Part shown: positions 1-64,000 of the stretch, piece after piece
How the letters are laid out: every line of letters begins with the position of its first letter
Numbering within the stretch: the first letter of the stretch is position 1
Assembly: GCF_025685415.1 (NCBI RefSeq)
Contig: NZ_JAGSYB010000001.1
Coordinates: forward strand, 2,790,001-2,854,000
DNA from: Terriglobus aquaticus
GTDB taxonomy: Bacteria; Acidobacteriota; Terriglobia; Terriglobales; Acidobacteriaceae
Length of the DNA: 64,000 nt
Reading direction: 5' to 3'
The notes under the pieces: model-generated
Told to the model about the DNA's origin: nothing
The model's database searches: none
What the model saw: the letters and a program-made list of their open reading frames with translations, nothing else
Position numbers and translations under genes: made by a program

Positions 1-573
1 CAGTTCGCCGGCGTGCACGGCGGCCTTCACCTCCAGCCGTTCGGAGTACATGATGGCGTAGATCTTGCCGGTGGCTGCAATGGTCCGGCGCACCTCGGCA
101 AGCTGCGCCAGGTTGGTAATGCCCGGCTTGTCGGAAAGGAAGTCCTTGCCGGCCTTCATGGCGCGCACGCCGATGCCGGCACGCTCGTTCGCCACCTGCG
201 AGCTCAGGATCAGCTTGATCGAGGGGTCGTTGATCACCTCGTCCTGCGTCGCCACAAACTTCACGTCGGGGTAGCGCTTCTTCATCGCTGCGACGAGGTC
301 GGGCTCCATGCCCCACGCCACGGTGAACTTGCCGCCACCACGCTTGATCGCCTCGATCATGCCGTACACGTGGTTGTGGCTTATGCCGCACACGCCGAAG
401 TTGATCGAGTGCGCCGGGGCGGGTTCCGCCTGCGGCGCCAGCGCCTCATGCCGGACGGGGCCGGCGTAGGAGTCCAACGCTCCGGGCATGGCAAACGCAG
501 GCATGGCGGTGGCCACGCCCGCCGCCGAAAGGGCCTGCAGGAAATTGCGCCGGGGCAGAGACTTGGTCGACAT
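1..573 (-). CDS. Gfo/Idh/MocA family oxidoreductase, Tat-exported (3' part outside window)
   Basis: The reading frame is open from an ATG at 573 to the window edge (191 codons), so the C-terminal part is missing. The N-terminus has a twin-arginine-like signal (RRNFLQA) followed by an alanine-rich hydrophobic stretch. After about residue 55 comes a Rossmann start (INFGVCGISHNHVYG) and then the typical family order: a VAWGMEP turn, a DEVINDPSI segment where the family predicts risk to the cofactor site, and KDFLSDKPG, which corresponds to the family EKP motif. These enzymes are NAD(P)-dependent sugar or sugar-acid oxidoreductases; the Tat-exported subgroup is common in Acidobacteriota and Planctomycetes. 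It is divergent from the glucuronidase operon, which suggests a role in carbohydrate use. The substrate cannot be told from the sequence. Confidence 0.85.
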   Translation of the reverse strand, partial: MSTKSLPRRNFLQALSAAGVATAMPAFAMPGALDSYAGPVRHEALAPQAEPAPAHSINFGVCGISHNHVYGMIEAIKRGGGKFTVAWGMEPDLVAAMKKRYPDVKFVATQDEVINDPSIKLILSSQVANERAGIGVRAMKAGKDFLSDKPGITNLAQLAEVRRTIAATGKIYAIMYSERLEVKAAVHAGEL

Positions 574-775
574 CAGAAGCGGTTCTCCAGGAGCGGTGGG
601 GATTAGGTTCGGCTGCCGAACTTTGACAAGCTACCCGCAGGCAGCGGCCGATGCAACCGCACTCTACTCGCCCGGGAACGGAACTGGCAAGTCCCTCGAA
701 GAAAGGCCGTCGGCGATATCCGGGATGCCTCGCGGCCTGCTGTCTCCCACACCGCCATTGGCGACCCATAAAGTT

Positions 776-786
776 TTGTAGTACGA
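776..786. promoter_or_regulatory. Candidate FadR/GntR-type operator upstream of the hexuronate operon
   Basis: The site TTGTAGTACGA fits the FadR-subfamily GntR consensus TNGTNNNACNA exactly. It sits in the 289-bp gap between two divergent genes, 77 bases before the SDR start. GntR regulators of this group (UxuR and ExuR are examples) control hexuronate genes, which matches the neighbours. No GntR gene is in the window, and such a short degenerate motif can occur by chance. I see no other recognisable element in this gap. Confidence 0.3.
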
Positions 787-862
787 ATTATCTCGGTTTT
801 CGTGACAGAGCAGGTCGCTGCCTGGGCAGCCGTTCAGGCGCACGAGCCGGAGGTTTCTCTTT

Positions 863-1645
863 TTGAACGACGGAAAACAAAAGAACGGTTGTGCCGTGGT
901 CCTGGGCGGCACCTCGGGCCTGGGCGAGGCCATTGCAGTGGGTCTGGCGCAGTCCGGCCTGCACGTAGTGGCCAGTTCGCGCAGCCAGGATGGAGTGGAT
1001 CGCACCGCCGACAGCATCGAAGCGGCCGGCGTCCGTACCCTCCGCGCCACAGCCGACGTGGCGGACCGCGCATCGCTGCTACATCTGCGCGAACAGGTCC
1101 TCGCGGAATTCGGCGAGGTGCGGGTTCTAGTGAACGCCGCCGGCATGACGAAACGCGAGCCAACTCTCGATGTCGCGGAAGAAACCTGGAACCGCATCCT
1201 CGATGTGAACCTGACCGGCACCCTGCGCGGCTGCCAGGTCTTCGGCGAGTCCATGCTCGAGAACGCGGAAAAGAACGGCATCCGCGGCCGCATCATCAAC
1301 ATCGCCTCGCTCTCTACCTTCGTCGCGTTTACAGAGGTCACCGCCTACTGCTGCAGCAAGGCCGCGGTGGGCGCACTCACCCGCTCGCTGGCGGTGGAGT
1401 GGTCGCCCCGCGGCGTCCTTGTGAACGCGATCGCACCCGGCGTCTTCCCCACTGCACTGAACAGCAAAATCATCGACAGCCCGCGCGGGCAGGAGCTGAA
1501 GTTGCGCACGCCCATGGCCCGCTTTGGCCGCGCGGAAGAACTGGTGAGCACCGCCGTGTACCTCTCCAGCGAAGACACTACGTACACCACCGGCCAGATC
1601 GTCACCGTGGATGGCGGCATGTTGAGCAGCGGGGTGAACCAGTAA
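863..1645 (+). CDS. SDR family oxidoreductase, possible hexuronate (fructuronate/mannonate) dehydrogenase
   Basis: The predicted protein has 260 residues and starts with TTG. The start is chosen because GGAGG at 849-853 lies nine bases upstream and the Rossmann motif GGTSGLGEAIA begins a few residues in. It has NAAG in the cofactor/structural region, the catalytic Ser region (IINIASLS), YCCSK for the YxxxK dyad and a GQIVTVDGG C-terminus, all typical of classical NAD(P)-dependent SDRs. Its stop overlaps the start of the ROK regulator gene by one base, so the genes are translationally coupled. Because the operon carries alpha-glucuronidase and mannonate dehydratase, a role as SDR-type fructuronate reductase (UxuB-like, as in Bacillus) is an attractive inference. 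Gluconate 5-dehydrogenase-like activity is the main alternative. Confidence 0.85.
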   Translation: MNDGKQKNGCAVVLGGTSGLGEAIAVGLAQSGLHVVASSRSQDGVDRTADSIEAAGVRTLRATADVADRASLLHLREQVLAEFGEVRVLVNAAGMTKREPTLDVAEETWNRILDVNLTGTLRGCQVFGESMLENAEKNGIRGRIINIASLSTFVAFTEVTAYCCSKAAVGALTRSLAVEWSPRGVLVNAIAPGVFPTALNSKIIDSPRGQELKLRTPMARFGRAEELVSTAVYLSSEDTTYTTGQIVTVDGGMLSSGVNQ

Positions 1646-2931
1646 TGCCGGGTGGTGGAACGCGCGGCAACGGCGGAGGCATGTCGAGCAAGCGTTCGTT
1701 GCCGGCAGGCAAGCGGCGCTTCGATCTTCACTCCGAAGATCCGGCGTCTAGTGAACTGGCACGCGACATCAATCGCGACATCATCCTGGAACTGCTACGA
1801 CGTCGTCAGCCCATTGCCCGTGTCGACCTTGCACGCCTCAGCGGCCTGCAGCGCTCGACCGTCTCACTCATCGTGGAGCAGTTGCTGCGGGAGCGCTGGA
1901 TCGTGGAAGGCGCCACGGTGCGCACCGCGCGGGGACGCCGTCCCACCATGCTCAGCCTGAACGCAGACCTGGTCATGCTGGTGGCAGACATCAGGCCCAG
2001 CCATGCCGTCTGTGCCGTGGTCGATCTGAACGGCCACTTCCTCGCGCGGCAAAGTGTACCGGTTGCCAGCGACCCGGAGATCGGCGTGCAGCGCATCGCC
2101 GAAACGCTGGAGCGCATGCGCGATGAGTTCGCGCGCAAGAGCTTCGAGGGCGTGGGCATCAGCGTGCCGGGCCGCGTGCATCCTGAAACGCAGCGCCTCC
2201 TGTGGGCGCCCAACCTGCGCTGGCACGACTTCGACATCCACGCCGTTCTGGAAGAGCGCCTGGGCCTGCAAGTGGAGATGGATAACGCCGCCAACGCTTG
2301 CATGCTGAGCGAGCTGTGGTTCGGCCGCATGGACAAGTTCCGCAATGCCGTCCTGGTCACCATCAGCGAAGGCGTGGGCGCGGCGGTGTTGGCCAACGGT
2401 CAGTTGCTTATGGGCAAGGACGGCATGGCCGGTGAGTTCGGCCACATTCTGGTCGACCCCAACGGGCCGCAGTGCAACTGCGGCGAGCGCGGCTGCTGGG
2501 AGATGTTTGCCAGCACGCGTGCGGTGCTGCGCCACTATAACGACCGCGCGCCCGAGCAGCCCGCACTGACCTTTACCCACCTGATCAGCCTGGCCGACCA
2601 GGGTGATACGAACGCCCTGGAAGCGCTGGAGGAACAGGCGCGCTGGGTGGCACGCGGCCTGCGCATGATCACCGCCGCGCTCAGCCCGGAGACGATCCTG
2701 TTTGCCGGCGACATCTCCGCCTGCTGGGAACGCAGCGGCCCCATGGTCGAACGCGCCCTGTCGCAACGCATGCTCGTTGGCACGCCGCCAACGTTGCTCG
2801 CCATAGGCGATGGCGAAATGGCACGCCTGCGCGGTGCGGCGGCGCTGGTTCTGCAGCGGCACTCCGACTATCACCGCTCCACGGCCACGGCGCAGCGCGC
2901 GCCCGAGCGCGAAGCGGTCGCGCAGGCGTGA
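1645..2931 (+). CDS. ROK family transcriptional repressor (XylR/NagC type)
   Basis: The predicted protein has 428 residues. The first ~90 residues hold a winged-helix DNA-binding domain (INRDIILELLRRRQPIARVDLARLSG, then LQRSTVSLIVEQL). The rest is a ROK sugar-binding fold with GISVPGRV, GVGAAVLANG and a zinc site (GHI, then CNCGERGC). In ROK kinases a catalytic Asp sits in an NDAN-type motif; here the equivalent around residues 213-217 reads DNAAN, with Ala215 where the base should be. It is therefore expected to bind sugar but not phosphorylate it. The ATG overlaps the SDR stop and the TGA overlaps the glucuronidase ATG, so it is likely the local regulator of this operon. An internal ATG at 1681 is a possible alternative start. 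Confidence 0.9.
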   Translation: MPGGGTRGNGGGMSSKRSLPAGKRRFDLHSEDPASSELARDINRDIILELLRRRQPIARVDLARLSGLQRSTVSLIVEQLLRERWIVEGATVRTARGRRPTMLSLNADLVMLVADIRPSHAVCAVVDLNGHFLARQSVPVASDPEIGVQRIAETLERMRDEFARKSFEGVGISVPGRVHPETQRLLWAPNLRWHDFDIHAVLEERLGLQVEMDNAANACMLSELWFGRMDKFRNAVLVTISEGVGAAVLANGQLLMGKDGMAGEFGHILVDPNGPQCNCGERGCWEMFASTRAVLRHYNDRAPEQPALTFTHLISLADQGDTNALEALEEQARWVARGLRMITAALSPETILFAGDISACWERSGPMVERALSQRMLVGTPPTLLAIGDGEMARLRGAAALVLQRHSDYHRSTATAQRAPEREAVAQA

Positions 2932-5615
2932 TGGCCGCAGTTCTGCAAGAGAGTTTCGCGTCTCGGCAGCACCGTAACCTTGGCTTTATCGCCCGCGCCC
3001 TGCTGTGCCTTGCGTGCCTTGCCGGCGTCGCTCCGCTCCACGCGGAGACCGGCGCCCAGGCGTGGTTGCGCTACGCTCCGCCGCCAGACCCGCCGCGCTA
3101 TCGCGACATGCCGCACGAGATTGTGCGACTGGGTCACGCGCCCGAAGAGCAGGCCGCGGCCGAAGAGCTGGAGACCGGGCTTGGCCGCATGATCGCGGGC
3201 GCACCCGAAACTCTGCCCGCCTTCCATCGCGACATCGACGCTATCGTGCTCGGCACAGCCGACGAGATGCGCCGCTCGGAATCGATGCAACGCCACCTGC
3301 ACGGCTACCAGCCCGTGCCGCTCGCGCCCGATGCCTTCCGCATCACGCATGTTCGCAACCGCGCTCGCCAGTGCTGGGTCATCCAGGGCGGATCGCCTCG
3401 CGGCGTGCTCTACGGCGCCTTCCGCCTGCTGCAATGGATCGCGCAGGATCGCCAGCTTCCCACCGACACCACGGAGACACCCGCATCAACCATCCGCTGG
3501 GTCGATGAATGGGACAACCTGGACGGCTCCGTCGAGCGTGGCTACGCAGGACCATCGATCTTCTTCGACCATGGTCACGTGCGCGGTGACCTGTCGCGCG
3601 TACACGACTACGCACGCATGCTGGCCAGCGTCGGCATCAACGGCATCACGGTCAACAACGTGAACAGCGACCTGCGCACGCTGCAGCCGGAGATGCTCGA
3701 GGAGTTCGCGCGCATTGCGGATTCGCTACGGCCGTATGGTATCCGCATGGCGCTCAGCGTCGATCTGTCCTCTCCGCAGGTGGTTGGCGGTCTGCCTACG
3801 TTCGACCCCGTCGATCCTCGCGTGATCGCGTGGTGGCAGGCGAAGGTGGACGAGATCTATAAGCTCATCCCCGACTTTGCGGGCTTCACCGTCAAGGCCG
3901 ATTCCGAGGGCCGCCCCGGACCGCACCAGTACGGCCGCTCGCCTCTGGATGCAGCGAACGCGCTCGCAAAGCCGCTGCAGGCGCACGGCGGTGTGGTGCT
4001 CTACCGCGGCTTCGTCTACAACAACCATCTCGACTTCCACGACCTGAAGGCCGACCGCGCGCGCGCCGGATACGACAACTTCCGCGCGTACGACGGCAAG
4101 TTCCTGCCCAACGTCATCATCCAGGTAAAGCACGGCCCCATTGACTTCCAGGTGCGTGAACCCGTGTCGCCACTGATCGCCACGCTGCGCCACACGCCGC
4201 AAGCGATGGAAGTGCAGATCACCCAGGAATACCTGGGCCAGCAGCGGCACATGGTCTACATCGCGCCCATGTGGTCGTGGGTGCTCGACACCGACATGCG
4301 CGTGGACAACCAGCCCTCGCCCGTTCGCGACATCATCACCGGCAAGACCTTCTATCAGGCGCAGGGCGGCATGGTCGGCGTGGCCAACGTGGGCATGGAA
4401 ACGAACTGGCTGCACCACCCCATGGCGCTCGCGAACCTGTACAGCTTTGGCCGTCTCGCATGGAACCCGACGCTCACACCGGAATCAACCCTGGACGAGT
4501 GGACGCGCATGACGTGGTCCAACGACGGCCGCGTCTACGAACCGATCGAGCAGATGAACCTGGCAAGCTGGCACGCCTACGAGCAATACACCGGCCCGCT
4601 CGGCCTGGGCACGCTGACCGACATCCTCGGCACGCACTTCGGTCCGGGCCCTGAAAGCGCGGACGGCAACGGCTGGGGCCAGTGGATTCGCGCCGTGCCC
4701 GGTCCGCACGGCGGGATCGGCATGGACCGCACCGTCGCCACGGGCACCGGCTACATCGGCCAGTACCCGCCGGAGCTCGCCGCCAAATACGAGTCGCTAA
4801 AGACCTGCCCCGACGACCTCCTGCTCTTCATGCACCACGTGCCGTGGACGTACAAGCTGCGCGGTGACGACCCCGGCGACAAGACCACGCCTTCTGCGAA
4901 AGGTGCTCCGACCGCCAACGATGCCGACGACGAGAGTGAGGCTAAGACCAGCACCAAAACGGTGATCCAGCACATCTACGACGCGCACTACGCCGGCGCC
5001 GCCACCGCCGCAGCCTTCGTCGACCAGTGGGAGAGCGTGAAAAGCCTCATCGATGAACCTCGTTACAACGAGGTGCACGCGTTGCTCGTCTTCCAGGCGC
5101 GCCACGCGGAGATCTGGCGCGACGCCATCAACGACTGGTTCGCGCGCGAAAGCGGCGTGCCCGATGCGCTGGGCTTCGTCGGCCACCACACCGGCCGCGA
5201 AGAGGCCGAGTCGCTGCCCGGCACCGGCTTCCACACCGTAGACGTTTCAAGCTGGGAAACCGCCAGTGGCGGCAAGGCAGCGGTGTGCAACGCCGCACCC
5301 TGCGAACTGCACACCACCTTCCGCGGCGCTGCGAACCCGTACCGCATCCAGGTCGGCTACTTCGACCGCCATCCCGGCGCGGCGCAGTACCGCCTGCTGG
5401 TCAACGGCACCGAAGTCGCAAACTGGACCGCTGACGACATGCTGCCGCCCGACCGCCCTGACGACCGCCTGAACGGCCACACCGCAACGCGCTTCGTCGC
5501 CGAAGGCATCCGCCTCAAACCCGGCGACACCATCTCACTCGAAGCCACACCCGACGACAAAGACTTGCCCGCCGTCGACTTCCTCGAAATCACCCGCGAC
5601 CCGCGGTGGAACTGA
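2931..5615 (+). CDS. GH67 alpha-glucuronidase, secreted
   Basis: This enzyme removes (4-O-methyl-)D-glucuronic acid from the non-reducing end of xylo-oligosaccharides. The start is the ATG overlapping the ROK stop (TGATG); a GTG one codon earlier is possible. A signal peptide covers about residues 15-39, ending in LHA. The catalytic set of the family is present: Glu326 in KADSEGRPGP (general acid), Asp388 in YDGKF and Glu433 in QITQEYLG (bases). At 894 residues it is longer than well-studied GH67 enzymes of about 700, with a beta-rich C-terminal extension of roughly 125 residues after GFHTVDVSSW. Export implies action in the periplasm or outside the cell. Released glucuronate could feed the mannonate branch encoded downstream. 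Confidence 0.95.
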   Translation: MAAVLQESFASRQHRNLGFIARALLCLACLAGVAPLHAETGAQAWLRYAPPPDPPRYRDMPHEIVRLGHAPEEQAAAEELETGLGRMIAGAPETLPAFHRDIDAIVLGTADEMRRSESMQRHLHGYQPVPLAPDAFRITHVRNRARQCWVIQGGSPRGVLYGAFRLLQWIAQDRQLPTDTTETPASTIRWVDEWDNLDGSVERGYAGPSIFFDHGHVRGDLSRVHDYARMLASVGINGITVNNVNSDLRTLQPEMLEEFARIADSLRPYGIRMALSVDLSSPQVVGGLPTFDPVDPRVIAWWQAKVDEIYKLIPDFAGFTVKADSEGRPGPHQYGRSPLDAANALAKPLQAHGGVVLYRGFVYNNHLDFHDLKADRARAGYDNFRAYDGKFLPNVIIQVKHGPIDFQVREPVSPLIATLRHTPQAMEVQITQEYLGQQRHMVYIAPMWSWVLDTDMRVDNQPSPVRDIITGKTFYQAQGGMVGVANVGMETNWLHHPMALANLYSFGRLAWNPTLTPESTLDEWTRMTWSNDGRVYEPIEQMNLASWHAYEQYTGPLGLGTLTDILGTHFGPGPESADGNGWGQWIRAVPGPHGGIGMDRTVATGTGYIGQYPPELAAKYESLKTCPDDLLLFMHHVPWTYKLRGDDPGDKTTPSAKGAPTANDADDESEAKTSTKTVIQHIYDAHYAGAATAAAFVDQWESVKSLIDEPRYNEVHALLVFQARHAEIWRDAINDWFARESGVPDALGFVGHHTGREEAESLPGTGFHTVDVSSWETASGGKAAVCNAAPCELHTTFRGAANPYRIQVGYFDRHPGAAQYRLLVNGTEVANWTADDMLPPDRPDDRLNGHTATRFVAEGIRLKPGDTISLEATPDDKDLPAVDFLEITRDPRWN

Positions 5616-5651
5616 ATACCGATTCCTGTACAACATGCACTGGAGTGATCT

Positions 5652-6104
5652 ATGGCAAAAACCAAGTTTTTGGATGAAGCGCTAGACGGGCTTTACGCGA
5701 GATTAAATGAGGTCGGCGGCGACCCGCTCGAGCTACCCTCAGTGCTGCGGCCTCCAATACTGCTGATGACAATGCAAGCGAAGATCGACAACGGCGGCAT
5801 TCGTTATCCCATGGAAGGCGACTTTCCGTTCACTCCGCCCTACTCTGTCTTTGCAGATGCTTACCGCGCCATCGGAGCGAACGACGCGGCGGATCGCTTC
5901 GACGAAGCAGTCGCTATGTTTCCGTTTGAGCATCCTGAGCGCGAGGCAGACAAGCGTGAGGAGTTCATGAGCAGCCTTGATGACGATCATAGGTTTTTCC
6001 AGCTTGGGAATGCCCTCTGCGGAGACGAAAGCATCTGGCGCTTGCTGGACGAGTATGTGAAGGAGCACGCCGAAGCCTTTGGGCTCCGCGACCAAAAGGT
6101 TTAG
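5652..6104 (+). CDS. Small DUF4375/DMP19-like protein
   Basis: The predicted protein has 150 residues, is acidic and has neither signal peptide nor membrane segment. The segment MQAKIDNGGIRYPMEGDF followed by AYRAIGANDAADRFDEAVAMF resembles the DMP19/DUF4375 pattern, in which an NGG-containing helix is followed by a GA..a..l..A helix; this is weak recognition by eye. A good GGAGTGATCT region precedes the ATG. The coding region is less GC-biased at third positions than its neighbours, and it separates the glucuronidase from the mannonate dehydratase, so it may be a later insertion. I cannot give it a function. Confidence 0.6.
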   Translation: MAKTKFLDEALDGLYARLNEVGGDPLELPSVLRPPILLMTMQAKIDNGGIRYPMEGDFPFTPPYSVFADAYRAIGANDAADRFDEAVAMFPFEHPEREADKREEFMSSLDDDHRFFQLGNALCGDESIWRLLDEYVKEHAEAFGLRDQKV

Positions 6105-6164
6105 GCAAGCGCACGCTGATTGGGCGCCCGCACCGCCTTCAACTCACGGCTTGAGAGGACTCGC

Positions 6165-7373
6165 ATGAAGATCACCAACGCTCGCCTCATCGTCTGCTCG
6201 CCCGATCGCAACTTCGTCACGCTCAAGATCGAAACCGACGAGGGCATCTACGGTTTGGGCGACGCCACGCTGAACGGCCGCGAGCTTGCCGTCGCCGCGT
6301 ATCTGGAAGAGCACGTGATCCCGTGCCTCATCGGCCGCGACCCGTCGCAGATCGAAGACATCTGGCAGTACCTGTACCGCGGTGCGTACTGGCGGCGCGG
6401 CCCCGTCACCATGTCCGCCATTGCGGCGGTCGACGTCGCGCTGTGGGACATCAAGGGCAAGGCGCTCAACACGCCCGTCTACAACCTCCTCGGCGGCAAG
6501 AGCCGCGAAGGCGTGCTGGTCTACACGCACGCCAACGGCAGCAACATTGACGACGCCGTCGCCTCGGTTGAGCACCACATCGGCGAAGGCTATCTCGCCG
6601 TCCGCGCGCAGAGCGGCGTGCCGGGCGTGGCCTCGAGCTACGGCGTGCCGAAAGGCGGCAAGCCCTATGAGCCTGCGGAGCGCGGCCTGCCCGGCGAGAG
6701 CCTCTGGTCCACCGAGCGCTACCTGAACTTCGCGCCCAAGCTCTTCGAAGCGGTGCGCAAGTCCGTCGGCGAAGACATTCACCTTCTGCACGACGTGCAC
6801 CACCGCCTCACACCCATCGAGGCCGCACGCCTCGGCAAATCACTGGAGCCCTACCACCTGTTCTGGATGGAAGATCCCACGCCCGCCGAGAACCAGGAAG
6901 CCTTCCGCCTCATCCGCGAGCACACCGTCACGCCCATCGCGACGGGCGAGGTCTTCAACAGCTTCTGGGACGCGCACGACTTGATCCGCCACCAGTGGAT
7001 CGACTACATCCGCATGACGATCGTGCATGGCGGCGGCATCACCGCACTCAAAAAGGCCGCGGACTTTGCCGCTGTGTACCAGGTACGTACCGGCTTCCAC
7101 GGCGCCACCGACCTGTCGCCCGTGACCATGGCGGCCGCGCTGCACTTCGGCCTCGCCATCCACAACTTCGGTATCCAGGAACACATGCACCACACCGCGC
7201 TGACCGACCAGGTGTTCCCGCACCACTACAAATTCGAAGCCGGTTACATGCACCCCGGCGACGCGCCGGGTCTCGGTGTGGACATCGACGAAGCGCTTGC
7301 GGCGAAGCACCCATACCAGCGCGCCTACCTGCCCATCGCCCGCAAACTGGACGGCACCCTTACCGATTGGTAA
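6165..7373 (+). CDS. manD: D-mannonate dehydratase, enolase superfamily (ManD type)
   Basis: This enzyme dehydrates D-mannonate to 2-keto-3-deoxy-D-gluconate, a Mg2+-dependent step of hexuronate breakdown. The ATG at 6165 follows GAGAGG by seven bases and gives 402 residues, the usual ManD length. The sequence starts with [13 protein letters not shown], has a mandelate racemase-like capping domain ([16 protein letters not shown]) and the barrel motifs [20 protein letters not shown] and [10 protein letters not shown], typical of the ManD/RspA group. Some members prefer D-gluconate or have very low activity, so the exact substrate needs the context, which here (GH67, SDR) favours mannonate. Two tandem copies of the last five codons plus stop are present (see repeat). 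Confidence 0.92.
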
Positions 7374-7397
7374 GCGACCCTCACCGACTGGTAAGCA
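7356..7397 (+). repeat. 21-bp tandem duplication across the manD stop codon
   Basis: Two adjacent 21-base units (7356-7376 and 7377-7397) differ at only three positions. Each unit encodes Thr-Leu-Thr-Asp-Trp-stop, so the C-terminal codons of the dehydratase have been copied once downstream of the stop. The second unit is not translated. This looks like a slippage event with no effect on the protein. Confidence 0.8.
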
Positions 7398-7445
7398 CAG
7401 CGAGGACCGGAAGCAGACACACACGGCCGGTGCTACAGTTTCGCT

Positions 7446-8069
7446 ATGCCCGGCCCGGCCATTCCGCGCGTTGCAACCTGCCAGATGGCGGTGCGCCGTG
7501 CGCGGATGAGCATAATCTTCACGGTTGTCGGCCTGGTCTGGCTGGTCGCGTCACTGGCCTACTCCGGCCGGCTCACGCCGCGCACCCTGACGAGCTGCAG
7601 CATGGTGGGCGCCACCGCGCTGATTGTGTCCCTGGCCCTGCTGCGGCGCGCTCCCCGGTTGCCGCGCGAGCCCATGACGCGCGAGCAGCAGGCACGCATC
7701 CGCCGCATCGTCATTGCAATCAACATTCTGGAATGGGTTGCGGTCGCCACCGCCTGTGCTGTGCTCATGCTGGTGCACCTGCCGGAGTACATCCCCACTG
7801 CGGCGGGCATTATCGTCGGTCTGTATCTCTATCCCATCGCGGGTGCTTTGCGCGCTCCGCTGCACACCGCCACCGCCACATTGCTGCTCGGTTGGAACTG
7901 CGTCGCTCTGGCGACGCTATCGCGCTGGCGCCAGGTCAGCGTGGGCGCCGCTGGAACAGGTGGCATTCTGCTGGCCAGCTCGGCCGTGACGCTCGCGTGG
8001 GCACTGTGGCGCACGCGCAATGCTGCACCCCTGCCAACGGTTGCGGCCGCGGACATGCTGGCGCCCTGA
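7446..8069 (+). CDS. Hypothetical multi-pass membrane protein
   Basis: The predicted protein has 207 residues with about six hydrophobic helices arranged in pairs: residues ~22-40, 50-67, 88-110, 115-135, 140-160 and 165-188. A short Arg-rich cytoplasmic loop (RREPMTREQQARIRRI-like) separates the second and third helices. I recognise no family. The start is uncertain: an ATG at 7506 (MSIIF) would still keep every helix, and neither start has a clear ribosome binding site. It stands alone, ending 19 bases before the convergent lipoprotein gene. Confidence 0.6.
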   Translation: MPGPAIPRVATCQMAVRRARMSIIFTVVGLVWLVASLAYSGRLTPRTLTSCSMVGATALIVSLALLRRAPRLPREPMTREQQARIRRIVIAINILEWVAVATACAVLMLVHLPEYIPTAAGIIVGLYLYPIAGALRAPLHTATATLLLGWNCVALATLSRWRQVSVGAAGTGGILLASSAVTLAWALWRTRNAAPLPTVAAADMLAP

Positions 8070-8088
8070 ACGCTCCTTTGGCTGACGC

Positions 8089-8988
8089 CTAGGGCAGCTT
8101 CTGAATCTGGGCGTTTGCGGGCATCTTCGGCAGTTGGAACTGGTTATCTTCCAGCGCTTGGTTGGTGCTCAGCTTTTTGATCGTCAGCCGCAGCCGGAGC
8201 TGGTCGATCGGCCGCTGGATCGTGATCACCGACGGAAACAACTGGTCACCGAACTTCTGGTAGTTGTCATAGTTCGCGATCGTGACCTTTTGGCCTTTTT
8301 CGTCGTAAATGTCCTGCTGGTACGGCATTAGCGTCGCGCGGCTGATGTGAATCACGCGTCGCGATGTGAGCTCCTGCGAACCGGTCACCTGGTGATAAAT
8401 CCCAAGGTCGTACTCTGGAACGTCGAACACAGCTTTTTGCGTCGGATCGGGCTGGTAGATCCGTTCGTCCGATGTCCGTGAGACCAGGTCATCGCCGTCC
8501 GCCCCGCGGATCAGCAGCGAGTCGAAGAAGACACCGGGCCGCAGGTTTTCGATCGGATTGGCAGACGGCGTGGAGACCGCGTTGGACCCGGTGATCGCAC
8601 GATTCCGAGGCGGAATCTGGACCGTGAACGTCTTCCCGTCCGTGACCATGTCGACCGCCTGGATGTGACCCACCGGCGTAAACAGCAGCACGCGCAGATC
8701 GCCCGGTTTACGCAGCAGCAGGTACCCGGGGAAGGCTGCGTAATCCACGACCTTGCCCTCTTTGCCCCCGCCCGTCGAGACGGAGATGTCGATGGACGCG
8801 TTCATGGACTTAATCTGGTTGAAGCGGTCATCGGTCTGCTTCAGCAGATCGGTCAGCGTCGCGTCCAGCACGGTCGAGGGCGCATGGGTCTGCATGACCG
8901 AGCGGGTACTGCGGAAGCAGCCAGCAAGCGGCAGCAGAAGAGCGGACAAGACGACTGCGCTCGATCGGATTCGAGACAAATTTGGCAA
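8089..8988 (-). CDS. Putative outer-membrane lipoprotein, LolA/DUF4292-like
   Basis: The predicted protein has 299 residues. The signal peptide ends in a lipobox (PLAGC at about residues 20-24), so it should be lipidated. The mature part is beta-rich, with alternating segments such as GYLLLRKPGDLRVLLF, MVTDGKTFTVQIPPRNRAITG and LFPSVITIQRPIDQLRLRLTIKKL. This resembles the LolA/LolB-like or DUF4292 fold of lipoproteins that bind lipids or assist envelope assembly, but only by general pattern. It lies downstream of mltG and the H1-like gene on the same strand, about 125 bases away, so it could be part of the same envelope transcription unit. Confidence 0.7.
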   Translation of the reverse strand: MPNLSRIRSSAVVLSALLLPLAGCFRSTRSVMQTHAPSTVLDATLTDLLKQTDDRFNQIKSMNASIDISVSTGGGKEGKVVDYAAFPGYLLLRKPGDLRVLLFTPVGHIQAVDMVTDGKTFTVQIPPRNRAITGSNAVSTPSANPIENLRPGVFFDSLLIRGADGDDLVSRTSDERIYQPDPTQKAVFDVPEYDLGIYHQVTGSQELTSRRVIHISRATLMPYQQDIYDEKGQKVTIANYDNYQKFGDQLFPSVITIQRPIDQLRLRLTIKKLSTNQALEDNQFQLPKMPANAQIQKLP

Positions 8989-9112
8989 AGCTCAAGTATA
9001 TCGGTCGCAGAAGTGGCAACCGCACCATTGGATGGCCTCGACCCCGTTCACGATGCTGAAAGACGACACCGGTTAGCCCCGGAGCAGCGATCCGGCTTAC
9101 CCGGACGCGTCG

Positions 9113-10207
9113 TCAGGGCTGCGCCGGCACTGCCGCTCGATAGCTTTGTACCTGCTGCGCGTGCTCCGCCAGGGTCTGCGAAAACTGCGTGTGACCGGTA
9201 CGGTCCGCCACGAAGTACAGGTTGTCCGTCACTTCCGGATGCATCGCCGCCCGCAGCGCCGCAGCGCCTGGAGAACAGATCGGCCCCGGTGGCAGGCCCT
9301 TGTGCGCGTAGGTGTTGTATGGCGAGTCAAACTGCAGATCGCTGCGGTAAATCGTTCCCCGCCAGCGGCCTGACAGCATGGCCGCATAGATCACCGTCGG
9401 ATCGGTTTGCAGCGGCATGCCCTGCCGCAGCCGGTTCACAAACACGCCGGCGGCCATGGTGCGCTCGTTGTCGAAGTGCACTTCCTTTTCCACCAGCGAC
9501 GCCAGCGTCACCACATCCGCCGCTGGACGGCACTCCCCCGTGCAACTTGCCGCAGCAGGCTGCAGTCCCAGCCTGGCGGCCTGCACGTTGAAACGCTTCA
9601 CCATGGCCTGCAGCATCTGTACCGGGGTAGTCGTGTGGCTGAACAGGTAGGTGTCGGGATAGAGATACCCCTCCAGCGACGTGGCATGCGGAGACCATTG
9701 CGCGATCAGTTGCGTATTCTGCTTTGCCGCAGTCAGGAAGTCCGCGCCGGAGGCCAGCTTTGCTGCCTCGACCGCGCGCGCTATGTCGAACAGGTTGTAC
9801 CCCTCGGGAATCGTCAGCGCCCGCGTGTACACGTCACCCTGCGCAATGCGGCGATACACCTCTGCGGCGCTGGCCGGGTCGGCAAAGCGGTACTCGCCTG
9901 CCTTTAGCCGCCCGTGCTTCCATGCCCGCAGGAGCAGAAACGCATAGCGCGACCGGATGACGCCGTGCTGCTCCAGGGTCGTCGCCATGGTCTGCGCCGA
10001 GGTGCCGGGCGGCAGCTCCACAAAAGTTTCCTGCGACGGCGCAACCGGCAGAAATACCAGGCCCGCGGCAGCACCGGCAACCAGCACACACAGCAAGAAA
10101 AGCACGGCGACGAACTTCACACCCACTAATCTCTCACGAGATCGCCGCCTTTTTGCGGGCGCTGCGCGACGGCTCGGCTGGCGCCGCTTCGGGGTGCTCG
10201 CGCGCAA
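9113..10207 (-). CDS. mltG: Endolytic murein transglycosylase MltG
   Basis: MltG cuts nascent peptidoglycan strands and sets their length. A basic N-terminal tail is followed by one membrane helix (KFVAVLFLLCVLVAGAAAGLVF), a LysM-like part (FVELPPGTSAQTMATTLEQHGVI) and the YceG catalytic domain. Diagnostic motifs are EGYLYPDTY, ASLVEKE with the catalytic Glu at about residue 240, RLRQGMPLQTDPTVIYA, YNTYAHKGLPPGPI and the C-terminal FVADRTGHTQFS. The annotated start is TTG; a GTG at 10126, just before the membrane helix and behind GAGAG, is a likely alternative that would drop 27 basic residues. It follows the H1-like gene by six bases or so, suggesting one operon. Confidence 0.92.
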   Translation of the reverse strand: MRASTPKRRQPSRRAAPAKRRRSRERLVGVKFVAVLFLLCVLVAGAAAGLVFLPVAPSQETFVELPPGTSAQTMATTLEQHGVIRSRYAFLLLRAWKHGRLKAGEYRFADPASAAEVYRRIAQGDVYTRALTIPEGYNLFDIARAVEAAKLASGADFLTAAKQNTQLIAQWSPHATSLEGYLYPDTYLFSHTTTPVQMLQAMVKRFNVQAARLGLQPAAASCTGECRPAADVVTLASLVEKEVHFDNERTMAAGVFVNRLRQGMPLQTDPTVIYAAMLSGRWRGTIYRSDLQFDSPYNTYAHKGLPPGPICSPGAAALRAAMHPEVTDNLYFVADRTGHTQFSQTLAEHAQQVQSYRAAVPAQP

Positions 10208-10213
10208 GTTCGC

Positions 10214-10666
10214 CTACGCCGCCACCGCATCGCGCAACGCATCCACCTCGTACAGGTAGTCGTGCGCCGGCAATTGCTCCAGCACCTCGCGCAACTCGCC
10301 CAGCAGCGGACGGCTCGCACGCCCCCGCCGCAGCGCGTGCATCAGCGAGCACAAGCGCTCCTCATGCTGCTGCACCACCTGCATGGTGTGCAGCAGCGAA
10401 TTCAGCCCGTGCGCCAGCACCTGGGCGTCCACGGCGGTCGCAACCGCTGGAGTTCCACGGCCGGCAGACCGCCCGGCAGCACCAGGCGTCCGCTTCGGCG
10501 CAGCCGCTTTTGCCGAGACGGCCCTTTTCGAAGCTGTCCGTCCCGCGGATGCACTCTTCCCAGATAAGCTCTTCTTTGCCGCATTTCCAGGCACGGCCTT
10601 CGAGCCGCTCGACCGCCCTGCGGCCTTCCGTCCCGTTGTTGCCTTCTTCGCTACTGTCTTCGCCAT
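10214..10666 (-). CDS. Histone H1-like Ala/Lys-rich N-tail fused to a small helical domain
   Basis: The predicted protein has 150 residues. The start ATG at 10666 is preceded by AGAGAG at good distance. Residues ~1-70 are a low-complexity Ala/Lys/Arg/Ser/Gly tail (AKTVAKKATTGRKAAG-like) that resembles the C-terminal tail of bacterial H1-like proteins such as HctB or AlgP. Residues ~75-150 form a helical domain (HGLNSLLHTMQVVQQHEERL, then LREVLEQLPAHDYLYEVDALRDA) that I do not recognise. The tail could bind DNA or another polyanion. Its position just upstream of mltG is unusual for a nucleoid protein. Confidence 0.7.
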   Translation of the reverse strand: MAKTVAKKATTGRKAAGRSSGSKAVPGNAAKKSLSGKSASAGRTASKRAVSAKAAAPKRTPGAAGRSAGRGTPAVATAVDAQVLAHGLNSLLHTMQVVQQHEERLCSLMHALRRGRASRPLLGELREVLEQLPAHDYLYEVDALRDAVAA

Positions 10667-10748
10667 AGGTTGACTCTCTTGTAAATAGGATGCGGGTTGC
10701 ACCAGAAGAAGTGCATCGCTGCTTCCGCCCCGCTGCTAGACTGCGCCC

Positions 10749-12413
10749 ATGCTTCGATCTGCTGCGGCTCTGCTTTGCCTTGCTACCGCCTCCGCCTGCC
10801 TCGCCCAGACCACCACTACGGCGCTCAACCCAACACTGCAGCAGCAGATCGAGACCATCACGCAGGAGCCCGCCGTCGTCCGCGCCCATTGGGGCGTGTC
10901 CGTCACCACGCTGAGCGGCGCGCCCATCGCCACGCTGAACGATGGCCAGTTCTTCCAGCCCGCCAGCAACACCAAGCTGTTCACTACCGCCACTGTTTCC
11001 GCCCTGGTGCCGTTGGACACGCGCCTGCACACGCGCTTGCTCGCCGTGGGTACCGGCCTCCGCGACGGCGTTCTGCAGGGTGACCTGATCCTGCGGGGTG
11101 GTGGCGATGCTAACTTCTCTGGCCGGCCTGTTCCGTACCGGCCGCTCAAGCCCGGCGAAAAGGAACCGCCACGCCCGGAACTCCGCTACATCGACGAACT
11201 CGCAGACCGTATCCAGCAGCAGGGTATTCGCAGCATCCAGGGCGACATCCGCGGCGACGACAGCCTGCTGGCCTACCAGCCCTACCCACCGGACTGGTCG
11301 CTGGATGACATGGTCTGGTACTACGGCGCGCCGATCACCAGCCTGATGATCGCGGATAACTCCATCGACATCACCGTCACACCCGGCAAACAGCAGCCCG
11401 GGCAGCCCACGTACGACACGCCGTCGATCCATCTGAATCCCGACCTGTCCTACTACGAATTCGACACACACGACCTGAAAACCGTACCGGGCGCGCCCAC
11501 CCGCATCGACTTCGATCGCATGCCGGGCAGCCGCGTGCTGCACCTGCGCGGCACCATCGCGCCCGACGCAGCCCCTTCCACGGAGAGCATCAGCATTGAC
11601 GATCCCGCCGAGTACGCCGCCCTTGCCCTGAAGCGCGCGCTGGAACAGCGGGGCATCACCGTCACCGGCCAGGCGGTCGCGAAGCACGGTCCGCTCGCCG
11701 GCTTACAGCGCGACGACCTGGTAGAGGCCAGCATCGCGGGCAAGACAACCTCCACCAGCCCTCTACGGCCCGCCGTGACCGTGCCCGACGCCGGCGGAAA
11801 CACGCCCATGTTTGGCTCCGCCGAATGCACGCGTCTGCAAGCCGCGGGCAGCGTCGCCTGCGTCGTCGCCGACCACGTAGGACTTCCGTTGGCCGACGAC
11901 ATCGTTGTGACCAACAAGGTCTCGCAGAATCAACATGCCGATCTTCTGCTGCGCATGCTGCCGCTGGAGTTGAACCAGGGCGCAGCAACGACCGCCAACG
12001 GCGCCATGCTCGAGCGGCGCTTCCTGACCGAGCAGGCCGACATCGACCCGCGAGACTTCTACTTCAACGACGGCTCCGGCATGTCCGGCCACAACATCGT
12101 CACGCCACGAGCCATCACGCAGCTGCTGCGTTACGCCAGCACGCAGCCCTGGGGAGCGCAGTGGAAGGCATCGCTTCCCGTCGGTGGAGTCGATGGCTCA
12201 CTGCGTTCGCGCTTCCCGAACGAGCCACTGAAGAACCACGTCTTCGCGAAAACCGGAACGCTCGGCGAAGTGCACGCGCTGAGCGGCTACCTGGACTGCA
12301 GAAGCGGACAGACCGTCGTGTTCAGCCTGATGGTCAACACCCACACCCCGCTGAACAACGACGATCTGAAAGCGATGGACCGCATCGTAGCCTCCATCGC
12401 CGCGGCGGAGTAG
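10749..12413 (+). CDS. dacB: D-alanyl-D-alanine carboxypeptidase/endopeptidase (PBP4, peptidase S13)
   Basis: The predicted protein has 554 residues with a signal peptide ending near CLAQ. It has the three S13 active-site elements: the SxxK motif SNTK (Ser73, Lys76), the GSGMSGHN block that matches the GSGLSRHN region of E. coli PBP4, and the KTG triad near residue 501 (AKTGTLGEV). The long insert between SxxK and the second motif, which holds domains II and III of PBP4, is present. The enzyme trims D-Ala and cleaves peptide cross-links in the periplasm. It is divergent from the mltG unit, so two wall-remodelling functions share an intergenic region. Confidence 0.93.
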   Translation: MLRSAAALLCLATASACLAQTTTTALNPTLQQQIETITQEPAVVRAHWGVSVTTLSGAPIATLNDGQFFQPASNTKLFTTATVSALVPLDTRLHTRLLAVGTGLRDGVLQGDLILRGGGDANFSGRPVPYRPLKPGEKEPPRPELRYIDELADRIQQQGIRSIQGDIRGDDSLLAYQPYPPDWSLDDMVWYYGAPITSLMIADNSIDITVTPGKQQPGQPTYDTPSIHLNPDLSYYEFDTHDLKTVPGAPTRIDFDRMPGSRVLHLRGTIAPDAAPSTESISIDDPAEYAALALKRALEQRGITVTGQAVAKHGPLAGLQRDDLVEASIAGKTTSTSPLRPAVTVPDAGGNTPMFGSAECTRLQAAGSVACVVADHVGLPLADDIVVTNKVSQNQHADLLLRMLPLELNQGAATTANGAMLERRFLTEQADIDPRDFYFNDGSGMSGHNIVTPRAITQLLRYASTQPWGAQWKASLPVGGVDGSLRSRFPNEPLKNHVFAKTGTLGEVHALSGYLDCRSGQTVVFSLMVNTHTPLNNDDLKAMDRIVASIAAAE

Positions 12414-12423
12414 CGCTCGCCGG

Positions 12424-14685
12424 CTACTTCACGCGCTCCAGCACCACCGCGGTCGAGTCGTAATCGCCAACCATGCTCAACGCCACTCCCGAGCCCATCA
12501 GCACCGCTCCGCTCACCGTCGCGTCGCCGTGGTACTTCGCCGCATCCAGCGCGCGCACACGATACATCGCCTTCGCGTCCAGCCCCAGCAGGCGCACCGG
12601 AGGATAGGCCACGCCCAGCCGCTGCGAGTGCAGGTACGCCATCAGCACGGCCTGCGATCCGTCGCGCGACACATACTCCACCTGCGTCGCGTCACGATCG
12701 GTGGGCGGAGCCAGCCGATAGAGATCGCCCTGCTGCACGGTGTTGCGGATGCTCTTGTAGAACGCGGTCAGCTTCGCCCCCAACGCCATGTCGTCGTCGC
12801 TGAATTTGTTCAGGTTGTTGCCTATGCCCAGCGCGCCCTGCATGGCCACGAGGAAGCGGTACTGCAGCGGAACGAAGCGGCGATCGTAGTTCGGTACATC
12901 CGTCGTCCACGCCGCCATGACCTGCGGCGTGTAGGCCTGCGTAAAGCCGTACTGAATGTCCAAGCGGTCCAGCGCGTCGGTGTTATCGCTGGTCCACACC
13001 TCATCCGTGCGCTCCAGAATGCCCAGGTCGACACGGCCGCCGCCAGACGCGCATGACTCAATCTCCAGCTTCGGATGCTTCGCGCGCAGCCGGTCAATCA
13101 CGTCGTACAGGTTGCGCACGTACTGCACGTAGATCGCTTTCTCGGCATCCGGATTGCGATGCGCGGCACTCGACCCGGGCGCACCTTCCCATCCCGCCTC
13201 GGTCCAGTTGCGGTTGTAATCCCACTTCAGGTACGCAATGTCGTTCTCGCTGACCAGCTTGTCGAGCCAGTTGAACATCCACTCCTTCACGTCCGGCCGC
13301 GCCAGGTTCAGCACCAATTGGTTGCGCGCCTCGGTGTGCTGCCGGTCGGGAAACTGCATCGCCCACTCGGGATGCGCGCGGTACAGGTCGCTGTTCGGGT
13401 TCACCATCTCCGGCTCCACCCAGATGCCGAAGTCCATGCCCAGTGAATGCACGTGATCGATCAGCGGCTTCAGCCCGTGCGGAAACTTCTGCGGGTTCAC
13501 CGTCCAGTCGCCCAGGCCGCGGTGGTCGTCGTTGCGCTGCCCGAACCAGCCGTCATCCACCACGAAGCGCTCCACGCCCAGCTTCGCCGCTTTGTCCGCC
13601 AGCGCGATCTGCATCTGGTCGGTGAAGGTCATCTCCGTCGCTTCCCAACTGTTGAACAGGATCTTGCGTGGCGGAGGTGGCTGCCGGGTTGCGGATCGGT
13701 GTGGCAGAATCTCATCCGTTTGGAACCGGTGCAGCACGCGTGACGCCTCGCCGTGTCCACCATCCGTGTAGCCCGCGTAAAACTTGGGCGTCTCCAGCGA
13801 CTCACCCGGCTGCAACTGGTAGCCGAAGTCGAAGGGGTTGTAGCCACCTGTCACCTTCACCATGTGCAGGCTGGTATCGTCCACGGCGATGCGCCACGAT
13901 CCGCTGTAGCCCAGCTCGCCAAACCACACCGGCCCCGCAGTCTCGGTCGTCTCGTCCGTGCGGCCGAACGCAAACCAGGGATTCGCGCGTTGCGAGGTCG
14001 ATCCTTTGCGGCTCTCCAGCACGCGCTCTCCCGCCTGCACGCGTTCCTCGTGCAGTTGGAACTCGCCGGCCCACATGCCGGTGAGCCATCGCATGCTGTA
14101 GCTCGATTTGTCCGTTTCCGGATACGCCGGCAGCGTCCACGTTGCGCTGGCCGCCTGTTCGATCTGCACCGGCGCCTTGCCCGAATTCTCAATGCGCGAC
14201 CAGCGCGCGATCACACCCTCAGGGAACGCCTTGTAATACAGGTGCACGCGCACAGGCTGCGCGGTGTCCTTCAGCACAATCTCAAGCTGGTCGGCCGAAG
14301 TCTTCGCCGACTCATACTTCAGGATCAGCGTGCGGTCGCCGTTGGGCGAATCGGCCTTCAGCGCCGACTCGGTGAACAGCCCCTCACCCCACGCCGGGTA
14401 TTCCAGCGGCGTGGTGCCAATGGGAGGATCGACCGACGCACGCTCCGGGTGCATCTTCGCCGCGGGCAGCGTCGCGTCCGCGGGCAGGTGCGGCCCCCAG
14501 TACATCGACTGCAGCATGCCCTGGTCGTTCACACCAACGGCGTACGTCATGCGGCCCGCGTCCAGAAACCACTCGTGGCCGGCCGCGTTCTCATGCACCG
14601 CAACCTGCGCGTGCACGGCCAGCGGAGCCAGGGCAGACAGGAGAACGACAGGCACAACCGCCGCACATAAACGTATACAAGACAT
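12424..14685 (-). CDS. GH36 alpha-galactosidase, secreted
   Basis: This enzyme hydrolyses alpha-galactosides such as raffinose-family sugars or galactomannan side chains. The ATG at 14685 is chosen because the signal peptide (SCIRLCAAVVPVVLLSALAPLAVHAQ region) begins there; 753 residues is normal for the family. The N-terminal beta-supersandwich is followed by the barrel with FVVDDGWFGQRND, the nucleophile Asp489 in LKWDYNRN and the acid/base Asp567 in WTSDNTDALDR, plus SCASGGGRVD. It is convergent with dacB with only ten bases between the stop codons, so the two transcripts may overlap. It lies downstream of the SDR on the same strand. Confidence 0.95.
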   Translation of the reverse strand: MSCIRLCAAVVPVVLLSALAPLAVHAQVAVHENAAGHEWFLDAGRMTYAVGVNDQGMLQSMYWGPHLPADATLPAAKMHPERASVDPPIGTTPLEYPAWGEGLFTESALKADSPNGDRTLILKYESAKTSADQLEIVLKDTAQPVRVHLYYKAFPEGVIARWSRIENSGKAPVQIEQAASATWTLPAYPETDKSSYSMRWLTGMWAGEFQLHEERVQAGERVLESRKGSTSQRANPWFAFGRTDETTETAGPVWFGELGYSGSWRIAVDDTSLHMVKVTGGYNPFDFGYQLQPGESLETPKFYAGYTDGGHGEASRVLHRFQTDEILPHRSATRQPPPPRKILFNSWEATEMTFTDQMQIALADKAAKLGVERFVVDDGWFGQRNDDHRGLGDWTVNPQKFPHGLKPLIDHVHSLGMDFGIWVEPEMVNPNSDLYRAHPEWAMQFPDRQHTEARNQLVLNLARPDVKEWMFNWLDKLVSENDIAYLKWDYNRNWTEAGWEGAPGSSAAHRNPDAEKAIYVQYVRNLYDVIDRLRAKHPKLEIESCASGGGRVDLGILERTDEVWTSDNTDALDRLDIQYGFTQAYTPQVMAAWTTDVPNYDRRFVPLQYRFLVAMQGALGIGNNLNKFSDDDMALGAKLTAFYKSIRNTVQQGDLYRLAPPTDRDATQVEYVSRDGSQAVLMAYLHSQRLGVAYPPVRLLGLDAKAMYRVRALDAAKYHGDATVSGAVLMGSGVALSMVGDYDSTAVVLERVK

Positions 14686-14744
14686 GCCAAAAACTGTAAC
14701 GCGCCGAAGGGATCTCCGGCGCGTCGACTTCAGCGGAACTCTGT

Positions 14745-15485
14745 TTAGCGCAAGCCACCGGCAGCGACGACAACCTCGCCCGTGATCCACGCCGAGTCGT
14801 CCGAGGCGAAGAACGTGGCAGCGCGGCCGATGTCGCTTGGCTGTCCCACGCGGCCCAGCGGCGTCTGTGGCGTCAGCGTTTCAAAGAACTCGGTGAAGCC
14901 TGCAGCACCCTCGGTGACCACCGGCCCGGGGTTCAGGCTGTTCACGCGAATCTTCTTGGGCCCCAGTTCCTTGCTCAGCGCAACCGTGATCGAATCTACC
15001 GCGCCCTTGGTCGCCGAGTACACCGCGGCATTCGCTGAGGCATTGCGGCCCACCAGCGAACCAATGTTGATGATCGATCCACCCGTCTCCGGAAACAGCG
15101 GCACGACGGCCTGCGTGGTCAGCAGCAGACCCAGCACGTTGGTGTCAAAAATGCGATGGAAGAGTTCGGGCGTAGTCTGCTCCAGCGGCGCAAACTGGTA
15201 AACCCCGGCGTTGTTGACCAGCACATCCACCCGGCCGCCAAATGCCGCTTTCGTGCCCTCGACCAGCTTCGCGATCTCTTCCGGCTTCGACACGTTCGCA
15301 CCCACGGCAACCGCCTTGCCGCCGGCATCGGTGATGCGCTTCACCACCTTGTCGGCGCCGTCCTTGGACGAAGCGTAGTTCACCACCACGCTCGCGCCCT
15401 CGCGGCCCAGTTCCTCTGCGATGCTCGCACCAATTCCCTTTGACGCGCCGGTCACGATCGCGATCTTGCCATTCAGCTTGCCCAT
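14745..15485 (-). CDS. SDR family oxidoreductase (glucose 1-dehydrogenase/FabG-like)
   Basis: The predicted protein has 246 residues. The ATG at 15485 follows an AGGAGG ribosome binding site; longer upstream starts are possible but unsupported. It carries TGASKGIG, NNAGVY, the catalytic Ser in IINIGSL, YSATK and a SDDSAWITGEV C-terminus. This subgroup, often annotated as glucose 1-dehydrogenase or 3-oxoacyl reductase, frequently sits next to TetR-type regulators and reduces varied carbonyls. A 28-bp palindrome at 15566-15593 occupies the promoter region, so expression is probably repressor-controlled, though no regulator gene is adjacent. The real substrate is unknown. Confidence 0.9.
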   Translation of the reverse strand: MGKLNGKIAIVTGASKGIGASIAEELGREGASVVVNYASSKDGADKVVKRITDAGGKAVAVGANVSKPEEIAKLVEGTKAAFGGRVDVLVNNAGVYQFAPLEQTTPELFHRIFDTNVLGLLLTTQAVVPLFPETGGSIINIGSLVGRNASANAAVYSATKGAVDSITVALSKELGPKKIRVNSLNPGPVVTEGAAGFTEFFETLTPQTPLGRVGQPSDIGRAATFFASDDSAWITGEVVVAAGGLR

Positions 15486-15565
15486 AACCTGTTCCTCCTG
15501 GCGGGACTGCGACTCCGCGTCGCGTCTCCTGCACACCTGAACAGATGGGTGGTTCCGAGGCAGCG

Positions 15566-15593
15566 ATTCAAACATTCTTTTGAATGTTTGAAT
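15566..15593. promoter_or_regulatory. Perfect 12-bp inverted repeat, probable TetR-type operator
   Basis: The arms ATTCAAACATTC (15566-15577) and its exact complement (15582-15593) surround a TTTT spacer. It lies 81 bases upstream of the SDR start and 114 bases downstream of glpD. No T-run follows the repeat in the glpD transcription direction, so it is a poor terminator. The length and symmetry fit a dimeric repressor site, and the centre-to-arm layout resembles TetR-family operators. Confidence 0.6.
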
Positions 15594-15706
15594 ATGGGAA
15601 GTTAGCGGCACTCTGGCCGGGATCAGCGTTAGACGCGCTTCTTTTTGCATCGGTGAAGCGGGGTGTCGCATCGCCCGTTACGAACCTACGCAGCGGCAGG
15701 CTGACT

Positions 15707-17281
15707 TTAGGCGGAGGGAAGGTATTGCTTCGCCAATGCTGTGAACGCCGACACCTGCTCCCGCTGCCAGGCCTCGTCGCGCCCCAGCTCCTTTGCGAGC
15801 AATCCCGCCACCTTCGGAGCAATCGCGATGGCCGCCCGGGCATTCAGCAAGAGGGCTCGAGTACGCCGCGCCAGCGCATCGTCCACCGTGCGGCTCATCT
15901 CCTCACGCGCGGCCCACACAATCTCCGCCGCAAGATACGGCAGTTCCGGGTGCAGTCGCTCGGCCAGATCCGGTGAACCAGCAGCCAGCGAGCGAATCGC
16001 GTCGGCGTCCGCACCGTACACGCTCAGGTCATCGCTCTCGGCCACACCCTCGCGCCATCCGTGGATCTTCAGGTCCGCCGTCTTGCACGCCACGTCGGGC
16101 AACTTGCCCAGCGTGGCCGCATGATTCACCGTGTCCTCTGCCATGTGACGATACGTCGTCCACTTGCCGCCGACGATCGTCAGCAGACCGCTGCCATCGA
16201 TGTGAATCGTGTGGTCGCGCGACAGCGCACTCGTCTTCGACGAATCGCTGCCCGCCGCCTTCACCAGCGGCCGAATGCCCACATAGATGGAGAGAACATC
16301 GCTTCGCGAAGGCTTGCGGCTCAAGTACTCGCCCGCCGTGCCCAGCACAAACTCGATCTCTTCTTCCAGCGGCTTCGGCTCATAGCTCGGCGCATCGATC
16401 GGCGTATCCGTCGTTCCGACCACCGTGTGCCCGTGCCACGGAATTGCAAACATCACGCGGCCGTCGCTGGTGCGCGGCACCATGATCGCGTTGTTGCCAC
16501 GCAGAAAGCTCTTCTCCAACACCAGGTGAATGCCCTGTGACGGAGACACCATGCCCTCCGCGCCCGGCTCGGCCATGCGCCGCACTTCGTCCGTGAAAAT
16601 GCCGGTCGCGTTCACTACGCACTTCGCATTCACTGTGACGCGCTCGCCGGTCTCACGGTCTTCCAGTTCCACGCCGTTCACAAAGCCATCGCCATCGCGC
16701 TGCAGTCCCACTGCCGCGCAGTAGTTCAGCACCGTCGCGCCGTGGTCGGCCGCGGTCATTACCAGGTGCATCAGCAACCGCGTGTCGTCGAACTGCCCAT
16801 CGTGATACACCACGCCACCGCGCAGGCCCTCCTGCTCAATCGTCGGCAGCCGTTTCAGCGTCTCTTCGCGGCTCAGAATCTTCGACCGGCCAAAGGAATA
16901 CTTCACCGCCAGCAGGTCATAGATCTTCATGCCAATGCCGTAGAACGGAGCCTCCCACCATGAGTAGTTCGGGACCACAAACTCCAGGTCATGCACCAGG
17001 TGGGGAGCGTTCTGCCGCAACAGGCCCCGCTCCTTCAGCGCCTCCATCACCAGGCTCACGTTGCCCTGCTCCAGGTAGCGCACGCCGCCGTGTACCAGCT
17101 TGGTCGACCGCGACGACGTGCCTTTCCCGAAGTCCTCGCGCTCCACCAGCAACGTCGCATAGCCGCGCAACGCCGCGTCCACCGCCACACCGGCGCCGGT
17201 GGCCCCGCCGCCAATCACTACCACGTCCCACGGCTCCGCACCGCGCTCCCGCACCGCCCGCACCATCGTGTCGCGATTCAT
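15707..17281 (-). CDS. glpD: Aerobic glycerol-3-phosphate dehydrogenase
   Basis: This FAD enzyme oxidises sn-glycerol 3-phosphate to dihydroxyacetone phosphate and passes electrons to quinone at the inner membrane. The predicted protein has 524 residues. The FAD-binding Rossmann motif (VVIGGGATGAGVAVDAALRG) is near residue 22, followed by the family signature GTSSRSTKLVHGGVRYLE and the later IVGGKWTTYR. The C-terminal domain has the DDALARRTRALLLNA segment typical of GlpD. The start lies 42 bases behind the stop of glpK on the same strand, so the two probably form a glycerol-use operon. No glpF or glpR is visible here. Confidence 0.96.
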   Translation of the reverse strand: MNRDTMVRAVRERGAEPWDVVVIGGGATGAGVAVDAALRGYATLLVEREDFGKGTSSRSTKLVHGGVRYLEQGNVSLVMEALKERGLLRQNAPHLVHDLEFVVPNYSWWEAPFYGIGMKIYDLLAVKYSFGRSKILSREETLKRLPTIEQEGLRGGVVYHDGQFDDTRLLMHLVMTAADHGATVLNYCAAVGLQRDGDGFVNGVELEDRETGERVTVNAKCVVNATGIFTDEVRRMAEPGAEGMVSPSQGIHLVLEKSFLRGNNAIMVPRTSDGRVMFAIPWHGHTVVGTTDTPIDAPSYEPKPLEEEIEFVLGTAGEYLSRKPSRSDVLSIYVGIRPLVKAAGSDSSKTSALSRDHTIHIDGSGLLTIVGGKWTTYRHMAEDTVNHAATLGKLPDVACKTADLKIHGWREGVAESDDLSVYGADADAIRSLAAGSPDLAERLHPELPYLAAEIVWAAREEMSRTVDDALARRTRALLLNARAAIAIAPKVAGLLAKELGRDEAWQREQVSAFTALAKQYLPSA

Positions 17282-17323
17282 CTCAAGCCCTCTTCCTGTC
17301 TGATGCCGTCAGCACAACACGGC

Positions 17324-18844
17324 CTATGCCGCCGCGTTCCAGCCCTTCGCGCGCTCGACAGCCTTCTGCCAGCGCGCGTACAGCTTGTCCGTGCTTTGCC
17401 TATCACGCGGCTCAAAGCGGGTTCCCGGCACCTGTTCCTGCTGAATCGACTCCAGCCCACCCCACACCCCGGTCGCGATGCCCGCCAGGTACGCCGCACC
17501 CATGGCGGTCGTCTCCAGGCATGCGGGACGCACAACCGGCACCTGCAACAGGTCCGCCTGGAACTGCATCAGCGTATCGTTGGCCGTGGCGCCGCCATCC
17601 ACGCGCAGCTCCTTCAGCGGAGCGGGCGTGTCCGCATCCATCGCTTTCAACACGTCGGCCACCTGCAGCGCGATGCTCTCCAGCGCGGCGCGCGCAACGT
17701 GCCCGGCCGTGGTGCCACGGCCCATGCCCAGCAGTGTGCCCGTCGCGTACGGGTCCCAGTGCGGCGCGCCCAGCCCCGTGAATGCAGGCACAAACACCAC
17801 GCCACCGCTGTCTGGCACGCTGCAGGCCAGCGCTTCCACATCGCTGCTCTTTTGAATCAGCCCCAGACCGTCGCGCAGCCATTGCACCACCGCGCCACCA
17901 ATGAACACCGAGCCTTCCAGCGCATACTCGGGCTTGCGTTCCAGCGAACACGTCAGCGTGGTCAGCAGCCGCTGCTCACTCAGCCGGAACGCGTCGCCGA
18001 TGTGCTGCAGCAGAAAACATCCCGTACCGTAAGTGTTCTTCGCATCGCCTGGCCGCGTGCACATTTGTCCAAACAGCGCACTCTGCTGATCGCCCGCGAT
18101 GCCGGCAATCTCAATGCCCTCCAGGCCGAGCGTAGTACTCACCGGCCCCAGCGCTTCGCTCGACCACACCACCTCCGGCATCATCGACCGCGGCACGCGC
18201 AACAGCCGCAGCAGCTCGTCGTCCCAGCGGTCTTCCACGATGTTGTAGAGCAGCGTGCGCGAAGCATTCGTGCGATCCGTCACATGCCGCTTGCCGCTCG
18301 TCAGGTTCCAGATCAGCCAGCTATCGATGGTGCCAAAGGCCAGCTCGCCGCGCTCCGCCTTCTCCCGCGCGCCAGCAACGTTGTCCAGGATCCACGCCAC
18401 CTTGGTACCGCTGAAGTACGGGTCCAGCCGCAGACCGCTGCGCCGCCGCACCTCGTCTTCTGCACCGTCGCGGGTCAACTGCTCGCACTGCGCTGCGGTC
18501 CGTCGGTCCTGCCACACAATCGCGTTGTACACCGGCTTGCCCGTCGCGCGCTCCCACACCACGGCCGTCTCGCGCTGGTTGGTGATGCCGAGCGCGGCCA
18601 CATCGCGCGGCCGAATACCCGCACGCCCCAGCACCTCCACCGCCGCGCTCAATTGGCTGGTCAGGATCTCAAACGGGTCGTGCTCTACCCAGCCCTGCGT
18701 GCCCGTGGGACCGCCGCGCGACGCCTCGGGAAAGATCTGCCGAAACTCATGCTGTGCCGTTCCCCGAATCGCTCCGGCCTTGTCAAACAGAATCGCCCGC
18801 GAGCTCGTCGTTCCTTGGTCCAGCGCCAACACAAGTTCAGCCAT
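17324..18844 (-). CDS. glpK: Glycerol kinase
   Basis: This enzyme phosphorylates glycerol with ATP, the entry step to the GlpD reaction. The ATG at 18844 is preceded by GGGAGAGA and gives 506 residues, the usual length. Motifs are [15 protein letters not shown] at the N-terminus, [53 protein letters not shown] and the C-terminal [18 protein letters not shown]. All belong to the FGGY kinase glycerol subgroup. It is the first gene of the glpK-glpD pair. Confidence 0.97.
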
Positions 18845-19006
18845 GCATCTCTCCCATTTACCGGCGCCGCCACCCGGCGCCGATTGCCGCCCCAACATAC
18901 CACCGCGCTTGCCACCGCCGCCACAGCAGGCAAAGGCGCCCAACAACGCATCGCTCGGCCCTTAGTCGCTTGCCGCCACACTGCAGCCCCTGTACTTTCT
19001 TGAAAG

Positions 19007-20137
19007 ATGGCCGTCGATTCTGCGCCAGCCCACACATCACGGCAGGCGTCGTTCCAGGCACAGCCGAACCGCCGCGACCATGCGCAGCGCTTCTACCGGC
19101 CAGAGCTGGACGCAGTTCGCTTCGTAGCCTTTCTGCTCGTCTTCCTGCACCACACTTCATCGCAGTTTGTGTGGCGTTCTCCGCTCATCCAGGTCACGGG
19201 TCTGGGTCTCTGCCTCTTCTTCGCGCTCAGCGCATACCTCATCACGACCCTGCTGCTGCGGGAAAAGGCGCAAACCGGAACCGTCTCGTTGCGTGACTTC
19301 TACATCCGACGCATCCTGCGCATCTGGCCGCTCTACTTTCTCGGCCTCGCGGTCGGTCTCCTGCTCGATTGGCGGTACGGCTTTTTCCCAACCGACCGGT
19401 CCTGGTACATCGCGGCGGCTCTGCTTGTCGGCAACTTCGCCGTGTACATGCCAAGCTTCGTCCTGCCACTATGGAGCATCTCGCTGGAGGAGCAGTTCTA
19501 TCTGCTTTGGCCAGGTCTGACCAGACGCCTGAGTCACACCGGTCTGCTGATCGCCTGCCTCGCGCTCACCATCTGCTCGTGGATCGCGACCGGCATCTAC
19601 GGCCATCTGCATGCGGACACCGCGAACCGCGTATGGTTCAGCAGCCTGGTCCAGATGCAGATGTTCACCGCAGGCGCGTTGCTGGCGCTGCGGCATGACC
19701 GGCAGGGCTGCCTGCTCCAGAACCGCGCCTTGCGCATCGTCGCGCTGCTGCTCACACCCTGCATCTGGCTTGCGGCGATCCGGTTCGGCGGCATCAAGGG
19801 TGGCTATGCTCCCGGAGCCCTCCAACTCATCGTGGGGTATGCGGCGGTCGCGCTCACCTGCGCCCTGATCCTCGATGCGCTCACCGCCGCACCACCGCGC
19901 ATCCCGGCTTTTCTTGCTTACCTTGGCCGCATCTCCTTCGGCCTGTACGTCTTCCACTCCCCTGTCTTTCTGCTTGGAAAGCGCTACCTGCCGCTCCACC
20001 GGCCATGGACACTGCTGCCCGCGGAGCTCTGCCTCACCATCGCAGCCGCGGCGCTCTCCTACCGCTTCTTCGAAACGCCGTTTCTCCGCCTGAAACAGCG
20101 GTTTGAGATCGTGCGTTCGCGGCCGATCAACGCCTGA
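19007..20137 (+). CDS. Acyltransferase 3 family membrane protein
   Basis: The predicted protein has 376 residues and about ten membrane helices. The N-terminal motif RPELDAVRFVAFLLVFLHHT contains the catalytic His region of the family (R..D..R....VF.HH). RRILRIWPLYFLGLAVG and WSISLEEQFYLLWP are further hallmark segments. Members transfer acyl groups to exported carbohydrates, peptidoglycan or lipids. There is no neighbouring polysaccharide cluster to show the acceptor, although a GT-C glycosyltransferase lies 1.6 kb downstream. It is transcribed away from glpK. Confidence 0.9.
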   Translation: MAVDSAPAHTSRQASFQAQPNRRDHAQRFYRPELDAVRFVAFLLVFLHHTSSQFVWRSPLIQVTGLGLCLFFALSAYLITTLLLREKAQTGTVSLRDFYIRRILRIWPLYFLGLAVGLLLDWRYGFFPTDRSWYIAAALLVGNFAVYMPSFVLPLWSISLEEQFYLLWPGLTRRLSHTGLLIACLALTICSWIATGIYGHLHADTANRVWFSSLVQMQMFTAGALLALRHDRQGCLLQNRALRIVALLLTPCIWLAAIRFGGIKGGYAPGALQLIVGYAAVALTCALILDALTAAPPRIPAFLAYLGRISFGLYVFHSPVFLLGKRYLPLHRPWTLLPAELCLTIAAAALSYRFFETPFLRLKQRFEIVRSRPINA

Positions 20138-20178
20138 GCGCACCTTCGCAACGCGCCTCCTCTAAAATTGGAGGTGCT

Positions 20179-20664
20179 ATGAGCGAGCACCCCACCGATC
20201 TGCCGCCGGTCGACCTATCCAAGCCGCCTGCGGACAACATCGTCCGCGTCACCTTTCAGCCTGAAAACAAGACGGTTGAGTTCCCCTTCGGCACCCTGCC
20301 CTACGACGGCCACGGCCGTCCCATGAGCTTTCTGGACGTCGCCGAAAACTACGGCATCTTCCTCGACCACGCCTGCGGCGGCGTTTGCGCCTGCACCACC
20401 TGCCACGTCTACGTGAAGCAGGGCGAGCCCGGCCTTTCCGAACCGGAAGATGACGAGCTCGACCGCGTCGATCTTGCCGCTGGTCCGCAGACCAACTCGC
20501 GCCTTGGCTGCCAGGCAGTCATCGAAAAGCCCGGCACCTACGTGGTCGAGATCCCCGCCTGGAACCGCAACTACGTGCAGGAAGGCAAGCCCGCTGCGAT
20601 CATCGCGGACGCGACGCCGGCACCGCCCGTCACCTCGCCCGCAGCGGTAGCGGCAAAGGAGTAG
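20179..20664 (+). CDS. fdx: 2Fe-2S ferredoxin, ISC/adrenodoxin type, with C-terminal extension
   Basis: The predicted protein has 161 residues. GGAGG lies just before the ATG. The cluster ligands are in CGGVCACTTC with the fourth Cys in LGCQAVI, the spacing of adrenodoxin-like ISC ferredoxins. Residues after ~125 form an extension ending in a Pro/Ala-rich tail that is not usual. The iscX gene starts two bases after the stop, so both are probably one transcript. The role is electron supply to Fe-S cluster assembly on IscU; isc core genes themselves are not in the window. Confidence 0.93.
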   Translation: MSEHPTDLPPVDLSKPPADNIVRVTFQPENKTVEFPFGTLPYDGHGRPMSFLDVAENYGIFLDHACGGVCACTTCHVYVKQGEPGLSEPEDDELDRVDLAAGPQTNSRLGCQAVIEKPGTYVVEIPAWNRNYVQEGKPAAIIADATPAPPVTSPAAVAAKE

Positions 20665-20666
20665 CC

Positions 20667-20882
20667 ATGCCACGCGAAATCACCTGGACCGACTTCGAAG
20701 AGATCGGCATCCAGTTGCAGGAGAAGTACCCGGAGATCGACCCGCTCACGGTGCGCTTCACCGACCTGCACAAGTACGTCACAGCGCTGCCCGGCTTTGT
20801 CGGCGATCCGGCCAAGTCCACCGAGGGCCAGCTCGAAGGCATCCAGATGGCCTGGCACGAAGAGTACGAAGACGCCAAGTAA
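20667..20882 (+). CDS. iscX: Fe-S assembly protein IscX
   Basis: The predicted protein has 71 residues, small and acidic. ITWTDFEEIGIQLQEKYPEIDP, VRFTDLHKYVTALPGF and the C-terminal AWHEEYED are the characteristic IscX blocks. IscX binds IscS and iron and tunes cluster assembly. Translation is coupled to the ferredoxin gene two bases upstream. A hairpin follows directly, closing the two-gene unit. Confidence 0.95.
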   Translation: MPREITWTDFEEIGIQLQEKYPEIDPLTVRFTDLHKYVTALPGFVGDPAKSTEGQLEGIQMAWHEEYEDAK

Positions 20883-20886
20883 AGTG

Positions 20887-20924
20887 AAGCGGGTGCCGCG
20901 AACAGTGTCGCTGCCCCCGCTTCT
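20887..20924. terminator. Rho-independent terminator after iscX
   Basis: The arms GAAGCGGG (20887-20894) and CCCGCTTC (20917-20924) form a hairpin, and TCTACTTTTT follows on the plus strand. The convergent gene ends at 20925, so the hairpin may also serve the minus strand. Confidence 0.7.
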
Positions 20925-21539
20925 CTACTTTTTGGCAGGATCCGCTTTTTCGCACGACTCTACTGCCCGCGGCTGCTCGTTCTCAAAAGTCGTGACGTTG
21001 CATTCATTGAACATCGAGCAGTAGCACGCCGAGCCATGCAGGTAGAAGCGATCCTTTTCGAGCTTGTTCCAACTCGCCATCGCCGATGAGTCCTCTGCCG
21101 GCTTCGGCCAGTTGAATACGGACCGGTCCTCGCCACTGCGCATCAGCGTTCCGCCAATCTGCTGCGACGTGAAGGCGGCCGTAGGATCGACCTGGCGCAC
21201 CCGCTCGTAAAAGTTCTTCGAGTAGCTGTTCCCCTGATCGTCCACCAGGTGGAACCAGGCGATGCGCGCCGGCCCCGTGCCCACATTACTCAGCTTCATT
21301 TCGATGGCTGGCTTTCCGCCTACCAGGTTTGAGGAATCCAGCATCAACAGCGGCGTCGACTGCGCGCTGACCAGCCGCCGGTTCTCCTCCACCAGCGCAT
21401 GCATCGACTTCTCGGACTGCAGCGACGTCAGCAGCGACGCCACCGAGATGCACAGCACCGCGATCGGCACCACCAGGTCAAACCACGGCAACCCGGTCTT
21501 GTGTGCATGATGATGCGGTGCTTCCGGCGCTTCAACCAT
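20925..21539 (-). CDS. Hypothetical single-pass membrane protein
   Basis: The predicted protein has 204 residues from the ATG at 21539. A His-rich N-terminus (PHHHAHK) is followed by one membrane helix (FDLVVPIAVLCISVASLLTSL), a short coiled stretch and a domain with beta pattern (TPLLMLDSSN, then IEMKLSNVGTGPARI) that resembles modules found in sensor-adjacent envelope proteins. Near the C-terminus four cysteines cluster (CYC, NEC, ESC). I recognise no family. It is divergent from the glycosyltransferase gene, with about 220 bases between starts. Confidence 0.55.
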   Translation of the reverse strand: MVEAPEAPHHHAHKTGLPWFDLVVPIAVLCISVASLLTSLQSEKSMHALVEENRRLVSAQSTPLLMLDSSNLVGGKPAIEMKLSNVGTGPARIAWFHLVDDQGNSYSKNFYERVRQVDPTAAFTSQQIGGTLMRSGEDRSVFNWPKPAEDSSAMASWNKLEKDRFYLHGSACYCSMFNECNVTTFENEQPRAVESCEKADPAKK

Positions 21540-21758
21540 CGTGTGTTCGAACCTCCAAACGTACCTCCAGAACAAACGAAAAGCTCCGGCATGTCCAGCC
21601 ATACAAGAAATAGTGGACGACCGCTCCTCTTTCAAGACTCCGTGAACACGCCCCGACGCTCCGCCCGGAAGCCCTGCGGAGCAATCTCCTAAAGGGCGCG
21701 AGACGCAGGCCAAAGGCGGAGTTTTTGGTTTGGCTCTGTGGAATAATCCGCTAACACC

Positions 21759-23402
21759 ATGACCAGCCCTGCGCCTTTGAAGACGTCCGCTACGGATGCA
21801 CCTCCTGCTGCGCCACAACGGGATTCCACAATCGCCGTCCGGTTTGCATTTGCGGGGATTCTGTTGTGGACGCTTACCCTGGCTCTGGTCTGGTCACATC
21901 AGCGGCTCATGTGGAACGACGAGTTCCTCTCGTTCTACACAGATAGCCTGCCCACCGCGCAGCAGGTGATCCACGTGCAGCGCTACACGCCGATCTCACT
22001 CGATCCGCCTACCTACCACCTGCTCAGCCACTTCAGCATGAAGCTGCTCGGCCCGGGCCCGATCGCTCTGCGCATGCCAGCGCTCGCGGGGTTCCTGCTG
22101 CTGCAAGTAAGCCTCTTTGCGTTGCTTCGGCGGGTAAGCACAGCGCGTGCTGCCTTATTTGGCATGGCGCTTCCGGTGCTCACCGCCAGCTTCCGCTTCG
22201 CGGTGGAGGGTCGCCCCTATGCCTGGCTCCTTGGCCTCTATGCGCTAGCGCTGTTCTGCTGGCTTTCTGCCGCTGGTAGGCCTGGGTACACCTCTTCGCT
22301 CGCTCGCAGGCTTTCACTGGTGGGCCTGTTTTGCGCAATTGCTCTTGCCATTACAAGCCACTACTTCGGACTTCTTATTCTGGTTCCTCTGTTGCCGGCA
22401 GAGCTGATCCGCACCGTGCGACGCCGCACCGTGGACTGGCCCATGATTGCGACGATGGCAGCGGGTGCATCCGCCCTCGCGCTCGTCATGTTCTTCAAGC
22501 AGGGCCTTGTACCTTACCGCCAGCATTACTACATCAACTTCGTCAGTCTCCACGCCATCTCTCGTGGATACCGGGACCTCTTCCTTCAGGACGGTCGCGC
22601 GAGCAACGCAATGCAGCGCCTGTTCGCATTGGCTATGCTGGCCGCGGCGCTGTGGATCGCATTCCGTCTTCGTGGCAAGCGAAGTGAACTGAGCAAGGCC
22701 ACCTCTGCAATGCTTGGCTTCGGGATAGCTTTGATTGCACTGGCCATGCTGCCAATCTTTGGTTACCTGGTGGGACGCTTCGTGACACACACCATGGAGG
22801 TCCGCTACGTCGTCGCTTCGCTCATCCCCTTCATCATTGCCCTGGCAGTCGCATCGGGCAAGCCGTTCCGCAGCCGCCCCGTATTTCTGCTCGCTATGAG
22901 CGTGACTGTCTTCCTGGCTACAGCGTCTGTCTACTCTCGAATTCGGAACGAACGGGACCATGCGGCTACCGTACGCGCCCGCCTGCAGCCCTCTGCCTCA
23001 GTGATCGCTAGGTTGCGGTCGAACCCGGCCGAACACCTTTACGTGCAAAGCACTGGTGAGCTCTTCCTGGATGCGTATTACGCCCCTACCCAGGTCCCAG
23101 CTGACCGGCTCGCAGTTATTTACGACAGGCCCGCAGAAGTCTCAATCTTGGGCAACGACACCGACGCCGTTACCGCCGAAAACGCCAGCCACTTTCTCCC
23201 GTTTGCCACTGTTCGATACCAGGACTTCAAAGCACAACCTATGCCGTTGCTGGTCAACAAGGAAACCTCAGGCATGGACTGGATAGGCAAAGACCTGAAC
23301 CTTCAACATGTCCCTGAATACGTCGTCGGCGATGCCTTGGCCAGCCACATCGTTCAGGTCGACTTCAGAAACGTTCCGAACGCAGCGGCAGCCGTTCGCT
23401 AG
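21759..23402 (+). CDS. GT-C fold glycosyltransferase (GT39/PMT_2-like)
   Basis: The predicted protein has 547 residues with a hydrophobic N-terminal two thirds (around ten to twelve helices) and a soluble C-terminal part from about residue 410. After the first helix the motif WNDEFLSFY supplies the acidic pair expected in the first periplasmic loop of GT-C enzymes, and EGRPYAW lies further on as in the PMT_2 group. Such enzymes move sugars from polyprenyl phosphate donors to lipids or proteins outside the membrane. The acceptor is unknown. Its end overlaps the convergent acetyltransferase gene by four bases. Confidence 0.8.
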   Translation: MTSPAPLKTSATDAPPAAPQRDSTIAVRFAFAGILLWTLTLALVWSHQRLMWNDEFLSFYTDSLPTAQQVIHVQRYTPISLDPPTYHLLSHFSMKLLGPGPIALRMPALAGFLLLQVSLFALLRRVSTARAALFGMALPVLTASFRFAVEGRPYAWLLGLYALALFCWLSAAGRPGYTSSLARRLSLVGLFCAIALAITSHYFGLLILVPLLPAELIRTVRRRTVDWPMIATMAAGASALALVMFFKQGLVPYRQHYYINFVSLHAISRGYRDLFLQDGRASNAMQRLFALAMLAAALWIAFRLRGKRSELSKATSAMLGFGIALIALAMLPIFGYLVGRFVTHTMEVRYVVASLIPFIIALAVASGKPFRSRPVFLLAMSVTVFLATASVYSRIRNERDHAATVRARLQPSASVIARLRSNPAEHLYVQSTGELFLDAYYAPTQVPADRLAVIYDRPAEVSILGNDTDAVTAENASHFLPFATVRYQDFKAQPMPLLVNKETSGMDWIGKDLNLQHVPEYVVGDALASHIVQVDFRNVPNAAAAVR

Positions 23403-23929
23403 GTGAGTAACACCTGCCGTCCAGGTCGCTCCAGCCGGTAGTACGGATGCATGGCCTGCTGCGGTCCCCACGGCTCATGGTGCGTGTACATGAAGCCCAG
23501 CCGGCCCACCAGCGCGCGGGAGTGCTCGTTCCGCGGCCCGTGCCCGGCCACCAGCGCCCCAGCATCCGTGTTCTGCCACGCCCACGCAATCACTGCGCGC
23601 GCAGCCTCTTCGCCATACCCCCCGCTCCAGAACGCCCGAGCCAGGTGAACGCCAACCTCCAGCACACCTTTCTGATCGTGGAACGGCCGCAGCCCTGAAC
23701 ACCCGGCATGCGCCCCGGTCGACAGACCGAAGATCGGCCAGTACTGAAAGCCGAGCGTCTGCTGGTTCTGCATCTCCGCCCGCAACCGAGCCTCGGCAGC
23801 CGCGACCGACATCGGGCCGCCCATGTGCCCCATCACCTCGGCATCCGTCCACAATGCAACCGCCAGAGGAAGGTCCGCCTCAGACCACGTGCGAAAGCCA
23901 AGCCGATCCGTACGAAGAAAGTAGCTCAA
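23399..23929 (-). CDS. GNAT family N-acetyltransferase (RimJ/RimL type)
   Basis: The predicted protein has 176 residues. The TTG start overlaps the murJ stop, so translation is probably coupled. It starts with LRTDRLGFRTWSEADLPLAVAL, a RimJ/RimL-like opening, then has the beta-strand GCSGLRPF, the acetyl-CoA loop region (SGGYGEEAARAVIAWAW) and ALVGRLGF near the end. These enzymes acetylate N-termini or small amines with acetyl-CoA. The target cannot be read from context. Confidence 0.88.
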   Translation of the reverse strand: MSYFLRTDRLGFRTWSEADLPLAVALWTDAEVMGHMGGPMSVAAAEARLRAEMQNQQTLGFQYWPIFGLSTGAHAGCSGLRPFHDQKGVLEVGVHLARAFWSGGYGEEAARAVIAWAWQNTDAGALVAGHGPRNEHSRALVGRLGFMYTHHEPWGPQQAMHPYYRLERPGRQVLLT

Positions 23930-25668
23930 ACCCGAACCCGCTGACTTGCTGACGCGCTAACTTGCTTACTTGCTGCCTTCCTGCGCAACACCACATCCGG
24001 CAGCTTCGCCCCCGTCACCCGCAGCACCGCGAAGCACACACCCGCCCACACAATTGTTCCGGCAATCACATTTACCAGCGCCAGCGCTCGCCCGTGCGCA
24101 GCCGGCAGCACGCTCATCGCAACCAGCGTCGCTAGGCATCCCAGAAATGCGGCGAGCAGCGACTTTCCAAGCTCCGCGCCGTCCAGCTCGGCGATGCTCA
24201 CCATCCGCTTCTTGTGCAGCAATACGGCCAGCGACCCGGTGTGCAGCAGCATGCCCGCGTCCGCCGCCCACACCAAACCTTCCGCTCCCACCGTCTTGTA
24301 CAGCGCACCGTACACCGGGATCGAGACCAGCGTGACCACGGTACCACTTACCATCGGCGTAAAGGTGTCGCCCGCCGCGTAAAAGGCGCGCGCATACAGG
24401 TTCTGGCTCGTCCACAGAAACAGGCTCAGCGTGTACACCACAAAATAGCGAGTGGTGATGGCCGAGTCCGACGCCGTAAAGCGGCCGCCACGCAGCACCA
24501 ACTGCACAATCAACGGCGCCAGGCCGATCATCCATCCGCCGACCAGCAGACTCACCGCGATCATGCGCGACACGCTCTTGTCCACCGCCGCGCTGAACGC
24601 TGCAATGTCCTTCTTCTGCCACAGCGATGCAAAGAACGGCAGCGACGCCGTACCCGCCGCAGGCCCCAAGACATTCATCGGCGCCGTAAACAACAGCCTT
24701 GCAAAATTCAGCCGCGACAGGTCGAACTTATCGCCCGAGATGAAGTAGTTCCGAATCCAGCTATCCGTTGTCGTCAGGCTCTGCCCCAGCATCAGTGGCA
24801 GGTTCAGCAGAAACCATTCCCGCAGCGCAGGATGCCTCAGGTCCCACTCAGGCGTCCATCGCAGACCCGTGCGGTGCGCGCCCACGTAGTTCATCAGCAG
24901 AGGTCCCGCAAATGCTCCGGCTGCCGCGCCAACTGCCAGCGAGTCCACGCCCATGCGGCTGTGCAGTAGCACCGCTCCTAGCAGGATGCCGCCGCTATAG
25001 ATGACCGGCTGCAGCGCCTGGTACACAAAGATGCGCCGCACCAGCAGCCGCGATCCAAGCACACCACCCGCGAAGAAGAACAGCGGGTTGCACAGCAGAA
25101 TGCGCGTCAGGTGCACGCACTTGGCGAACAGATCGGGCTGCTCGCGAAACTTCGGAAATGCATACCGGATGTACGCGGGTGCAAAGACTTCGCCCAGCAG
25201 CACGGCGATCAGTAGCACCGCAGCCACCACGTTCAGGATGTTGCACAGCGCGCGATCCGCCTCTGCTTGTTCCCCCCGCTCCCGATACCGGCTCAACACA
25301 CTGATCAGCGCGCTTGAGGCCGCTCCGCCGATGAGGAGATACAGGATCGTGTCCGGCAACTGAAACGCCGCGGTGTAGGCCGCGGTATCCGTTCCCGTGC
25401 CGAAGTACCTGGCCACCAGCGTGTTCCGCAACAGGCTAAATATGCCGCTCAGCAGGCTCGATCCCATAAGCAGCAGCGACGCCGAAAACGCGCTGCTCGC
25501 CCCGCCAAAGCCCAGCCGCGTGCGCCACCCGCGCTCCGCCGCGGCACTGCCGCCGCTAGTGGGCACCACCGTAGCGCCCTGCCCCGCAACCGCAATCTCC
25601 GGCGCATCGTTAGGGTTCGCAATCGACGCCGGTGTCGGATTCCCTGAGGTGTTGTCGGGCAGGCTCAA
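23926..25668 (-). CDS. murJ: Lipid II flippase MurJ
   Basis: The predicted protein has 580 residues with 13-14 membrane helices. It is the MviN/MurJ member of the MOP superfamily that flips lipid II across the inner membrane. Family markers are RNTLVARYFGTGTDTAAYTAAFQLPD in the first helix region (the family has R-x3-A-x-x-F-G), SALISVLSRY, ASLPFFASL and LYARAFYAAGDTFTP. The TTG start gives about 60 disordered residues before the first helix, longer than usual, so the true start may be internal. A hairpin lies directly upstream, closing the previous gene. Confidence 0.93.
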   Translation of the reverse strand: MSLPDNTSGNPTPASIANPNDAPEIAVAGQGATVVPTSGGSAAAERGWRTRLGFGGASSAFSASLLLMGSSLLSGIFSLLRNTLVARYFGTGTDTAAYTAAFQLPDTILYLLIGGAASSALISVLSRYRERGEQAEADRALCNILNVVAAVLLIAVLLGEVFAPAYIRYAFPKFREQPDLFAKCVHLTRILLCNPLFFFAGGVLGSRLLVRRIFVYQALQPVIYSGGILLGAVLLHSRMGVDSLAVGAAAGAFAGPLLMNYVGAHRTGLRWTPEWDLRHPALREWFLLNLPLMLGQSLTTTDSWIRNYFISGDKFDLSRLNFARLLFTAPMNVLGPAAGTASLPFFASLWQKKDIAAFSAAVDKSVSRMIAVSLLVGGWMIGLAPLIVQLVLRGGRFTASDSAITTRYFVVYTLSLFLWTSQNLYARAFYAAGDTFTPMVSGTVVTLVSIPVYGALYKTVGAEGLVWAADAGMLLHTGSLAVLLHKKRMVSIAELDGAELGKSLLAAFLGCLATLVAMSVLPAAHGRALALVNVIAGTIVWAGVCFAVLRVTGAKLPDVVLRRKAASKQVSASASQRVRV

Positions 25669-25693
25669 ACTTCTCTGATTCTACTGACGCAAA

Positions 25694-25727
25694 CACGAAG
25701 GGCGTCCCCCTGCAGGACACCCTCGTG
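25694..25727 (-). terminator. Terminator-like hairpin
   Basis: An imperfect stem (CACGA...TCGTG outside, GGGCGTCC...GGACACCC inside) lies just after the stop of the small exported protein gene on the minus strand, followed by a short T-rich run (TTTGCG). It probably ends that transcript before murJ. Confidence 0.5.
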
Positions 25728-25748
25728 GCACTGCTCCTCTCCAGCCAC

Positions 25749-26162
25749 TTACTTCTGCGTCGAAGCCTGCGCCGCCGCGTGCGCGCTCACACCCGCGGTC
25801 TGCCGCACGGCAGCATCCACTACGGCGTACAGCAACTGGTCCGGATCGCGCCGCGCGCTGGCCTTGATCAGGTTGCCCATCTTCTGTCCTGCGGCTTCGG
25901 TGTCCGGCAGCGTCACGCCACGCTTCTGCGCGCTCATCTCCGCCATGCCCTTCACCACGTCGAAGAACTTGTCTTCGTTGCGGCCCGAATCCACCCACGC
26001 TTCATGCACCGTCTTAGTCAGCATCTCCGGTGCCACGGTCGCCGCGCCTGCGCTGTTGTTCGCGGTCACGCTTGGTGCCGGCCGCCCTGCCTGCGCACGC
26101 ATCCCCAGCGGAGCCGCCACCAGCATCGCCGCCATCACCACCACACTCGTAATCTGCTTCAT
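25749..26162 (-). CDS. Small exported protein of unknown function
   Basis: The predicted protein has 137 residues. The ATG at 26162 sits eight bases behind AGGAG. A signal peptide (KQITSVVVMAAMLVAAPLGMRAQA) is clear. The mature part is helical and charged (TVHEAWVDSGRNEDKFFDVVKGMAEM, DPDQLLYAVVDAAVRQTAG) with an Ala/Gln-rich tail. I recognise no family. It follows the two glycine-zipper genes on the same strand at about 50 bases, so the three may share regulation as small envelope proteins. Confidence 0.6.
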   Translation of the reverse strand: MKQITSVVVMAAMLVAAPLGMRAQAGRPAPSVTANNSAGAATVAPEMLTKTVHEAWVDSGRNEDKFFDVVKGMAEMSAQKRGVTLPDTEAAGQKMGNLIKASARRDPDQLLYAVVDAAVRQTAGVSAHAAAQASTQK

Positions 26163-26210
26163 CCCTGTGCTCCTGACGTTTCGCAAAAACAATCTGCTGT
26201 GACCCGCTGC

Positions 26211-26597
26211 CTAGTACCGGCGATATCCGTTGCCGTACCCGTAATCGCGATAGTCGCGGTACTCGTCCCGGTGCCTGCGATCTGCATTCGCCTTGCCCAG
26301 CAGAGCTCCACCGCCGGCACCAACGCCGCCGCCGATCAGCGCACCCTTCAGGCCGCCACCCAGCAGGCCACCAATCAGCGCACCCGCGCCACCACCGATC
26401 AGCGCACCCTTGCCAGGCCCAATCCCGCCGTGGTGCCGGTTGTAGTAGTCGCGGTCATAGCGATCGTCATAGGGCCGCGTATTCCGGTAGCCGTTGTAAT
26501 AGCCGCCACCGTGGTCGTAGCGCTGCGCCTGCACCGCCGGTGCCACGGAACCAGCCAGCAGCGCCGAACCCAACACAATGCCTGCAATTCTTCGCAT
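26211..26597 (-). CDS. Exported glycine-zipper protein, copy 2
   Basis: The predicted protein has 128 residues. A signal peptide ends near VQAQ. A Tyr/Arg/Asp-rich segment (RYDHGGGYYNGYRN) leads into HHGGIGPGKGALIGGGAGALIGGLLGGG, then a second GALIGGGVGAGGGALLG run: two glycine-zipper hairpins that can insert into or span membranes. The C-terminus is again Tyr/Arg/Asp rich. The layout matches the neighbouring gene at 26799-27275, so they are paralogues from a tandem duplication. Such proteins are usually annotated only as glycine-zipper outer-membrane proteins. Confidence 0.75.
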   Translation of the reverse strand: MRRIAGIVLGSALLAGSVAPAVQAQRYDHGGGYYNGYRNTRPYDDRYDRDYYNRHHGGIGPGKGALIGGGAGALIGGLLGGGLKGALIGGGVGAGGGALLGKANADRRHRDEYRDYRDYGYGNGYRRY

Positions 26598-26757
26598 CTG
26601 AGAACCTGCTTCCCAGGCCGCCACCGCTCTCGCGTCAACCAGCCTCTCTGAGACGGATGCCCGCATCCCACCTCGCGTTTGATCGACTGCTCGCGTTTCT
26701 GCAGAAGTCCTCTACCTGCCGCGAACCGCTCCGCTCGAAGCAACCTACCAACGCAAA

Positions 26758-26780
26758 AGGCCGGGCACATTGCCCGGCCT
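26758..26780 (-). terminator. Rho-independent terminator
   Basis: A perfect nine-base stem AGGCCGGGC / GCCCGGCCT with a five-base loop is followed on the minus strand by TTTTGCGT. It lies 18 bases after the stop of the glycine-zipper gene at 26799. Confidence 0.85.
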
Positions 26781-26798
26781 CTCTGCGAACGTCACACC

Positions 26799-27275
26799 TT
26801 AGTAGCCGCGATACCCATATCCACGATTGCTGTAGCCATAGCCGTTGTACCCACCATTCCAGCTATTGCCATAGCCATAGTTGCCGTAGCCGCGATGAGC
26901 ATTCTGGTTCGCCGCGCCGGCCACCGCACCCACACCGGCGCCAGCCGCGCCACCGATCAGCGCACCTTTGCCACCGCCCAGGATGCCGCCCAGCACCAGA
27001 CCCGCGGCGCCACCGATCAGCGCTCCCTTGCCCGGCCCAACGCCGTGGTGACGGTCGTAGTCATACCGCAGGTCGTTGTGGTTGTAGTTTCGATCGTTGT
27101 TGTAGAAGTGATCGCCCTCGTAGCTCTGGCGATAGTCCGGCGCATAGCCACGGTTGTCGTATCCGCCCCGCCACTGCGCCTCCGCCGGCACACCGGCAAC
27201 CACCGGCAGCGCCATACCCGCCACCAGAACACCACCCAGCACCTTTGTCTTCAGCACAGTTCCAAAGCGGTTCAT
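26799..27275 (-). CDS. Exported glycine-zipper protein, copy 1
   Basis: The predicted protein has 158 residues from the ATG at 27275. A signal peptide (residues 1-33, ending AEAQ) precedes a Tyr/Asn/Asp-rich segment, then HHGVGPGKGALIGGAAGLVLGG and GKGALIGGAAGAGVGAVAG, two glycine-zipper units. The C-terminal 40 residues are a Gly/Tyr/Asn repeat (GYGNYGYGNSWNGGYNGYGY). The shared HHG-GPGKGALIGG core shows common ancestry with the 26211-26597 protein. The Gly/Tyr tail is low complexity and may promote surface aggregation. It has its own terminator. Confidence 0.78.
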   Translation of the reverse strand: MNRFGTVLKTKVLGGVLVAGMALPVVAGVPAEAQWRGGYDNRGYAPDYRQSYEGDHFYNNDRNYNHNDLRYDYDRHHGVGPGKGALIGGAAGLVLGGILGGGKGALIGGAAGAGVGAVAGAANQNAHRGYGNYGYGNSWNGGYNGYGYSNRGYGYRGY

Positions 27276-27400
27276 CGTACCCTCGCTCGCCTCCGGATCG
27301 CCTCGGCGCCTATCGCCGTCGTCGTCCCTCTGCACAGTCAGTACAAACACCGGCCCTGCAGATAGTCGCGTGTACTCTGGATTTCCTCGCAGGCAGAAAC

Positions 27401-27430
27401 AGAAGGGCGAGGCCGCAGCCTCGCCCTTCT
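27401..27430 (-). terminator. Rho-independent terminator of the S10 peptidase gene
   Basis: A perfect 13-base stem (AGAAGGGCGAGGC and its complement) with a CGCA loop lies 36 bases after the peptidase stop on the minus strand, followed by a short T run (GTTTC). Confidence 0.8.
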
Positions 27431-27466
27431 CACACCAGCAACTCAGGTCGTCTGAGTGACCCCGAC

Positions 27467-29116
27467 TTAGTGACCCTGGTTCGCTCGGATGAAGTTCGCC
27501 GTCGTGTCGTGCAGTTCCTTCGCCGCATCCGGATTCACATAGACCATGTGCCCTGTCTGGAACCAGTGGTACGCAATGTTCGACTGCAGCTTTGCCGGCA
27601 TCGGCAGGTGCTTCATCTCATACGTTGCGCCAAAGAACGTGGTGCCCAGGTCGTAGTACCCGCCCATCAGCAGCACGTGCATACGCGGGCTGCGCTCCAT
27701 CGCGACAGCCAGGTCAGGCATCACGTTCAGCGAGCCTTCCCAACCGCCGCCAATGGGCGAGTGGTGCCCCATGTTCCAGTGGAAGCCCGGTTCGCGCGCG
27801 CTCGGCTTATAGGTCAGGTCCGCGCCAAACTTCAAGTCGTTGTGCGCGTACTGGTTCATGTTGTTCACAAACGCCGGTCCCGTCGCACTCATAAATGGAT
27901 CGTCGTCCGCCTCAGAGGCCAGCGGATCCAGCTTCGGCCCGCTGTACCGCGTGTCCAGCCGCCCCGCGTTGTCTGACGCATCGGTCAACAACAATCCGCT
28001 GAACTGCCCGCCGCTCAGACGCAGGTTCGCCTTCACCCACGTCGCCGCGGGAATGCCCGTGTACCCGGCCAGCTTCGTCGCAATCGCCTGCTTCCTGTCC
28101 GCGCTCAGGTCCGCGCCCTGGTGCAGCGCCGCGGCATAATCGTTCAGCGCAAACTGCTCCACCTCAGGCAACAGGGCATCCAGACCGCCCCCGGCCTGAA
28201 TCTTGTGATGAAACAGCGCTGTCGCCGCAAACGAAGGCAGGCTCAGGAAGTACGCCTCATCCGTTCCCGGATTTCCCTCCGGCCCATCCGCCGAGATGCT
28301 GAAGTTCAGAATCTGCGACAGCAGGATCACGCCGTTCAGGTCCACGTCGCCCAGCATGTTCGCCAGCACCGCCGACCGTGTCGTTCCATAGCTTTCGCCA
28401 AAGATGTACCGCGGCGATCCCCAGCGGTCGTGCTTGCTCAACCACTTCTTGATGAACCGCGCAAACGCCCGCCCATCCTCGTCCACACCGTAGAAGGCCT
28501 TCATCGCATCTTTGCCGTGTACGCGCGAGTAGCCCGCGCCGGGCGCATCGATGAACACCAGGTCGCTCGCGTCCAGGAGGCTGTTCGGGTTGTCCGCCAT
28601 GCGGTACGGGCCGCCCACCGGGTGCTCCAGGTCACCCAGCACAATGTGCTTCGGCCCGAACGCGCCCAGGTGCAGGTACATCGTCGGCGATCCGGGTCCA
28701 CCGTTATAGATGAAGATGACAGGCCGCGTCGCCGTGTCCTTCACATCGCTGCGAAAGTACGCCGTGTAGAACATCTGCGCCGTCGGCTGCCGGTCTTCCG
28801 GCTTCGGGGCCTCTTCCACACCGGCATCGCTGGTCAGCTTGCCGTTCCACTGCAGGGTCGCGTCCTGCGCATCGCTCGCGCCCACGGTGATGGTGCCCGC
28901 CACAGCGCGATACGGAATGCGCGCGCCGCCGACCGTCACCGATCCCTCGGTCACCGAATCCGCAGGCACCATCGCTGGCGGCAGCACCGGCTTGGCGGCC
29001 GCCGGCTCCGTGGTCGTGACCGTTGTCATCTTTTGCGGCGCAGCCTGTTGCGCCAACGCGGTCCCAACTCCCAACACACCAGCACACGACAACACCGCCA
29101 CCATCGCCAACCGCAT
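27467..29116 (-). CDS. Serine carboxypeptidase, peptidase family S10, secreted
   Basis: The predicted protein has 549 residues with a signal peptide ending at about ALAQ. It shows the S10 series: [17 protein letters not shown] (oxyanion region), [20 protein letters not shown] with the nucleophile Ser242, a late Asp in [11 protein letters not shown] and the His in TGHMVYV. S10 enzymes remove C-terminal residues at acidic pH; acidobacterial genomes often encode several exported copies. It is divergent from an S15-type hydrolase, so a peptide-scavenging pair is plausible. Confidence 0.9.
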
Positions 29117-29287
29117 TCAGACCGACCTCAACTCAGGGGAATATGCCAATCATCGCACGCACGCAGCCGCGGCATCTCCCGCCCGCAACGGTGCTCTGCG
29201 CCTAGCCGCGATAGGCCCGCTTCGCGACTCAGCGAAGCACGAGCTGTCTGCTACCCTTCGGCTATCCCGTCTTCAGGAGCCACCCCC

Positions 29288-31381
29288 ATGCGCACGCATC
29301 GCGCCGCTGCCTTGATTGCGTCTCTCGCAACCATTGCCACGTTTGCCACGGCAGCCCACGCGCAGCGTCCGGGCCCGCTCACTGCAGAGCAGCGCCAGCA
29401 CCGCGAAGACGTCGAGAAGCAACTGGAAGACGCCGCCATCATCGATCGCAAGGTCATGGTCCCCATGCGCGACGGTATTCGCGTCCAGGCCGACGTCTAC
29501 CGTCCCAAGGACACGTCGAAGAAGTACCCGATCATCTTCAGCCGCACGCCCTACAACTTCAACTTCTGGGACGTGCGCAACGGCACCTACCGCGACATGT
29601 CGCAGGAACTCGACGCGGTGAAGCGCGGCTACGTGCTCATCGAGATGAACGAGCGCGGCCACTTCTTCTCCGAAGGCAACTACGACATCCTCGGCGCTCC
29701 GCTCTCTGACGCCGACGACCAATTCAACTGGATGGGCTCGCAGCCCTGGTCCAACGGCAAGATCGGCCTGATCGGCTGCTCTTCGACCGCGGAGTGGCAG
29801 CTCGCCGCCGCCTCCCTCAACAACAAGAACCTGACCACGATCATCCCGCAAAGCTTCGGCGCGGGCGTCGGCAAGGTGGGCCCGTACAACGAGCAGGGCA
29901 ACTGGTATCGCGGTGGCGCCGTGCAGATGCTCTTCATCGACTGGATCGCCGACGAGCAGAACCAAATCCGTCCCATGTTCCCGAAAGACAGCACGCAGGC
30001 CGACCTGATCGCCGGCGCCAAGCGCTTTGACCTCGCGCCCGCCCCCGTCACCACCGACTGGGCCCAAGCCTTCCTGCACCTGCCCGAGCAGGACATCATC
30101 AAGGCCGTCGGCGGTCCCGCCGGCATCTTCGCCGACGCAATGCCCGTGCCGACCGGCGGCCGCATGATCCAGCGAACGCCCAACGACCCGGCCTGGCGCA
30201 AGGGCGGCCTTTGGCAGTCCGACACCATGCCCATCCACGTGCCGGGCTTCTGGTTCATGACCTGGTACGACGTCTCGATCGGCCCGAACCTCGCCGCCTA
30301 CAACTTCGTTCGCAACGACAAGTCCAACCCCTTCCGCGACGACCAGTACGCCGTGATCGCGCCCACGCTGCACTGCGGGTACAAGCGCGCCACCGAACAC
30401 ACCGTCGTGGGTGAGCGCGACATGGGCGACGCCCGACTCGATTACGACGCGCTCACCTACGCTTGGTTCGACCACTTCCTCAAGGGCGACGACAACGGTT
30501 TCCTGGCCAAGCAGCCCAAGGTGCAGTACTACACCATGGGCATCAACAAGTGGCAGACCAGCGACGTATGGCCGCCCGCCGGGGCCAAGCCTGTCACGCT
30601 GCGGCTTGAGAGCAACGGCAAGGCCAACAGCCTGAACGGCGATGGCTGGCTCGCGAATACGACGCACGATTCCCTGCTGCAGTTCGCCCGCCATGACGCC
30701 ACCAAGGACCCCAACGCCGCAGACCCCAAGCACCCCGGCCATGAAACCGAGCACCACCTCTACGGCTCCGTTCGTCGCGCCGACAAGCTCGAACTGGCGA
30801 AGGACATGCCCGACACCTTCACCTACGACCCCATGCACCCCACGCCCAGCTATGGCGGCAACGTCTGCTGCGCGTCCAACACGATCCCCGGCAACGGTGG
30901 CGCGCTCGATCAGCGCAAGATGGAGCTGCGCGACGACATCCTCGTCTACACCAGCGAGCCGCTGCAGCAAGGCATCGAGGTCAGCGGCCCCGTCACCGTC
31001 ACCTACTACGTATCGACCGACGTGAAGGACACCGACGTCACCGCCAAGCTGATCGACGTCCTGCCCGACGGCACCGCATACAACCTTGACGAAACCATTC
31101 AGCGCCTGCGCTACCGCAACGGCGACAGCAAGGTAGAGCTGATGGAAAACGGCAAGGTCTACAAGGTCACGCTCACGCCCATGAACACCAGCAACTACTT
31201 TGCCGCGGGCCATCGCATCCGGCTTGAAGTTGCGGGCGCGAACTTCCCACGCTTCGACCGCAACCTGAACACTGGCGGCAACAACTACGACGAGACCACC
31301 TCCGTCGTGGCCCACACCAGCATCCATCACTCGCCGCAGTACCCCAGCAGCATCATGCTCACCGTTGTGCCCGCGCACTAG
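29288..31381 (+). CDS. CocE/NonD family hydrolase (peptidase S15-like), secreted
   Basis: The predicted protein has 697 residues. The ATG at 29288 is chosen because AGGAG lies eight bases upstream and a signal peptide (ending AAHAQ) follows; the frame is open much further upstream without support. The alpha/beta-hydrolase domain has [17 protein letters not shown], the nucleophile elbow with Ser165 in IGCSSTAEW, and [14 protein letters not shown]. The C-terminal jelly-roll domain has [29 protein letters not shown] and [26 protein letters not shown], the usual CocE/X-Pro peptidase end. Substrates may be acyl esters, glutaryl amides or Xaa-Pro peptides. Confidence 0.92.
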
Positions 31382-31674
31382 CCGCGGCTCCGCTCTGCCG
31401 GGGGCTGCCGCGCTACCCAAAACGGCCAGGTGGCGAGCCGCCGCGCCGTGCACGGGCGTGCTCGCATGTCAAGTTGCCCCGGGTTCCACCGAACGATCTA
31501 CCACAAAGGTCGCACGCTTCTTAGGCCTAAAGTTGCTCGCGCGACCCCGCGTAGTGCGGCACACTGTTTCCACAGCCGAAGCAAAACGCTTCGCTGCGAT
31601 GCACCACTTTGGAACTTCGGCGGTCGAGGCGACTCACCGCTTTCCAGTTCTGTTTCGAGCCTTGGAGAAGAACC

Positions 31675-33888
31675 GTGAACGCCCTAGCTTCACCAGCACA
31701 CTCGCGTCCATCCAGCGCGGAACAGAACGATGACCTGCTGCTCCTCTGCAGCCAAACCCTTCTGAGCGGCATCGCCAGCAGCATCCTTGTCCTCCGCACC
31801 TCCGGTCACATCGCGTTTGCCAACAAGGCAGCCGAAGCCATGATCGGCCGGTCCAGCGCCGAACTTGCAGGTCTGCACCTCTCCGCGCTGTTTATGGAAG
31901 AGGCCGAGACCCGGCAACCCTCTCCTGAGAGCGAATCGACAACCAGGCGCGGCCGCCTCGTCGTTCCGGGCAGGGTCGATCTCCCTGTACGGATCAATGT
32001 GCGATCCCTGGACGGCGGAACCGGCAACCTGCAAGGCAGTGTTGTCACCGTGGAAGACATGTCGGACCTGCTGCAGATGGATGAGTTCGTCAAGCAGATG
32101 CTGCGCTGCGACCCGCTCACCGGCCTGCCCAGGGAAGAGACCCTGGCCGAAGCCATGGAAGCGGCGCTGATGCAGTTGCATACTGCCGGCCGCTCCTTTG
32201 CCTTGCTGGAACTCAATCTCGACCAGTTCCGCCGCATCAAGGAATCGCTGGGCAACGACGCCGCCTCGGGCGCTCTCCGCGAAGTCGCCACCCGCCTTTC
32301 GAAGGCCGTCCACAAGGGCGACGTCGTCTCCCGCAACACCGCAGACGCCTTCACCATTCTGCTGACCAACTGCAGCTCAGAGCAGGAGGCCCTCGACCGC
32401 GCCCACATCGTGCTCGAAGCCTGCCGCCAGCCCTTTCGCTTTGGCCCGTACAGCACCAGCGTCACAGCCAGTATCGGCATGAGCTACTCGCGGCCCGGTA
32501 CTGTATCCACCAGCGGATTCGCCACCGAGGCCGAGTTGGCCCTGCGCCGCTGCAAAGCCATGGGCGGCAATCGCGTCGTCTCCTTCGAGCCCAGCATGGC
32601 CGACTGGCACTCCCACGCGGTCCAGATGGAATCGCAGATGCAAACCGCCCTGGCCAACGAAGAGTTCTACGTCGTGTACCAGCCGCAGGTGTGCTGCCAG
32701 ACCGGCCGACTGATTGGCGTTGAATCGCTCTTGCGCTGGAAAAGCCCCACCAGCGGCCTCATCATGCCGGGCACCTTTATTCCTGCCGCCGAGGAAAGCG
32801 GGCTCATCGTCCAACTGGGCGAATGGTGCCTCCGCGCAGCCGCCAAAGAGGTCGCTGGCCTCCAGCAACAACTCGGTTATCCCGTCCGCCTCGCGGTCAA
32901 TGTCTCGCCCAAGCAGATCTACTCGCCCGGCTTCAAAGACATGGTTCGCCGCACCCTTGAGGAAAGCGGTCTGAGCCCTGAAACGCTGGAGCTGGAGATT
33001 ACCGAAAGCCTGCTCGTCAGCCACGAGGAAGAAGCCGTCAAGGCCATCAACAGCCTTCAGGAACTCGGCATCTCCCTCGCCATGGACGATTTCGGCATGG
33101 GCTTCTCCAATCTCAGTTACATCAACCGATTCAAGATCGATCGACTCAAGATCGACCGCTCCTTCATCAGCCGCTGCCCGGAAGATCACAACAGCCGCAT
33201 GATCACCACCTCGCTCGTCTTCCTTGCCAAGTCTCTCGGCATGGAAGTCGTCGCGGAAGGCGTGGAAACCGAGGATCAGGCTGCGCTGCTGGCTCAGCTC
33301 CAGTGCGACCTGGCACAAGGCTACCTCTATTCGCGGCCCACCACTGCGGCTGAGATCTGCAGCATGGCGACCGCCCTACTCGCCAACGCATCGGCCCCCC
33401 GTCCCGTCGCGACCAAGTCTGGCGAACGGCGCATCATCGAGGCAGTCGCTGCCTCCGTGGCACAGGTTCCAGATCCGGTGACCACGACATTGGCTTCACA
33501 GGCCGAAAGCCACGTCCTAACTCTCGGGACTCGCGCTTCGCTCTCCGGCGAAGCCCAGAGCGAGCCCGCGGAAACAGCGGCAGTTCAGGTCGCCGCCGCA
33601 GCAGCACATCCAGCGAACGGTGAGGAGACCGCGCCCGCCCCGTCCCGCGAACTGCAGGCTAGCTTCACCGCACACACTATCCTGGTACCGCCCGACGAAC
33701 GCCCGGTGGAACCCTCTGTGGACTCCACGATGCGAAGCTCCCTTTCCAGCGAACGCCGCAAGCAGCAGCGCACCGCAGAAGTCTCCCTGGAGCCGCGCGA
33801 ACCCCTCTGCCGTCCGTCGCGCCCGAAGCGCATTCCCGGGGCCATGCGCATCCGCTGGACCGCGGTCCCGGACAGCGAACCGGCCTGA
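31675..33888 (+). CDS. PAS-GGDEF-EAL protein, probable c-di-GMP phosphodiesterase with degenerate GGDEF
   Basis: The predicted protein has 737 residues. The GTG start is chosen for GGAGAA five bases or so upstream. A PAS-like domain (~30-140) is followed by a GGDEF fold (~145-300) whose signature is replaced by NTADAF, so cyclase activity is unlikely. The EAL domain (~320-570) reads ESL instead of EAL, but keeps NVSPKQ, ELEITES, AMDDFGMGFS, IDRLKIDRSFI and VAEGVE, the metal and catalytic residues of active phosphodiesterases. A tail of about 160 residues is Ala/Pro/Glu rich and ends with a short basic/aromatic motif (AMRIRWTAV). It stands alone; 293 bases upstream hold no gene and only a TTAGGCCTAA palindrome at 31521-31530. 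Confidence 0.9.
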   Translation: MNALASPAHSRPSSAEQNDDLLLLCSQTLLSGIASSILVLRTSGHIAFANKAAEAMIGRSSAELAGLHLSALFMEEAETRQPSPESESTTRRGRLVVPGRVDLPVRINVRSLDGGTGNLQGSVVTVEDMSDLLQMDEFVKQMLRCDPLTGLPREETLAEAMEAALMQLHTAGRSFALLELNLDQFRRIKESLGNDAASGALREVATRLSKAVHKGDVVSRNTADAFTILLTNCSSEQEALDRAHIVLEACRQPFRFGPYSTSVTASIGMSYSRPGTVSTSGFATEAELALRRCKAMGGNRVVSFEPSMADWHSHAVQMESQMQTALANEEFYVVYQPQVCCQTGRLIGVESLLRWKSPTSGLIMPGTFIPAAEESGLIVQLGEWCLRAAAKEVAGLQQQLGYPVRLAVNVSPKQIYSPGFKDMVRRTLEESGLSPETLELEITESLLVSHEEEAVKAINSLQELGISLAMDDFGMGFSNLSYINRFKIDRLKIDRSFISRCPEDHNSRMITTSLVFLAKSLGMEVVAEGVETEDQAALLAQLQCDLAQGYLYSRPTTAAEICSMATALLANASAPRPVATKSGERRIIEAVAASVAQVPDPVTTTLASQAESHVLTLGTRASLSGEAQSEPAETAAVQVAAAAAHPANGEETAPAPSRELQASFTAHTILVPPDERPVEPSVDSTMRSSLSSERRKQQRTAEVSLEPREPLCRPSRPKRIPGAMRIRWTAVPDSEPA

Positions 33889-34006
33889 CATCCGCTTCGC
33901 GTCGCCGCACTATCGGCCCATCTAACTAAGCCCGCAATGAGGCGCTGACCGTCAAGCACGCGGCGCAGCAGCGGACCTGGCGGCCTCTCGTCCTGCCAGG
34001 CAGGAG

Positions 34007-34399
34007 CTACGCAGCGCGAGCTACGACCCGTGCCCGCTTCCGCGCGCGCGCGCGCGATTTCTTCTTCTCTGCTTCCATTTGGATCGCGTGCGCATCCGCA
34101 ATCGCCCGGATCAATCCCGGATAGCGCGCATCGATTTCGGCACAGCGCGACGTATTCCGCATCTCGGTTCCCTTGCGTTCGCCGCGAATCAGCCCAGCCT
34201 CGCGCAAAATCCGCATGTGCTGCGACAGCGTTGACTTGGGGATCGGCCGGTCCACGCCACTCGCCAGCACCGTGCAGCTATGGGCGCACTCCGCGGCCAC
34301 AATCTCAGAGAACAGTGCCACCCGCACCGGGTCCGCCAGCGCATGCAGAATCGCCTCCACCGGCACATCTTCAATCGCGGGATGAATCAGCGGCTTCAT
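34007..34399 (-). CDS. ArsR family transcriptional regulator
   Basis: The predicted protein has 130 residues. The winged helix covers about residues 12-85: ILHALADPVRVALFSEIV, then SQHMRILREAGLIRGERKGTEMRN. One Cys pair (ECAHSC) lies in helix 2-3, but the usual ArsR metal box is not obvious, so it may sense redox state or a small molecule. The last 20 residues are strongly basic (KKKSRARARKRAR), partly encoded by an alternating CG run at ~34047-34061. It is divergent from an SDR gene and probably controls it through the shared 265-bp gap. Confidence 0.9.
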   Translation of the reverse strand: MKPLIHPAIEDVPVEAILHALADPVRVALFSEIVAAECAHSCTVLASGVDRPIPKSTLSQHMRILREAGLIRGERKGTEMRNTSRCAEIDARYPGLIRAIADAHAIQMEAEKKKSRARARKRARVVARAA

Positions 34400-34563
34400 T
34401 GGTTCGGCTCTCTACACAGTAGTAGATGCTGCAGACCGGTTTTCCATCCACAACCGGCTCGCAACGTACATCAACCCGCTTCCTGCCTTCGCCGTCCCTG
34501 CTCCCCCGCCACCCGGGCTTGTTTGCTGTCAACCAGACCCATCGCCCGCGTCCGTTCACCCAT

Positions 34564-34582
34564 AGTTCATAATTCCTGAACT
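34564..34582. promoter_or_regulatory. Candidate ArsR operator
   Basis: The inverted arms AGTTCA (34564-34569) and TGAACT (34577-34582) with a seven-base spacer lie 82 bases upstream of the SDR start in the gap shared with the arsR gene. TTCA/TGAA half-sites are common in ArsR operators. The arms are short, so this is tentative. Confidence 0.35.
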
Positions 34583-34664
34583 TTTGAATCCTGCTTCATC
34601 GCCGCGCAGTCTCATCCTGCAGAACACAGGCGGCAACCAGGCCGTCCTAAAGGAGAAACAATCC

Positions 34665-35405
34665 ATGGGCAAGCTCGATGGAAAAGTAGCCGTCATCACG
34701 GCAGGCACCAGCGGCATGGCACTCGCCACCGCCAAGCTCTTCGTTCAGGAAGGCGCCCACGTCTTCATCACCGGCCGCCGCAAAGACGTGCTCGACGACG
34801 CCGTCAAGCAGATCCAGCAGGTCGGCCCCAGCATCACCGGCATCCAGGGCGACGCCTCCAAACTCGAAGACCTCGACACACTCTTCGAAACCGTGAAGCG
34901 CGAGAAAGGCAAGATCGACATCCTCTTCGCCAGCGCCGGCCGTGGCGAGTTCGCCTCCATCGATCAGGTCACCGAACAGCACTTCGACGAGACCTTCGAC
35001 CTCAACGTCCGCGGCACCCTCTTCACCGTGCAAAAGGCGCTCAAGCTCTTCAACGACGGCGGCAGCATCATCCTCAACGGCTCCATCGCCGGCAGCAAGG
35101 GCTCCGCCGCGTTCGGCGTCTACTCCGCCAGCAAAGCCGCAGTCCGCTCCTTCGCTCGCACCTGGGTCGCCGAACTCAAGGATCGCCAGATCCGCGTCAA
35201 CGTCATCAGCCCCGGACCCATCGACACCCCCATCCTCGCCCCGCTCCCCAAGGAAGCCGTAGAGGGCTTCATCGCACAGGTCCCGCTTGGCCGAATCGGC
35301 AAACCAGAAGAGATCGCCACCACCGCCCTCTTCCTCGCCTCATCCGATTCCAGCTACATCAACGGCGTCGAACTCTTCGTCGACGGCGGCCTCGTCTCGG
35401 TCTAA
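34665..35405 (+). CDS. SDR family oxidoreductase
   Basis: The predicted protein has 246 residues, with AAAGGAG seven to ten bases before the ATG. It has TAGTSGMALATA as the cofactor loop, which departs from the usual TGxxxGIG by lacking the first and third glycine positions. It also has FASAG in place of NNAG, SIILNGSIAG with the catalytic Ser, YSASK and YINGVELFVDGG. This matches a subgroup often found beside ArsR or HxlR regulators that acts on quinones or aldehydes. It is divergent from arsR and convergent with the MauE-thioredoxin gene. Confidence 0.9.
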   Translation: MGKLDGKVAVITAGTSGMALATAKLFVQEGAHVFITGRRKDVLDDAVKQIQQVGPSITGIQGDASKLEDLDTLFETVKREKGKIDILFASAGRGEFASIDQVTEQHFDETFDLNVRGTLFTVQKALKLFNDGGSIILNGSIAGSKGSAAFGVYSASKAAVRSFARTWVAELKDRQIRVNVISPGPIDTPILAPLPKEAVEGFIAQVPLGRIGKPEEIATTALFLASSDSSYINGVELFVDGGLVSV

Positions 35406-35459
35406 TCCGCGGACGACAAATTCTAGTAGAGCAGCTGCTGGTGTGTCAGCCCGGCAGAG

Positions 35460-36494
35460 CTAATAAGCATGTGCGGGGTACAGGGCGAGCAACTCGCGAA
35501 TCGAGTTAGCGCCCTGTGCCACGCCGCTACCGATCGTACCGTCACTCAAGACGATCACCGCGGACGGCGTGCCCCACGCGTGGTACTGATCGGCCACTTC
35601 CTGGCCCTGCTGTAGCAAGACCATAGCTGGATCCAGCACGGACGCCTTCTCGTAGTTTTCCTCGACCGTCCCTTCGCTCACGATTACCACCCGCAACCCT
35701 GCCGGATTCTCGACCATCCACGAAGCTGCCTCTGCCACCAGTGCAAGACACGGTCCGCATTGTGGGTTCATGAAGAGCAATAGGATCGCGTGCGATCCCT
35801 CCAGCAGCGACCCCAGCGATACGGCATCGCCCATCAGGTTTGGCAGCGAGAACGTGGGCGCCAGCGAGCCGATACCGGGTGCGCCACCATGACCCTGCGG
35901 TTCCGCGGCGTCCTGCGTTCCCTGCATCATCAGGCTCTCCACTCTTTCCAGCCGCAGCAGCAGCCGGCCTTGCTGCCGCAACATCAAGGCAAACAGACTC
36001 AACTGCACCACCAACACAGCCAGGATTAGGGCGACCGCTACGCTGAGCGGTGCATGCCGCCGCCCGAACAGATCCGTCCATGCAGAGAAGACTCGCGAAG
36101 AACCGGCGACGCCGAGCATGGCTGCATCCAGCATCAGCGCAACGTTGCGAACGATGGTGCGTGGCCCGATGGGCGCCGAATGCACCTGGCCGAAGCAATT
36201 GCAAGAAGGTCGCTTGCCTCGGGACAAATTGCGAACAATGGCCACGAGAAACAGACAGAGCAGGACGCAAGCAGCCGCTGCACCGGCGCGCATTGTGAAA
36301 GGCACCGCAAGCGAAGCCGCCACAAGCAACTCCGCAATGGGCAGAACGATCGCCAGAGGAGTCCCGAAGCGGTCAGGGACACCAAAGTCCTGCAGGGTCT
36401 GGCGGGTCCCCGCCCTGTCGCGCAGCTTCGCCGCTCCGGCAATCAGAAACGTCGCAACCAACACGGTCTGCAACACAAAAAACAGGTATGGCAT
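35460..36494 (-). CDS. MauE (DoxX-like) membrane domain fused to a MauD-like thioredoxin domain
   Basis: The predicted protein has 344 residues from the ATG at 36494 behind GAGGTG. Residues 1-175 hold four to five membrane helices with the MauE/DoxX pattern (TFLIAGAAKLRDR) and a cysteine pair Cys98/Cys100 in SCNCFGQ. After a short linker, residues ~205-344 form a thioredoxin/AhpC-like domain (APTFSLPNL) with the redox motif CGPC at 246-249 and the cis-Pro region WGTPSAV. In methylamine use, separate MauE and MauD proteins help form the disulfides of the Cys-rich MADH small subunit. Here the two are fused and follow a Cys-rich Tat substrate by 14 bases, so they probably oxidise that partner. 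Confidence 0.9.
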   Translation of the reverse strand: MPYLFFVLQTVLVATFLIAGAAKLRDRAGTRQTLQDFGVPDRFGTPLAIVLPIAELLVAASLAVPFTMRAGAAAACVLLCLFLVAIVRNLSRGKRPSCNCFGQVHSAPIGPRTIVRNVALMLDAAMLGVAGSSRVFSAWTDLFGRRHAPLSVAVALILAVLVVQLSLFALMLRQQGRLLLRLERVESLMMQGTQDAAEPQGHGGAPGIGSLAPTFSLPNLMGDAVSLGSLLEGSHAILLLFMNPQCGPCLALVAEAASWMVENPAGLRVVIVSEGTVEENYEKASVLDPAMVLLQQGQEVADQYHAWGTPSAVIVLSDGTIGSGVAQGANSIRELLALYPAHAY

Positions 36495-36508
36495 GGTTTC
36501 ACCTCGCA

Positions 36509-38143
36509 TCAGTGAATCGGATTTGGATTGACGTTGGTGCAAACGTAGCTACCATTCACCCGATTGCAGTAACTCTGTCCAATGCCACAACACACACCGC
36601 CACAGCATGTAGGCGAAGTTAGCGAGCAGCAGGTGCCGATCGTGTGTCCATTCGGGCCCATGGACTGGCAGGCATACTGGCTGATCCTCCCCAGGAGTGT
36701 TGGGCAGCCAAAGCAGGATCCGTTGCTGCACACTTGCCCGGGCGCGCAACACGTGTTGCCACAGACTCGCTTCGGATCGGGGCAGCACACATTGTTCACG
36801 CAGGTTCCCGCGCAACACTGGCCGTTGCAGCACGGGTTAAACGGCGGGCAGCATTTGTTGTTGCAGATGTGGCTGGGATCGGGACAATACACTCCGTTCT
36901 TGCAGTCCTGGGGCGCCGCGCAAACTCCGCCGCAACAGATCTGCCCGGCCGTGCAACACTCTTTCCCGCAGTTCACCAATCCTGTCGGGCAGCCACAGCT
37001 GCCGTCGGGCGAACAGCTTGAAACGTTCGCGCCGCAGCACACGTTGTTGCACACCACCATGTTCTGTGGGCAGCACAGATCGCCACGGAAGCAGTTGTCG
37101 TGTCGTCCGCAGCAGGTAAACACACCACCACACGGCACCGGGCAGCATCCGCCACCGGGCAACTGGCACGTTCCCCAACACGCCAGCCAAATCACGTTGT
37201 ACGCTGCTATCGCCGTCGCCCATGCCACCGGGCCGCCTATCCATACCTTCCAATCGTTGATCCCCGATTTATCCGCCGCCAGGTCGCCGCAATTGTTCCA
37301 GCAGTTATCGCAATCCGGAGCGTTGTAGGTTCCGCCAGGCACATACCAGCCATCGCCCGGATCGTTCGGTCCGCCCTGACCCGGCTTGTAGGCCATCACG
37401 CTGCGTTGGCCACCCGCTGCCACACCGGGTCCAGTAACTGCTGCCGGACGGTTGACGGTGGTGGTGAGACGGGAGGCTGTTGCCGGAAGATTGTGGCACT
37501 TGCGCAAACCCTGGCTCGCCTGGGACGCCAACGCAGTGACAATCGGCTGCAATCCCGCATCAAGGATCAGGGCCGGGGCGGGATTCCGGTCCAGAAATGC
37601 GACTCCCGTTGCCGTGCCGCGGTTGTCCATAACCGCGCTTACAGCCCTGTTATCGATAACTCCCGTAACCTGTCCTGGCCTCATCTGCAGAGTCGCGTTT
37701 GCAATACCGCGCGCACCTGCGCCGTAGGCGATGGTCGCAGTTCCGGTGTGATCCTCTGAGGTGGTCACGGTGGAATCCACCAGCGTTTGGCCACCTCGGT
37801 GTGCCACGATCCGGGTGGTCACCACACGTGCGACCGCGTCATACGTCAGGGTCTGCTCAAGATCCACGCCAGACTGGCTTACGATCAGGCCTTGTGTCAT
37901 CACATTGCCACTGCGCTGCCGCTGACATTGCCCGGTCAGCGTCATCGGCAATCTGTTTACCGGTGTTGCCAGGCGAAGGCGCTGGTTCGCCCCAGGCTGC
38001 GCGGCCAGTCTCCCCAACGCAGATTGCGAGCCCCATAGCGCCGCCGTCGACGCAGCGCCCTGCACGAACTTCCGCCGCGCAGGACTCGTCGGAGCCGAAT
38101 GTCCCGCCATGCGCAGACAAACTTTGTCGAACCAATTCATCAT
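36509..38143 (-). CDS. Tat-exported hyper-cysteine-rich protein of unknown function
   Basis: The predicted protein has 544 residues from the ATG at 38143 behind GGAAG; a GTG at 38164 would add seven. The Tat signal has RRKFVQG near residue 23. Residues ~60-235 are a beta-rich domain without many cysteines. Residues 278-535 carry about 52 cysteines, many as CC pairs, in repeats such as CCPDP..C.N.CCAPGQVCSNGSC that recall granulin or STIG1-like knots. A tryptophan-rich segment (NDWKVWIGGPVAWATAIA, then YNVIWLACWG) separates the two parts. CCGRHDNC at about 344-351 fits the phospholipase A2 histidine signature. It is the first gene of a pair with the MauE-thioredoxin fusion. I do not recognise the whole protein. 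Confidence 0.85.
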   Translation of the reverse strand: MMNWFDKVCLRMAGHSAPTSPARRKFVQGAASTAALWGSQSALGRLAAQPGANQRLRLATPVNRLPMTLTGQCQRQRSGNVMTQGLIVSQSGVDLEQTLTYDAVARVVTTRIVAHRGGQTLVDSTVTTSEDHTGTATIAYGAGARGIANATLQMRPGQVTGVIDNRAVSAVMDNRGTATGVAFLDRNPAPALILDAGLQPIVTALASQASQGLRKCHNLPATASRLTTTVNRPAAVTGPGVAAGGQRSVMAYKPGQGGPNDPGDGWYVPGGTYNAPDCDNCWNNCGDLAADKSGINDWKVWIGGPVAWATAIAAYNVIWLACWGTCQLPGGGCCPVPCGGVFTCCGRHDNCFRGDLCCPQNMVVCNNVCCGANVSSCSPDGSCGCPTGLVNCGKECCTAGQICCGGVCAAPQDCKNGVYCPDPSHICNNKCCPPFNPCCNGQCCAGTCVNNVCCPDPKRVCGNTCCAPGQVCSNGSCFGCPTLLGRISQYACQSMGPNGHTIGTCCSLTSPTCCGGVCCGIGQSYCNRVNGSYVCTNVNPNPIH

Positions 38144-38307
38144 GGCAGCGATCTTCCGTTCCACTTAGCGCGGCGACATAGTAAAAACGCGACATCACTG
38201 CAAATCTTTTCCGGGAGCACGCAGCCTTGCTCCTCAACCTGCAGTAACTCATCGCAACCTACTCAGCCAGGATCGGCGATGACCTACTTACTTACAGGAC
38301 GAGCAGG

Positions 38308-39141
38308 ATGCGCACGGTTCTTTCCTCCACGCCCCGGTCAGAGTTGCTTCCCTTCGTGCGTGCCTATGCACAGCGCGAGCTCCGTCTCGAGCCCGACATC
38401 GAGCAGCCCGTTGTCGCTACCCTCGAACAGGTTCTGCAATTCGAATTCGCCGATCCACTTGCCATTCACTACGCGGACGGCAATCTTCAATATCCCGGAA
38501 GGATCACTCTTGTCGGCGCGCACACGTTCCCACGCGCGTCCATCCTCTTTCGAGGCAGCATCGAATCATTCGGTGTTTTCTTTCAGCCGCTCGGCTTGTG
38601 GCAACTCTTTCAGATCCCGAATCGAGCGATGAGCAATCAGGCTTATGACGGGGTTGCATGCCTCGGTCCTGGTGTCCGCAGTTTGTGGGAAGCGATGGCC
38701 GAAGACGGAACGTTTCTGGGACGAGTGCGCCTCGTTGAGGAATACCTTTACAGCCGTCTTAGCCGTTGTGAGCCGCATACGTCTGCCATGGCAGCCGCAG
38801 CCTACATATTTCGGCACAAGGGCGTTCTGCACATCGGCGAAGTTGCCGGCCGTTCCGCATTGAGTCTGCGGCAATTTGAGCGCAGGTTTGTCGAAGATAT
38901 TGGTGTTCATCCCAAACTCTTCGCCCGCATCGTTCGTTTTCAAAGTGCGCTTGATACCAAGCTGCGTTTCCCCGCTCGTCCGTGGATACAAATCGCGCAC
39001 CGATTCGGCTATCACGATCACATGCACATGGTGCACGACTTCCGCTCGCTCAGTGGCTTCTCGCCAACAGCTGTTCTGGCCAGCATCGGCGATGGCAGGC
39101 CGTCTGCCCTGCAGGCCTCCGACCATCTCCTGCTTGGATAG
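38308..39141 (+). CDS. AraC family transcriptional regulator
   Basis: The predicted protein has 277 residues. The N-terminal ~150 residues are a beta-rich sensing domain with HTFPRASILFRGSIESFGVFFQPLGLW, as in the DUF6597 group. The C-terminal HTH pair reads GEVAGRSALSLRQFERRFVEDIGVHPKLFARIVRFQSAL followed by IAHRFGYHDHMHMVHDFRSLSGFSP, the normal AraC signature. AGGACGAG precedes the ATG. It is divergent from the Cys-rich/MauE-thioredoxin pair with a gap of about 165 bases, so it is the best candidate regulator of that pair. Confidence 0.92.
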   Translation: MRTVLSSTPRSELLPFVRAYAQRELRLEPDIEQPVVATLEQVLQFEFADPLAIHYADGNLQYPGRITLVGAHTFPRASILFRGSIESFGVFFQPLGLWQLFQIPNRAMSNQAYDGVACLGPGVRSLWEAMAEDGTFLGRVRLVEEYLYSRLSRCEPHTSAMAAAAYIFRHKGVLHIGEVAGRSALSLRQFERRFVEDIGVHPKLFARIVRFQSALDTKLRFPARPWIQIAHRFGYHDHMHMVHDFRSLSGFSPTAVLASIGDGRPSALQASDHLLLG

Positions 39142-39284
39142 GCCACTTAGACCTTGCGGCTTTGGCAACCGCATCTTCGTTCGCGAAAAAGGAGGAGAAC
39201 TCCTTACGGCTCAAGGTGAACCGGCACACCCCAACCACCTCGCCGGCGGCTTTTGGAGGCCTCGCAATTTATACTGAAAGATGA

Positions 39285-42263
<2,979 letters not shown>

Positions 42264-42295
42264 CCCTCGATTGCAACGAAACACGACTCAACAAA

Positions 42296-42322
42296 GAAGG
42301 CCAGCCGCCAAGGCTGGCCTTC
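42296..42322. terminator. Bidirectional terminator between gyrA and the DUF2075 gene
   Basis: An 11-base perfect stem (GAAGGCCAGCC / GGCTGGCCTTC) with a GCCAA loop lies 33 bases after the gyrA stop. On the minus strand it is followed by TTTGTTG, so it can also end the convergent helicase transcript. Confidence 0.75.
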
Positions 42323-42433
42323 CTGCCTAGGAACCTCTCGTCTGGGGTACTGTCGTATACCGCGAGACTCCAGCGCCACCCAAGCTGGAGTCAAGTATCG
42401 GGGAAAATCTCGGTCGAGAAAAGCAGCATCTGC

Positions 42434-44533
42434 TCACTTGCTTTTGTCCTCAATCCTGATCGCGCCGGCGCTAAGCAAGAAGTCTGCGCTGTTGTCGAAG
42501 TCCCTGCATTGACGCGTTGGATCTGCGTCATCGCCTTGCGGAATGAATAGCACTAGACCTTGGCGGGCGCGGGTAAGAAGAACACGATAGGCATTTCTTC
42601 TGAACATCTCGCGGTCTCGATTTGTGATCAACTGCCATTTGGATTTTGCCGGCATGAAGTTTCGGGTATTCCATCGTTGTCCGTCCCAAATAAAATCGCC
42701 GCCCCAACACACTCCGACCCAATCGAGCTCGAGCCCCTGAACTTCGAACTCCGTCGCAAAAACCTCGCACTGATAGCTCGATCGAACATCGCCTCTCGGA
42801 GAGAGATACCAATGTTCCCACGGATATTCACTATGGAACGCTGAGTCCGGCTCTAGACCTTCGGCTCGAAGCCGGGCTGCCTTTGACGAGCCAACTAACC
42901 CGCAACGTGAACTGCCGATCGCTTCTCTTTTTAGTACTGCACGTGTCTTGTTGAGTGAACGCGTCAGCAACAGCGGGAAACGCTTACTTATGTCGAGCTT
43001 TGCTGCCCGAGGAGCGTCTCCGTCGAGAACAGCATTGACCCACTCCGCAAGGTCCTCTGCGCGAAGGCTACGATTTGAAGTACGGAGGTGTAGCAGAGGC
43101 TCCTCACGCACTTCGAGCAGCCCGGTTTCTTGGGTGAAAAGCTTCCGCCCTGCTGTTGAGCGGCCTCCGTTGAGCACTTCCGGAGATGCATATACGGTCC
43201 ACTTCTTTCCCGAGGCGATCAGCGCTCTACCCCATTCCTCCAAACCGGCTTCACCGGTGTTGATTTCCTGTCCGCCACCCACAAGCGCTAGGACAAAGGC
43301 CCAGTCGTCATGGCGTTCCATCACCTCAAGAATCATGCTAGGTTCGGATTTCGGTCGCTTGAACTTCTTCATATTCTGTTCTATGTTCCAAGCGCGTTGA
43401 GCTTCATCAAAGATCACTACCCGATTGGAAGGGGCACGCTGATCTTCAGCTTCGATATAAGTTCGCGCAAATAGGTGAATATTCTCTATCAGAGTCTTCG
43501 CTTGAATGCCGGCATCTGAAGCCAGAACGCCGTCATGGATTCCCTGTCGTCGAAAGTTCTCCTGGAGCACCTTCACAAGCGGCCCATTGCCGCTCATGAA
43601 GTGGATAGCACTCTCACTCGCATCCCCGAGGTGTGCAAGGCTCAATCCCACAAGCGTTTTACCCGATCCCGGAACGCCGGTGAGAAAGCAGATACTGTGC
43701 TGACTAAGCTGACGAGATTCTTCGATCCGCCACTGGATAGCATGCCTTACCGCCCCGATCTCGTGTTCCGATGCTTCACTCTTAGCGATGTCTTCGATCT
43801 TCAGGCCCGTGCGCAACTGACGAGCGGCTTCGATGATTGTAGGAGTGGGAGAGTACGCGCTCGTAGACCATTCAACTCCGCTTAGTTGCGCTGCATGCCT
43901 ATCTTCCTCGATCGCAGTTAATATCTGCGCGAGGGAGCTCCATTCGACGAACGCGGTGGGTGCTACCCACGTACTCGCCAACGAAGGAAAGTTGAGCACC
44001 TGCTGCGCTCTTCTTTCCGTTGAGCGTACACTCGTTCTTACATCAACGCGCTCGGCAACCACTACAGGCAAGATGACACGATTTTGCGATCCAGCGTGGA
44101 AGTAATGCAGCAGCAATGCATACTCTTGTGCCTGTTCATCCGCGGCTATCGGCGCTAGTCCCGTTTTGCATTCCAAAATCAGGATTCTCGTTTGCGTAAG
44201 TAGCACTACATCAATCCGCTTTGCTTTACGGGGAATTGTGTACTCGAAGACCAGTGTCCAATGTTCGGCTTCAGACCTTTCAGAAACTAACGTCTGGCAG
44301 GTAGACGTTAAGTGCTGTAAATCTTTTTCCCAGGTTAGCGTCTGCTGCGTGAACTGTTGAGCAAAGCCAGACCGCGCATGAGCTGATGTAAGCCGCTGCT
44401 GAAGCTCAAGCAGATTACTGCGAAGAAATTCTCTGATGGTGAGGCAGGCGTAAGCGGGCACCCCGCCAGCATATCTCTCCCTAAGCAGGCGGAGCTTTGC
44501 AAGAATCAACTTCGCCCTATGAATCGCGCTCAT
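42434..44533 (-). CDS. DUF2075/Schlafen-like helicase with N-terminal PD-(D/E)XK nuclease-like domain
   Basis: The predicted protein has 699 residues. The N-terminal part reads FEYTIP...RIDVVLL...ILECKTG with Asp108, Glu121 and Lys123 in the PD-(D/E)XK order. The SF1-type helicase core has Walker A GVPGSGKT (Lys292), Walker B VVIFDEAQRAW (Asp376), LALVGGGQEINTGE as motif III and YRVLLTRARQGLVLFIP as motif VI. This is the DUF2075 (Schlafen group 3-like) architecture, often found as a lone gene in variable regions and in defence contexts. By eye its codon use is poorer in G/C third positions than the flanking genes, suggesting transfer. Role is DNA or RNA processing; defence is an inference. 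Confidence 0.88.
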   Translation of the reverse strand: MSAIHRAKLILAKLRLLRERYAGGVPAYACLTIREFLRSNLLELQQRLTSAHARSGFAQQFTQQTLTWEKDLQHLTSTCQTLVSERSEAEHWTLVFEYTIPRKAKRIDVVLLTQTRILILECKTGLAPIAADEQAQEYALLLHYFHAGSQNRVILPVVVAERVDVRTSVRSTERRAQQVLNFPSLASTWVAPTAFVEWSSLAQILTAIEEDRHAAQLSGVEWSTSAYSPTPTIIEAARQLRTGLKIEDIAKSEASEHEIGAVRHAIQWRIEESRQLSQHSICFLTGVPGSGKTLVGLSLAHLGDASESAIHFMSGNGPLVKVLQENFRRQGIHDGVLASDAGIQAKTLIENIHLFARTYIEAEDQRAPSNRVVIFDEAQRAWNIEQNMKKFKRPKSEPSMILEVMERHDDWAFVLALVGGGQEINTGEAGLEEWGRALIASGKKWTVYASPEVLNGGRSTAGRKLFTQETGLLEVREEPLLHLRTSNRSLRAEDLAEWVNAVLDGDAPRAAKLDISKRFPLLLTRSLNKTRAVLKREAIGSSRCGLVGSSKAARLRAEGLEPDSAFHSEYPWEHWYLSPRGDVRSSYQCEVFATEFEVQGLELDWVGVCWGGDFIWDGQRWNTRNFMPAKSKWQLITNRDREMFRRNAYRVLLTRARQGLVLFIPQGDDADPTRQCRDFDNSADFLLSAGAIRIEDKSK

Positions 44534-44573
44534 GATGTGTAATGAGCCGCCAGTGATGTCTAATCAGTCCTGC

Positions 44574-45359
44574 ATGCGCAAACGACGACTCTGCACCGCG
44601 CTCTTGCTTGCAGCGCTCCTCAGCGCCTCGGCACAGCAGCTCTCGCAGGCCGATCAGGTCATCATGGATGCGGCGCGGGCCCGGTACTACAGCTTGCAGG
44701 AGAAAGGCTTCGTCTCCCTTGCTTGCACCGTCCACTTTGACGCGGCAACCGTGCCGCTGCTTCCGATGCTCGGCGCCCCGGCGCAGGACCTTCTGAAAGC
44801 GACCGCCGTCCGGCTCACCCTGAACGATCATGGTGGTACCACCTCCGTCGCCTACCCGGACGGCACCACCGAAGCCGCCAAGCAGCAGATCGCGCCAGTG
44901 ATCAACGTCCTCAACTCTCTGCTCACCGGCCTGTACCAGACTTGGCCTTCCAAAGGCCTCTTCGGTCCCATCCCGCCGTTCAGCAACTCGGTAGAGCGGG
45001 TCACACCCGCTTCGCAGGGGTATCTCTTCTCGCTCCACGTTCCCGGAGCACCCGCCACCCTATCGACTGACAAGAACTATCTCGCAACCGAGATCGTTAG
45101 CGCAGGCGGCACCATTCACGAACACCCCACCTACACCCCAACCCCGGACGGCCTGGTCTACGCCGGCAACGACGCCGTCCAATCAACTCCCGACAATCCC
45201 GTCGTCGTGCACTACGAGCAGCAGAACTCCGTCATCGACGGGCTTCGCTTGCCCTCAGGTGGCCGTCTGCGTGTCAACAGCAACATCGACCTGCGCTTCA
45301 CACTGGAAAACTGCTCAGTCAAGAAAGCGACCGTCGTGCGGGTAGGCCCACCGAAGTAG
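44574..45359 (+). CDS. Exported protein of unknown function (intact copy of a decayed pair)
   Basis: The predicted protein has 261 residues from the ATG at 44574, chosen because a signal peptide (RKRRLCTALLLAALLSASAQQ) starts there; ATGs at 44532 and 44556 are in frame. The mature part is mixed helix and strand (ADQVIMDAARARYYSLQEKGFVSLACTVHF, TAVRLTLNDHGGTTSVAYPDGT, RVNSNIDLRFTLENC) and I recognise no family. Only 40 bases separate it from the start of the divergent helicase gene. A decayed copy of its first 180 bases follows immediately downstream. Confidence 0.65.
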   Translation: MRKRRLCTALLLAALLSASAQQLSQADQVIMDAARARYYSLQEKGFVSLACTVHFDAATVPLLPMLGAPAQDLLKATAVRLTLNDHGGTTSVAYPDGTTEAAKQQIAPVINVLNSLLTGLYQTWPSKGLFGPIPPFSNSVERVTPASQGYLFSLHVPGAPATLSTDKNYLATEIVSAGGTIHEHPTYTPTPDGLVYAGNDAVQSTPDNPVVVHYEQQNSVIDGLRLPSGGRLRVNSNIDLRFTLENCSVKKATVVRVGPPK

Positions 45360-45360
45360 G

Positions 45361-45545
45361 AGCGCCTCGGCGCAGCGACTATCGCAGGCCGATTAGGCCA
45401 CCGTGGACGCCGCGAGAGCCGGGACGACAGCCTGTACAAGAGAAAGGCTTCGTCTCGCTCGCCTGCACCGTCCACTTCGACGCCACAACCGTGCCGCTAC
45501 TCTCACAGCTTGGCTCTTCCGCGCAGGATGTTCTGAAAGCAACAT
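45361..45545 (+). pseudogene. Decayed tandem copy of the 44574-45359 gene (5' fragment)
   Basis: From about 45361 to 45545 the sequence matches about 44620-44800 of the upstream gene, starting in the signal peptide (AGCGCCTCGGC shared) and running through GAAAGGCTTCGTCTC, GCACCGTCCACTT and TTCTGAAAGC. A CAG codon of the intact copy is TAG here (GCCGATTAG), and small deletions shift the frame. Homology stops near 45545. The remaining bases up to 45642 show nothing recognisable. Confidence 0.85.
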
Positions 45546-45642
45546 CAGCACACCGGCAGTTCCCCGCGCGGCCCACCACCGCCCGCAGGACGCGAACCGC
45601 ATTGCGCCGCGCTCCTCAGCCCCAAGCGGCTGGCCCGATCAT

Positions 45643-46122
45643 TCAGAAGATGCCGAAGCGCTTGCGCCGGATCACTCGAAGGTGCGGGTCGGACATCGCG
45701 ACTACGTTAACGCAACTGCCGACGACCGTGTAGTGCTGCGTACCCGTACGTCCCTGCTTCGGTTGCGGTCCATCTTGTACGCGCTGCTCGCCACAGACGG
45801 GCGGATTCGGTAAGGCAAACTCCACCACCACAGGACAGCTTCGGGGCCCCGTGTACGGGTCCGCCTGCCATCCCTTCACAAACGTCTCGGCTGCCACCCG
45901 CAACATGGGCAGCCCGCTTACCGTGTGAACCTCTGTGACCCTTCCCGCAGTGTCGAAGCTAGCGAGGAGCAACACGGTCCCTGACACATGGGCCTCCCTG
46001 GCGATAGGCGGATACACCGGCGCCGTTGTCTCACTCACGCTCTGGATCCCGCAGGGCACCTCGGCGGCACAGATGCGACACGCCACGAGTGTTGCAGCCA
46101 GAACTGCCAACCGTACAAGCAT
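45643..46122 (-). CDS. Exported protein with TonB C-terminal domain
   Basis: The predicted protein has 159 residues from the ATG at 46122, where a signal peptide or anchor (LVRLAVLAATLVACRICAAE) begins. The core APVYPPIAREAHVSGTVLLLASFDTAGRVTEVHTVSGLPMLRVAAETFVKGWQADPY is the TonB C-terminal fold, here without the Pro-rich spacer and long periplasmic arm of a true TonB. Such short versions are common in Acidobacteriota and may dock to outer-membrane receptors. The last ~40 residues are unusual and poorly conserved-looking, possibly because the 3' end borders the decayed region. Confidence 0.78.
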   Translation of the reverse strand: MLVRLAVLAATLVACRICAAEVPCGIQSVSETTAPVYPPIAREAHVSGTVLLLASFDTAGRVTEVHTVSGLPMLRVAAETFVKGWQADPYTGPRSCPVVVEFALPNPPVCGEQRVQDGPQPKQGRTGTQHYTVVGSCVNVVAMSDPHLRVIRRKRFGIF

Positions 46123-46168
46123 GCGTGTACTGTACGACGAGACGGAGCCGTCAACCCAGAACAAAGCT

Positions 46169-46272
46169 GTCAAGCCCCCAACGACCTCATTCGGGAGCTA
46201 AGTGTCTCAACCCGCACTACTTCCAAGACAAAAACAGTTGGCATGCTATATCCCTTCAATCTTCTATCCTGG
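46169..46272 (+). repeat. 104-bp dispersed repeat, copy A
   Basis: It starts with TGTCAAGCCCC (46169-46179), has a 39-base variable middle and ends with a 54-base block (46219-46272) that matches the copy at 47014-47118 in inverted orientation at about 46 of 55 positions. The conserved block contains TTGGCATG and TATATCCCTTC. I see no coding sequence that explains it. Confidence 0.75.
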
Positions 46273-46648
46273 AAAGAGGAGTGGGCCAACTGGATCGATC
46301 CGCCCCGCCCGTAACTTCCACCTGCACAGGAACTTACGCGTAAGTCCAATACGCACAAGATGTTACGAGCCGCCCAGAGCACAACATCCAGTGAATGAAG
46401 AACTTGCGAAAACAAGGGGGGGGAGGGGGTGGTCGTGAGATAGCGTCCCTGACTCCGAAAGCGAGCGCAGCGCAATGCCAGACGGCCCATGATGCAACGC
46501 AAAATGGTCTGCCAAGTACGGCACCGCCCACGTCGGCCCACTTCGCGGCGGGAAGCGGCAGCGCGATAGGTTATTGATCTACCGAGGCTGAAGCAACGCG
46601 GTGTCGGGGTTGCGCTTCTCATTCCTCATCTTTCGTGAGGTGTTCCGT
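46273..46648. other. Gene-free stretch with a G-rich run
   Basis: No supported gene. The main features are a GGGGGGGGAGGGGG run at about 46416-46429 and a T-rich start. The run could be a quadruplex or a slippage site. A stretch near 46335-46375 (GTAAGT, AAGATGTT) weakly matches the inverted complement of about 46875-46905, so the inverted relation of the two repeat copies may extend inward. Confidence 0.5.
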
Positions 46649-46810
46649 ATGCCGCTGATCGTGATTCTTGTTCTGCTGATTCTGTTGTTTGGCGGTGGCG
46701 GTTACGCCATGGGGCCTGGCCTCGGCTACTACGGTGGCGGCGGCCTCAGCATCATCCTTTTGCTGGTCGTTCTCTATCTGCTCTTTGGGCGTGGCCGCAA
46801 CACACTGTAG
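46649..46810 (+). CDS. DUF3309-like small membrane peptide
   Basis: The predicted protein has 53 residues from the ATG at 46649, with GAGG eight bases upstream. It has two hydrophobic helices (PLIVILVLLILLFGGGGYA and LSIILLLVVLYLLFGR) joined by a Gly/Tyr-rich turn (GPGLGYYGGGG), the DUF3309 layout. The function of this widespread family is unknown; many members respond to stress. It lies between the inverted 104-bp repeats. Confidence 0.75.
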   Translation: MPLIVILVLLILLFGGGGYAMGPGLGYYGGGGLSIILLLVVLYLLFGRGRNTL

Positions 46811-47013
46811 TCGGTTGCGGGCCTGAAATCTGCGTGGCCTATTAGGCTACGCCCCCCCCCGGGTAGATTTGCGCAACATCTTCTAAACATTCAACTTACG
46901 TGTCTGATGGCGGCTAAGTTCTTCGAAAGAATGAGCTTAGCCGCAAGTTCTTGCTGGGACGAGAGTTAGCGTATCGCGGGCTCCTAGTGTCTGGCTGGGA
47001 TGTAAGCCTTCTT
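46811..47013. other. Gene-free stretch between DUF3309 gene and repeat B
   Basis: No gene is supported. It contains a run of ten to eleven C residues (about 46852-46860) followed by GGG, mirrored in orientation by the G run upstream of the peptide gene, and an imperfect hairpin near 46908-46945 (CTTAGCCG-type halves). Confidence 0.45.
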
Positions 47014-47118
47014 CAAGGATACAAAGTGGAAGGGATATACCATGCCAATTCTTTTTGGCTTGGAAGTGCCTTGATGACCACTAGTTAGGTGCTGCGGCGC
47101 GTGCAGCGGGGCTTGACA
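47014..47118 (-). repeat. 104-bp dispersed repeat, copy B (inverted)
   Basis: On the minus strand this copy starts with TGTCAAGCCCC (47118-47108), has a 40-base variable middle and ends with the 54-base conserved block (47067-47014). The identical spacing in both copies shows one element type rather than chance similarity. It lies 82 bases upstream of the BLUF gene. Confidence 0.75.
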
Positions 47119-47199
47119 CGCCTGAAACCGGTGGAAAACCGGGGACTCCAACCCACAATTGTTGCAACGTGACGCAAACGAACCGGTATAACTTACAAA

Positions 47200-47658
47200 G
47201 TGGATATACCCGCGCACCACCATAGAGCTCAGCTTCTGCAGATCATTTACTGCAGCAGAAGCCGCATCACCGGCACCCCTGAGCAGGTGGCACCCATGCT
47301 GGCCCAACTTGTAGCCACATCGCGCCGCAACAACGCATCCGACTGGATCAGCGGCGTTCTGCTGTACAACGGCACCGCCTTTGCACAAGTGCTAGAGGGG
47401 CCCGCCAACGCGGTCGAGAGCTGCCTGAATCGCATCCAACAGGATCCCCGCCACAGCAACCTGGTGGTCGTGAGCCGCAATCCGATTCAACGGCGCTTGT
47501 TCTCGGCATGGTCGATGGCCTATATCGATGGAGCTTCCTTCCGGCTGCTCTCAGAATCGGCTATCGACCTGGAAGCGATTCTCGCAACCGGCAAGAGTCA
47601 GCCCGGCTTTGTGTTGAACCTATTACGCGACGTGATGGGTACGCAGGGCTACGCCTGA
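47200..47658 (+). CDS. BLUF-domain blue-light sensor
   Basis: The predicted protein has 152 residues from a GTG start; it is almost only a BLUF domain. FAD-binding and signalling residues match AppA: Tyr17 in IIYCSRS, Asn44/45 in RRNNASDWISGVLLY, Gln63 in FAQVLEG, and Trp104/Met106 in SAWSMAY, with DPRHSNLVV in between. Short BLUF proteins pass the light signal by protein-protein contact. No effector domain or neighbouring c-di-GMP or regulator gene gives the partner. The gene has an unremarkable codon use for this region. Confidence 0.93.
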   Translation: MDIPAHHHRAQLLQIIYCSRSRITGTPEQVAPMLAQLVATSRRNNASDWISGVLLYNGTAFAQVLEGPANAVESCLNRIQQDPRHSNLVVVSRNPIQRRLFSAWSMAYIDGASFRLLSESAIDLEAILATGKSQPGFVLNLLRDVMGTQGYA

Positions 47659-47899
47659 CGGCTGGGCAGTCTGGCTTAGACGATTCCGCTTTACATCGTG
47701 TGGGATGATCGCCAACCGGCGGAGCCAAACCTGTCCAGTGGATGCGTGTAGGCGACACCGCTCGGTTGGCGAGCGACATGACCTAATCTGACGCATCGAC
47801 CCCACCTACTATCGGTCTACCCAAAACTGGCTGTTCACGGGACCTGCCTGCTTGTGCACGAGGCATGCCGCGAACAAGCGGTCACTCTCGGGAGGACCT

Positions 47900-48496
47900 A
47901 TGACTCGCACATCGCCGTGGATTGCGGCTGTGATCCTTGCCTTCGCGTCTGCCATTGCGGCACATGCCGATCCCATCACCGGAACCATTTCCATTTCAGG
48001 AAATGACACCTTCGATAATACCCAGATCACCTTCAGTCCAACTACGGGAACGGTGTACCAGGCATCGGGAACTCTTGGCGTATTTGCTCCCTCAATCTCC
48101 GGCGGGCAACTCACTGGCTATCTGGCGAACCTGCAGAGTTTCGCCTTTGCAAGTGCTCCTGGAACAACTGTGTTCACCGTGCACGATCACACCGTCGACA
48201 CTGCATCATTCACCATCACCAGTCTTACTTCTGTCGTGTATGGCCCTGGCGACGCTCTCAGCAGCCCTTACCTCGCGATTTCCGGCCTGGGCTATTTCAC
48301 GGAGAGCGGATATGACCAGACGAACGGATGGTTCTCACTCACTTCATCTACAACGGGCATCACAGGTTTCGAGCTCGTTTCGTCTGTTGGTGCAACGCCA
48401 GAGCCGGGGTCACTGCTGCTGCTGGGAACGGGAATGACGGGCATGGTTGGAGGTTGGCTACGCCGCAGGCGATTGATGGACCAGAGTACCGCTTAG
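47900..48496 (+). CDS. PEP-CTERM sorted exported protein
   Basis: The predicted protein has 198 residues. The ATG at 47900 follows GGAGG. A signal peptide (TRTSPWIAAVILAFASAIAAHA) precedes a beta-rich, Thr/Ser-rich body (DPITGTISISGNDTFDNTQITFSP). The C-terminus is a textbook PEP-CTERM: TPEPGSLLLLGTGMTGMVGGW followed by RRRR. Such proteins are processed by exosortase and often attached to extracellular polysaccharide; exosortase is not in the window. About 240 bases upstream (47659-47899) hold no recognisable feature. Confidence 0.92.
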   Translation: MTRTSPWIAAVILAFASAIAAHADPITGTISISGNDTFDNTQITFSPTTGTVYQASGTLGVFAPSISGGQLTGYLANLQSFAFASAPGTTVFTVHDHTVDTASFTITSLTSVVYGPGDALSSPYLAISGLGYFTESGYDQTNGWFSLTSSTTGITGFELVSSVGATPEPGSLLLLGTGMTGMVGGWLRRRRLMDQSTA

Positions 48497-48799
48497 GTCT
48501 TTTCATGCGTTGCACAATGACTCACCGCAAGATATGTTTCGATTCGCAGTAAGAACATTACTGCCTCGTTTTAGGTAGCCGATCGAGTGGCGAAAATACG
48601 CTAACTCGCTTCTTATCTGGGCACTGAATACGCTGTAACTTACCCTGACTGCAAAGACTAAGACTTGACAAGGCTCGCCGACGGCCCGGGAAGAGGTCAT
48701 GGCGGGACGGCGAAACATCATAAGAACTGAGAACTGATGTCTGGGTTCTATCCGGGAAGCCTCGATTGCGATCGAGGCTTTTGCTCCGTGGGGTGATGA
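48497..48799. other. Intergenic stretch without recognisable gene
   Basis: This 303-base gap holds no supported gene; the only clear element is the hairpin at 48757-48780. Its base composition is more AT-rich than the neighbours. Confidence 0.5.
48757..48780. terminator. Bidirectional terminator
   Basis: A perfect ten-base stem (AAGCCTCGAT / ATCGAGGCTT) with a TGCG loop is followed by TTTTG on the plus strand. It lies 20 bases from the end of the minus-strand antiporter gene and 260 bases after the PEP-CTERM gene. Confidence 0.75.
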
Positions 48800-50356
48800 T
48801 TAGTTCTCTTCGATCACTCGTTCGTGTTCGGGCAGCAAGGTCAGCTCTCGCCAGTCCAGCTCTTCCTGAAGCTTGAGGTACAGATCGGGACTCAGTTCTG
48901 CATCTTCCCGGAACTTTTCCAGGGCTTTGCGCTCCGCCCGGATCGCAATGAGACCGTAACGACGATAGCGTTCCAGGGTGGGCTGCCCAACCGTTGGGAT
49001 CTCCCCTGTGCGCTGAAGCTGATAGAACGTCCGGAGGCTTTCGGCTTCAGGGTCGTCGTGCTGCTGAAGAGTGGCGAGCCCAACCGTGCAGAGTTGGCGT
49101 CGTACCGTCTTCATTTCCTCGAGAGCACTGTCGGTGTGATCCAGATCGAGAAGACGGATTAGCGGATTGAGCGTCATGCCCTGCACTACCAGGGTGACGA
49201 TGACCACGCCAAACGCGGCAAGCAGGATGGTGTCGCGCCTGGGCAAGTCTGCTGGAAGCGCAAGTGCTGTGGCCATGGTGACGAAGCCACGCATGCCACA
49301 CCAACCAACCAGGATTGCCTGCCGCAACGAGGCTCGCGGCTCTTTGCCGAGCCGGCGACGCCGCCAGGCGTTCAGGCGATTGAAGGTGATGACGATAACG
49401 AAGCGAAGAACGATGACGGCCGCGACGATCAGAGCGGCGAATTGCATGGATTGGTACAGGCGGGCGCGATCCATGCGGCCGATGATGGACCGCACCTGCA
49501 TGCCCATGAGGAGAAAGGCGAAGACGTTGAGGGCAAAGACAACGGCGCTCCACACGGCAAACGACTGAACGCGCATGCGGGTGTTGCGGTGGATGAGCTC
49601 CGGTGTGCGCGCCAGGGTCATGGCAAAAGTGACGAGGCACAGCACGGGAGAGAGCTGCAGATGCTCTGCCAGGATCCAGACGAGATAGGCTTCGCAGAAC
49701 TGCAGCAGATTGCCGCCGAGGGTGTCCTGAACGAAGGGGTTGATGCGGCGCTGCAACAGAGCGAAGCCCCAGCCAAGCGCGACAGCTCCCGGGACAGCCA
49801 ACGCCAGGTGAAGACCCGCGCCGACAGTGATGCGGGACGGGCCGCCTGCCGGTGACAGCAGCGCAAGCGCAGTGCTGTACAACAGCAGCGCCGTGGCGTC
49901 GTTGAAGAGGCTTTCGCCTTTGAGTACGGTTTCAGTGCTGGGCGGAATGGTTGTGTTGTTGAGCACGGCGGTAGCGGCACCGGCGTCGGGAGGTGCAACG
50001 ATGGCGCCCAGAGCGAGCGCGGCCGCGACCGGAATGCCTAGCCAGAGGTGCGCGATAGCGGCCACTGCCGCGGCCGTGACGAGGACAGCGAGCACGGCAA
50101 AGACCAGCAGCGGCGTGACGAGGCGCCGTGCCGCGCCTAAGGGGAAGTCGTACGCGGCGTCGACGATGACCGGCGCGATGAACAGTGCGAGTGCTGTTTC
50201 AGGAGCCAGCGGAATGTTGGGAACGCCGGGGATGAACGCCATGGCGACGCCCGCCGCGGCGAGCATGGCCGGATAGGGCAAGCCGAGGCGGCGCGCCACC
50301 TGGAGCAGGACGACGGCCGCAAAGAGCAGCACCAGCAGGCTGTCAAAGAAGGTCAT
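48800..50356 (-). CDS. Na+/H+ antiporter, CPA1 family
   Basis: The predicted protein has 518 residues with about twelve membrane helices and a C-terminal cytoplasmic part from about residue 400. Diagnostic segments are IVAPPDAGAATAVL (the family ion-binding D region) and KGESLFNDATALLLY (the ND motif), then WCGMRGFVTMATALALP. It probably exchanges Na+ or K+ for protons at the inner membrane in pH and salt balance. It starts at ATG with a poor ribosome binding site. It is divergent from the HTH-TOBE gene. Confidence 0.93.
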   Translation of the reverse strand: MTFFDSLLVLLFAAVVLLQVARRLGLPYPAMLAAAGVAMAFIPGVPNIPLAPETALALFIAPVIVDAAYDFPLGAARRLVTPLLVFAVLAVLVTAAAVAAIAHLWLGIPVAAALALGAIVAPPDAGAATAVLNNTTIPPSTETVLKGESLFNDATALLLYSTALALLSPAGGPSRITVGAGLHLALAVPGAVALGWGFALLQRRINPFVQDTLGGNLLQFCEAYLVWILAEHLQLSPVLCLVTFAMTLARTPELIHRNTRMRVQSFAVWSAVVFALNVFAFLLMGMQVRSIIGRMDRARLYQSMQFAALIVAAVIVLRFVIVITFNRLNAWRRRRLGKEPRASLRQAILVGWCGMRGFVTMATALALPADLPRRDTILLAAFGVVIVTLVVQGMTLNPLIRLLDLDHTDSALEEMKTVRRQLCTVGLATLQQHDDPEAESLRTFYQLQRTGEIPTVGQPTLERYRRYGLIAIRAERKALEKFREDAELSPDLYLKLQEELDWRELTLLPEHERVIEEN

Positions 50357-50536
50357 TGTGTTTGACCCATGGGCTTACCCGAACAGCCGCGCGCCATGAG
50401 TGGGCGAGGAAAGGAGGCGCGTGTGTGTGGCGATCTGGCTCGCCCCTGATGCCGTGAGTGTCATCCTGCGCCCCTCGCCTTGCCGGTGATTGTATTGGAG
50501 ATGCGAGGCGAAAGGCGGCCGATGCACAATAGCGGC

Positions 50537-50953
50537 ATGGCCGATACGCCGCTCTTGACGCCCCGCGAAGCCGCCCGATTGCTGGGCATCAGTTATCCCA
50601 CGATCAAGCAATGGATCCTGCAAGGAAAGCTGGCGACGGTGCCCACGCCGGGCGGACACCACCGCATTGCGCAGGCGTCGCTCGATCCGTTCCTGGATCG
50701 CGACGATGAGCGGAGCGACGCGGAGTCACGGGCGAGGTTCCGCCGGGTAAGTGGGCGCAACCAGTTGCTGGGCAAGGTGCTGGATGTGCAGGTGGACGGG
50801 CTGATGGCGAAGGTGGTCGTTGCGGTGGGCAAGCAGCAGATTACGAGCATTATCACTGCGGACGCGGTGCGCGAGCTGGAGTTGAAGCGCGGAGACAGCG
50901 TGGCGGCGCTGGTGAAAAGTACCGACGTGATGATCGAGCGGTTGGAGGACTAA
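50537..50953 (+). CDS. HTH (excisionase type) plus TOBE/Mop domain regulator
   Basis: The predicted protein has 138 residues from the ATG at 50537; ATGs at 50522 and 50480 are in frame. The N-terminal part is a MerR/excisionase-like helix-turn-helix (LLTPREAARLLGISYPTIKQWILQGKL, PTPGGHHRI). The C-terminal part, from about residue 68, is a Mop/TOBE oxyanion-binding fold (SGRNQLLGKVLDVQVDGLMAKVVVAVG, AVRELELKRGDSVAALVKSTDVMI). Proteins with this pair are thought to respond to molybdate. No molybdate transporter or molybdopterin gene is near, so the regulon is unknown. Confidence 0.88.
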   Translation: MADTPLLTPREAARLLGISYPTIKQWILQGKLATVPTPGGHHRIAQASLDPFLDRDDERSDAESRARFRRVSGRNQLLGKVLDVQVDGLMAKVVVAVGKQQITSIITADAVRELELKRGDSVAALVKSTDVMIERLED

Positions 50954-51004
50954 GCCGGCGTTCGTCGATGTTCGTCTTTCCTGGTTGGAGGGGCCGTTCC
51001 TGAA

Positions 51005-52222
51005 CTACTGCGCGGCGCCGATGTAGTAGCCGTCGCGCGCCTGGATGGTGCTCTTCTTGTCGTTGGGAAGATCGACGAGGACGCGGTGGTAGCCCTCGGA
51101 TGTATCCGTGGGCGTGAAGCCGAGGCGGTACTCCGAGCGGAGTTCTTCGGAGATCTGCTTGTAGATGTCGTCGATGTGCTGCTTGCTGGAGACCTCGAAG
51201 ACGCGGCCGCCGGTCTCGTCGCAGATGCGTTGGAGGATTTTTTTGCCGTCGACGCGCTGTTCGCCGCCGCGGCCCTGACCGCCGCCGCCGTTGCGGCCGC
51301 CGCCTCCTCCACCGGGCCAGCCACCGCCCATTCCGGGAAAGCCGCCGCCCATGCCGCCGCGGCGACCGCCGCCGGGGAAGCCGCCGCCGTTGTGCTCTTC
51401 GCCCTTGAAGTAAATGGCGTAGACCGTGGCGTTGGTGCGCTGCGCGGCTTCGATGGCGGACGAGATGGATTCTTTGGAGCCGCGGTCGTCGCCGTCGGTG
51501 AGCAGGATGAGCGCCTCGCGATTCGTCTGCTTCGCAGCCGGCGGCTGTTTGTTGATGACCTCGTTCGAGGAGAGATAGATGGCGTCGTAGAGGACGGTGC
51601 CTCCACCGCGATAGTTACCGCCACCCTGACCGCCGCGGCGTCCGCCTCCGCGTCCGCCGTAGCCGCCGTTGTTGTTCCCATTGTCCTGCGTGTTGCCGCT
51701 GCCGCTGTTCGGATCCTGCTGTTGCGAGCTTCCGCTGAACTGCGGGCGATCGGTGTCGGCGTCGATCTTCTTGAGGCCGGCTTCGAGCTTGGGGAGGGAG
51801 GACGTGACGTCGGCGAGCAGGTCAGCCTGGTGCCCGAACTGGACGATGAAGGCCTTGTCCTTGTCGGGGCGCAGGAGCGTATCGAGGAAAGCGGAGCTGG
51901 CGGTGCGCTCCTCGTCGAGCACGTTGCGAACGCTGCCGCTGACGTCGACGAGGAGGCCGACGGTGAGCGGGGCTTCGCTGTCTTTGTCGAAGTATTTGAT
52001 GGTCTGCGGCTTGTTGTTTTCGGAGAGAGTGAAGTCGGTCTGCTTCAGGTTGCGAACGAGTTGGCCCTTCTTGTCGCGCACGATGACGGGGACGATGACG
52101 AGGCGCGTGTCGACCTTGATGGTGGGAGCGGAATCAGACTTGCTGGCCGGTTCCTGTGCGTGGGCTGGTGCGAGGGAGAGCGTGAACGCGGCGCACAGGG
52201 CGGCGGCGGTGAGGCGGACCAT
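51005..52222 (-). CDS. Acidobacterial-type VWA domain protein with glycine-rich inserts, exported
   Basis: The predicted protein has 405 residues. A signal peptide ends near AHAQ. The start of the mature part (IKVDTRLVIVPVIVRDKKGQLVRNLKQTDFTLSENNKPQTIKYF) and the MIDAS-type DVSGS at about residue 97 match the VWFA-related family of Acidobacteriota. The VWA fold is interrupted twice: at about 170-210 by an Asn/Gly/Arg-rich run and at about 275-320 by a Gly/Phe/Pro/Arg run. The family motif YRLGFTPTD...YHRVLVDL closes the protein. The role is unknown; these proteins are highly amplified in the phylum. Confidence 0.9.
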   Translation of the reverse strand: MVRLTAAALCAAFTLSLAPAHAQEPASKSDSAPTIKVDTRLVIVPVIVRDKKGQLVRNLKQTDFTLSENNKPQTIKYFDKDSEAPLTVGLLVDVSGSVRNVLDEERTASSAFLDTLLRPDKDKAFIVQFGHQADLLADVTSSLPKLEAGLKKIDADTDRPQFSGSSQQQDPNSGSGNTQDNGNNNGGYGGRGGGRRGGQGGGNYRGGGTVLYDAIYLSSNEVINKQPPAAKQTNREALILLTDGDDRGSKESISSAIEAAQRTNATVYAIYFKGEEHNGGGFPGGGRRGGMGGGFPGMGGGWPGGGGGGRNGGGGQGRGGEQRVDGKKILQRICDETGGRVFEVSSKQHIDDIYKQISEELRSEYRLGFTPTDTSEGYHRVLVDLPNDKKSTIQARDGYYIGAAQ

Positions 52223-52309
52223 GCCCTGTTGGACGGAGCGGGAGAGAGGTGGGTCTACAGTGGCGCGGTGTGGCTCACCAAGGCTGTGGGTTGCGGTTCG
52301 TTGCGAGAG

Positions 52310-52690
52310 CTACAGAGGCTTGCCGATCTCCCACCGATGACCGTAGATGTCCACGATTGAGCCATCACGCCAGCCGTAGTCGCGGTCCTGCATCGGGGAA
52401 CGCACCACTGCGCCGGCAGAGACCGCTTGGTCGAACAGGGCATCCGGGTCATCCACGATGAGCATCAGTCGCACTGCCGTGCCGCCAGTCTGTTTTGGGG
52501 CAGGGTTGCCGATCGCGTCGCTTGCCGGATGCAGCCAGAACTCCGCGCCCTCGATTCGCAGTTGCGCAACCATATCTTCCGCCGGAGGCGTGCTCCAAGC
52601 CGGAGTAGCTCCGAAGGCACGGCCGTAGAAGGCGATGGCCTCGCGGACGTCGCCAGGGACATGCAGCATAGCTGAGATGCGGCAGTTCAT
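52310..52690 (-). CDS. VOC family protein (PhnB/glyoxalase-like)
   Basis: The predicted protein has 126 residues from the ATG at 52690. Two beta-alpha-beta3 modules are visible: MLHVPGDVREAIAFYGRAFGA with VAQLRIEGAEFWL, then LMLIVDDPDALFDQAVSAGAVV with WRDGSIVDIYGHRWEI. This matches the PhnB-like YCII/VOC group, which covers isomerases, antibiotic-binding proteins and many unknowns. It is a lone gene. Confidence 0.88.
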   Translation of the reverse strand: MNCRISAMLHVPGDVREAIAFYGRAFGATPAWSTPPAEDMVAQLRIEGAEFWLHPASDAIGNPAPKQTGGTAVRLMLIVDDPDALFDQAVSAGAVVRSPMQDRDYGWRDGSIVDIYGHRWEIGKPL

Positions 52691-52862
52691 AGTGGACCGA
52701 AGGTTATACCGCTCGCCTCGAGATTGCCAGCAACTTCCGATAAGCCGACTGTAAGACCCATACTCCTGTGGAGCTCGTTCGAGCATGCACTTTGCGTCAT
52801 GTTTCTCTAAGGTCTGTTATGCTTCGTGGGTCCCGAGCCCAGATACCCAGGAGACCGCGAGA

Positions 52863-54986
52863 ATGTCCAGCTCAACGCCAGTTGTCAGCTTGCGACGCGC
52901 AGTTCGCCGTTGCGTCTTCGGCTTATCGTGGTTGGCTCTTCTGCTAGTGGCAATGTCTGGCGCAGGCTTGTCGGCGCAGACTTACACTTCGATCGTAGTT
53001 TTCGGTGACTCGCTGTCTGACACGGGAAATGTGGCTCACCTGACTGAAGCGAAGTACACCCTCGCAGGGCGCGTTCCCAGTCCAGTGGCGAACTATACGA
53101 ATGGGCGCTTTACAGACGGTGCGGACACATTGCCGTACGCCCGAAATTACTTCGGAACATGGGTTGAGCAACTCGCGGCCACGTTTCCCGCAAAACCGAA
53201 AGTGATCAACTCTCTGGATGGTGGCACGAACTACGCGTTCGGTTCGGCTACTACGAACACTGGTACCAGCACCTTCACTTATGGCCCGAACGGCGCATTC
53301 AGCGTGACCGTGGACAACATGGGCCAGCAGGTTGCGAACTACCTGGCGACGTCACCCACCATCACCAATCACACGCTGTACGTGGTGTGGGGTGGGGTTA
53401 ACGATTTGCTGAGCTCCACCAGCTACACCGACATCACGGCAGCGGTGGCCCACGAAAGCTCGATCATCCAGCAGTTGATCAATGCGGGAGCGACGGATTT
53501 CATGGTGCCTAATCTGCCGCCGCTCGGCGCAATCCCGCGTTTGAACAATTCACCTGTGAATGCGCAACGGGCTACCAGCGCTGCTCTTACGTTCAATCAA
53601 GCACTTGCCACTGCGCTAGCAGAGCTGCCGGCAGCGAATCCGGGGCGGGCGCTCCATCTCTATCCGTTAGACATCTACGGACTGTTTCGATCTGTGCTCA
53701 ATGCTCCGTCCGCTGTGGGACTGACAAACCTGACGTACGGTTCGCAGACCATCACCACTGCGGACCCCGACACGTATCTCTTCTGGGACGATCTGCACCC
53801 CACAACAGCCGGCCATCACCTGATCGCGCTTGCGGCAGCAACATTGCTGAGCTCTCCCTTGACTACAAGCACGGTGCTGAATGCAGATCCTTCGAGCGTC
53901 GTTGTAGGCGGCATCGTACGGCTGACGGCAACAGTATCGGCCAGTTCTGGAACGGCTCCCGTCGGAACGGTGACGTTCACCTATGGCAACTCCTCTTCGG
54001 AAGCTATCTACGTTGTGGCGACCGGGAATCAAACGTCAACCGCGACTTACACTCTCAATCCAGTGATGATTGGTTCCTTACCCATCACTGCTACCTTTAC
54101 TGGAATCAACGGCTACAGCAACTCCGCTTCCGCCACGTTGACGGAAACGGTGACTCCGACCCTAGTCCCTACGACTACATCTTTAGCATCGTCTGCCCAG
54201 ACCGCCAACCGTGGTACGGCTGTGACCTTTACAGCTACCGTGAGCGACAGCTTCGGATCGGTTCCCGCCGGCTCGGTGACCTTTCTGGATGGCACGGCCG
54301 TTCTTGGCACGATCCCGGTGACCGGGTCCGGCGCAAGTGCCGCGACGGCTACGTTTGCAACTTCCACTCTGGATTCCGGCTCGCATACGATCACCGCAAC
54401 CTTTGTGGGTGCACCTGGTTACGGGAATTCGACTTCCGCAGCTCTCACGCAGACCATCGTCGCTCCCATGTTGCAGGCAACGCTCAGCGCTTCCTCTTTA
54501 TCGGTGCAGCGCGGCGGCACTGCGTCCACGTCTGTCACGTTGACCGCAGTTGGCGGCTACACAGGCACTGCTGTTATCGCTTGCGGGACGCTGCCCGCGC
54601 ACTTCACTTGCACGCCGTCGAACCCATCCGTGACATTGACCAGTACCACCCCGACCGCGGCCAGCACAATCCTCATCACCGCAGGTGATCCTACGAAGAG
54701 CTCGCTTGACCACGTGTTCCCTTCTGGGACAGGCGGCTTGGAGCGCGTGCTTGCCTGTTTTCTTCTTCCCGGCATACCGCTGATGGGCTTCGCTGGGCGC
54801 AAGAGTACATTGCGAAATAGGCTGCTCGCTCTGCTCTCAGTTCTTGCCACGACTTCGCTGATCGGGCTTGCAGGCTGTGGCTCCGCGGCACCGAATACCC
54901 CTGCAGCAGGAAATTACACGGTGCCTATCACCATAACTGCCAACAGCACAGTTACTACTCTCAGCGTGTCAGTCAATGTGCAATGA
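52863..54986 (+). CDS. Secreted GDSL-type lipase/esterase with Ig-like repeats and acidobacterial C-terminal module
   Basis: The predicted protein has 707 residues; AGGAG lies nine bases before the ATG. After a signal peptide, residues ~40-335 form an SGNH hydrolase: VFGDSLSDTGN (nucleophile Ser), WGGVNDLL and WDDLHPTTAGH (Asp-His). Then come three bacterial Ig-like units (about 340-430, 440-535, 540-610; motifs PVGTVTF, PAGSVTFLDG, STSAALTQTI). The C-terminus is odd: a hydrophobic block (FLLPGIPLMGFAG), a basic patch, a second hydrophobic helix ending in GLAGCG, then PAAGNYTVPITITANSTVT. The enzyme probably hydrolyses acyl or acetyl esters on plant or microbial polymers. Confidence 0.9.
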   Translation: MSSSTPVVSLRRAVRRCVFGLSWLALLLVAMSGAGLSAQTYTSIVVFGDSLSDTGNVAHLTEAKYTLAGRVPSPVANYTNGRFTDGADTLPYARNYFGTWVEQLAATFPAKPKVINSLDGGTNYAFGSATTNTGTSTFTYGPNGAFSVTVDNMGQQVANYLATSPTITNHTLYVVWGGVNDLLSSTSYTDITAAVAHESSIIQQLINAGATDFMVPNLPPLGAIPRLNNSPVNAQRATSAALTFNQALATALAELPAANPGRALHLYPLDIYGLFRSVLNAPSAVGLTNLTYGSQTITTADPDTYLFWDDLHPTTAGHHLIALAAATLLSSPLTTSTVLNADPSSVVVGGIVRLTATVSASSGTAPVGTVTFTYGNSSSEAIYVVATGNQTSTATYTLNPVMIGSLPITATFTGINGYSNSASATLTETVTPTLVPTTTSLASSAQTANRGTAVTFTATVSDSFGSVPAGSVTFLDGTAVLGTIPVTGSGASAATATFATSTLDSGSHTITATFVGAPGYGNSTSAALTQTIVAPMLQATLSASSLSVQRGGTASTSVTLTAVGGYTGTAVIACGTLPAHFTCTPSNPSVTLTSTTPTAASTILITAGDPTKSSLDHVFPSGTGGLERVLACFLLPGIPLMGFAGRKSTLRNRLLALLSVLATTSLIGLAGCGSAAPNTPAAGNYTVPITITANSTVTTLSVSVNVQ

Positions 54987-55176
54987 CCGGCGCGGTGGGT
55001 GCATGTTGCTCGAGCAGCTCGGGGTAAACGATGACGATGCGAAGATGGCAGAGTGATGCTCTCCCAAACGATGGAAAGTATCACTCTGCGCTGAATTAAC
55101 TGTGAGCAGTCCTGAGAAGCGAAGTGAGCGGAAGTGTACCGCGCTGTGCGCGTGGTTCCGCCTTGCGCGCCTGTGG

Positions 55177-56910
55177 CTAGAAGTTGTTGCGGGGGACTTC
55201 GGAGCCGGTGCGTCCGACGAGGAAGTCGAAGTCGGCGCCCTCGTCGGCTTGCATGACGTGTTCGATGTAGAGCCTGGTGTAGCCGCGGTCGGGCGTGTTG
55301 TGCAACGGTTGCCATTGCGCGCGGCGCTGAGCGAGATCTTTGTCGGAGACGTGGAGCTGGAGGGTGCGGGCTTCGAGGTCGAGCGTGATGAGATCGCCGT
55401 TCTGCACGAGGGCGAGATTGCCGCCGACCGCGGCCTCCGGTGCGCAGTGGAGCACGACGGTGCCGTAGGCTGTGCCGGACATGCGGGCGTCGGAAATGCG
55501 AACCATGTCGGTAATGCCGCGCTTGAGGAGCTTGGGCGGCAGCGGAAGGTTGCCGACCTCGGCCATGCCGGGGTAGCCCTTGGGGCCGCAGTTCTGCAGC
55601 ACCATGACGGAGTGTTCGTCGATGTCGAGGTTGTCGTCGTTGATGCGGGCGCGCAGGTCCTCGATGGTGCTGAAGACGACGGCGGGGCCGGTGTGCTTGG
55701 TGAGCGCGTCGGACGCGGCGGAGGGTTTGAGCACGGCGCCCGAGGGAGCGAGATTGCCCTTGAGGACGGCGATGCCACCGACAGCCTTAAAGGGCTCGGT
55801 GAAGGCGTGGATGACTTCGCGCCGCCAGCAGGGCGCGTTCTCGTTGTTCTGCCAGAGCGTTTTGCCGTTGACGGTAAGAGCGTCGCGATGGAGCAGGTTG
55901 TTTTCGCCGAGTTCGCGCAGGATGGCGGGCAGACCGCCGGCTTCGAAAAAGTCCTCCATGAGGAAGTTGCCCTGCGGCATGATGTTGAGCAGGCACGGGA
56001 CGTTGCGGCCGAGGGCGTCCCAATCGTCGAGACTCATCGGCAGGTCCATGCGGCGTGCGAGCGCGATGTGGTGGATGACGGCGTTGGTCGAACCGCCGAT
56101 GGCAGCGTTGACGCGGATGGCGTTCTCGAGCGACTCACGCGTGATGATCTTCGACATGGTGATGTCTTGCCTGACTAGATCGACGATGCGGCGGCCGGAC
56201 TCGCGCGCGAGCAGATTGCGGCGAGCATCGACTGCGGGGATCGCGGCGTTGCCGGGCAGCGAAATGCCGAGCGTTTCGACCATGCAGGCCATGGTGGAGG
56301 CGGTGCCCATGGTCATGCAGGTGCCGTGCGAGCGGTGCATGCAGGCTTCGGCTTCGTGGTATTCGTCGAGCGTGATCTCGCCGGCGCGGAGTTGCTCGCT
56401 CATGGAGATGGTGTTGGTGCCGGAGCCGATGTAGGTGCCGCGATAGACGCCGCGCAACATGGGGCCGGCGGAGATGCCGATGGTGGGCACGTCGACCGAG
56501 GCGGCGCCCATGAGCAGCGATGGCGTGGTCTTGTCGCAACCCATGAGCAGCACGACGCCGTCCAGCGGGTTGGAGCGGATGGACTCCTCGACCTCCATGG
56601 CGGCGAGGTTGCGATAGAGCATAGCGGTTGGGCGCGTTAGGGTTTCACCGGGCGACATGGCCGGGAACTCCAGCGGGAAGCCGCCTGCCTCAAGCACGCC
56701 CCAGCGCACGTGGTCGGCGATGGTTTTGAAATGGGTGTTGCAGGGTGTGAGCTCGGACCAGGTGTTGCAGATGCCGATGACGGGACGGCCTTCGAAGACG
56801 TCCTGCGGAAAGCCGCGGTTCTTGAGCCACGAGCGGTAGTAGAAGCCGTTCTTGTCCTGGCGGCCGAACCATTGCTGGGAGCGAAGGGTGCCGGCGGTTT
56901 CGTTGCTCAT
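55177..56910 (-). CDS. IlvD/Edd family sugar-acid dehydratase (arabinonate/xylonate type)
   Basis: The predicted protein has 577 residues, the length of pentonate/hexonate dehydratases such as L-arabinonate dehydratase. Fe-S ligands are in SELTPCN, MGCDKTTPS and HGTCMTMGTAS; NAAIGGSTNAVIHH and the C-terminal SDARMSGTAYG with GADFDFLVGRTG fit the sugar-acid branch rather than branched-chain IlvD. The enzyme would turn an aldonate into its 2-keto-3-deoxy acid. It closes the minus-strand locus, 99 bases after the FAH-family gene, and its exact substrate is set by that locus, not by the sequence alone. Confidence 0.93.
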   Translation of the reverse strand: MSNETAGTLRSQQWFGRQDKNGFYYRSWLKNRGFPQDVFEGRPVIGICNTWSELTPCNTHFKTIADHVRWGVLEAGGFPLEFPAMSPGETLTRPTAMLYRNLAAMEVEESIRSNPLDGVVLLMGCDKTTPSLLMGAASVDVPTIGISAGPMLRGVYRGTYIGSGTNTISMSEQLRAGEITLDEYHEAEACMHRSHGTCMTMGTASTMACMVETLGISLPGNAAIPAVDARRNLLARESGRRIVDLVRQDITMSKIITRESLENAIRVNAAIGGSTNAVIHHIALARRMDLPMSLDDWDALGRNVPCLLNIMPQGNFLMEDFFEAGGLPAILRELGENNLLHRDALTVNGKTLWQNNENAPCWRREVIHAFTEPFKAVGGIAVLKGNLAPSGAVLKPSAASDALTKHTGPAVVFSTIEDLRARINDDNLDIDEHSVMVLQNCGPKGYPGMAEVGNLPLPPKLLKRGITDMVRISDARMSGTAYGTVVLHCAPEAAVGGNLALVQNGDLITLDLEARTLQLHVSDKDLAQRRAQWQPLHNTPDRGYTRLYIEHVMQADEGADFDFLVGRTGSEVPRNNF

Positions 56911-57009
56911 GGTGTGTCTCCGGATGCGAACGGTGTGACGGCAGCGGCAGGGCGTCAGCCGCCAGGTCAGCGTGGTGCTTCTCTCGCGGCGGCTGACGCT
57001 GCGGTTGCG

Positions 57010-57864
57010 CTAGAGTGGGCGGGCGTCGATGACGTGTTGGCGTTGTTCACCGAGGCCCTGAACGCGCAGCGTCATGGTGTCGCCGGCTTTCAGGTAGACG
57101 GGCTGCGGCTTCTGGCCCATGCCGACGCCCGGCGGTGTGCCGGTGCTGATGATGTCGCCGGGTTGCAGCGTCATGAATTGCGATAAGTAGCTGACCAGGT
57201 ACCGAACCGTGTAGACCATGGTGGCGGTAGTGCCGTTCTGCATGGTGTGCCCGTTTACTTCGAGCGACAGGGCAAGCTGTTGCGGGTCGGGCACTTCGTC
57301 GGCGGTGACGAGCCATGGGCCGACAGGACCAAACGTGTCGTGGGACTTGCCCTTGACCCACTGGCCTTGACGCTCGAGCTGGAAGTGGCGTTCCGAGATA
57401 TCGTTGACGACGCAGTAGCCGGCGACGTGCTCGAGGGCGTTTTCTTCCGAGACGTATTTTGCGGGCTTGCCGATGACGACTCCGAGTTCAACTTCCCAGT
57501 CAGTCTTCTGTGCGTTGCGCGGGATCTCGACGTCGTCGTTGGGGCCGACGATGGTGGACGTCGCCTTCATGAAGATGATGGGTTCAGGTGGAACCTGCAT
57601 GCCAGTCTCTGCAGCGTGATCGGAGTAGTTGAGGCCGATGCAGATGAACTTGCCGGTGCCGGCCACACAGGGGCCGAGCCGCGGTGTGCCCGCAACTATC
57701 GGGAGCGAGTCGACATTGAGCGAGGCGAGGCGCTGGAGTGAGCCGGGCAACAGAACTTCGCCGGCGATATCGCCCACTTCGGTGGAGAGATCGCGGAGTT
57801 GGCCGTTCGAGTCGAGGATGCCGGGAAGTTCTGCGCCGGGGGCGCCGTAACGTACGAGTTTCAT
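57010..57864 (-). CDS. Fumarylacetoacetate hydrolase family protein, probable 2-keto-3-deoxy-sugar-acid enzyme
   Basis: The predicted protein has 284 residues from the ATG at 57864. Metal-binding and catalytic motifs of the FAH fold are KFICIGLNYSDHAAE, PIIFMKATS, DWEVELGVVIG (Glu-x-Glu region) and NDISERHFQLERQGQWVKGKSHDTFGPVGPW, ending with GDIISTGTPPGVG. The family covers acylpyruvases and 2-keto-3-deoxy-pentonate or 2,4-diketo-3-deoxy-fuconate enzymes. Beside an IlvD-type dehydratase, the likely role is conversion or cleavage of the 2-keto-3-deoxy acid, forming the lower part of a non-phosphorylative sugar pathway. Confidence 0.92.
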   Translation of the reverse strand: MKLVRYGAPGAELPGILDSNGQLRDLSTEVGDIAGEVLLPGSLQRLASLNVDSLPIVAGTPRLGPCVAGTGKFICIGLNYSDHAAETGMQVPPEPIIFMKATSTIVGPNDDVEIPRNAQKTDWEVELGVVIGKPAKYVSEENALEHVAGYCVVNDISERHFQLERQGQWVKGKSHDTFGPVGPWLVTADEVPDPQQLALSLEVNGHTMQNGTTATMVYTVRYLVSYLSQFMTLQPGDIISTGTPPGVGMGQKPQPVYLKAGDTMTLRVQGLGEQRQHVIDARPL

Positions 57865-57930
57865 TCGGTTCCTTTGCTTGGTGTTGCGTTCGCAGGACGG
57901 CTTACGTCGAGCTGTTTTGATGGGCCGTAG

Positions 57931-57962
57931 AAGCAGACCCTTCGCTCCGCTCAGGATGACAC
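57931..57962. repeat. Short dispersed repeat of the 'CTCCGCTCAGGATGACA' type
   Basis: The sequence around CTTCGCTCCGCTCAGG followed by ATGACA lies in the 124-bp gap between the FAH-family gene and the NodB-fold gene. Elements with this wording are scattered in many acidobacterial genomes and are often mistranslated as short spurious proteins. One complete copy is seen here; it marks the only sizeable gap inside the locus. Confidence 0.6.
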
Positions 57963-57988
57963 TGTTTGGCTCTGCAAGCATGTGTGGT

Positions 57989-58735
57989 TCATCGCGCCTG
58001 CAGATCGGCGGTGGGTGTGGCGTGCCCGGGAACGGAGCGGATTCGCTGGATTTTGTAGTTGGAGGTGATGAACTGGTAGCCGGCGCGATCGATAGCGCGG
58101 TCAGAGGGTCCGTGCTGGCCGTACGGCTGGCCGGAAAGTGAGGCGAAGGCGCGCACGGGATGGCCGAGATGCTTTTGGAAATCGAGCTGCGGACCGACCG
58201 TCTCGTTTTCGAGGTAGTTCAGATCGTCGAGTTGGAGCCTGGCGTGGTTGCGGGTGTGGCATGCGATCACGTGGCGACCATCCATGGCCTTGATCTCGTC
58301 CCAAGAGAGCGCGTAGCGACCGTCGGGGTACTCGTCATGGATGATCTTGAGCGTGCGGGAGGAGACGAACTGCTGCTGGGTCGCCGCAGGTTCGTTGACG
58401 AACAGGGTGGGCACGTAAAACCAGCCAACGAAGCCGTACCTTTCAAGCAGCGGCCGCATGTTGTCGTAGCCGTTGCGATAGCCATTGAAGATGGCGATGA
58501 GGAGACCCGGCTTGGGTTTGTGCCATTCGCCGGTGGTGAGATAGCGATCGAGTTCCGCTTCGTTGACGGAGCTGAAGGCGGAGCTCCAAAGCTTGAGCTG
58601 CGCCTCCACTTCAACGATGCGGCGCTTGGGAACATTATGGAAGTTGGCAGTGCGGATGAGCGGTGCGGAGCGCAGCAGCGCGCCAGTCTCGCGAGCGGTT
58701 CCGCGGAAGTCTTCAGGAGGCACTGGCGACACCAT
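57989..58735 (-). CDS. NodB-fold (polysaccharide deacetylase-like) protein, degenerate motif 1, copy 2
   Basis: The predicted protein has 248 residues from the ATG at 58735, which overlaps the end of the previous gene by 23 bases. It keeps the second zinc motif HTRNH (160-164) and the general layout of NodB proteins (RTANFHNVP, KPGLLIAIF, GYRNGYDNM, WDEIKAMDGRHVIACH). The usual TFDDGY of motif 1 reads AIFNGY at 82-86, so both the catalytic base Asp and the metal Asp are missing. It is probably inactive as a deacetylase or uses another chemistry. No signal peptide is seen. It is a paralogue of the 58713-59429 protein. Confidence 0.75.
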   Translation of the reverse strand: MVSPVPPEDFRGTARETGALLRSAPLIRTANFHNVPKRRIVEVEAQLKLWSSAFSSVNEAELDRYLTTGEWHKPKPGLLIAIFNGYRNGYDNMRPLLERYGFVGWFYVPTLFVNEPAATQQQFVSSRTLKIIHDEYPDGRYALSWDEIKAMDGRHVIACHTRNHARLQLDDLNYLENETVGPQLDFQKHLGHPVRAFASLSGQPYGQHGPSDRAIDRAGYQFITSNYKIQRIRSVPGHATPTADLQAR

Positions 58736-59429
58736 TGCCGACGCGTTGAATGCGGTAGTTGGAGAAGACGAACTCGTACCCGGCCTGCTGCACCAGCTTT
58801 GCCGTGTCGACCTCGGGATGCTCATTCTGCGCAGGTCCGCGGAGCGACGAGAACGCGAGCACAGGACGGCCGAGGTTTTTGCGGAAGTCTTCCTGCGAGC
58901 CGAAGATTTCCGCGCGGCGGGCTTCTTCGCTCATGGCGGAAAGCTCTGCGTGGTTGCGGGCGTGGCTGGCAATCACGTGCTTCTTGCTGAGCTCGCGGAT
59001 CTCCTGCCAGGTGAGGGCGTAGCGGCCCTCAGGGTACTCGCGCGTTTGCATGCCGATGTGGTGTCCCTTGGCGTAGGTCACCTGATCGGGGACGGGGCCC
59101 TTGATGAACTCGGTGATGATGAAGAACCAGCCGACGAAGCCGTACTTTTCCAGCAGTGGCGCGATGACGTCGTAGCCGTTGCGATAGCCCTCATACAGCA
59201 CGGGGATCATGCCCGGCTTGGATTTCTTCCACTGGCCCGTCTGAATGTAGGACCGGAGCTCTGCTTCGTTCACGGAGGTGAACGCCTGGCTGTACTGCTG
59301 CAGCTCGCGCTCCATCTGTTCCGCACGGATGCGAGGCGTGTTGTGGTAGTTGACGACGCGGATCAACGGGCGATCGCGAAAGAGCGATTCCTGTTCGGTG
59401 GCGCGCGCGGTGAAGGCAGGTGTGCTCAC
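58713..59429 (-). CDS. NodB-fold (polysaccharide deacetylase-like) protein, degenerate motif 1, copy 1
   Basis: The predicted protein has 238 residues from a GTG that overlaps the previous stop (GTGA). It shares IRVVNYHNTP, SKPGMIPVLYEGYRNGYD, YGFVGWF, YPEGRYALTWQEIRELSKKHVIASHARNH and YEFVFSNYRIQR with the downstream paralogue. The zinc motif HARNH (156-160) is intact, but motif 1 reads LYEGY in place of FDDGY, with Tyr for the base Asp and Glu for the metal Asp. No secretion signal is visible, so it should be cytoplasmic, unlike classical deacetylases. Its place between an ABC importer and sugar-acid enzymes suggests a role on an imported sugar derivative. Confidence 0.75.
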   Translation of the reverse strand: MSTPAFTARATEQESLFRDRPLIRVVNYHNTPRIRAEQMERELQQYSQAFTSVNEAELRSYIQTGQWKKSKPGMIPVLYEGYRNGYDVIAPLLEKYGFVGWFFIITEFIKGPVPDQVTYAKGHHIGMQTREYPEGRYALTWQEIRELSKKHVIASHARNHAELSAMSEEARRAEIFGSQEDFRKNLGRPVLAFSSLRGPAQNEHPEVDTAKLVQQAGYEFVFSNYRIQRVGNGVASAS

Positions 59430-59860
59430 AGGTTGTCGTCCTTTCCGCCATGTTCAAAGTCGCGGTAGGAGAGCAGTTCGATGAGCTTGGCGACGTCGTC
59501 GGCAGGCGCATCAGGATGCAGACGGCCCCATGCCTCGATGTACTGCTGGAAGGCTGGCGCGACCCGGTCGTTCGTGGGCTTGGAGTAGAGCGGCGCGACG
59601 GGATGCGAAGCGGTGAGGTCCTCGCAGGCAAGGATCATGGGGATGCCTTCTTCGGAGTAGACGCGGCTGCTCAGTCTGGTCATGGCGTCCTGCAACTGCG
59701 TGTCATACGTGCTGCTGGCGGTTTGCTGGGCAACCGGGGTAAGGCTGGCGACCACGCCTGCCAAGGGCGTGCGCGTAAGGCTGGAACTCCACGCCACGCC
59801 TGCAACGGCGGATTTGCCGAACAGGGTGAGCATTGCACGTCGATTCATGGTGCGGTTCAT
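59426..59860 (-). CDS. Small Tat-signal protein of unknown function
   Basis: The predicted protein has 144 residues from the ATG at 59860 (a second ATG at 59848 is equally good). The signal has NRRAMLTLFGKSAVAGVAW, a twin-arginine pattern. The mature part is helical (YDTQLQDAMTRLSSRVYSEEGIPMIL, FQQYIEAWGRLHPDAPADDVAKLIELLSYRDFEHGG). I recognise no family. It starts 22 bases after the permease stop and its stop overlaps the next start, so it is translated as part of the transporter operon. It could be a periplasmic accessory to uptake. Confidence 0.7.
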   Translation of the reverse strand: MNRTMNRRAMLTLFGKSAVAGVAWSSSLTRTPLAGVVASLTPVAQQTASSTYDTQLQDAMTRLSSRVYSEEGIPMILACEDLTASHPVAPLYSKPTNDRVAPAFQQYIEAWGRLHPDAPADDVAKLIELLSYRDFEHGGKDDNL

Positions 59861-59882
59861 TGTGCTTCCTTTCTTGAGTGGA

Positions 59883-60848
59883 CTAGCCTTTGACCGCGCC
59901 CGCAGTGACGCCACGCACGTAGTAGCGCTGCAGGAAGAGAAACAGAATGAGCACAGGGATAACGGAGACAACAAGCGAAGCCTGTTGCAGGGAAAAGGTT
60001 CGCTCGTCGGTGAATGCCTGGCGCATGAGGAAGATGCCCACGGGAACCGTTTGCAGCTTTGGCGCGATGCGCGTGGCGGTCATGGACCAGATGACCTCGT
60101 TCCACTGATAGATGAAGACGAAGATGCTGAGCGTGGCGAGAGCCGTTCGAGCCAGCGGGAGCACGACGGTGAAGAAGATGCGGAGTTCGCTGGCGCCGTC
60201 GACGCGTGCGGCATCGAGCAGATCGTCGGGGATGGAGACCATGAACTGCCGCATCATGAAGATGCCATACCAGGACACGGCGAAGGGCAGGATGAGACCG
60301 GCGTAACTGCTGAGAAAGCCCGCGCCGCCCTGACCGAGCCAGCTATTGCCACCTGCAAATGGCCAGAAGCGCAGGATGAAAAACATTGGGATGAGGAAGA
60401 GAAAAAACGGAAACATCTGTGCGCCCAGGATGCAGCGCAGGATGAGGTCGCGGCCGCGGAAGCGGAACTTGGCAAGCGCATAGCCGGCTGCCGAACTGGT
60501 GAGAAGCTGGATGATCGTGATCGACGTAGTGACCATGACGCTGTTGGTGAGCCACTGCGCCATGGGCAGATCGTGGAAGACACGGATGAAGTTCTGCCAC
60601 TGCGGATGCGCTGGCAGATAGATGGGCGGACGTGCCAGGCGCTCAGGAACGGTGCGCAGCGATCCGAGCAGCATGTCAACAAACGGCACCACCATGACGA
60701 CTGCGCCGAGAGAGAGAAACACATACTTGAGCAAACCGCCGGTGATGCGAGGCGGGCGACGGCCGCGCAGTGCGACAGGCGCGGATGCGTGCGGGCTGAC
60801 CCCGACGTCTTCTCCCGGAAAGATTGCAACTTCGGCGGAGGGTCTCAT
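59883..60848 (-). CDS. Carbohydrate ABC transporter permease, MalG type
   Basis: The predicted protein has 321 residues with six membrane helices. The N-terminal ~30 residues are extra. The EAA loop reads DDLLDAARVDGASELRIFFTVVLPLARTAL, the contact site for the ATPase. It belongs to the CUT1 subfamily of oligosaccharide importers. The gene overlaps the upstream permease by four bases. Together with the binding protein it forms an import complex; the ATPase is not encoded here. Confidence 0.95.
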   Translation of the reverse strand: MRPSAEVAIFPGEDVGVSPHASAPVALRGRRPPRITGGLLKYVFLSLGAVVMVVPFVDMLLGSLRTVPERLARPPIYLPAHPQWQNFIRVFHDLPMAQWLTNSVMVTTSITIIQLLTSSAAGYALAKFRFRGRDLILRCILGAQMFPFFLFLIPMFFILRFWPFAGGNSWLGQGGAGFLSSYAGLILPFAVSWYGIFMMRQFMVSIPDDLLDAARVDGASELRIFFTVVLPLARTALATLSIFVFIYQWNEVIWSMTATRIAPKLQTVPVGIFLMRQAFTDERTFSLQQASLVVSVIPVLILFLFLQRYYVRGVTAGAVKG

Positions 60849-61714
60849 GCGTAACCTTCGAGCCCTCCCTTGCGCAGCAACCGGAGCTGGACCATGGTGA
60901 TGGCGAAGATGAGCAGAAACAAGATGAAGGCGGCTGCGGAGGCGCGGCCCAGGCGCAGGTCGGTGAAGGCCATCTGGTACATGTAGAGCGCCGTGACGGT
61001 TGTGCTTTGCGCGGGACCGCCCTCCGTCATGACCAGCATGAGCGGGAAGGAGCTGAGCCCGATGATGAGGTCCGTGGTCATGACGAAGAGCAGTGTGGGC
61101 CTGAGCAGGGGCAGAGCGATGCGCGTGAAGATCTGGACCGCGTTTGCGCCATCGATACGGGCGGCTTCAAAGGTGCTTTCGTCCAGGCTTTCAAGACCTG
61201 CAGAGAGCAGAAGCATGTTGCTGCCCAGGGTCATCCAGACGAAGACCAGGATGACGGACAGCAGCGCCAGGTGCGGATTGCTGAGCCATCCCGGGCCCGG
61301 CAGGTGGAGCAGATCGAGCAGGTGATTGACGAGCCCGGTGGGCCCGTCCAGCAGGAACTTCCATTCAAACGCAACGGCGACAACATTGGTCGCCATGGGC
61401 AGCCAGAAGATGCAACGCCAGAAGGCTTTGAACCGGCTGCGCGAGATGGTGTACGCGACCAGGAGCGAGAGCGGGATGGCCAACGCGAGCGAGCCTACCG
61501 CAAAGACCAGCGTGTTGCGCACGGTGGTCAGAAAGAACGGATCGCGCGTGAGGAGGTACGAGAAGTTATGCAGGCCAACGAAGTGGTGCGGTGCGAACGC
61601 CTGGAAGTTGGTGAAGGCAAGCGTGAGCGCAAGGCCCAGCGGCAGAAGGAAGAAGATGGCCGCGTAGAGGAGCGCGGGACTGAGGAACAGGTAGGGTGTG
61701 AGGCGGTTGCGCAT
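60845..61714 (-). CDS. Carbohydrate ABC transporter permease, MalF type
   Basis: The predicted protein has 289 residues from the ATG at 61714, seven bases after the binding-protein stop. Six membrane helices begin with NRLTPYLFLSPALLYAAIFFLLPLGLAL. The EAA loop reads LDESTFEAARIDGANAVQIFTRIALPLLRPTLLF. It is the MalF/UgpA-like partner of the downstream permease in a CUT1 importer. Confidence 0.95.
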   Translation of the reverse strand: MRNRLTPYLFLSPALLYAAIFFLLPLGLALTLAFTNFQAFAPHHFVGLHNFSYLLTRDPFFLTTVRNTLVFAVGSLALAIPLSLLVAYTISRSRFKAFWRCIFWLPMATNVVAVAFEWKFLLDGPTGLVNHLLDLLHLPGPGWLSNPHLALLSVILVFVWMTLGSNMLLLSAGLESLDESTFEAARIDGANAVQIFTRIALPLLRPTLLFVMTTDLIIGLSSFPLMLVMTEGGPAQSTTVTALYMYQMAFTDLRLGRASAAAFILFLLIFAITMVQLRLLRKGGLEGYA

Positions 61715-61721
61715 AGGTCGC

Positions 61722-63011
61722 CTACTCCTGTTCCTGCAGGATGGTGCGAATGCCTGCGTCAAGCTGGTGAAGTGCCGTGTCGGTGGGGATGACGCCGAGC
61801 ATAGCGCGCTCAAGATATTTGCCAGTCAAAGCTTCGATCTCGTTCGCGTGGCGGATGCTGGGCTGCGGCAGAGCGCGGCCGGAGCTGAGCGCATCGACGA
61901 AGGGCCGCAGGAACGGCGTATTGAGCTCAGCCGTGGAAGCAGCCAGGTCTTGGCGGTTGCCGGTGAGACCACCGAGTGCCATGAGCATGTTGCCGACACA
62001 CGAGCGGCCGCCCGGCTGTTGCGCGGTGTTGAGCCACTGCAGCAGCGCCCACGCTTCGGCCGGGTGCGGCGAGTTGGCGTCGACCGACCAGAAGAAGCCG
62101 TACTGAAGGGTTCGCCAGTCTGCGCCGGCGGGTATGGGAGCGACAGCGACCGTCTGATCGAACCGTTGCTCAAACCCTTGGTGCAGCGGCCGGTTGAACC
62201 AGTTGGGCACCACCATCATGCCGATGGCTCCACTGGGGAACTGGTACGGCACCGTGCCCCACTCCGCACCATGCGAGCGGAATAAGTCCACCTCCGCCTG
62301 CAAAGCGCTGTGTGCCGCGGCGCTGGTCAGGTTCGTGGATTTGCCGTCTGCCGCGATGAGTTGCTGCCCGCCCGAGAAGAGCAACGTGAGGAATGGAGCG
62401 ACGATCTGGTTCTGCGAGGAACCGACGGTGAATCCGGAGACGACGAGCTGCCCTTGACGATTGGTGCGCGAGATCTTTGCGGCGTCGCTGATCCACTCGG
62501 CCGTATTGCTGGGCGGATGCGTGATGCCGTTCTGCGCGAAGAGCAGCTTGTTGTAGACGAGCATGTATACGTCTGTTTCGGACGGGATGCCCCAGAGCCT
62601 GCCATCGCTCGTGATGGCGGAGGTGGTGTTTGGCAAATAGCTTTGCTGGACAAAGCTTGAGATAGAGGCTGGCGGCTGCGCGAGGGCGTTGCTCTCCACG
62701 AGTTGCCTTGTCCAGGTGGTGGAGAGGTTGTAGATGTCAGGAGGCTGGCCGCCCATGCGCGAGAGGAACAGCGACTGCAGCAGGTCGCGGTAGGAGAGCT
62801 GCCGGTGAACGATGGTGATGCCGGAATGAAGGCGTTCGTAGGCCCGCAGGCAGGGCGTAAGCGGAGCGCGCTGATCGTCGGTGTAGTGCGTTGCGATGGT
62901 GAGCGTGAGGTGTTGCGCAAAGGTGGGCGCGGCGCCGATCACGGTGGCGCAGACACATGCGACGGCGCGAAGCTGCGGCGTGCTTTGGGTGCTGTGCTTC
63001 CGCGGAGCCAT
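61722..63011 (-). CDS. Extracellular solute-binding protein, family 1 (sugar)
   Basis: The predicted protein has 429 residues from the ATG at 63011. A signal peptide ends near TFAQ without a lipobox cysteine, so it should be free in the periplasm. The family 1 layout is visible: LTIATHYTDDQRAPLTPCLRAYERLHSGITI, MGGQPPDIYNLSTTW, WGIPSETDVYMLVYNKLLFAQNGI, FPSGAIGMMVVPNWF and HPAEAWALLQWL. It delivers a carbohydrate to the two permeases. A LacI-type operator lies just upstream, so this is likely the first regulated gene of the operon. Confidence 0.93.
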   Translation of the reverse strand: MAPRKHSTQSTPQLRAVACVCATVIGAAPTFAQHLTLTIATHYTDDQRAPLTPCLRAYERLHSGITIVHRQLSYRDLLQSLFLSRMGGQPPDIYNLSTTWTRQLVESNALAQPPASISSFVQQSYLPNTTSAITSDGRLWGIPSETDVYMLVYNKLLFAQNGITHPPSNTAEWISDAAKISRTNRQGQLVVSGFTVGSSQNQIVAPFLTLLFSGGQQLIAADGKSTNLTSAAAHSALQAEVDLFRSHGAEWGTVPYQFPSGAIGMMVVPNWFNRPLHQGFEQRFDQTVAVAPIPAGADWRTLQYGFFWSVDANSPHPAEAWALLQWLNTAQQPGGRSCVGNMLMALGGLTGNRQDLAASTAELNTPFLRPFVDALSSGRALPQPSIRHANEIEALTGKYLERAMLGVIPTDTALHQLDAGIRTILQEQE

Positions 63012-63065
63012 AACCCTAAACCTCACGGTGGATGGCGCGATTCTCCCATACGGTGAGAAGCGCGT

Positions 63066-63077
63066 GCAAGCGCTTTC
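63066..63077. promoter_or_regulatory. LacI/GalR-type operator upstream of the sugar ABC operon
   Basis: GCAAGCGCTTTC carries the central palindrome AAGCGCTT of LacI/GalR-family sites, 55 bases before the binding-protein start and one base after the dehydrogenase stop. The same eight bases also occur inside coding sequence near 7286 and 30019, so chance is possible, but this copy has extended symmetry and the right position. Confidence 0.55.
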
Positions 63078-64000
63078 CTAAGTGGACCTGTGGACGACGG
63101 AGGTGGCGTTGATAGTGTCTTTCGGAACAGATCCGCGCAGAACTTCGAGCGCGTTGGTTGCTGCGCGAACGGCGGCTCCGGTTTTGCCGCCGATGGTGAG
63201 GCCGGCCTGGTGTGGGGTGAGCGTCACGTTGTCGAGCGCGAAGAGAGGCGAATCGAAGAGCGGCTCGGTCTCGAACACGTCGAGCCCGGCGCCAGCGATG
63301 CGCTGCTCTTGCAGGGCTTGAAATAGCGCTGTTTCGTCGATCAGCTCGCCCCGCGCGATGTTGATCAGGTACGCCGAAGGCTTCATGAGCGCAAGCTCGC
63401 GCGCGCCGATCATGTGGCGGGTTTCCGGCGTGAGCGCGGCAAACAGGTTGACGATGTCGGAGTTCCGCAGGACGTCGTCGAGGGACGCATACTCGAAGCC
63501 CAGGCGAGACGCGAGGGACTCATCGTGCGTTCGTGTGTGAACGAGGATGCGCGCACCGAAGGCGCGGGCCCGGACAACGAACGCCTGCGCGATCTGGCCC
63601 AGGCCAATGACGCCAATGGTGGACCCGACGACGTCCATGCTGGTCTGGGTTTGCGCGGCCCACAGACCTGCACGGATGGCGCGGTCGCCGCGGCGAATCT
63701 GACGAACGACATCGAGCATGAGGCCCATGGCGAATTCAGCACACTGCTCCGCGTTTACACCCTTCACGTTGGTCACGAGGATGCCGCGCGCAGAGGCGGC
63801 CTCCAAGTCCACGTTGTCGGAGCCGGAAGTGTGCAGCGCGATGACGCGGAGCCTGGGAGCGAGCGTCAGCGCGGCGGCATCGATGCCCATGACGCGGCCC
63901 ATGACCACGGCGTCCGCATCGTGCAGGGCCGCTTTGTGCTCAGGGGAGAGTTCGTGCCATGGTGTGAGCGCATGCACCCAAGTGATGTCGGACCCGGAGT
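63078..64000 (-). CDS. D-isomer-specific 2-hydroxyacid dehydrogenase (5' end outside window)
   Basis: The frame is open to the window edge, so the N-terminus is partial; a GTG at 63977 is the first possible start inside. The NAD-binding motif is GVIGLGQIAQAF (last Gly replaced by Ala). The catalytic residues are the Arg in NIARGELIDE, the Glu in ETEPLFDSP and the His in TPHQAG. This group includes phosphoglycerate, glyoxylate and hydroxypyruvate reductases. Beside sugar-acid genes it may reduce a 2-keto acid from that pathway. It is separated from the binding-protein gene by a 66-base gap that holds the LacI-type site. Confidence 0.92.
   Translation of the reverse strand, partial: SGSDITWVHALTPWHELSPEHKAALHDADAVVMGRVMGIDAAALTLAPRLRVIALHTSGSDNVDLEAASARGILVTNVKGVNAEQCAEFAMGLMLDVVRQIRRGDRAIRAGLWAAQTQTSMDVVGSTIGVIGLGQIAQAFVVRARAFGARILVHTRTHDESLASRLGFEYASLDDVLRNSDIVNLFAALTPETRHMIGARELALMKPSAYLINIARGELIDETALFQALQEQRIAGAGLDVFETEPLFDSPLFALDNVTLTPHQAGLTIGGKTGAAVRAATNALEVLRGSVPKDTINATSVVHRST

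Follow-up and report, generated by a model that had tools for sequence, protein, structure and literature searches.

A gene for a protein with many cysteines lies immediately upstream of a gene whose product fuses a MauE domain with a thioredoxin domain in the window (the whole 64,000-nucleotide stretch of the Terriglobus aquaticus genome analyzed here), raising the question of whether the second protein serves the disulfides of the first. MauE and MauD have roles in the methylamine utilization cluster, where their partner is Cys-rich, and to our knowledge the role of MauE has rested mainly on methylamine metabolism. These roles are also cited in a 2020 study (PMC7794033), the accessible text of which describes three Streptomyces candidate families with MauE, one of them also with MauD, read as RiPPs; each MauE cluster has a predicted precursor with at least 8 Cys, no other mau orthologues are reported in the three named genomes, and disulfide formation by MauE is described as speculation. 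Because of that study, the idea that MauE acts on Cys-rich proteins in settings other than methylamine use is, at least in outline, already in print. The literature searched, in which subscription papers were partly covered, gave no description of the fusion, of its varied domain partners or of the element shared by its clients.

We consider it probable that the two genes encode a client and its own thiol-disulfide factor, the fusion belonging to a branch, paired with clients, within a broader MauE-thioredoxin family in which housekeeping members also occur. The Cys-rich client would undergo export, with Tat as the probable route, and its numerous Cys residues would form disulfides. The fusion would be a membrane protein with Cys98/Cys100 of the MauE domain and CGPC of the thioredoxin domain on the same membrane side, and would act like MauD and MauE joined in one polypeptide, electrons passing from the client thiols to CGPC, then to the CxC pair and finally to a membrane electron acceptor. 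We infer the membrane side, the acceptor and the specificity for the neighbor. The direction would be oxidation rather than reduction or isomerization, disulfide formation being favored because of the analogy with MauE and MauD.

The two-gene locus

The features of the locus are as follows.
36509..38143 (stop codon included), minus strand: Cys-rich client, 544 aa (read from the sequence)
36495..36508, minus strand: 14-base intergenic gap, a GAGGTG ribosome-binding-type sequence preceding the ATG of the fusion (read from the sequence)
35460..36494, ATG at 36494, minus strand: MauE-thioredoxin fusion, 344 aa (sequence, Pfam and predicted structure)
38308..39141, plus strand, divergent from the pair: AraC-type regulator with HTH_18 and DUF6597 (Pfam)

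The client is upstream and the fusion 14 bases downstream (38143..36509, then 36494..35460), confirming the spacing given in the preliminary description, and the count of about 52 Cys made there also holds, in that 52 of the 55 Cys in the 544 residues fall within residues 278-535. An SDR gene on the opposite strand, ending at 35405, flanks the fusion side. The AraC gene, 164 bases from the pair and within a local G+C dip, is possibly linked to the pair; it had no match in the four congeners searched, a search run without a positive control.

The host genome comprises 4.16 Mb in two contigs. The fusion had no match in 18 congeners and was found in three of 101 relatives' genomes (E ≤ 1e-10), while the client was likewise absent from the 18 congeners and matched a single one of the 101 (E ≤ 0.001), the window's own genome. 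The pair was likely acquired recently by the host; the plasmid collection contained no match to the fusion.

Domains and predicted structure of the fusion

Pfam and the sequence bear out a MauE domain with Cys98/Cys100 and a thioredoxin domain with CGPC in one protein. The parts of the fusion are listed below.
Residues 1-127: MauE domain
Residues 145-190: long helix
Residues 204-344: TlpA/ResA-like thioredoxin domain

The MauE match (PF07291, E = 2.7e-28 over residues 1-127) scores 99.2 bits against a gathering score of 27, and an AhpC-TSA match (E = 7.2e-8) spans residues 208-321. There are six Cys, at positions 76, 80, 98, 100, 246 and 249, with CGPC at 246-249. All 23 aligned fusions share C98, C100, FGQ, H105, C246, C249 and P310 without exception. 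The Cys-x-Cys after the third span, which we read as a MauE-defining trait, is present as C98 and C100.

In the structural model (mean pLDDT 83, pTM 0.51), helices at residues 2-25, 41-63, 65-91, 111-130 and 145-190, which we read as predicted membrane spans, accompany the thioredoxin domain. Two spans separate the CxC loop from the thioredoxin domain in the model, which would place both on one membrane side. The thioredoxin domain matched the TlpA/ResA-like fold, with DsbE, ResA and peroxiredoxins among the best structural matches, and the matches listed covered residues 204-344 only. No PDB sequence matched the fusion at E ≤ 0.01.

The likeness to the methylamine system lies in a MauE domain above its curated cut-off, a weakly MauD-like thioredoxin domain and a Cys-rich, probably exported partner. 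Here, however, the two functions share one fused polypeptide, and the MauD model TIGR02661 scores 32.3 bits, below its curated cut-off of 188.6. The claim that the genome has no mau structural genes is consistent with the methylamine dehydrogenase light chain (PF02975) having no match in the host genome, but it is not established, the control likewise having matched in no genome. VKOR-thioredoxin proteins and DsbA/DsbB resemble the fusion in that a membrane thiol protein is joined to, or works with, a thioredoxin fold in making disulfides. The fusion differs from them in its membrane domain, which matches the MauE and DoxX models and not those of VKOR or DsbB in Pfam, and the VKOR homologues of the host are separate proteins.

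The Cys-rich client and its family

Reading of the alignment places the borders of the following features in the client.
N-terminal: WFDKVCLRMA element
About residues 21-43: twin-arginine-type segment
About residues 60-215: beta-rich region
About residues 300-326: hydrophobic, Cys-containing segment
Residues 326-535: CC-repeat region

The client matched no Pfam and no NCBIfam family at E ≤ 1, so the earlier remark that it fits no known family stands for the two libraries searched. Against PDB sequences it gave one weak match, to the flagellar hook protein FlgE (E = 0.0095), and its single-sequence model (residues 47-544, mean pLDDT 45) had no PDB structure match at E ≤ 0.001. Four relatives with 27-35% identity to it lie beside fusions in the class, namely L122 (620 aa, 68 Cys), L124 (510 aa, 58 Cys), L125 (512 aa, 56 Cys) and L126 (574 aa, 74 Cys). 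The N-terminal WFD, the beta-rich region, the hydrophobic Cys-containing segment and the CC repeats are common to this family. A phospholipase-like motif in the window client, CCGRHDNC, is put down to chance: in the test for group XII phospholipase A2, the signature CCxxHD reads CCGRHD, is not conserved in the family, and the Pfam profile is unmatched.

Export by Tat, as first described, is only plausible from the residues present. The twin arginine is there (ARRKFVQ, residues 22-28), but the stretch that follows is weakly hydrophobic, the best N-terminal 17-mer reaching 0.53 on the Kyte-Doolittle scale versus 1.17-2.00 in 10 of the 15 other clients scored. Tat export would also not be universal in the client family, because L125 and L126 are without a Tat-like hydrophobic stretch.

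Searches in the converse direction, from client to fusion, are weak tests. The client-family profile matched seven of 399 genomes: the five profile seeds, a remnant in G251 that adjoins a fusion remnant, and G660, a counterexample in which a related Cys-rich protein stands alone, no MauE-type ORF being called in the roughly 7 kb to either side. The client of G349, used as a query, matched three of 396 genomes, these being itself, the window and a doubtful G275. The G275 match runs antisense to a Cys-free ORF of 399 aa and was not counted, although the contig also carries a MauE-domain gene about 2.6 kb from it.

Recurrence of the pairing

We searched 399 genomes of the class with the fusion profile A3 (E ≤ 1e-25), and 27 of them matched. 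Both domains were present in 14 genomes, the window's included, and a Cys-rich protein is directly adjacent in eight of these (the window, G603, G730, G491, G691, G668, G508 and G573). In G587, one called ORF separates the fusion from a twin-arginine protein whose tail is Cys-rich. No Cys-rich partner was found in the remaining five (G098, G516, G574, G702 and G511), where the G702 and G511 contigs measure only 3.4 and 4.2 kb and the G511 fusion is interrupted by a stop. Twelve further genomes had thioredoxin-only matches, with a partner in G091 (two loci, one adjacent and one fused), G506 (fused), G500 and G561 (both adjacent); no Cys-rich partner was found in the other eight, several of which are on short contigs or at contig ends. 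Each of two ORFs from a single genus (L088:8505-9350 and L142:2522-3376) encodes a thioredoxin domain and a Cys-rich tail in one polypeptide, with an RR-hydrophobic stretch between them. Gene order varies among loci, the client being upstream, downstream or divergent from the fusion.

The pairing of fusion and Cys-rich gene exceeds chance. In 27 class loci, the window excluded, a fixed threshold for Cys-rich proteins (no fewer than 12 Cys and 5.5%) flagged 9 of 47 adjacent genes versus 1 of 170 others (Fisher P = 4.6e-6), and in 43 named-genome loci it flagged 4 of 81 adjacent genes versus 1 of 464 others (P = 0.002). Both P values are optimistic because the threshold was chosen once the same loci had already been inspected, the gene calls came from a simple script and the loci are partly related. 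Besides the nine flagged automatically, the class loci include two fused tails and L124, which the gene caller missed and which was read by eye. The flagged named-genome loci are L041, L043, L065 and L074 (4/43); the client of L062 is divergent and falls below the flag threshold, and that of L080 is one called gene away. L060 lacked an anchor gene in the adjacency test, while L015/G349 and L041, which agree in coordinates and length, are one contig and were counted once, as were L052 and G098 (24,215 bases). The check proposed at the outset, whether a Cys-rich protein is always adjacent, thus has a divided answer: the pair recurs, in 8 of 14 both-domain genomes, but adjacency is not constant, given the five without a partner and the small flagged share of named-genome loci.

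Paired fusions also cluster on a tree. In a quick tree of 51 fusions, the paired trait needs five changes versus a shuffled mean of 12.4, with none of 500 shuffles as low. Relatedness contributes to this result; of the 48 inner branches, 22 are open, and the starred ones force only two changes. The fusions of L122, L124, L125 and the window, all neighbors of the client family, group together (SH-aLRT 93, not starred), and the fifth, L126, lies outside the group. The tree omits L051, L076, L077, L079, L081 and L083, in which the MauE stretch is absent or short; L062 and L080 were labeled paired by reading rather than by the flag, and L131 (G587) was labeled unpaired, its Cys-tailed neighbor having been noticed later. 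The recurrent pairing supplies numerous client-enzyme pairs open to experiment; it could decide whether MauE is a membrane protein that forms disulfides, and might provide a means of making disulfide-rich proteins in bacteria.

Thioredoxin and Cys-rich genes at L145, L088, L142 and L144 have genes for O-antigen ligase (Wzy_C), TPR or NusG-like proteins close by, which suggests polysaccharide loci. At L156:4894-8993, a subtilase gene is near two Cys-rich proteins with similar N termini of the LPxFS...SLYxT type and no evident signal, and no MauE-type ORF was called nearby.

The wider MauE-thioredoxin family

The MauE domain is common, occurring in 285 of 396 genomes of the phylum. A scan of named genomes gave 44 fusion loci, 19 of which lie between der and tgt (L040, L045, L047, L053-L058, L063, L064, L068, L070-L073, L078, L081 and L082); four more are beside der or tgt with the other side cut by a contig end, bringing the loci at der and/or tgt to 23 of 44. 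On L078, where NCBIfam names der, tgt, yajC and secD, the last two follow the fusion. The der/tgt site is a conserved housekeeping position near Sec genes. No adjacent Cys-rich gene was flagged at any der/tgt locus, nor at the Thermomicrobiales loci, and one real Cys-rich neighbor (L015) was seen in the 1.5-kb flanks of another 29 MauE-domain genes of the phylum, a set not limited to fusions. Because the der/tgt loci have no flagged neighbor, the family of fusions, taken as a whole, is not reserved for Cys-rich proteins, and one branch of it is paired.

The notion of a private oxidase therefore survives in part. Recurrent pairing and the clustering of the trait on the tree speak for it, but exclusivity does not extend to the whole family, given the 23 der/tgt loci and the unaccompanied Cys-rich protein of G660, and oxidation would be its probable rather than observed activity. 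Two VKOR homologues separate from the fusion are present in the host, and at least one in 9 of 11 genomes searched; because of the two in the host, another disulfide route probably exists there.

Alternative explanations

The rival explanations overlap with each other and with the dedicated client-factor pair that we favor. The fusion might serve exported proteins at large as a thiol-disulfide factor, with the Cys-rich neighbor as one heavy user and no specificity, and the 23 fusions at der/tgt and the Thermomicrobiales loci, all without a flagged Cys-rich neighbor, argue for it. We nevertheless regard it as unlikely, though deserving of some weight, since the host and most genomes searched already have VKOR, yet the fusion is absent from 18 congeners, and since the paired trait is clustered on the tree. 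It is improbable that the fusion is reductive or an isomerase that maintains or rearranges the thiols of the client, possibly to allow metal loading. Its thioredoxin domain does resemble ResA and DsbE, which act reductively, but the two flanking genes examined, SDR and AraC, are neither metal nor haem genes by Pfam. The precedent for MauE is also disulfide formation, even if called speculation in the accessible text of PMC7794033; neither point measures redox direction.

We find it more doubtful still that the thioredoxin domain and CxC face the cytoplasm and oxidize the client there, export of the folded protein coming afterwards. The loops on the CxC/thioredoxin side have the higher mean K+R (2.48, 2.35 and 4.35 versus 0, 0.35 and 1.0 on the other side), so the positive-inside rule gives no support to a periplasmic placement of that side. 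In the fused ORFs, a hydrophobic stretch separates the thioredoxin domain from the Cys-rich tail and would therefore put the two on opposite sides, which also agrees with a cytoplasmic thioredoxin, as do clients L125 and L126 with no Tat-like stretch. Two of those three K+R-rich loops nevertheless contain more acidic than basic residues, and TlpA, ResA and MauD relatives are extracytoplasmic. Least probable, and very much so, is a client that is a RiPP-type precursor with the fusion as one of its modifying enzymes, as the accessible text of PMC7794033 proposes for Streptomyces. The three MauE candidate families described there, one also with MauD, do have MauE beside Cys-rich ORFs outside methylamine use, with predicted precursors of at least 8 Cys, and PqqD-like domains head three of our clients (L065, L074 and L080). 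Those precursors, however, came from a short-ORF screen, whereas the window has a multi-repeat client of 544 aa with a MauE-thioredoxin fusion, flanked by an SDR gene and an AraC regulator.

Diversity of clients and a shared N-terminal element

The clients near fusions carry varied domains. PLA2G12 Pfam domains occur in L123:2034-3062 and L127:5626-6519 (E = 3.2e-12 and 1.6e-12), both from genomes of the class, Stig1 in L043 (2.7e-23), TSP1 with PqqD in L080 (2.3e-20 for TSP1), and PqqD in L065 and, just below the cut-off, in L074; the Stig1 and PqqD-headed clients come from outside the phylum. In L065:9072-9770, L074:2356-2943 and L080:9151-9828, each near a MauE-thioredoxin gene, the PqqD-like domain is followed by an RR-hydrophobic stretch and then by a Cys-rich or TSP1 tail. 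L122, L126 and L062 had no Pfam match, and L143 had a sub-threshold S4 match only. A PLA2G12 search matched one of 191 genomes, itself a seed.

A shared element, FDxLxRxLA, precedes RR in many clients. A regular expression found it in 11 of 16 clients scanned; by loose reading by eye it is in all 16 and absent from L065, L074, L080 and L131 (16/20). Among RR-hydrophobic N termini in the loci, FDxLxRxLA occurs in four of four flagged Cys-rich proteins versus 2 of 46 others, one of the two being the L062 client, an enrichment that is descriptive, as only four clients passed the filter and the expression was written after viewing clients. It is possible, though we put it forward tentatively, that a modular secretion-folding system is at work, in which an FDxLxRxLA-then-RR tag directs structurally unrelated disulfide-rich domains to export and to a dedicated MauE-thioredoxin membrane machine that oxidizes them. 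If so, client domains (CC-repeat, phospholipase A2, STIG1 and others) would be swappable while tag and machine stay. Some 5 kb from a MauE-thioredoxin gene of the der/tgt type, L056:879-1523 encodes a 12-Cys protein that starts like the PqqD-headed clients.
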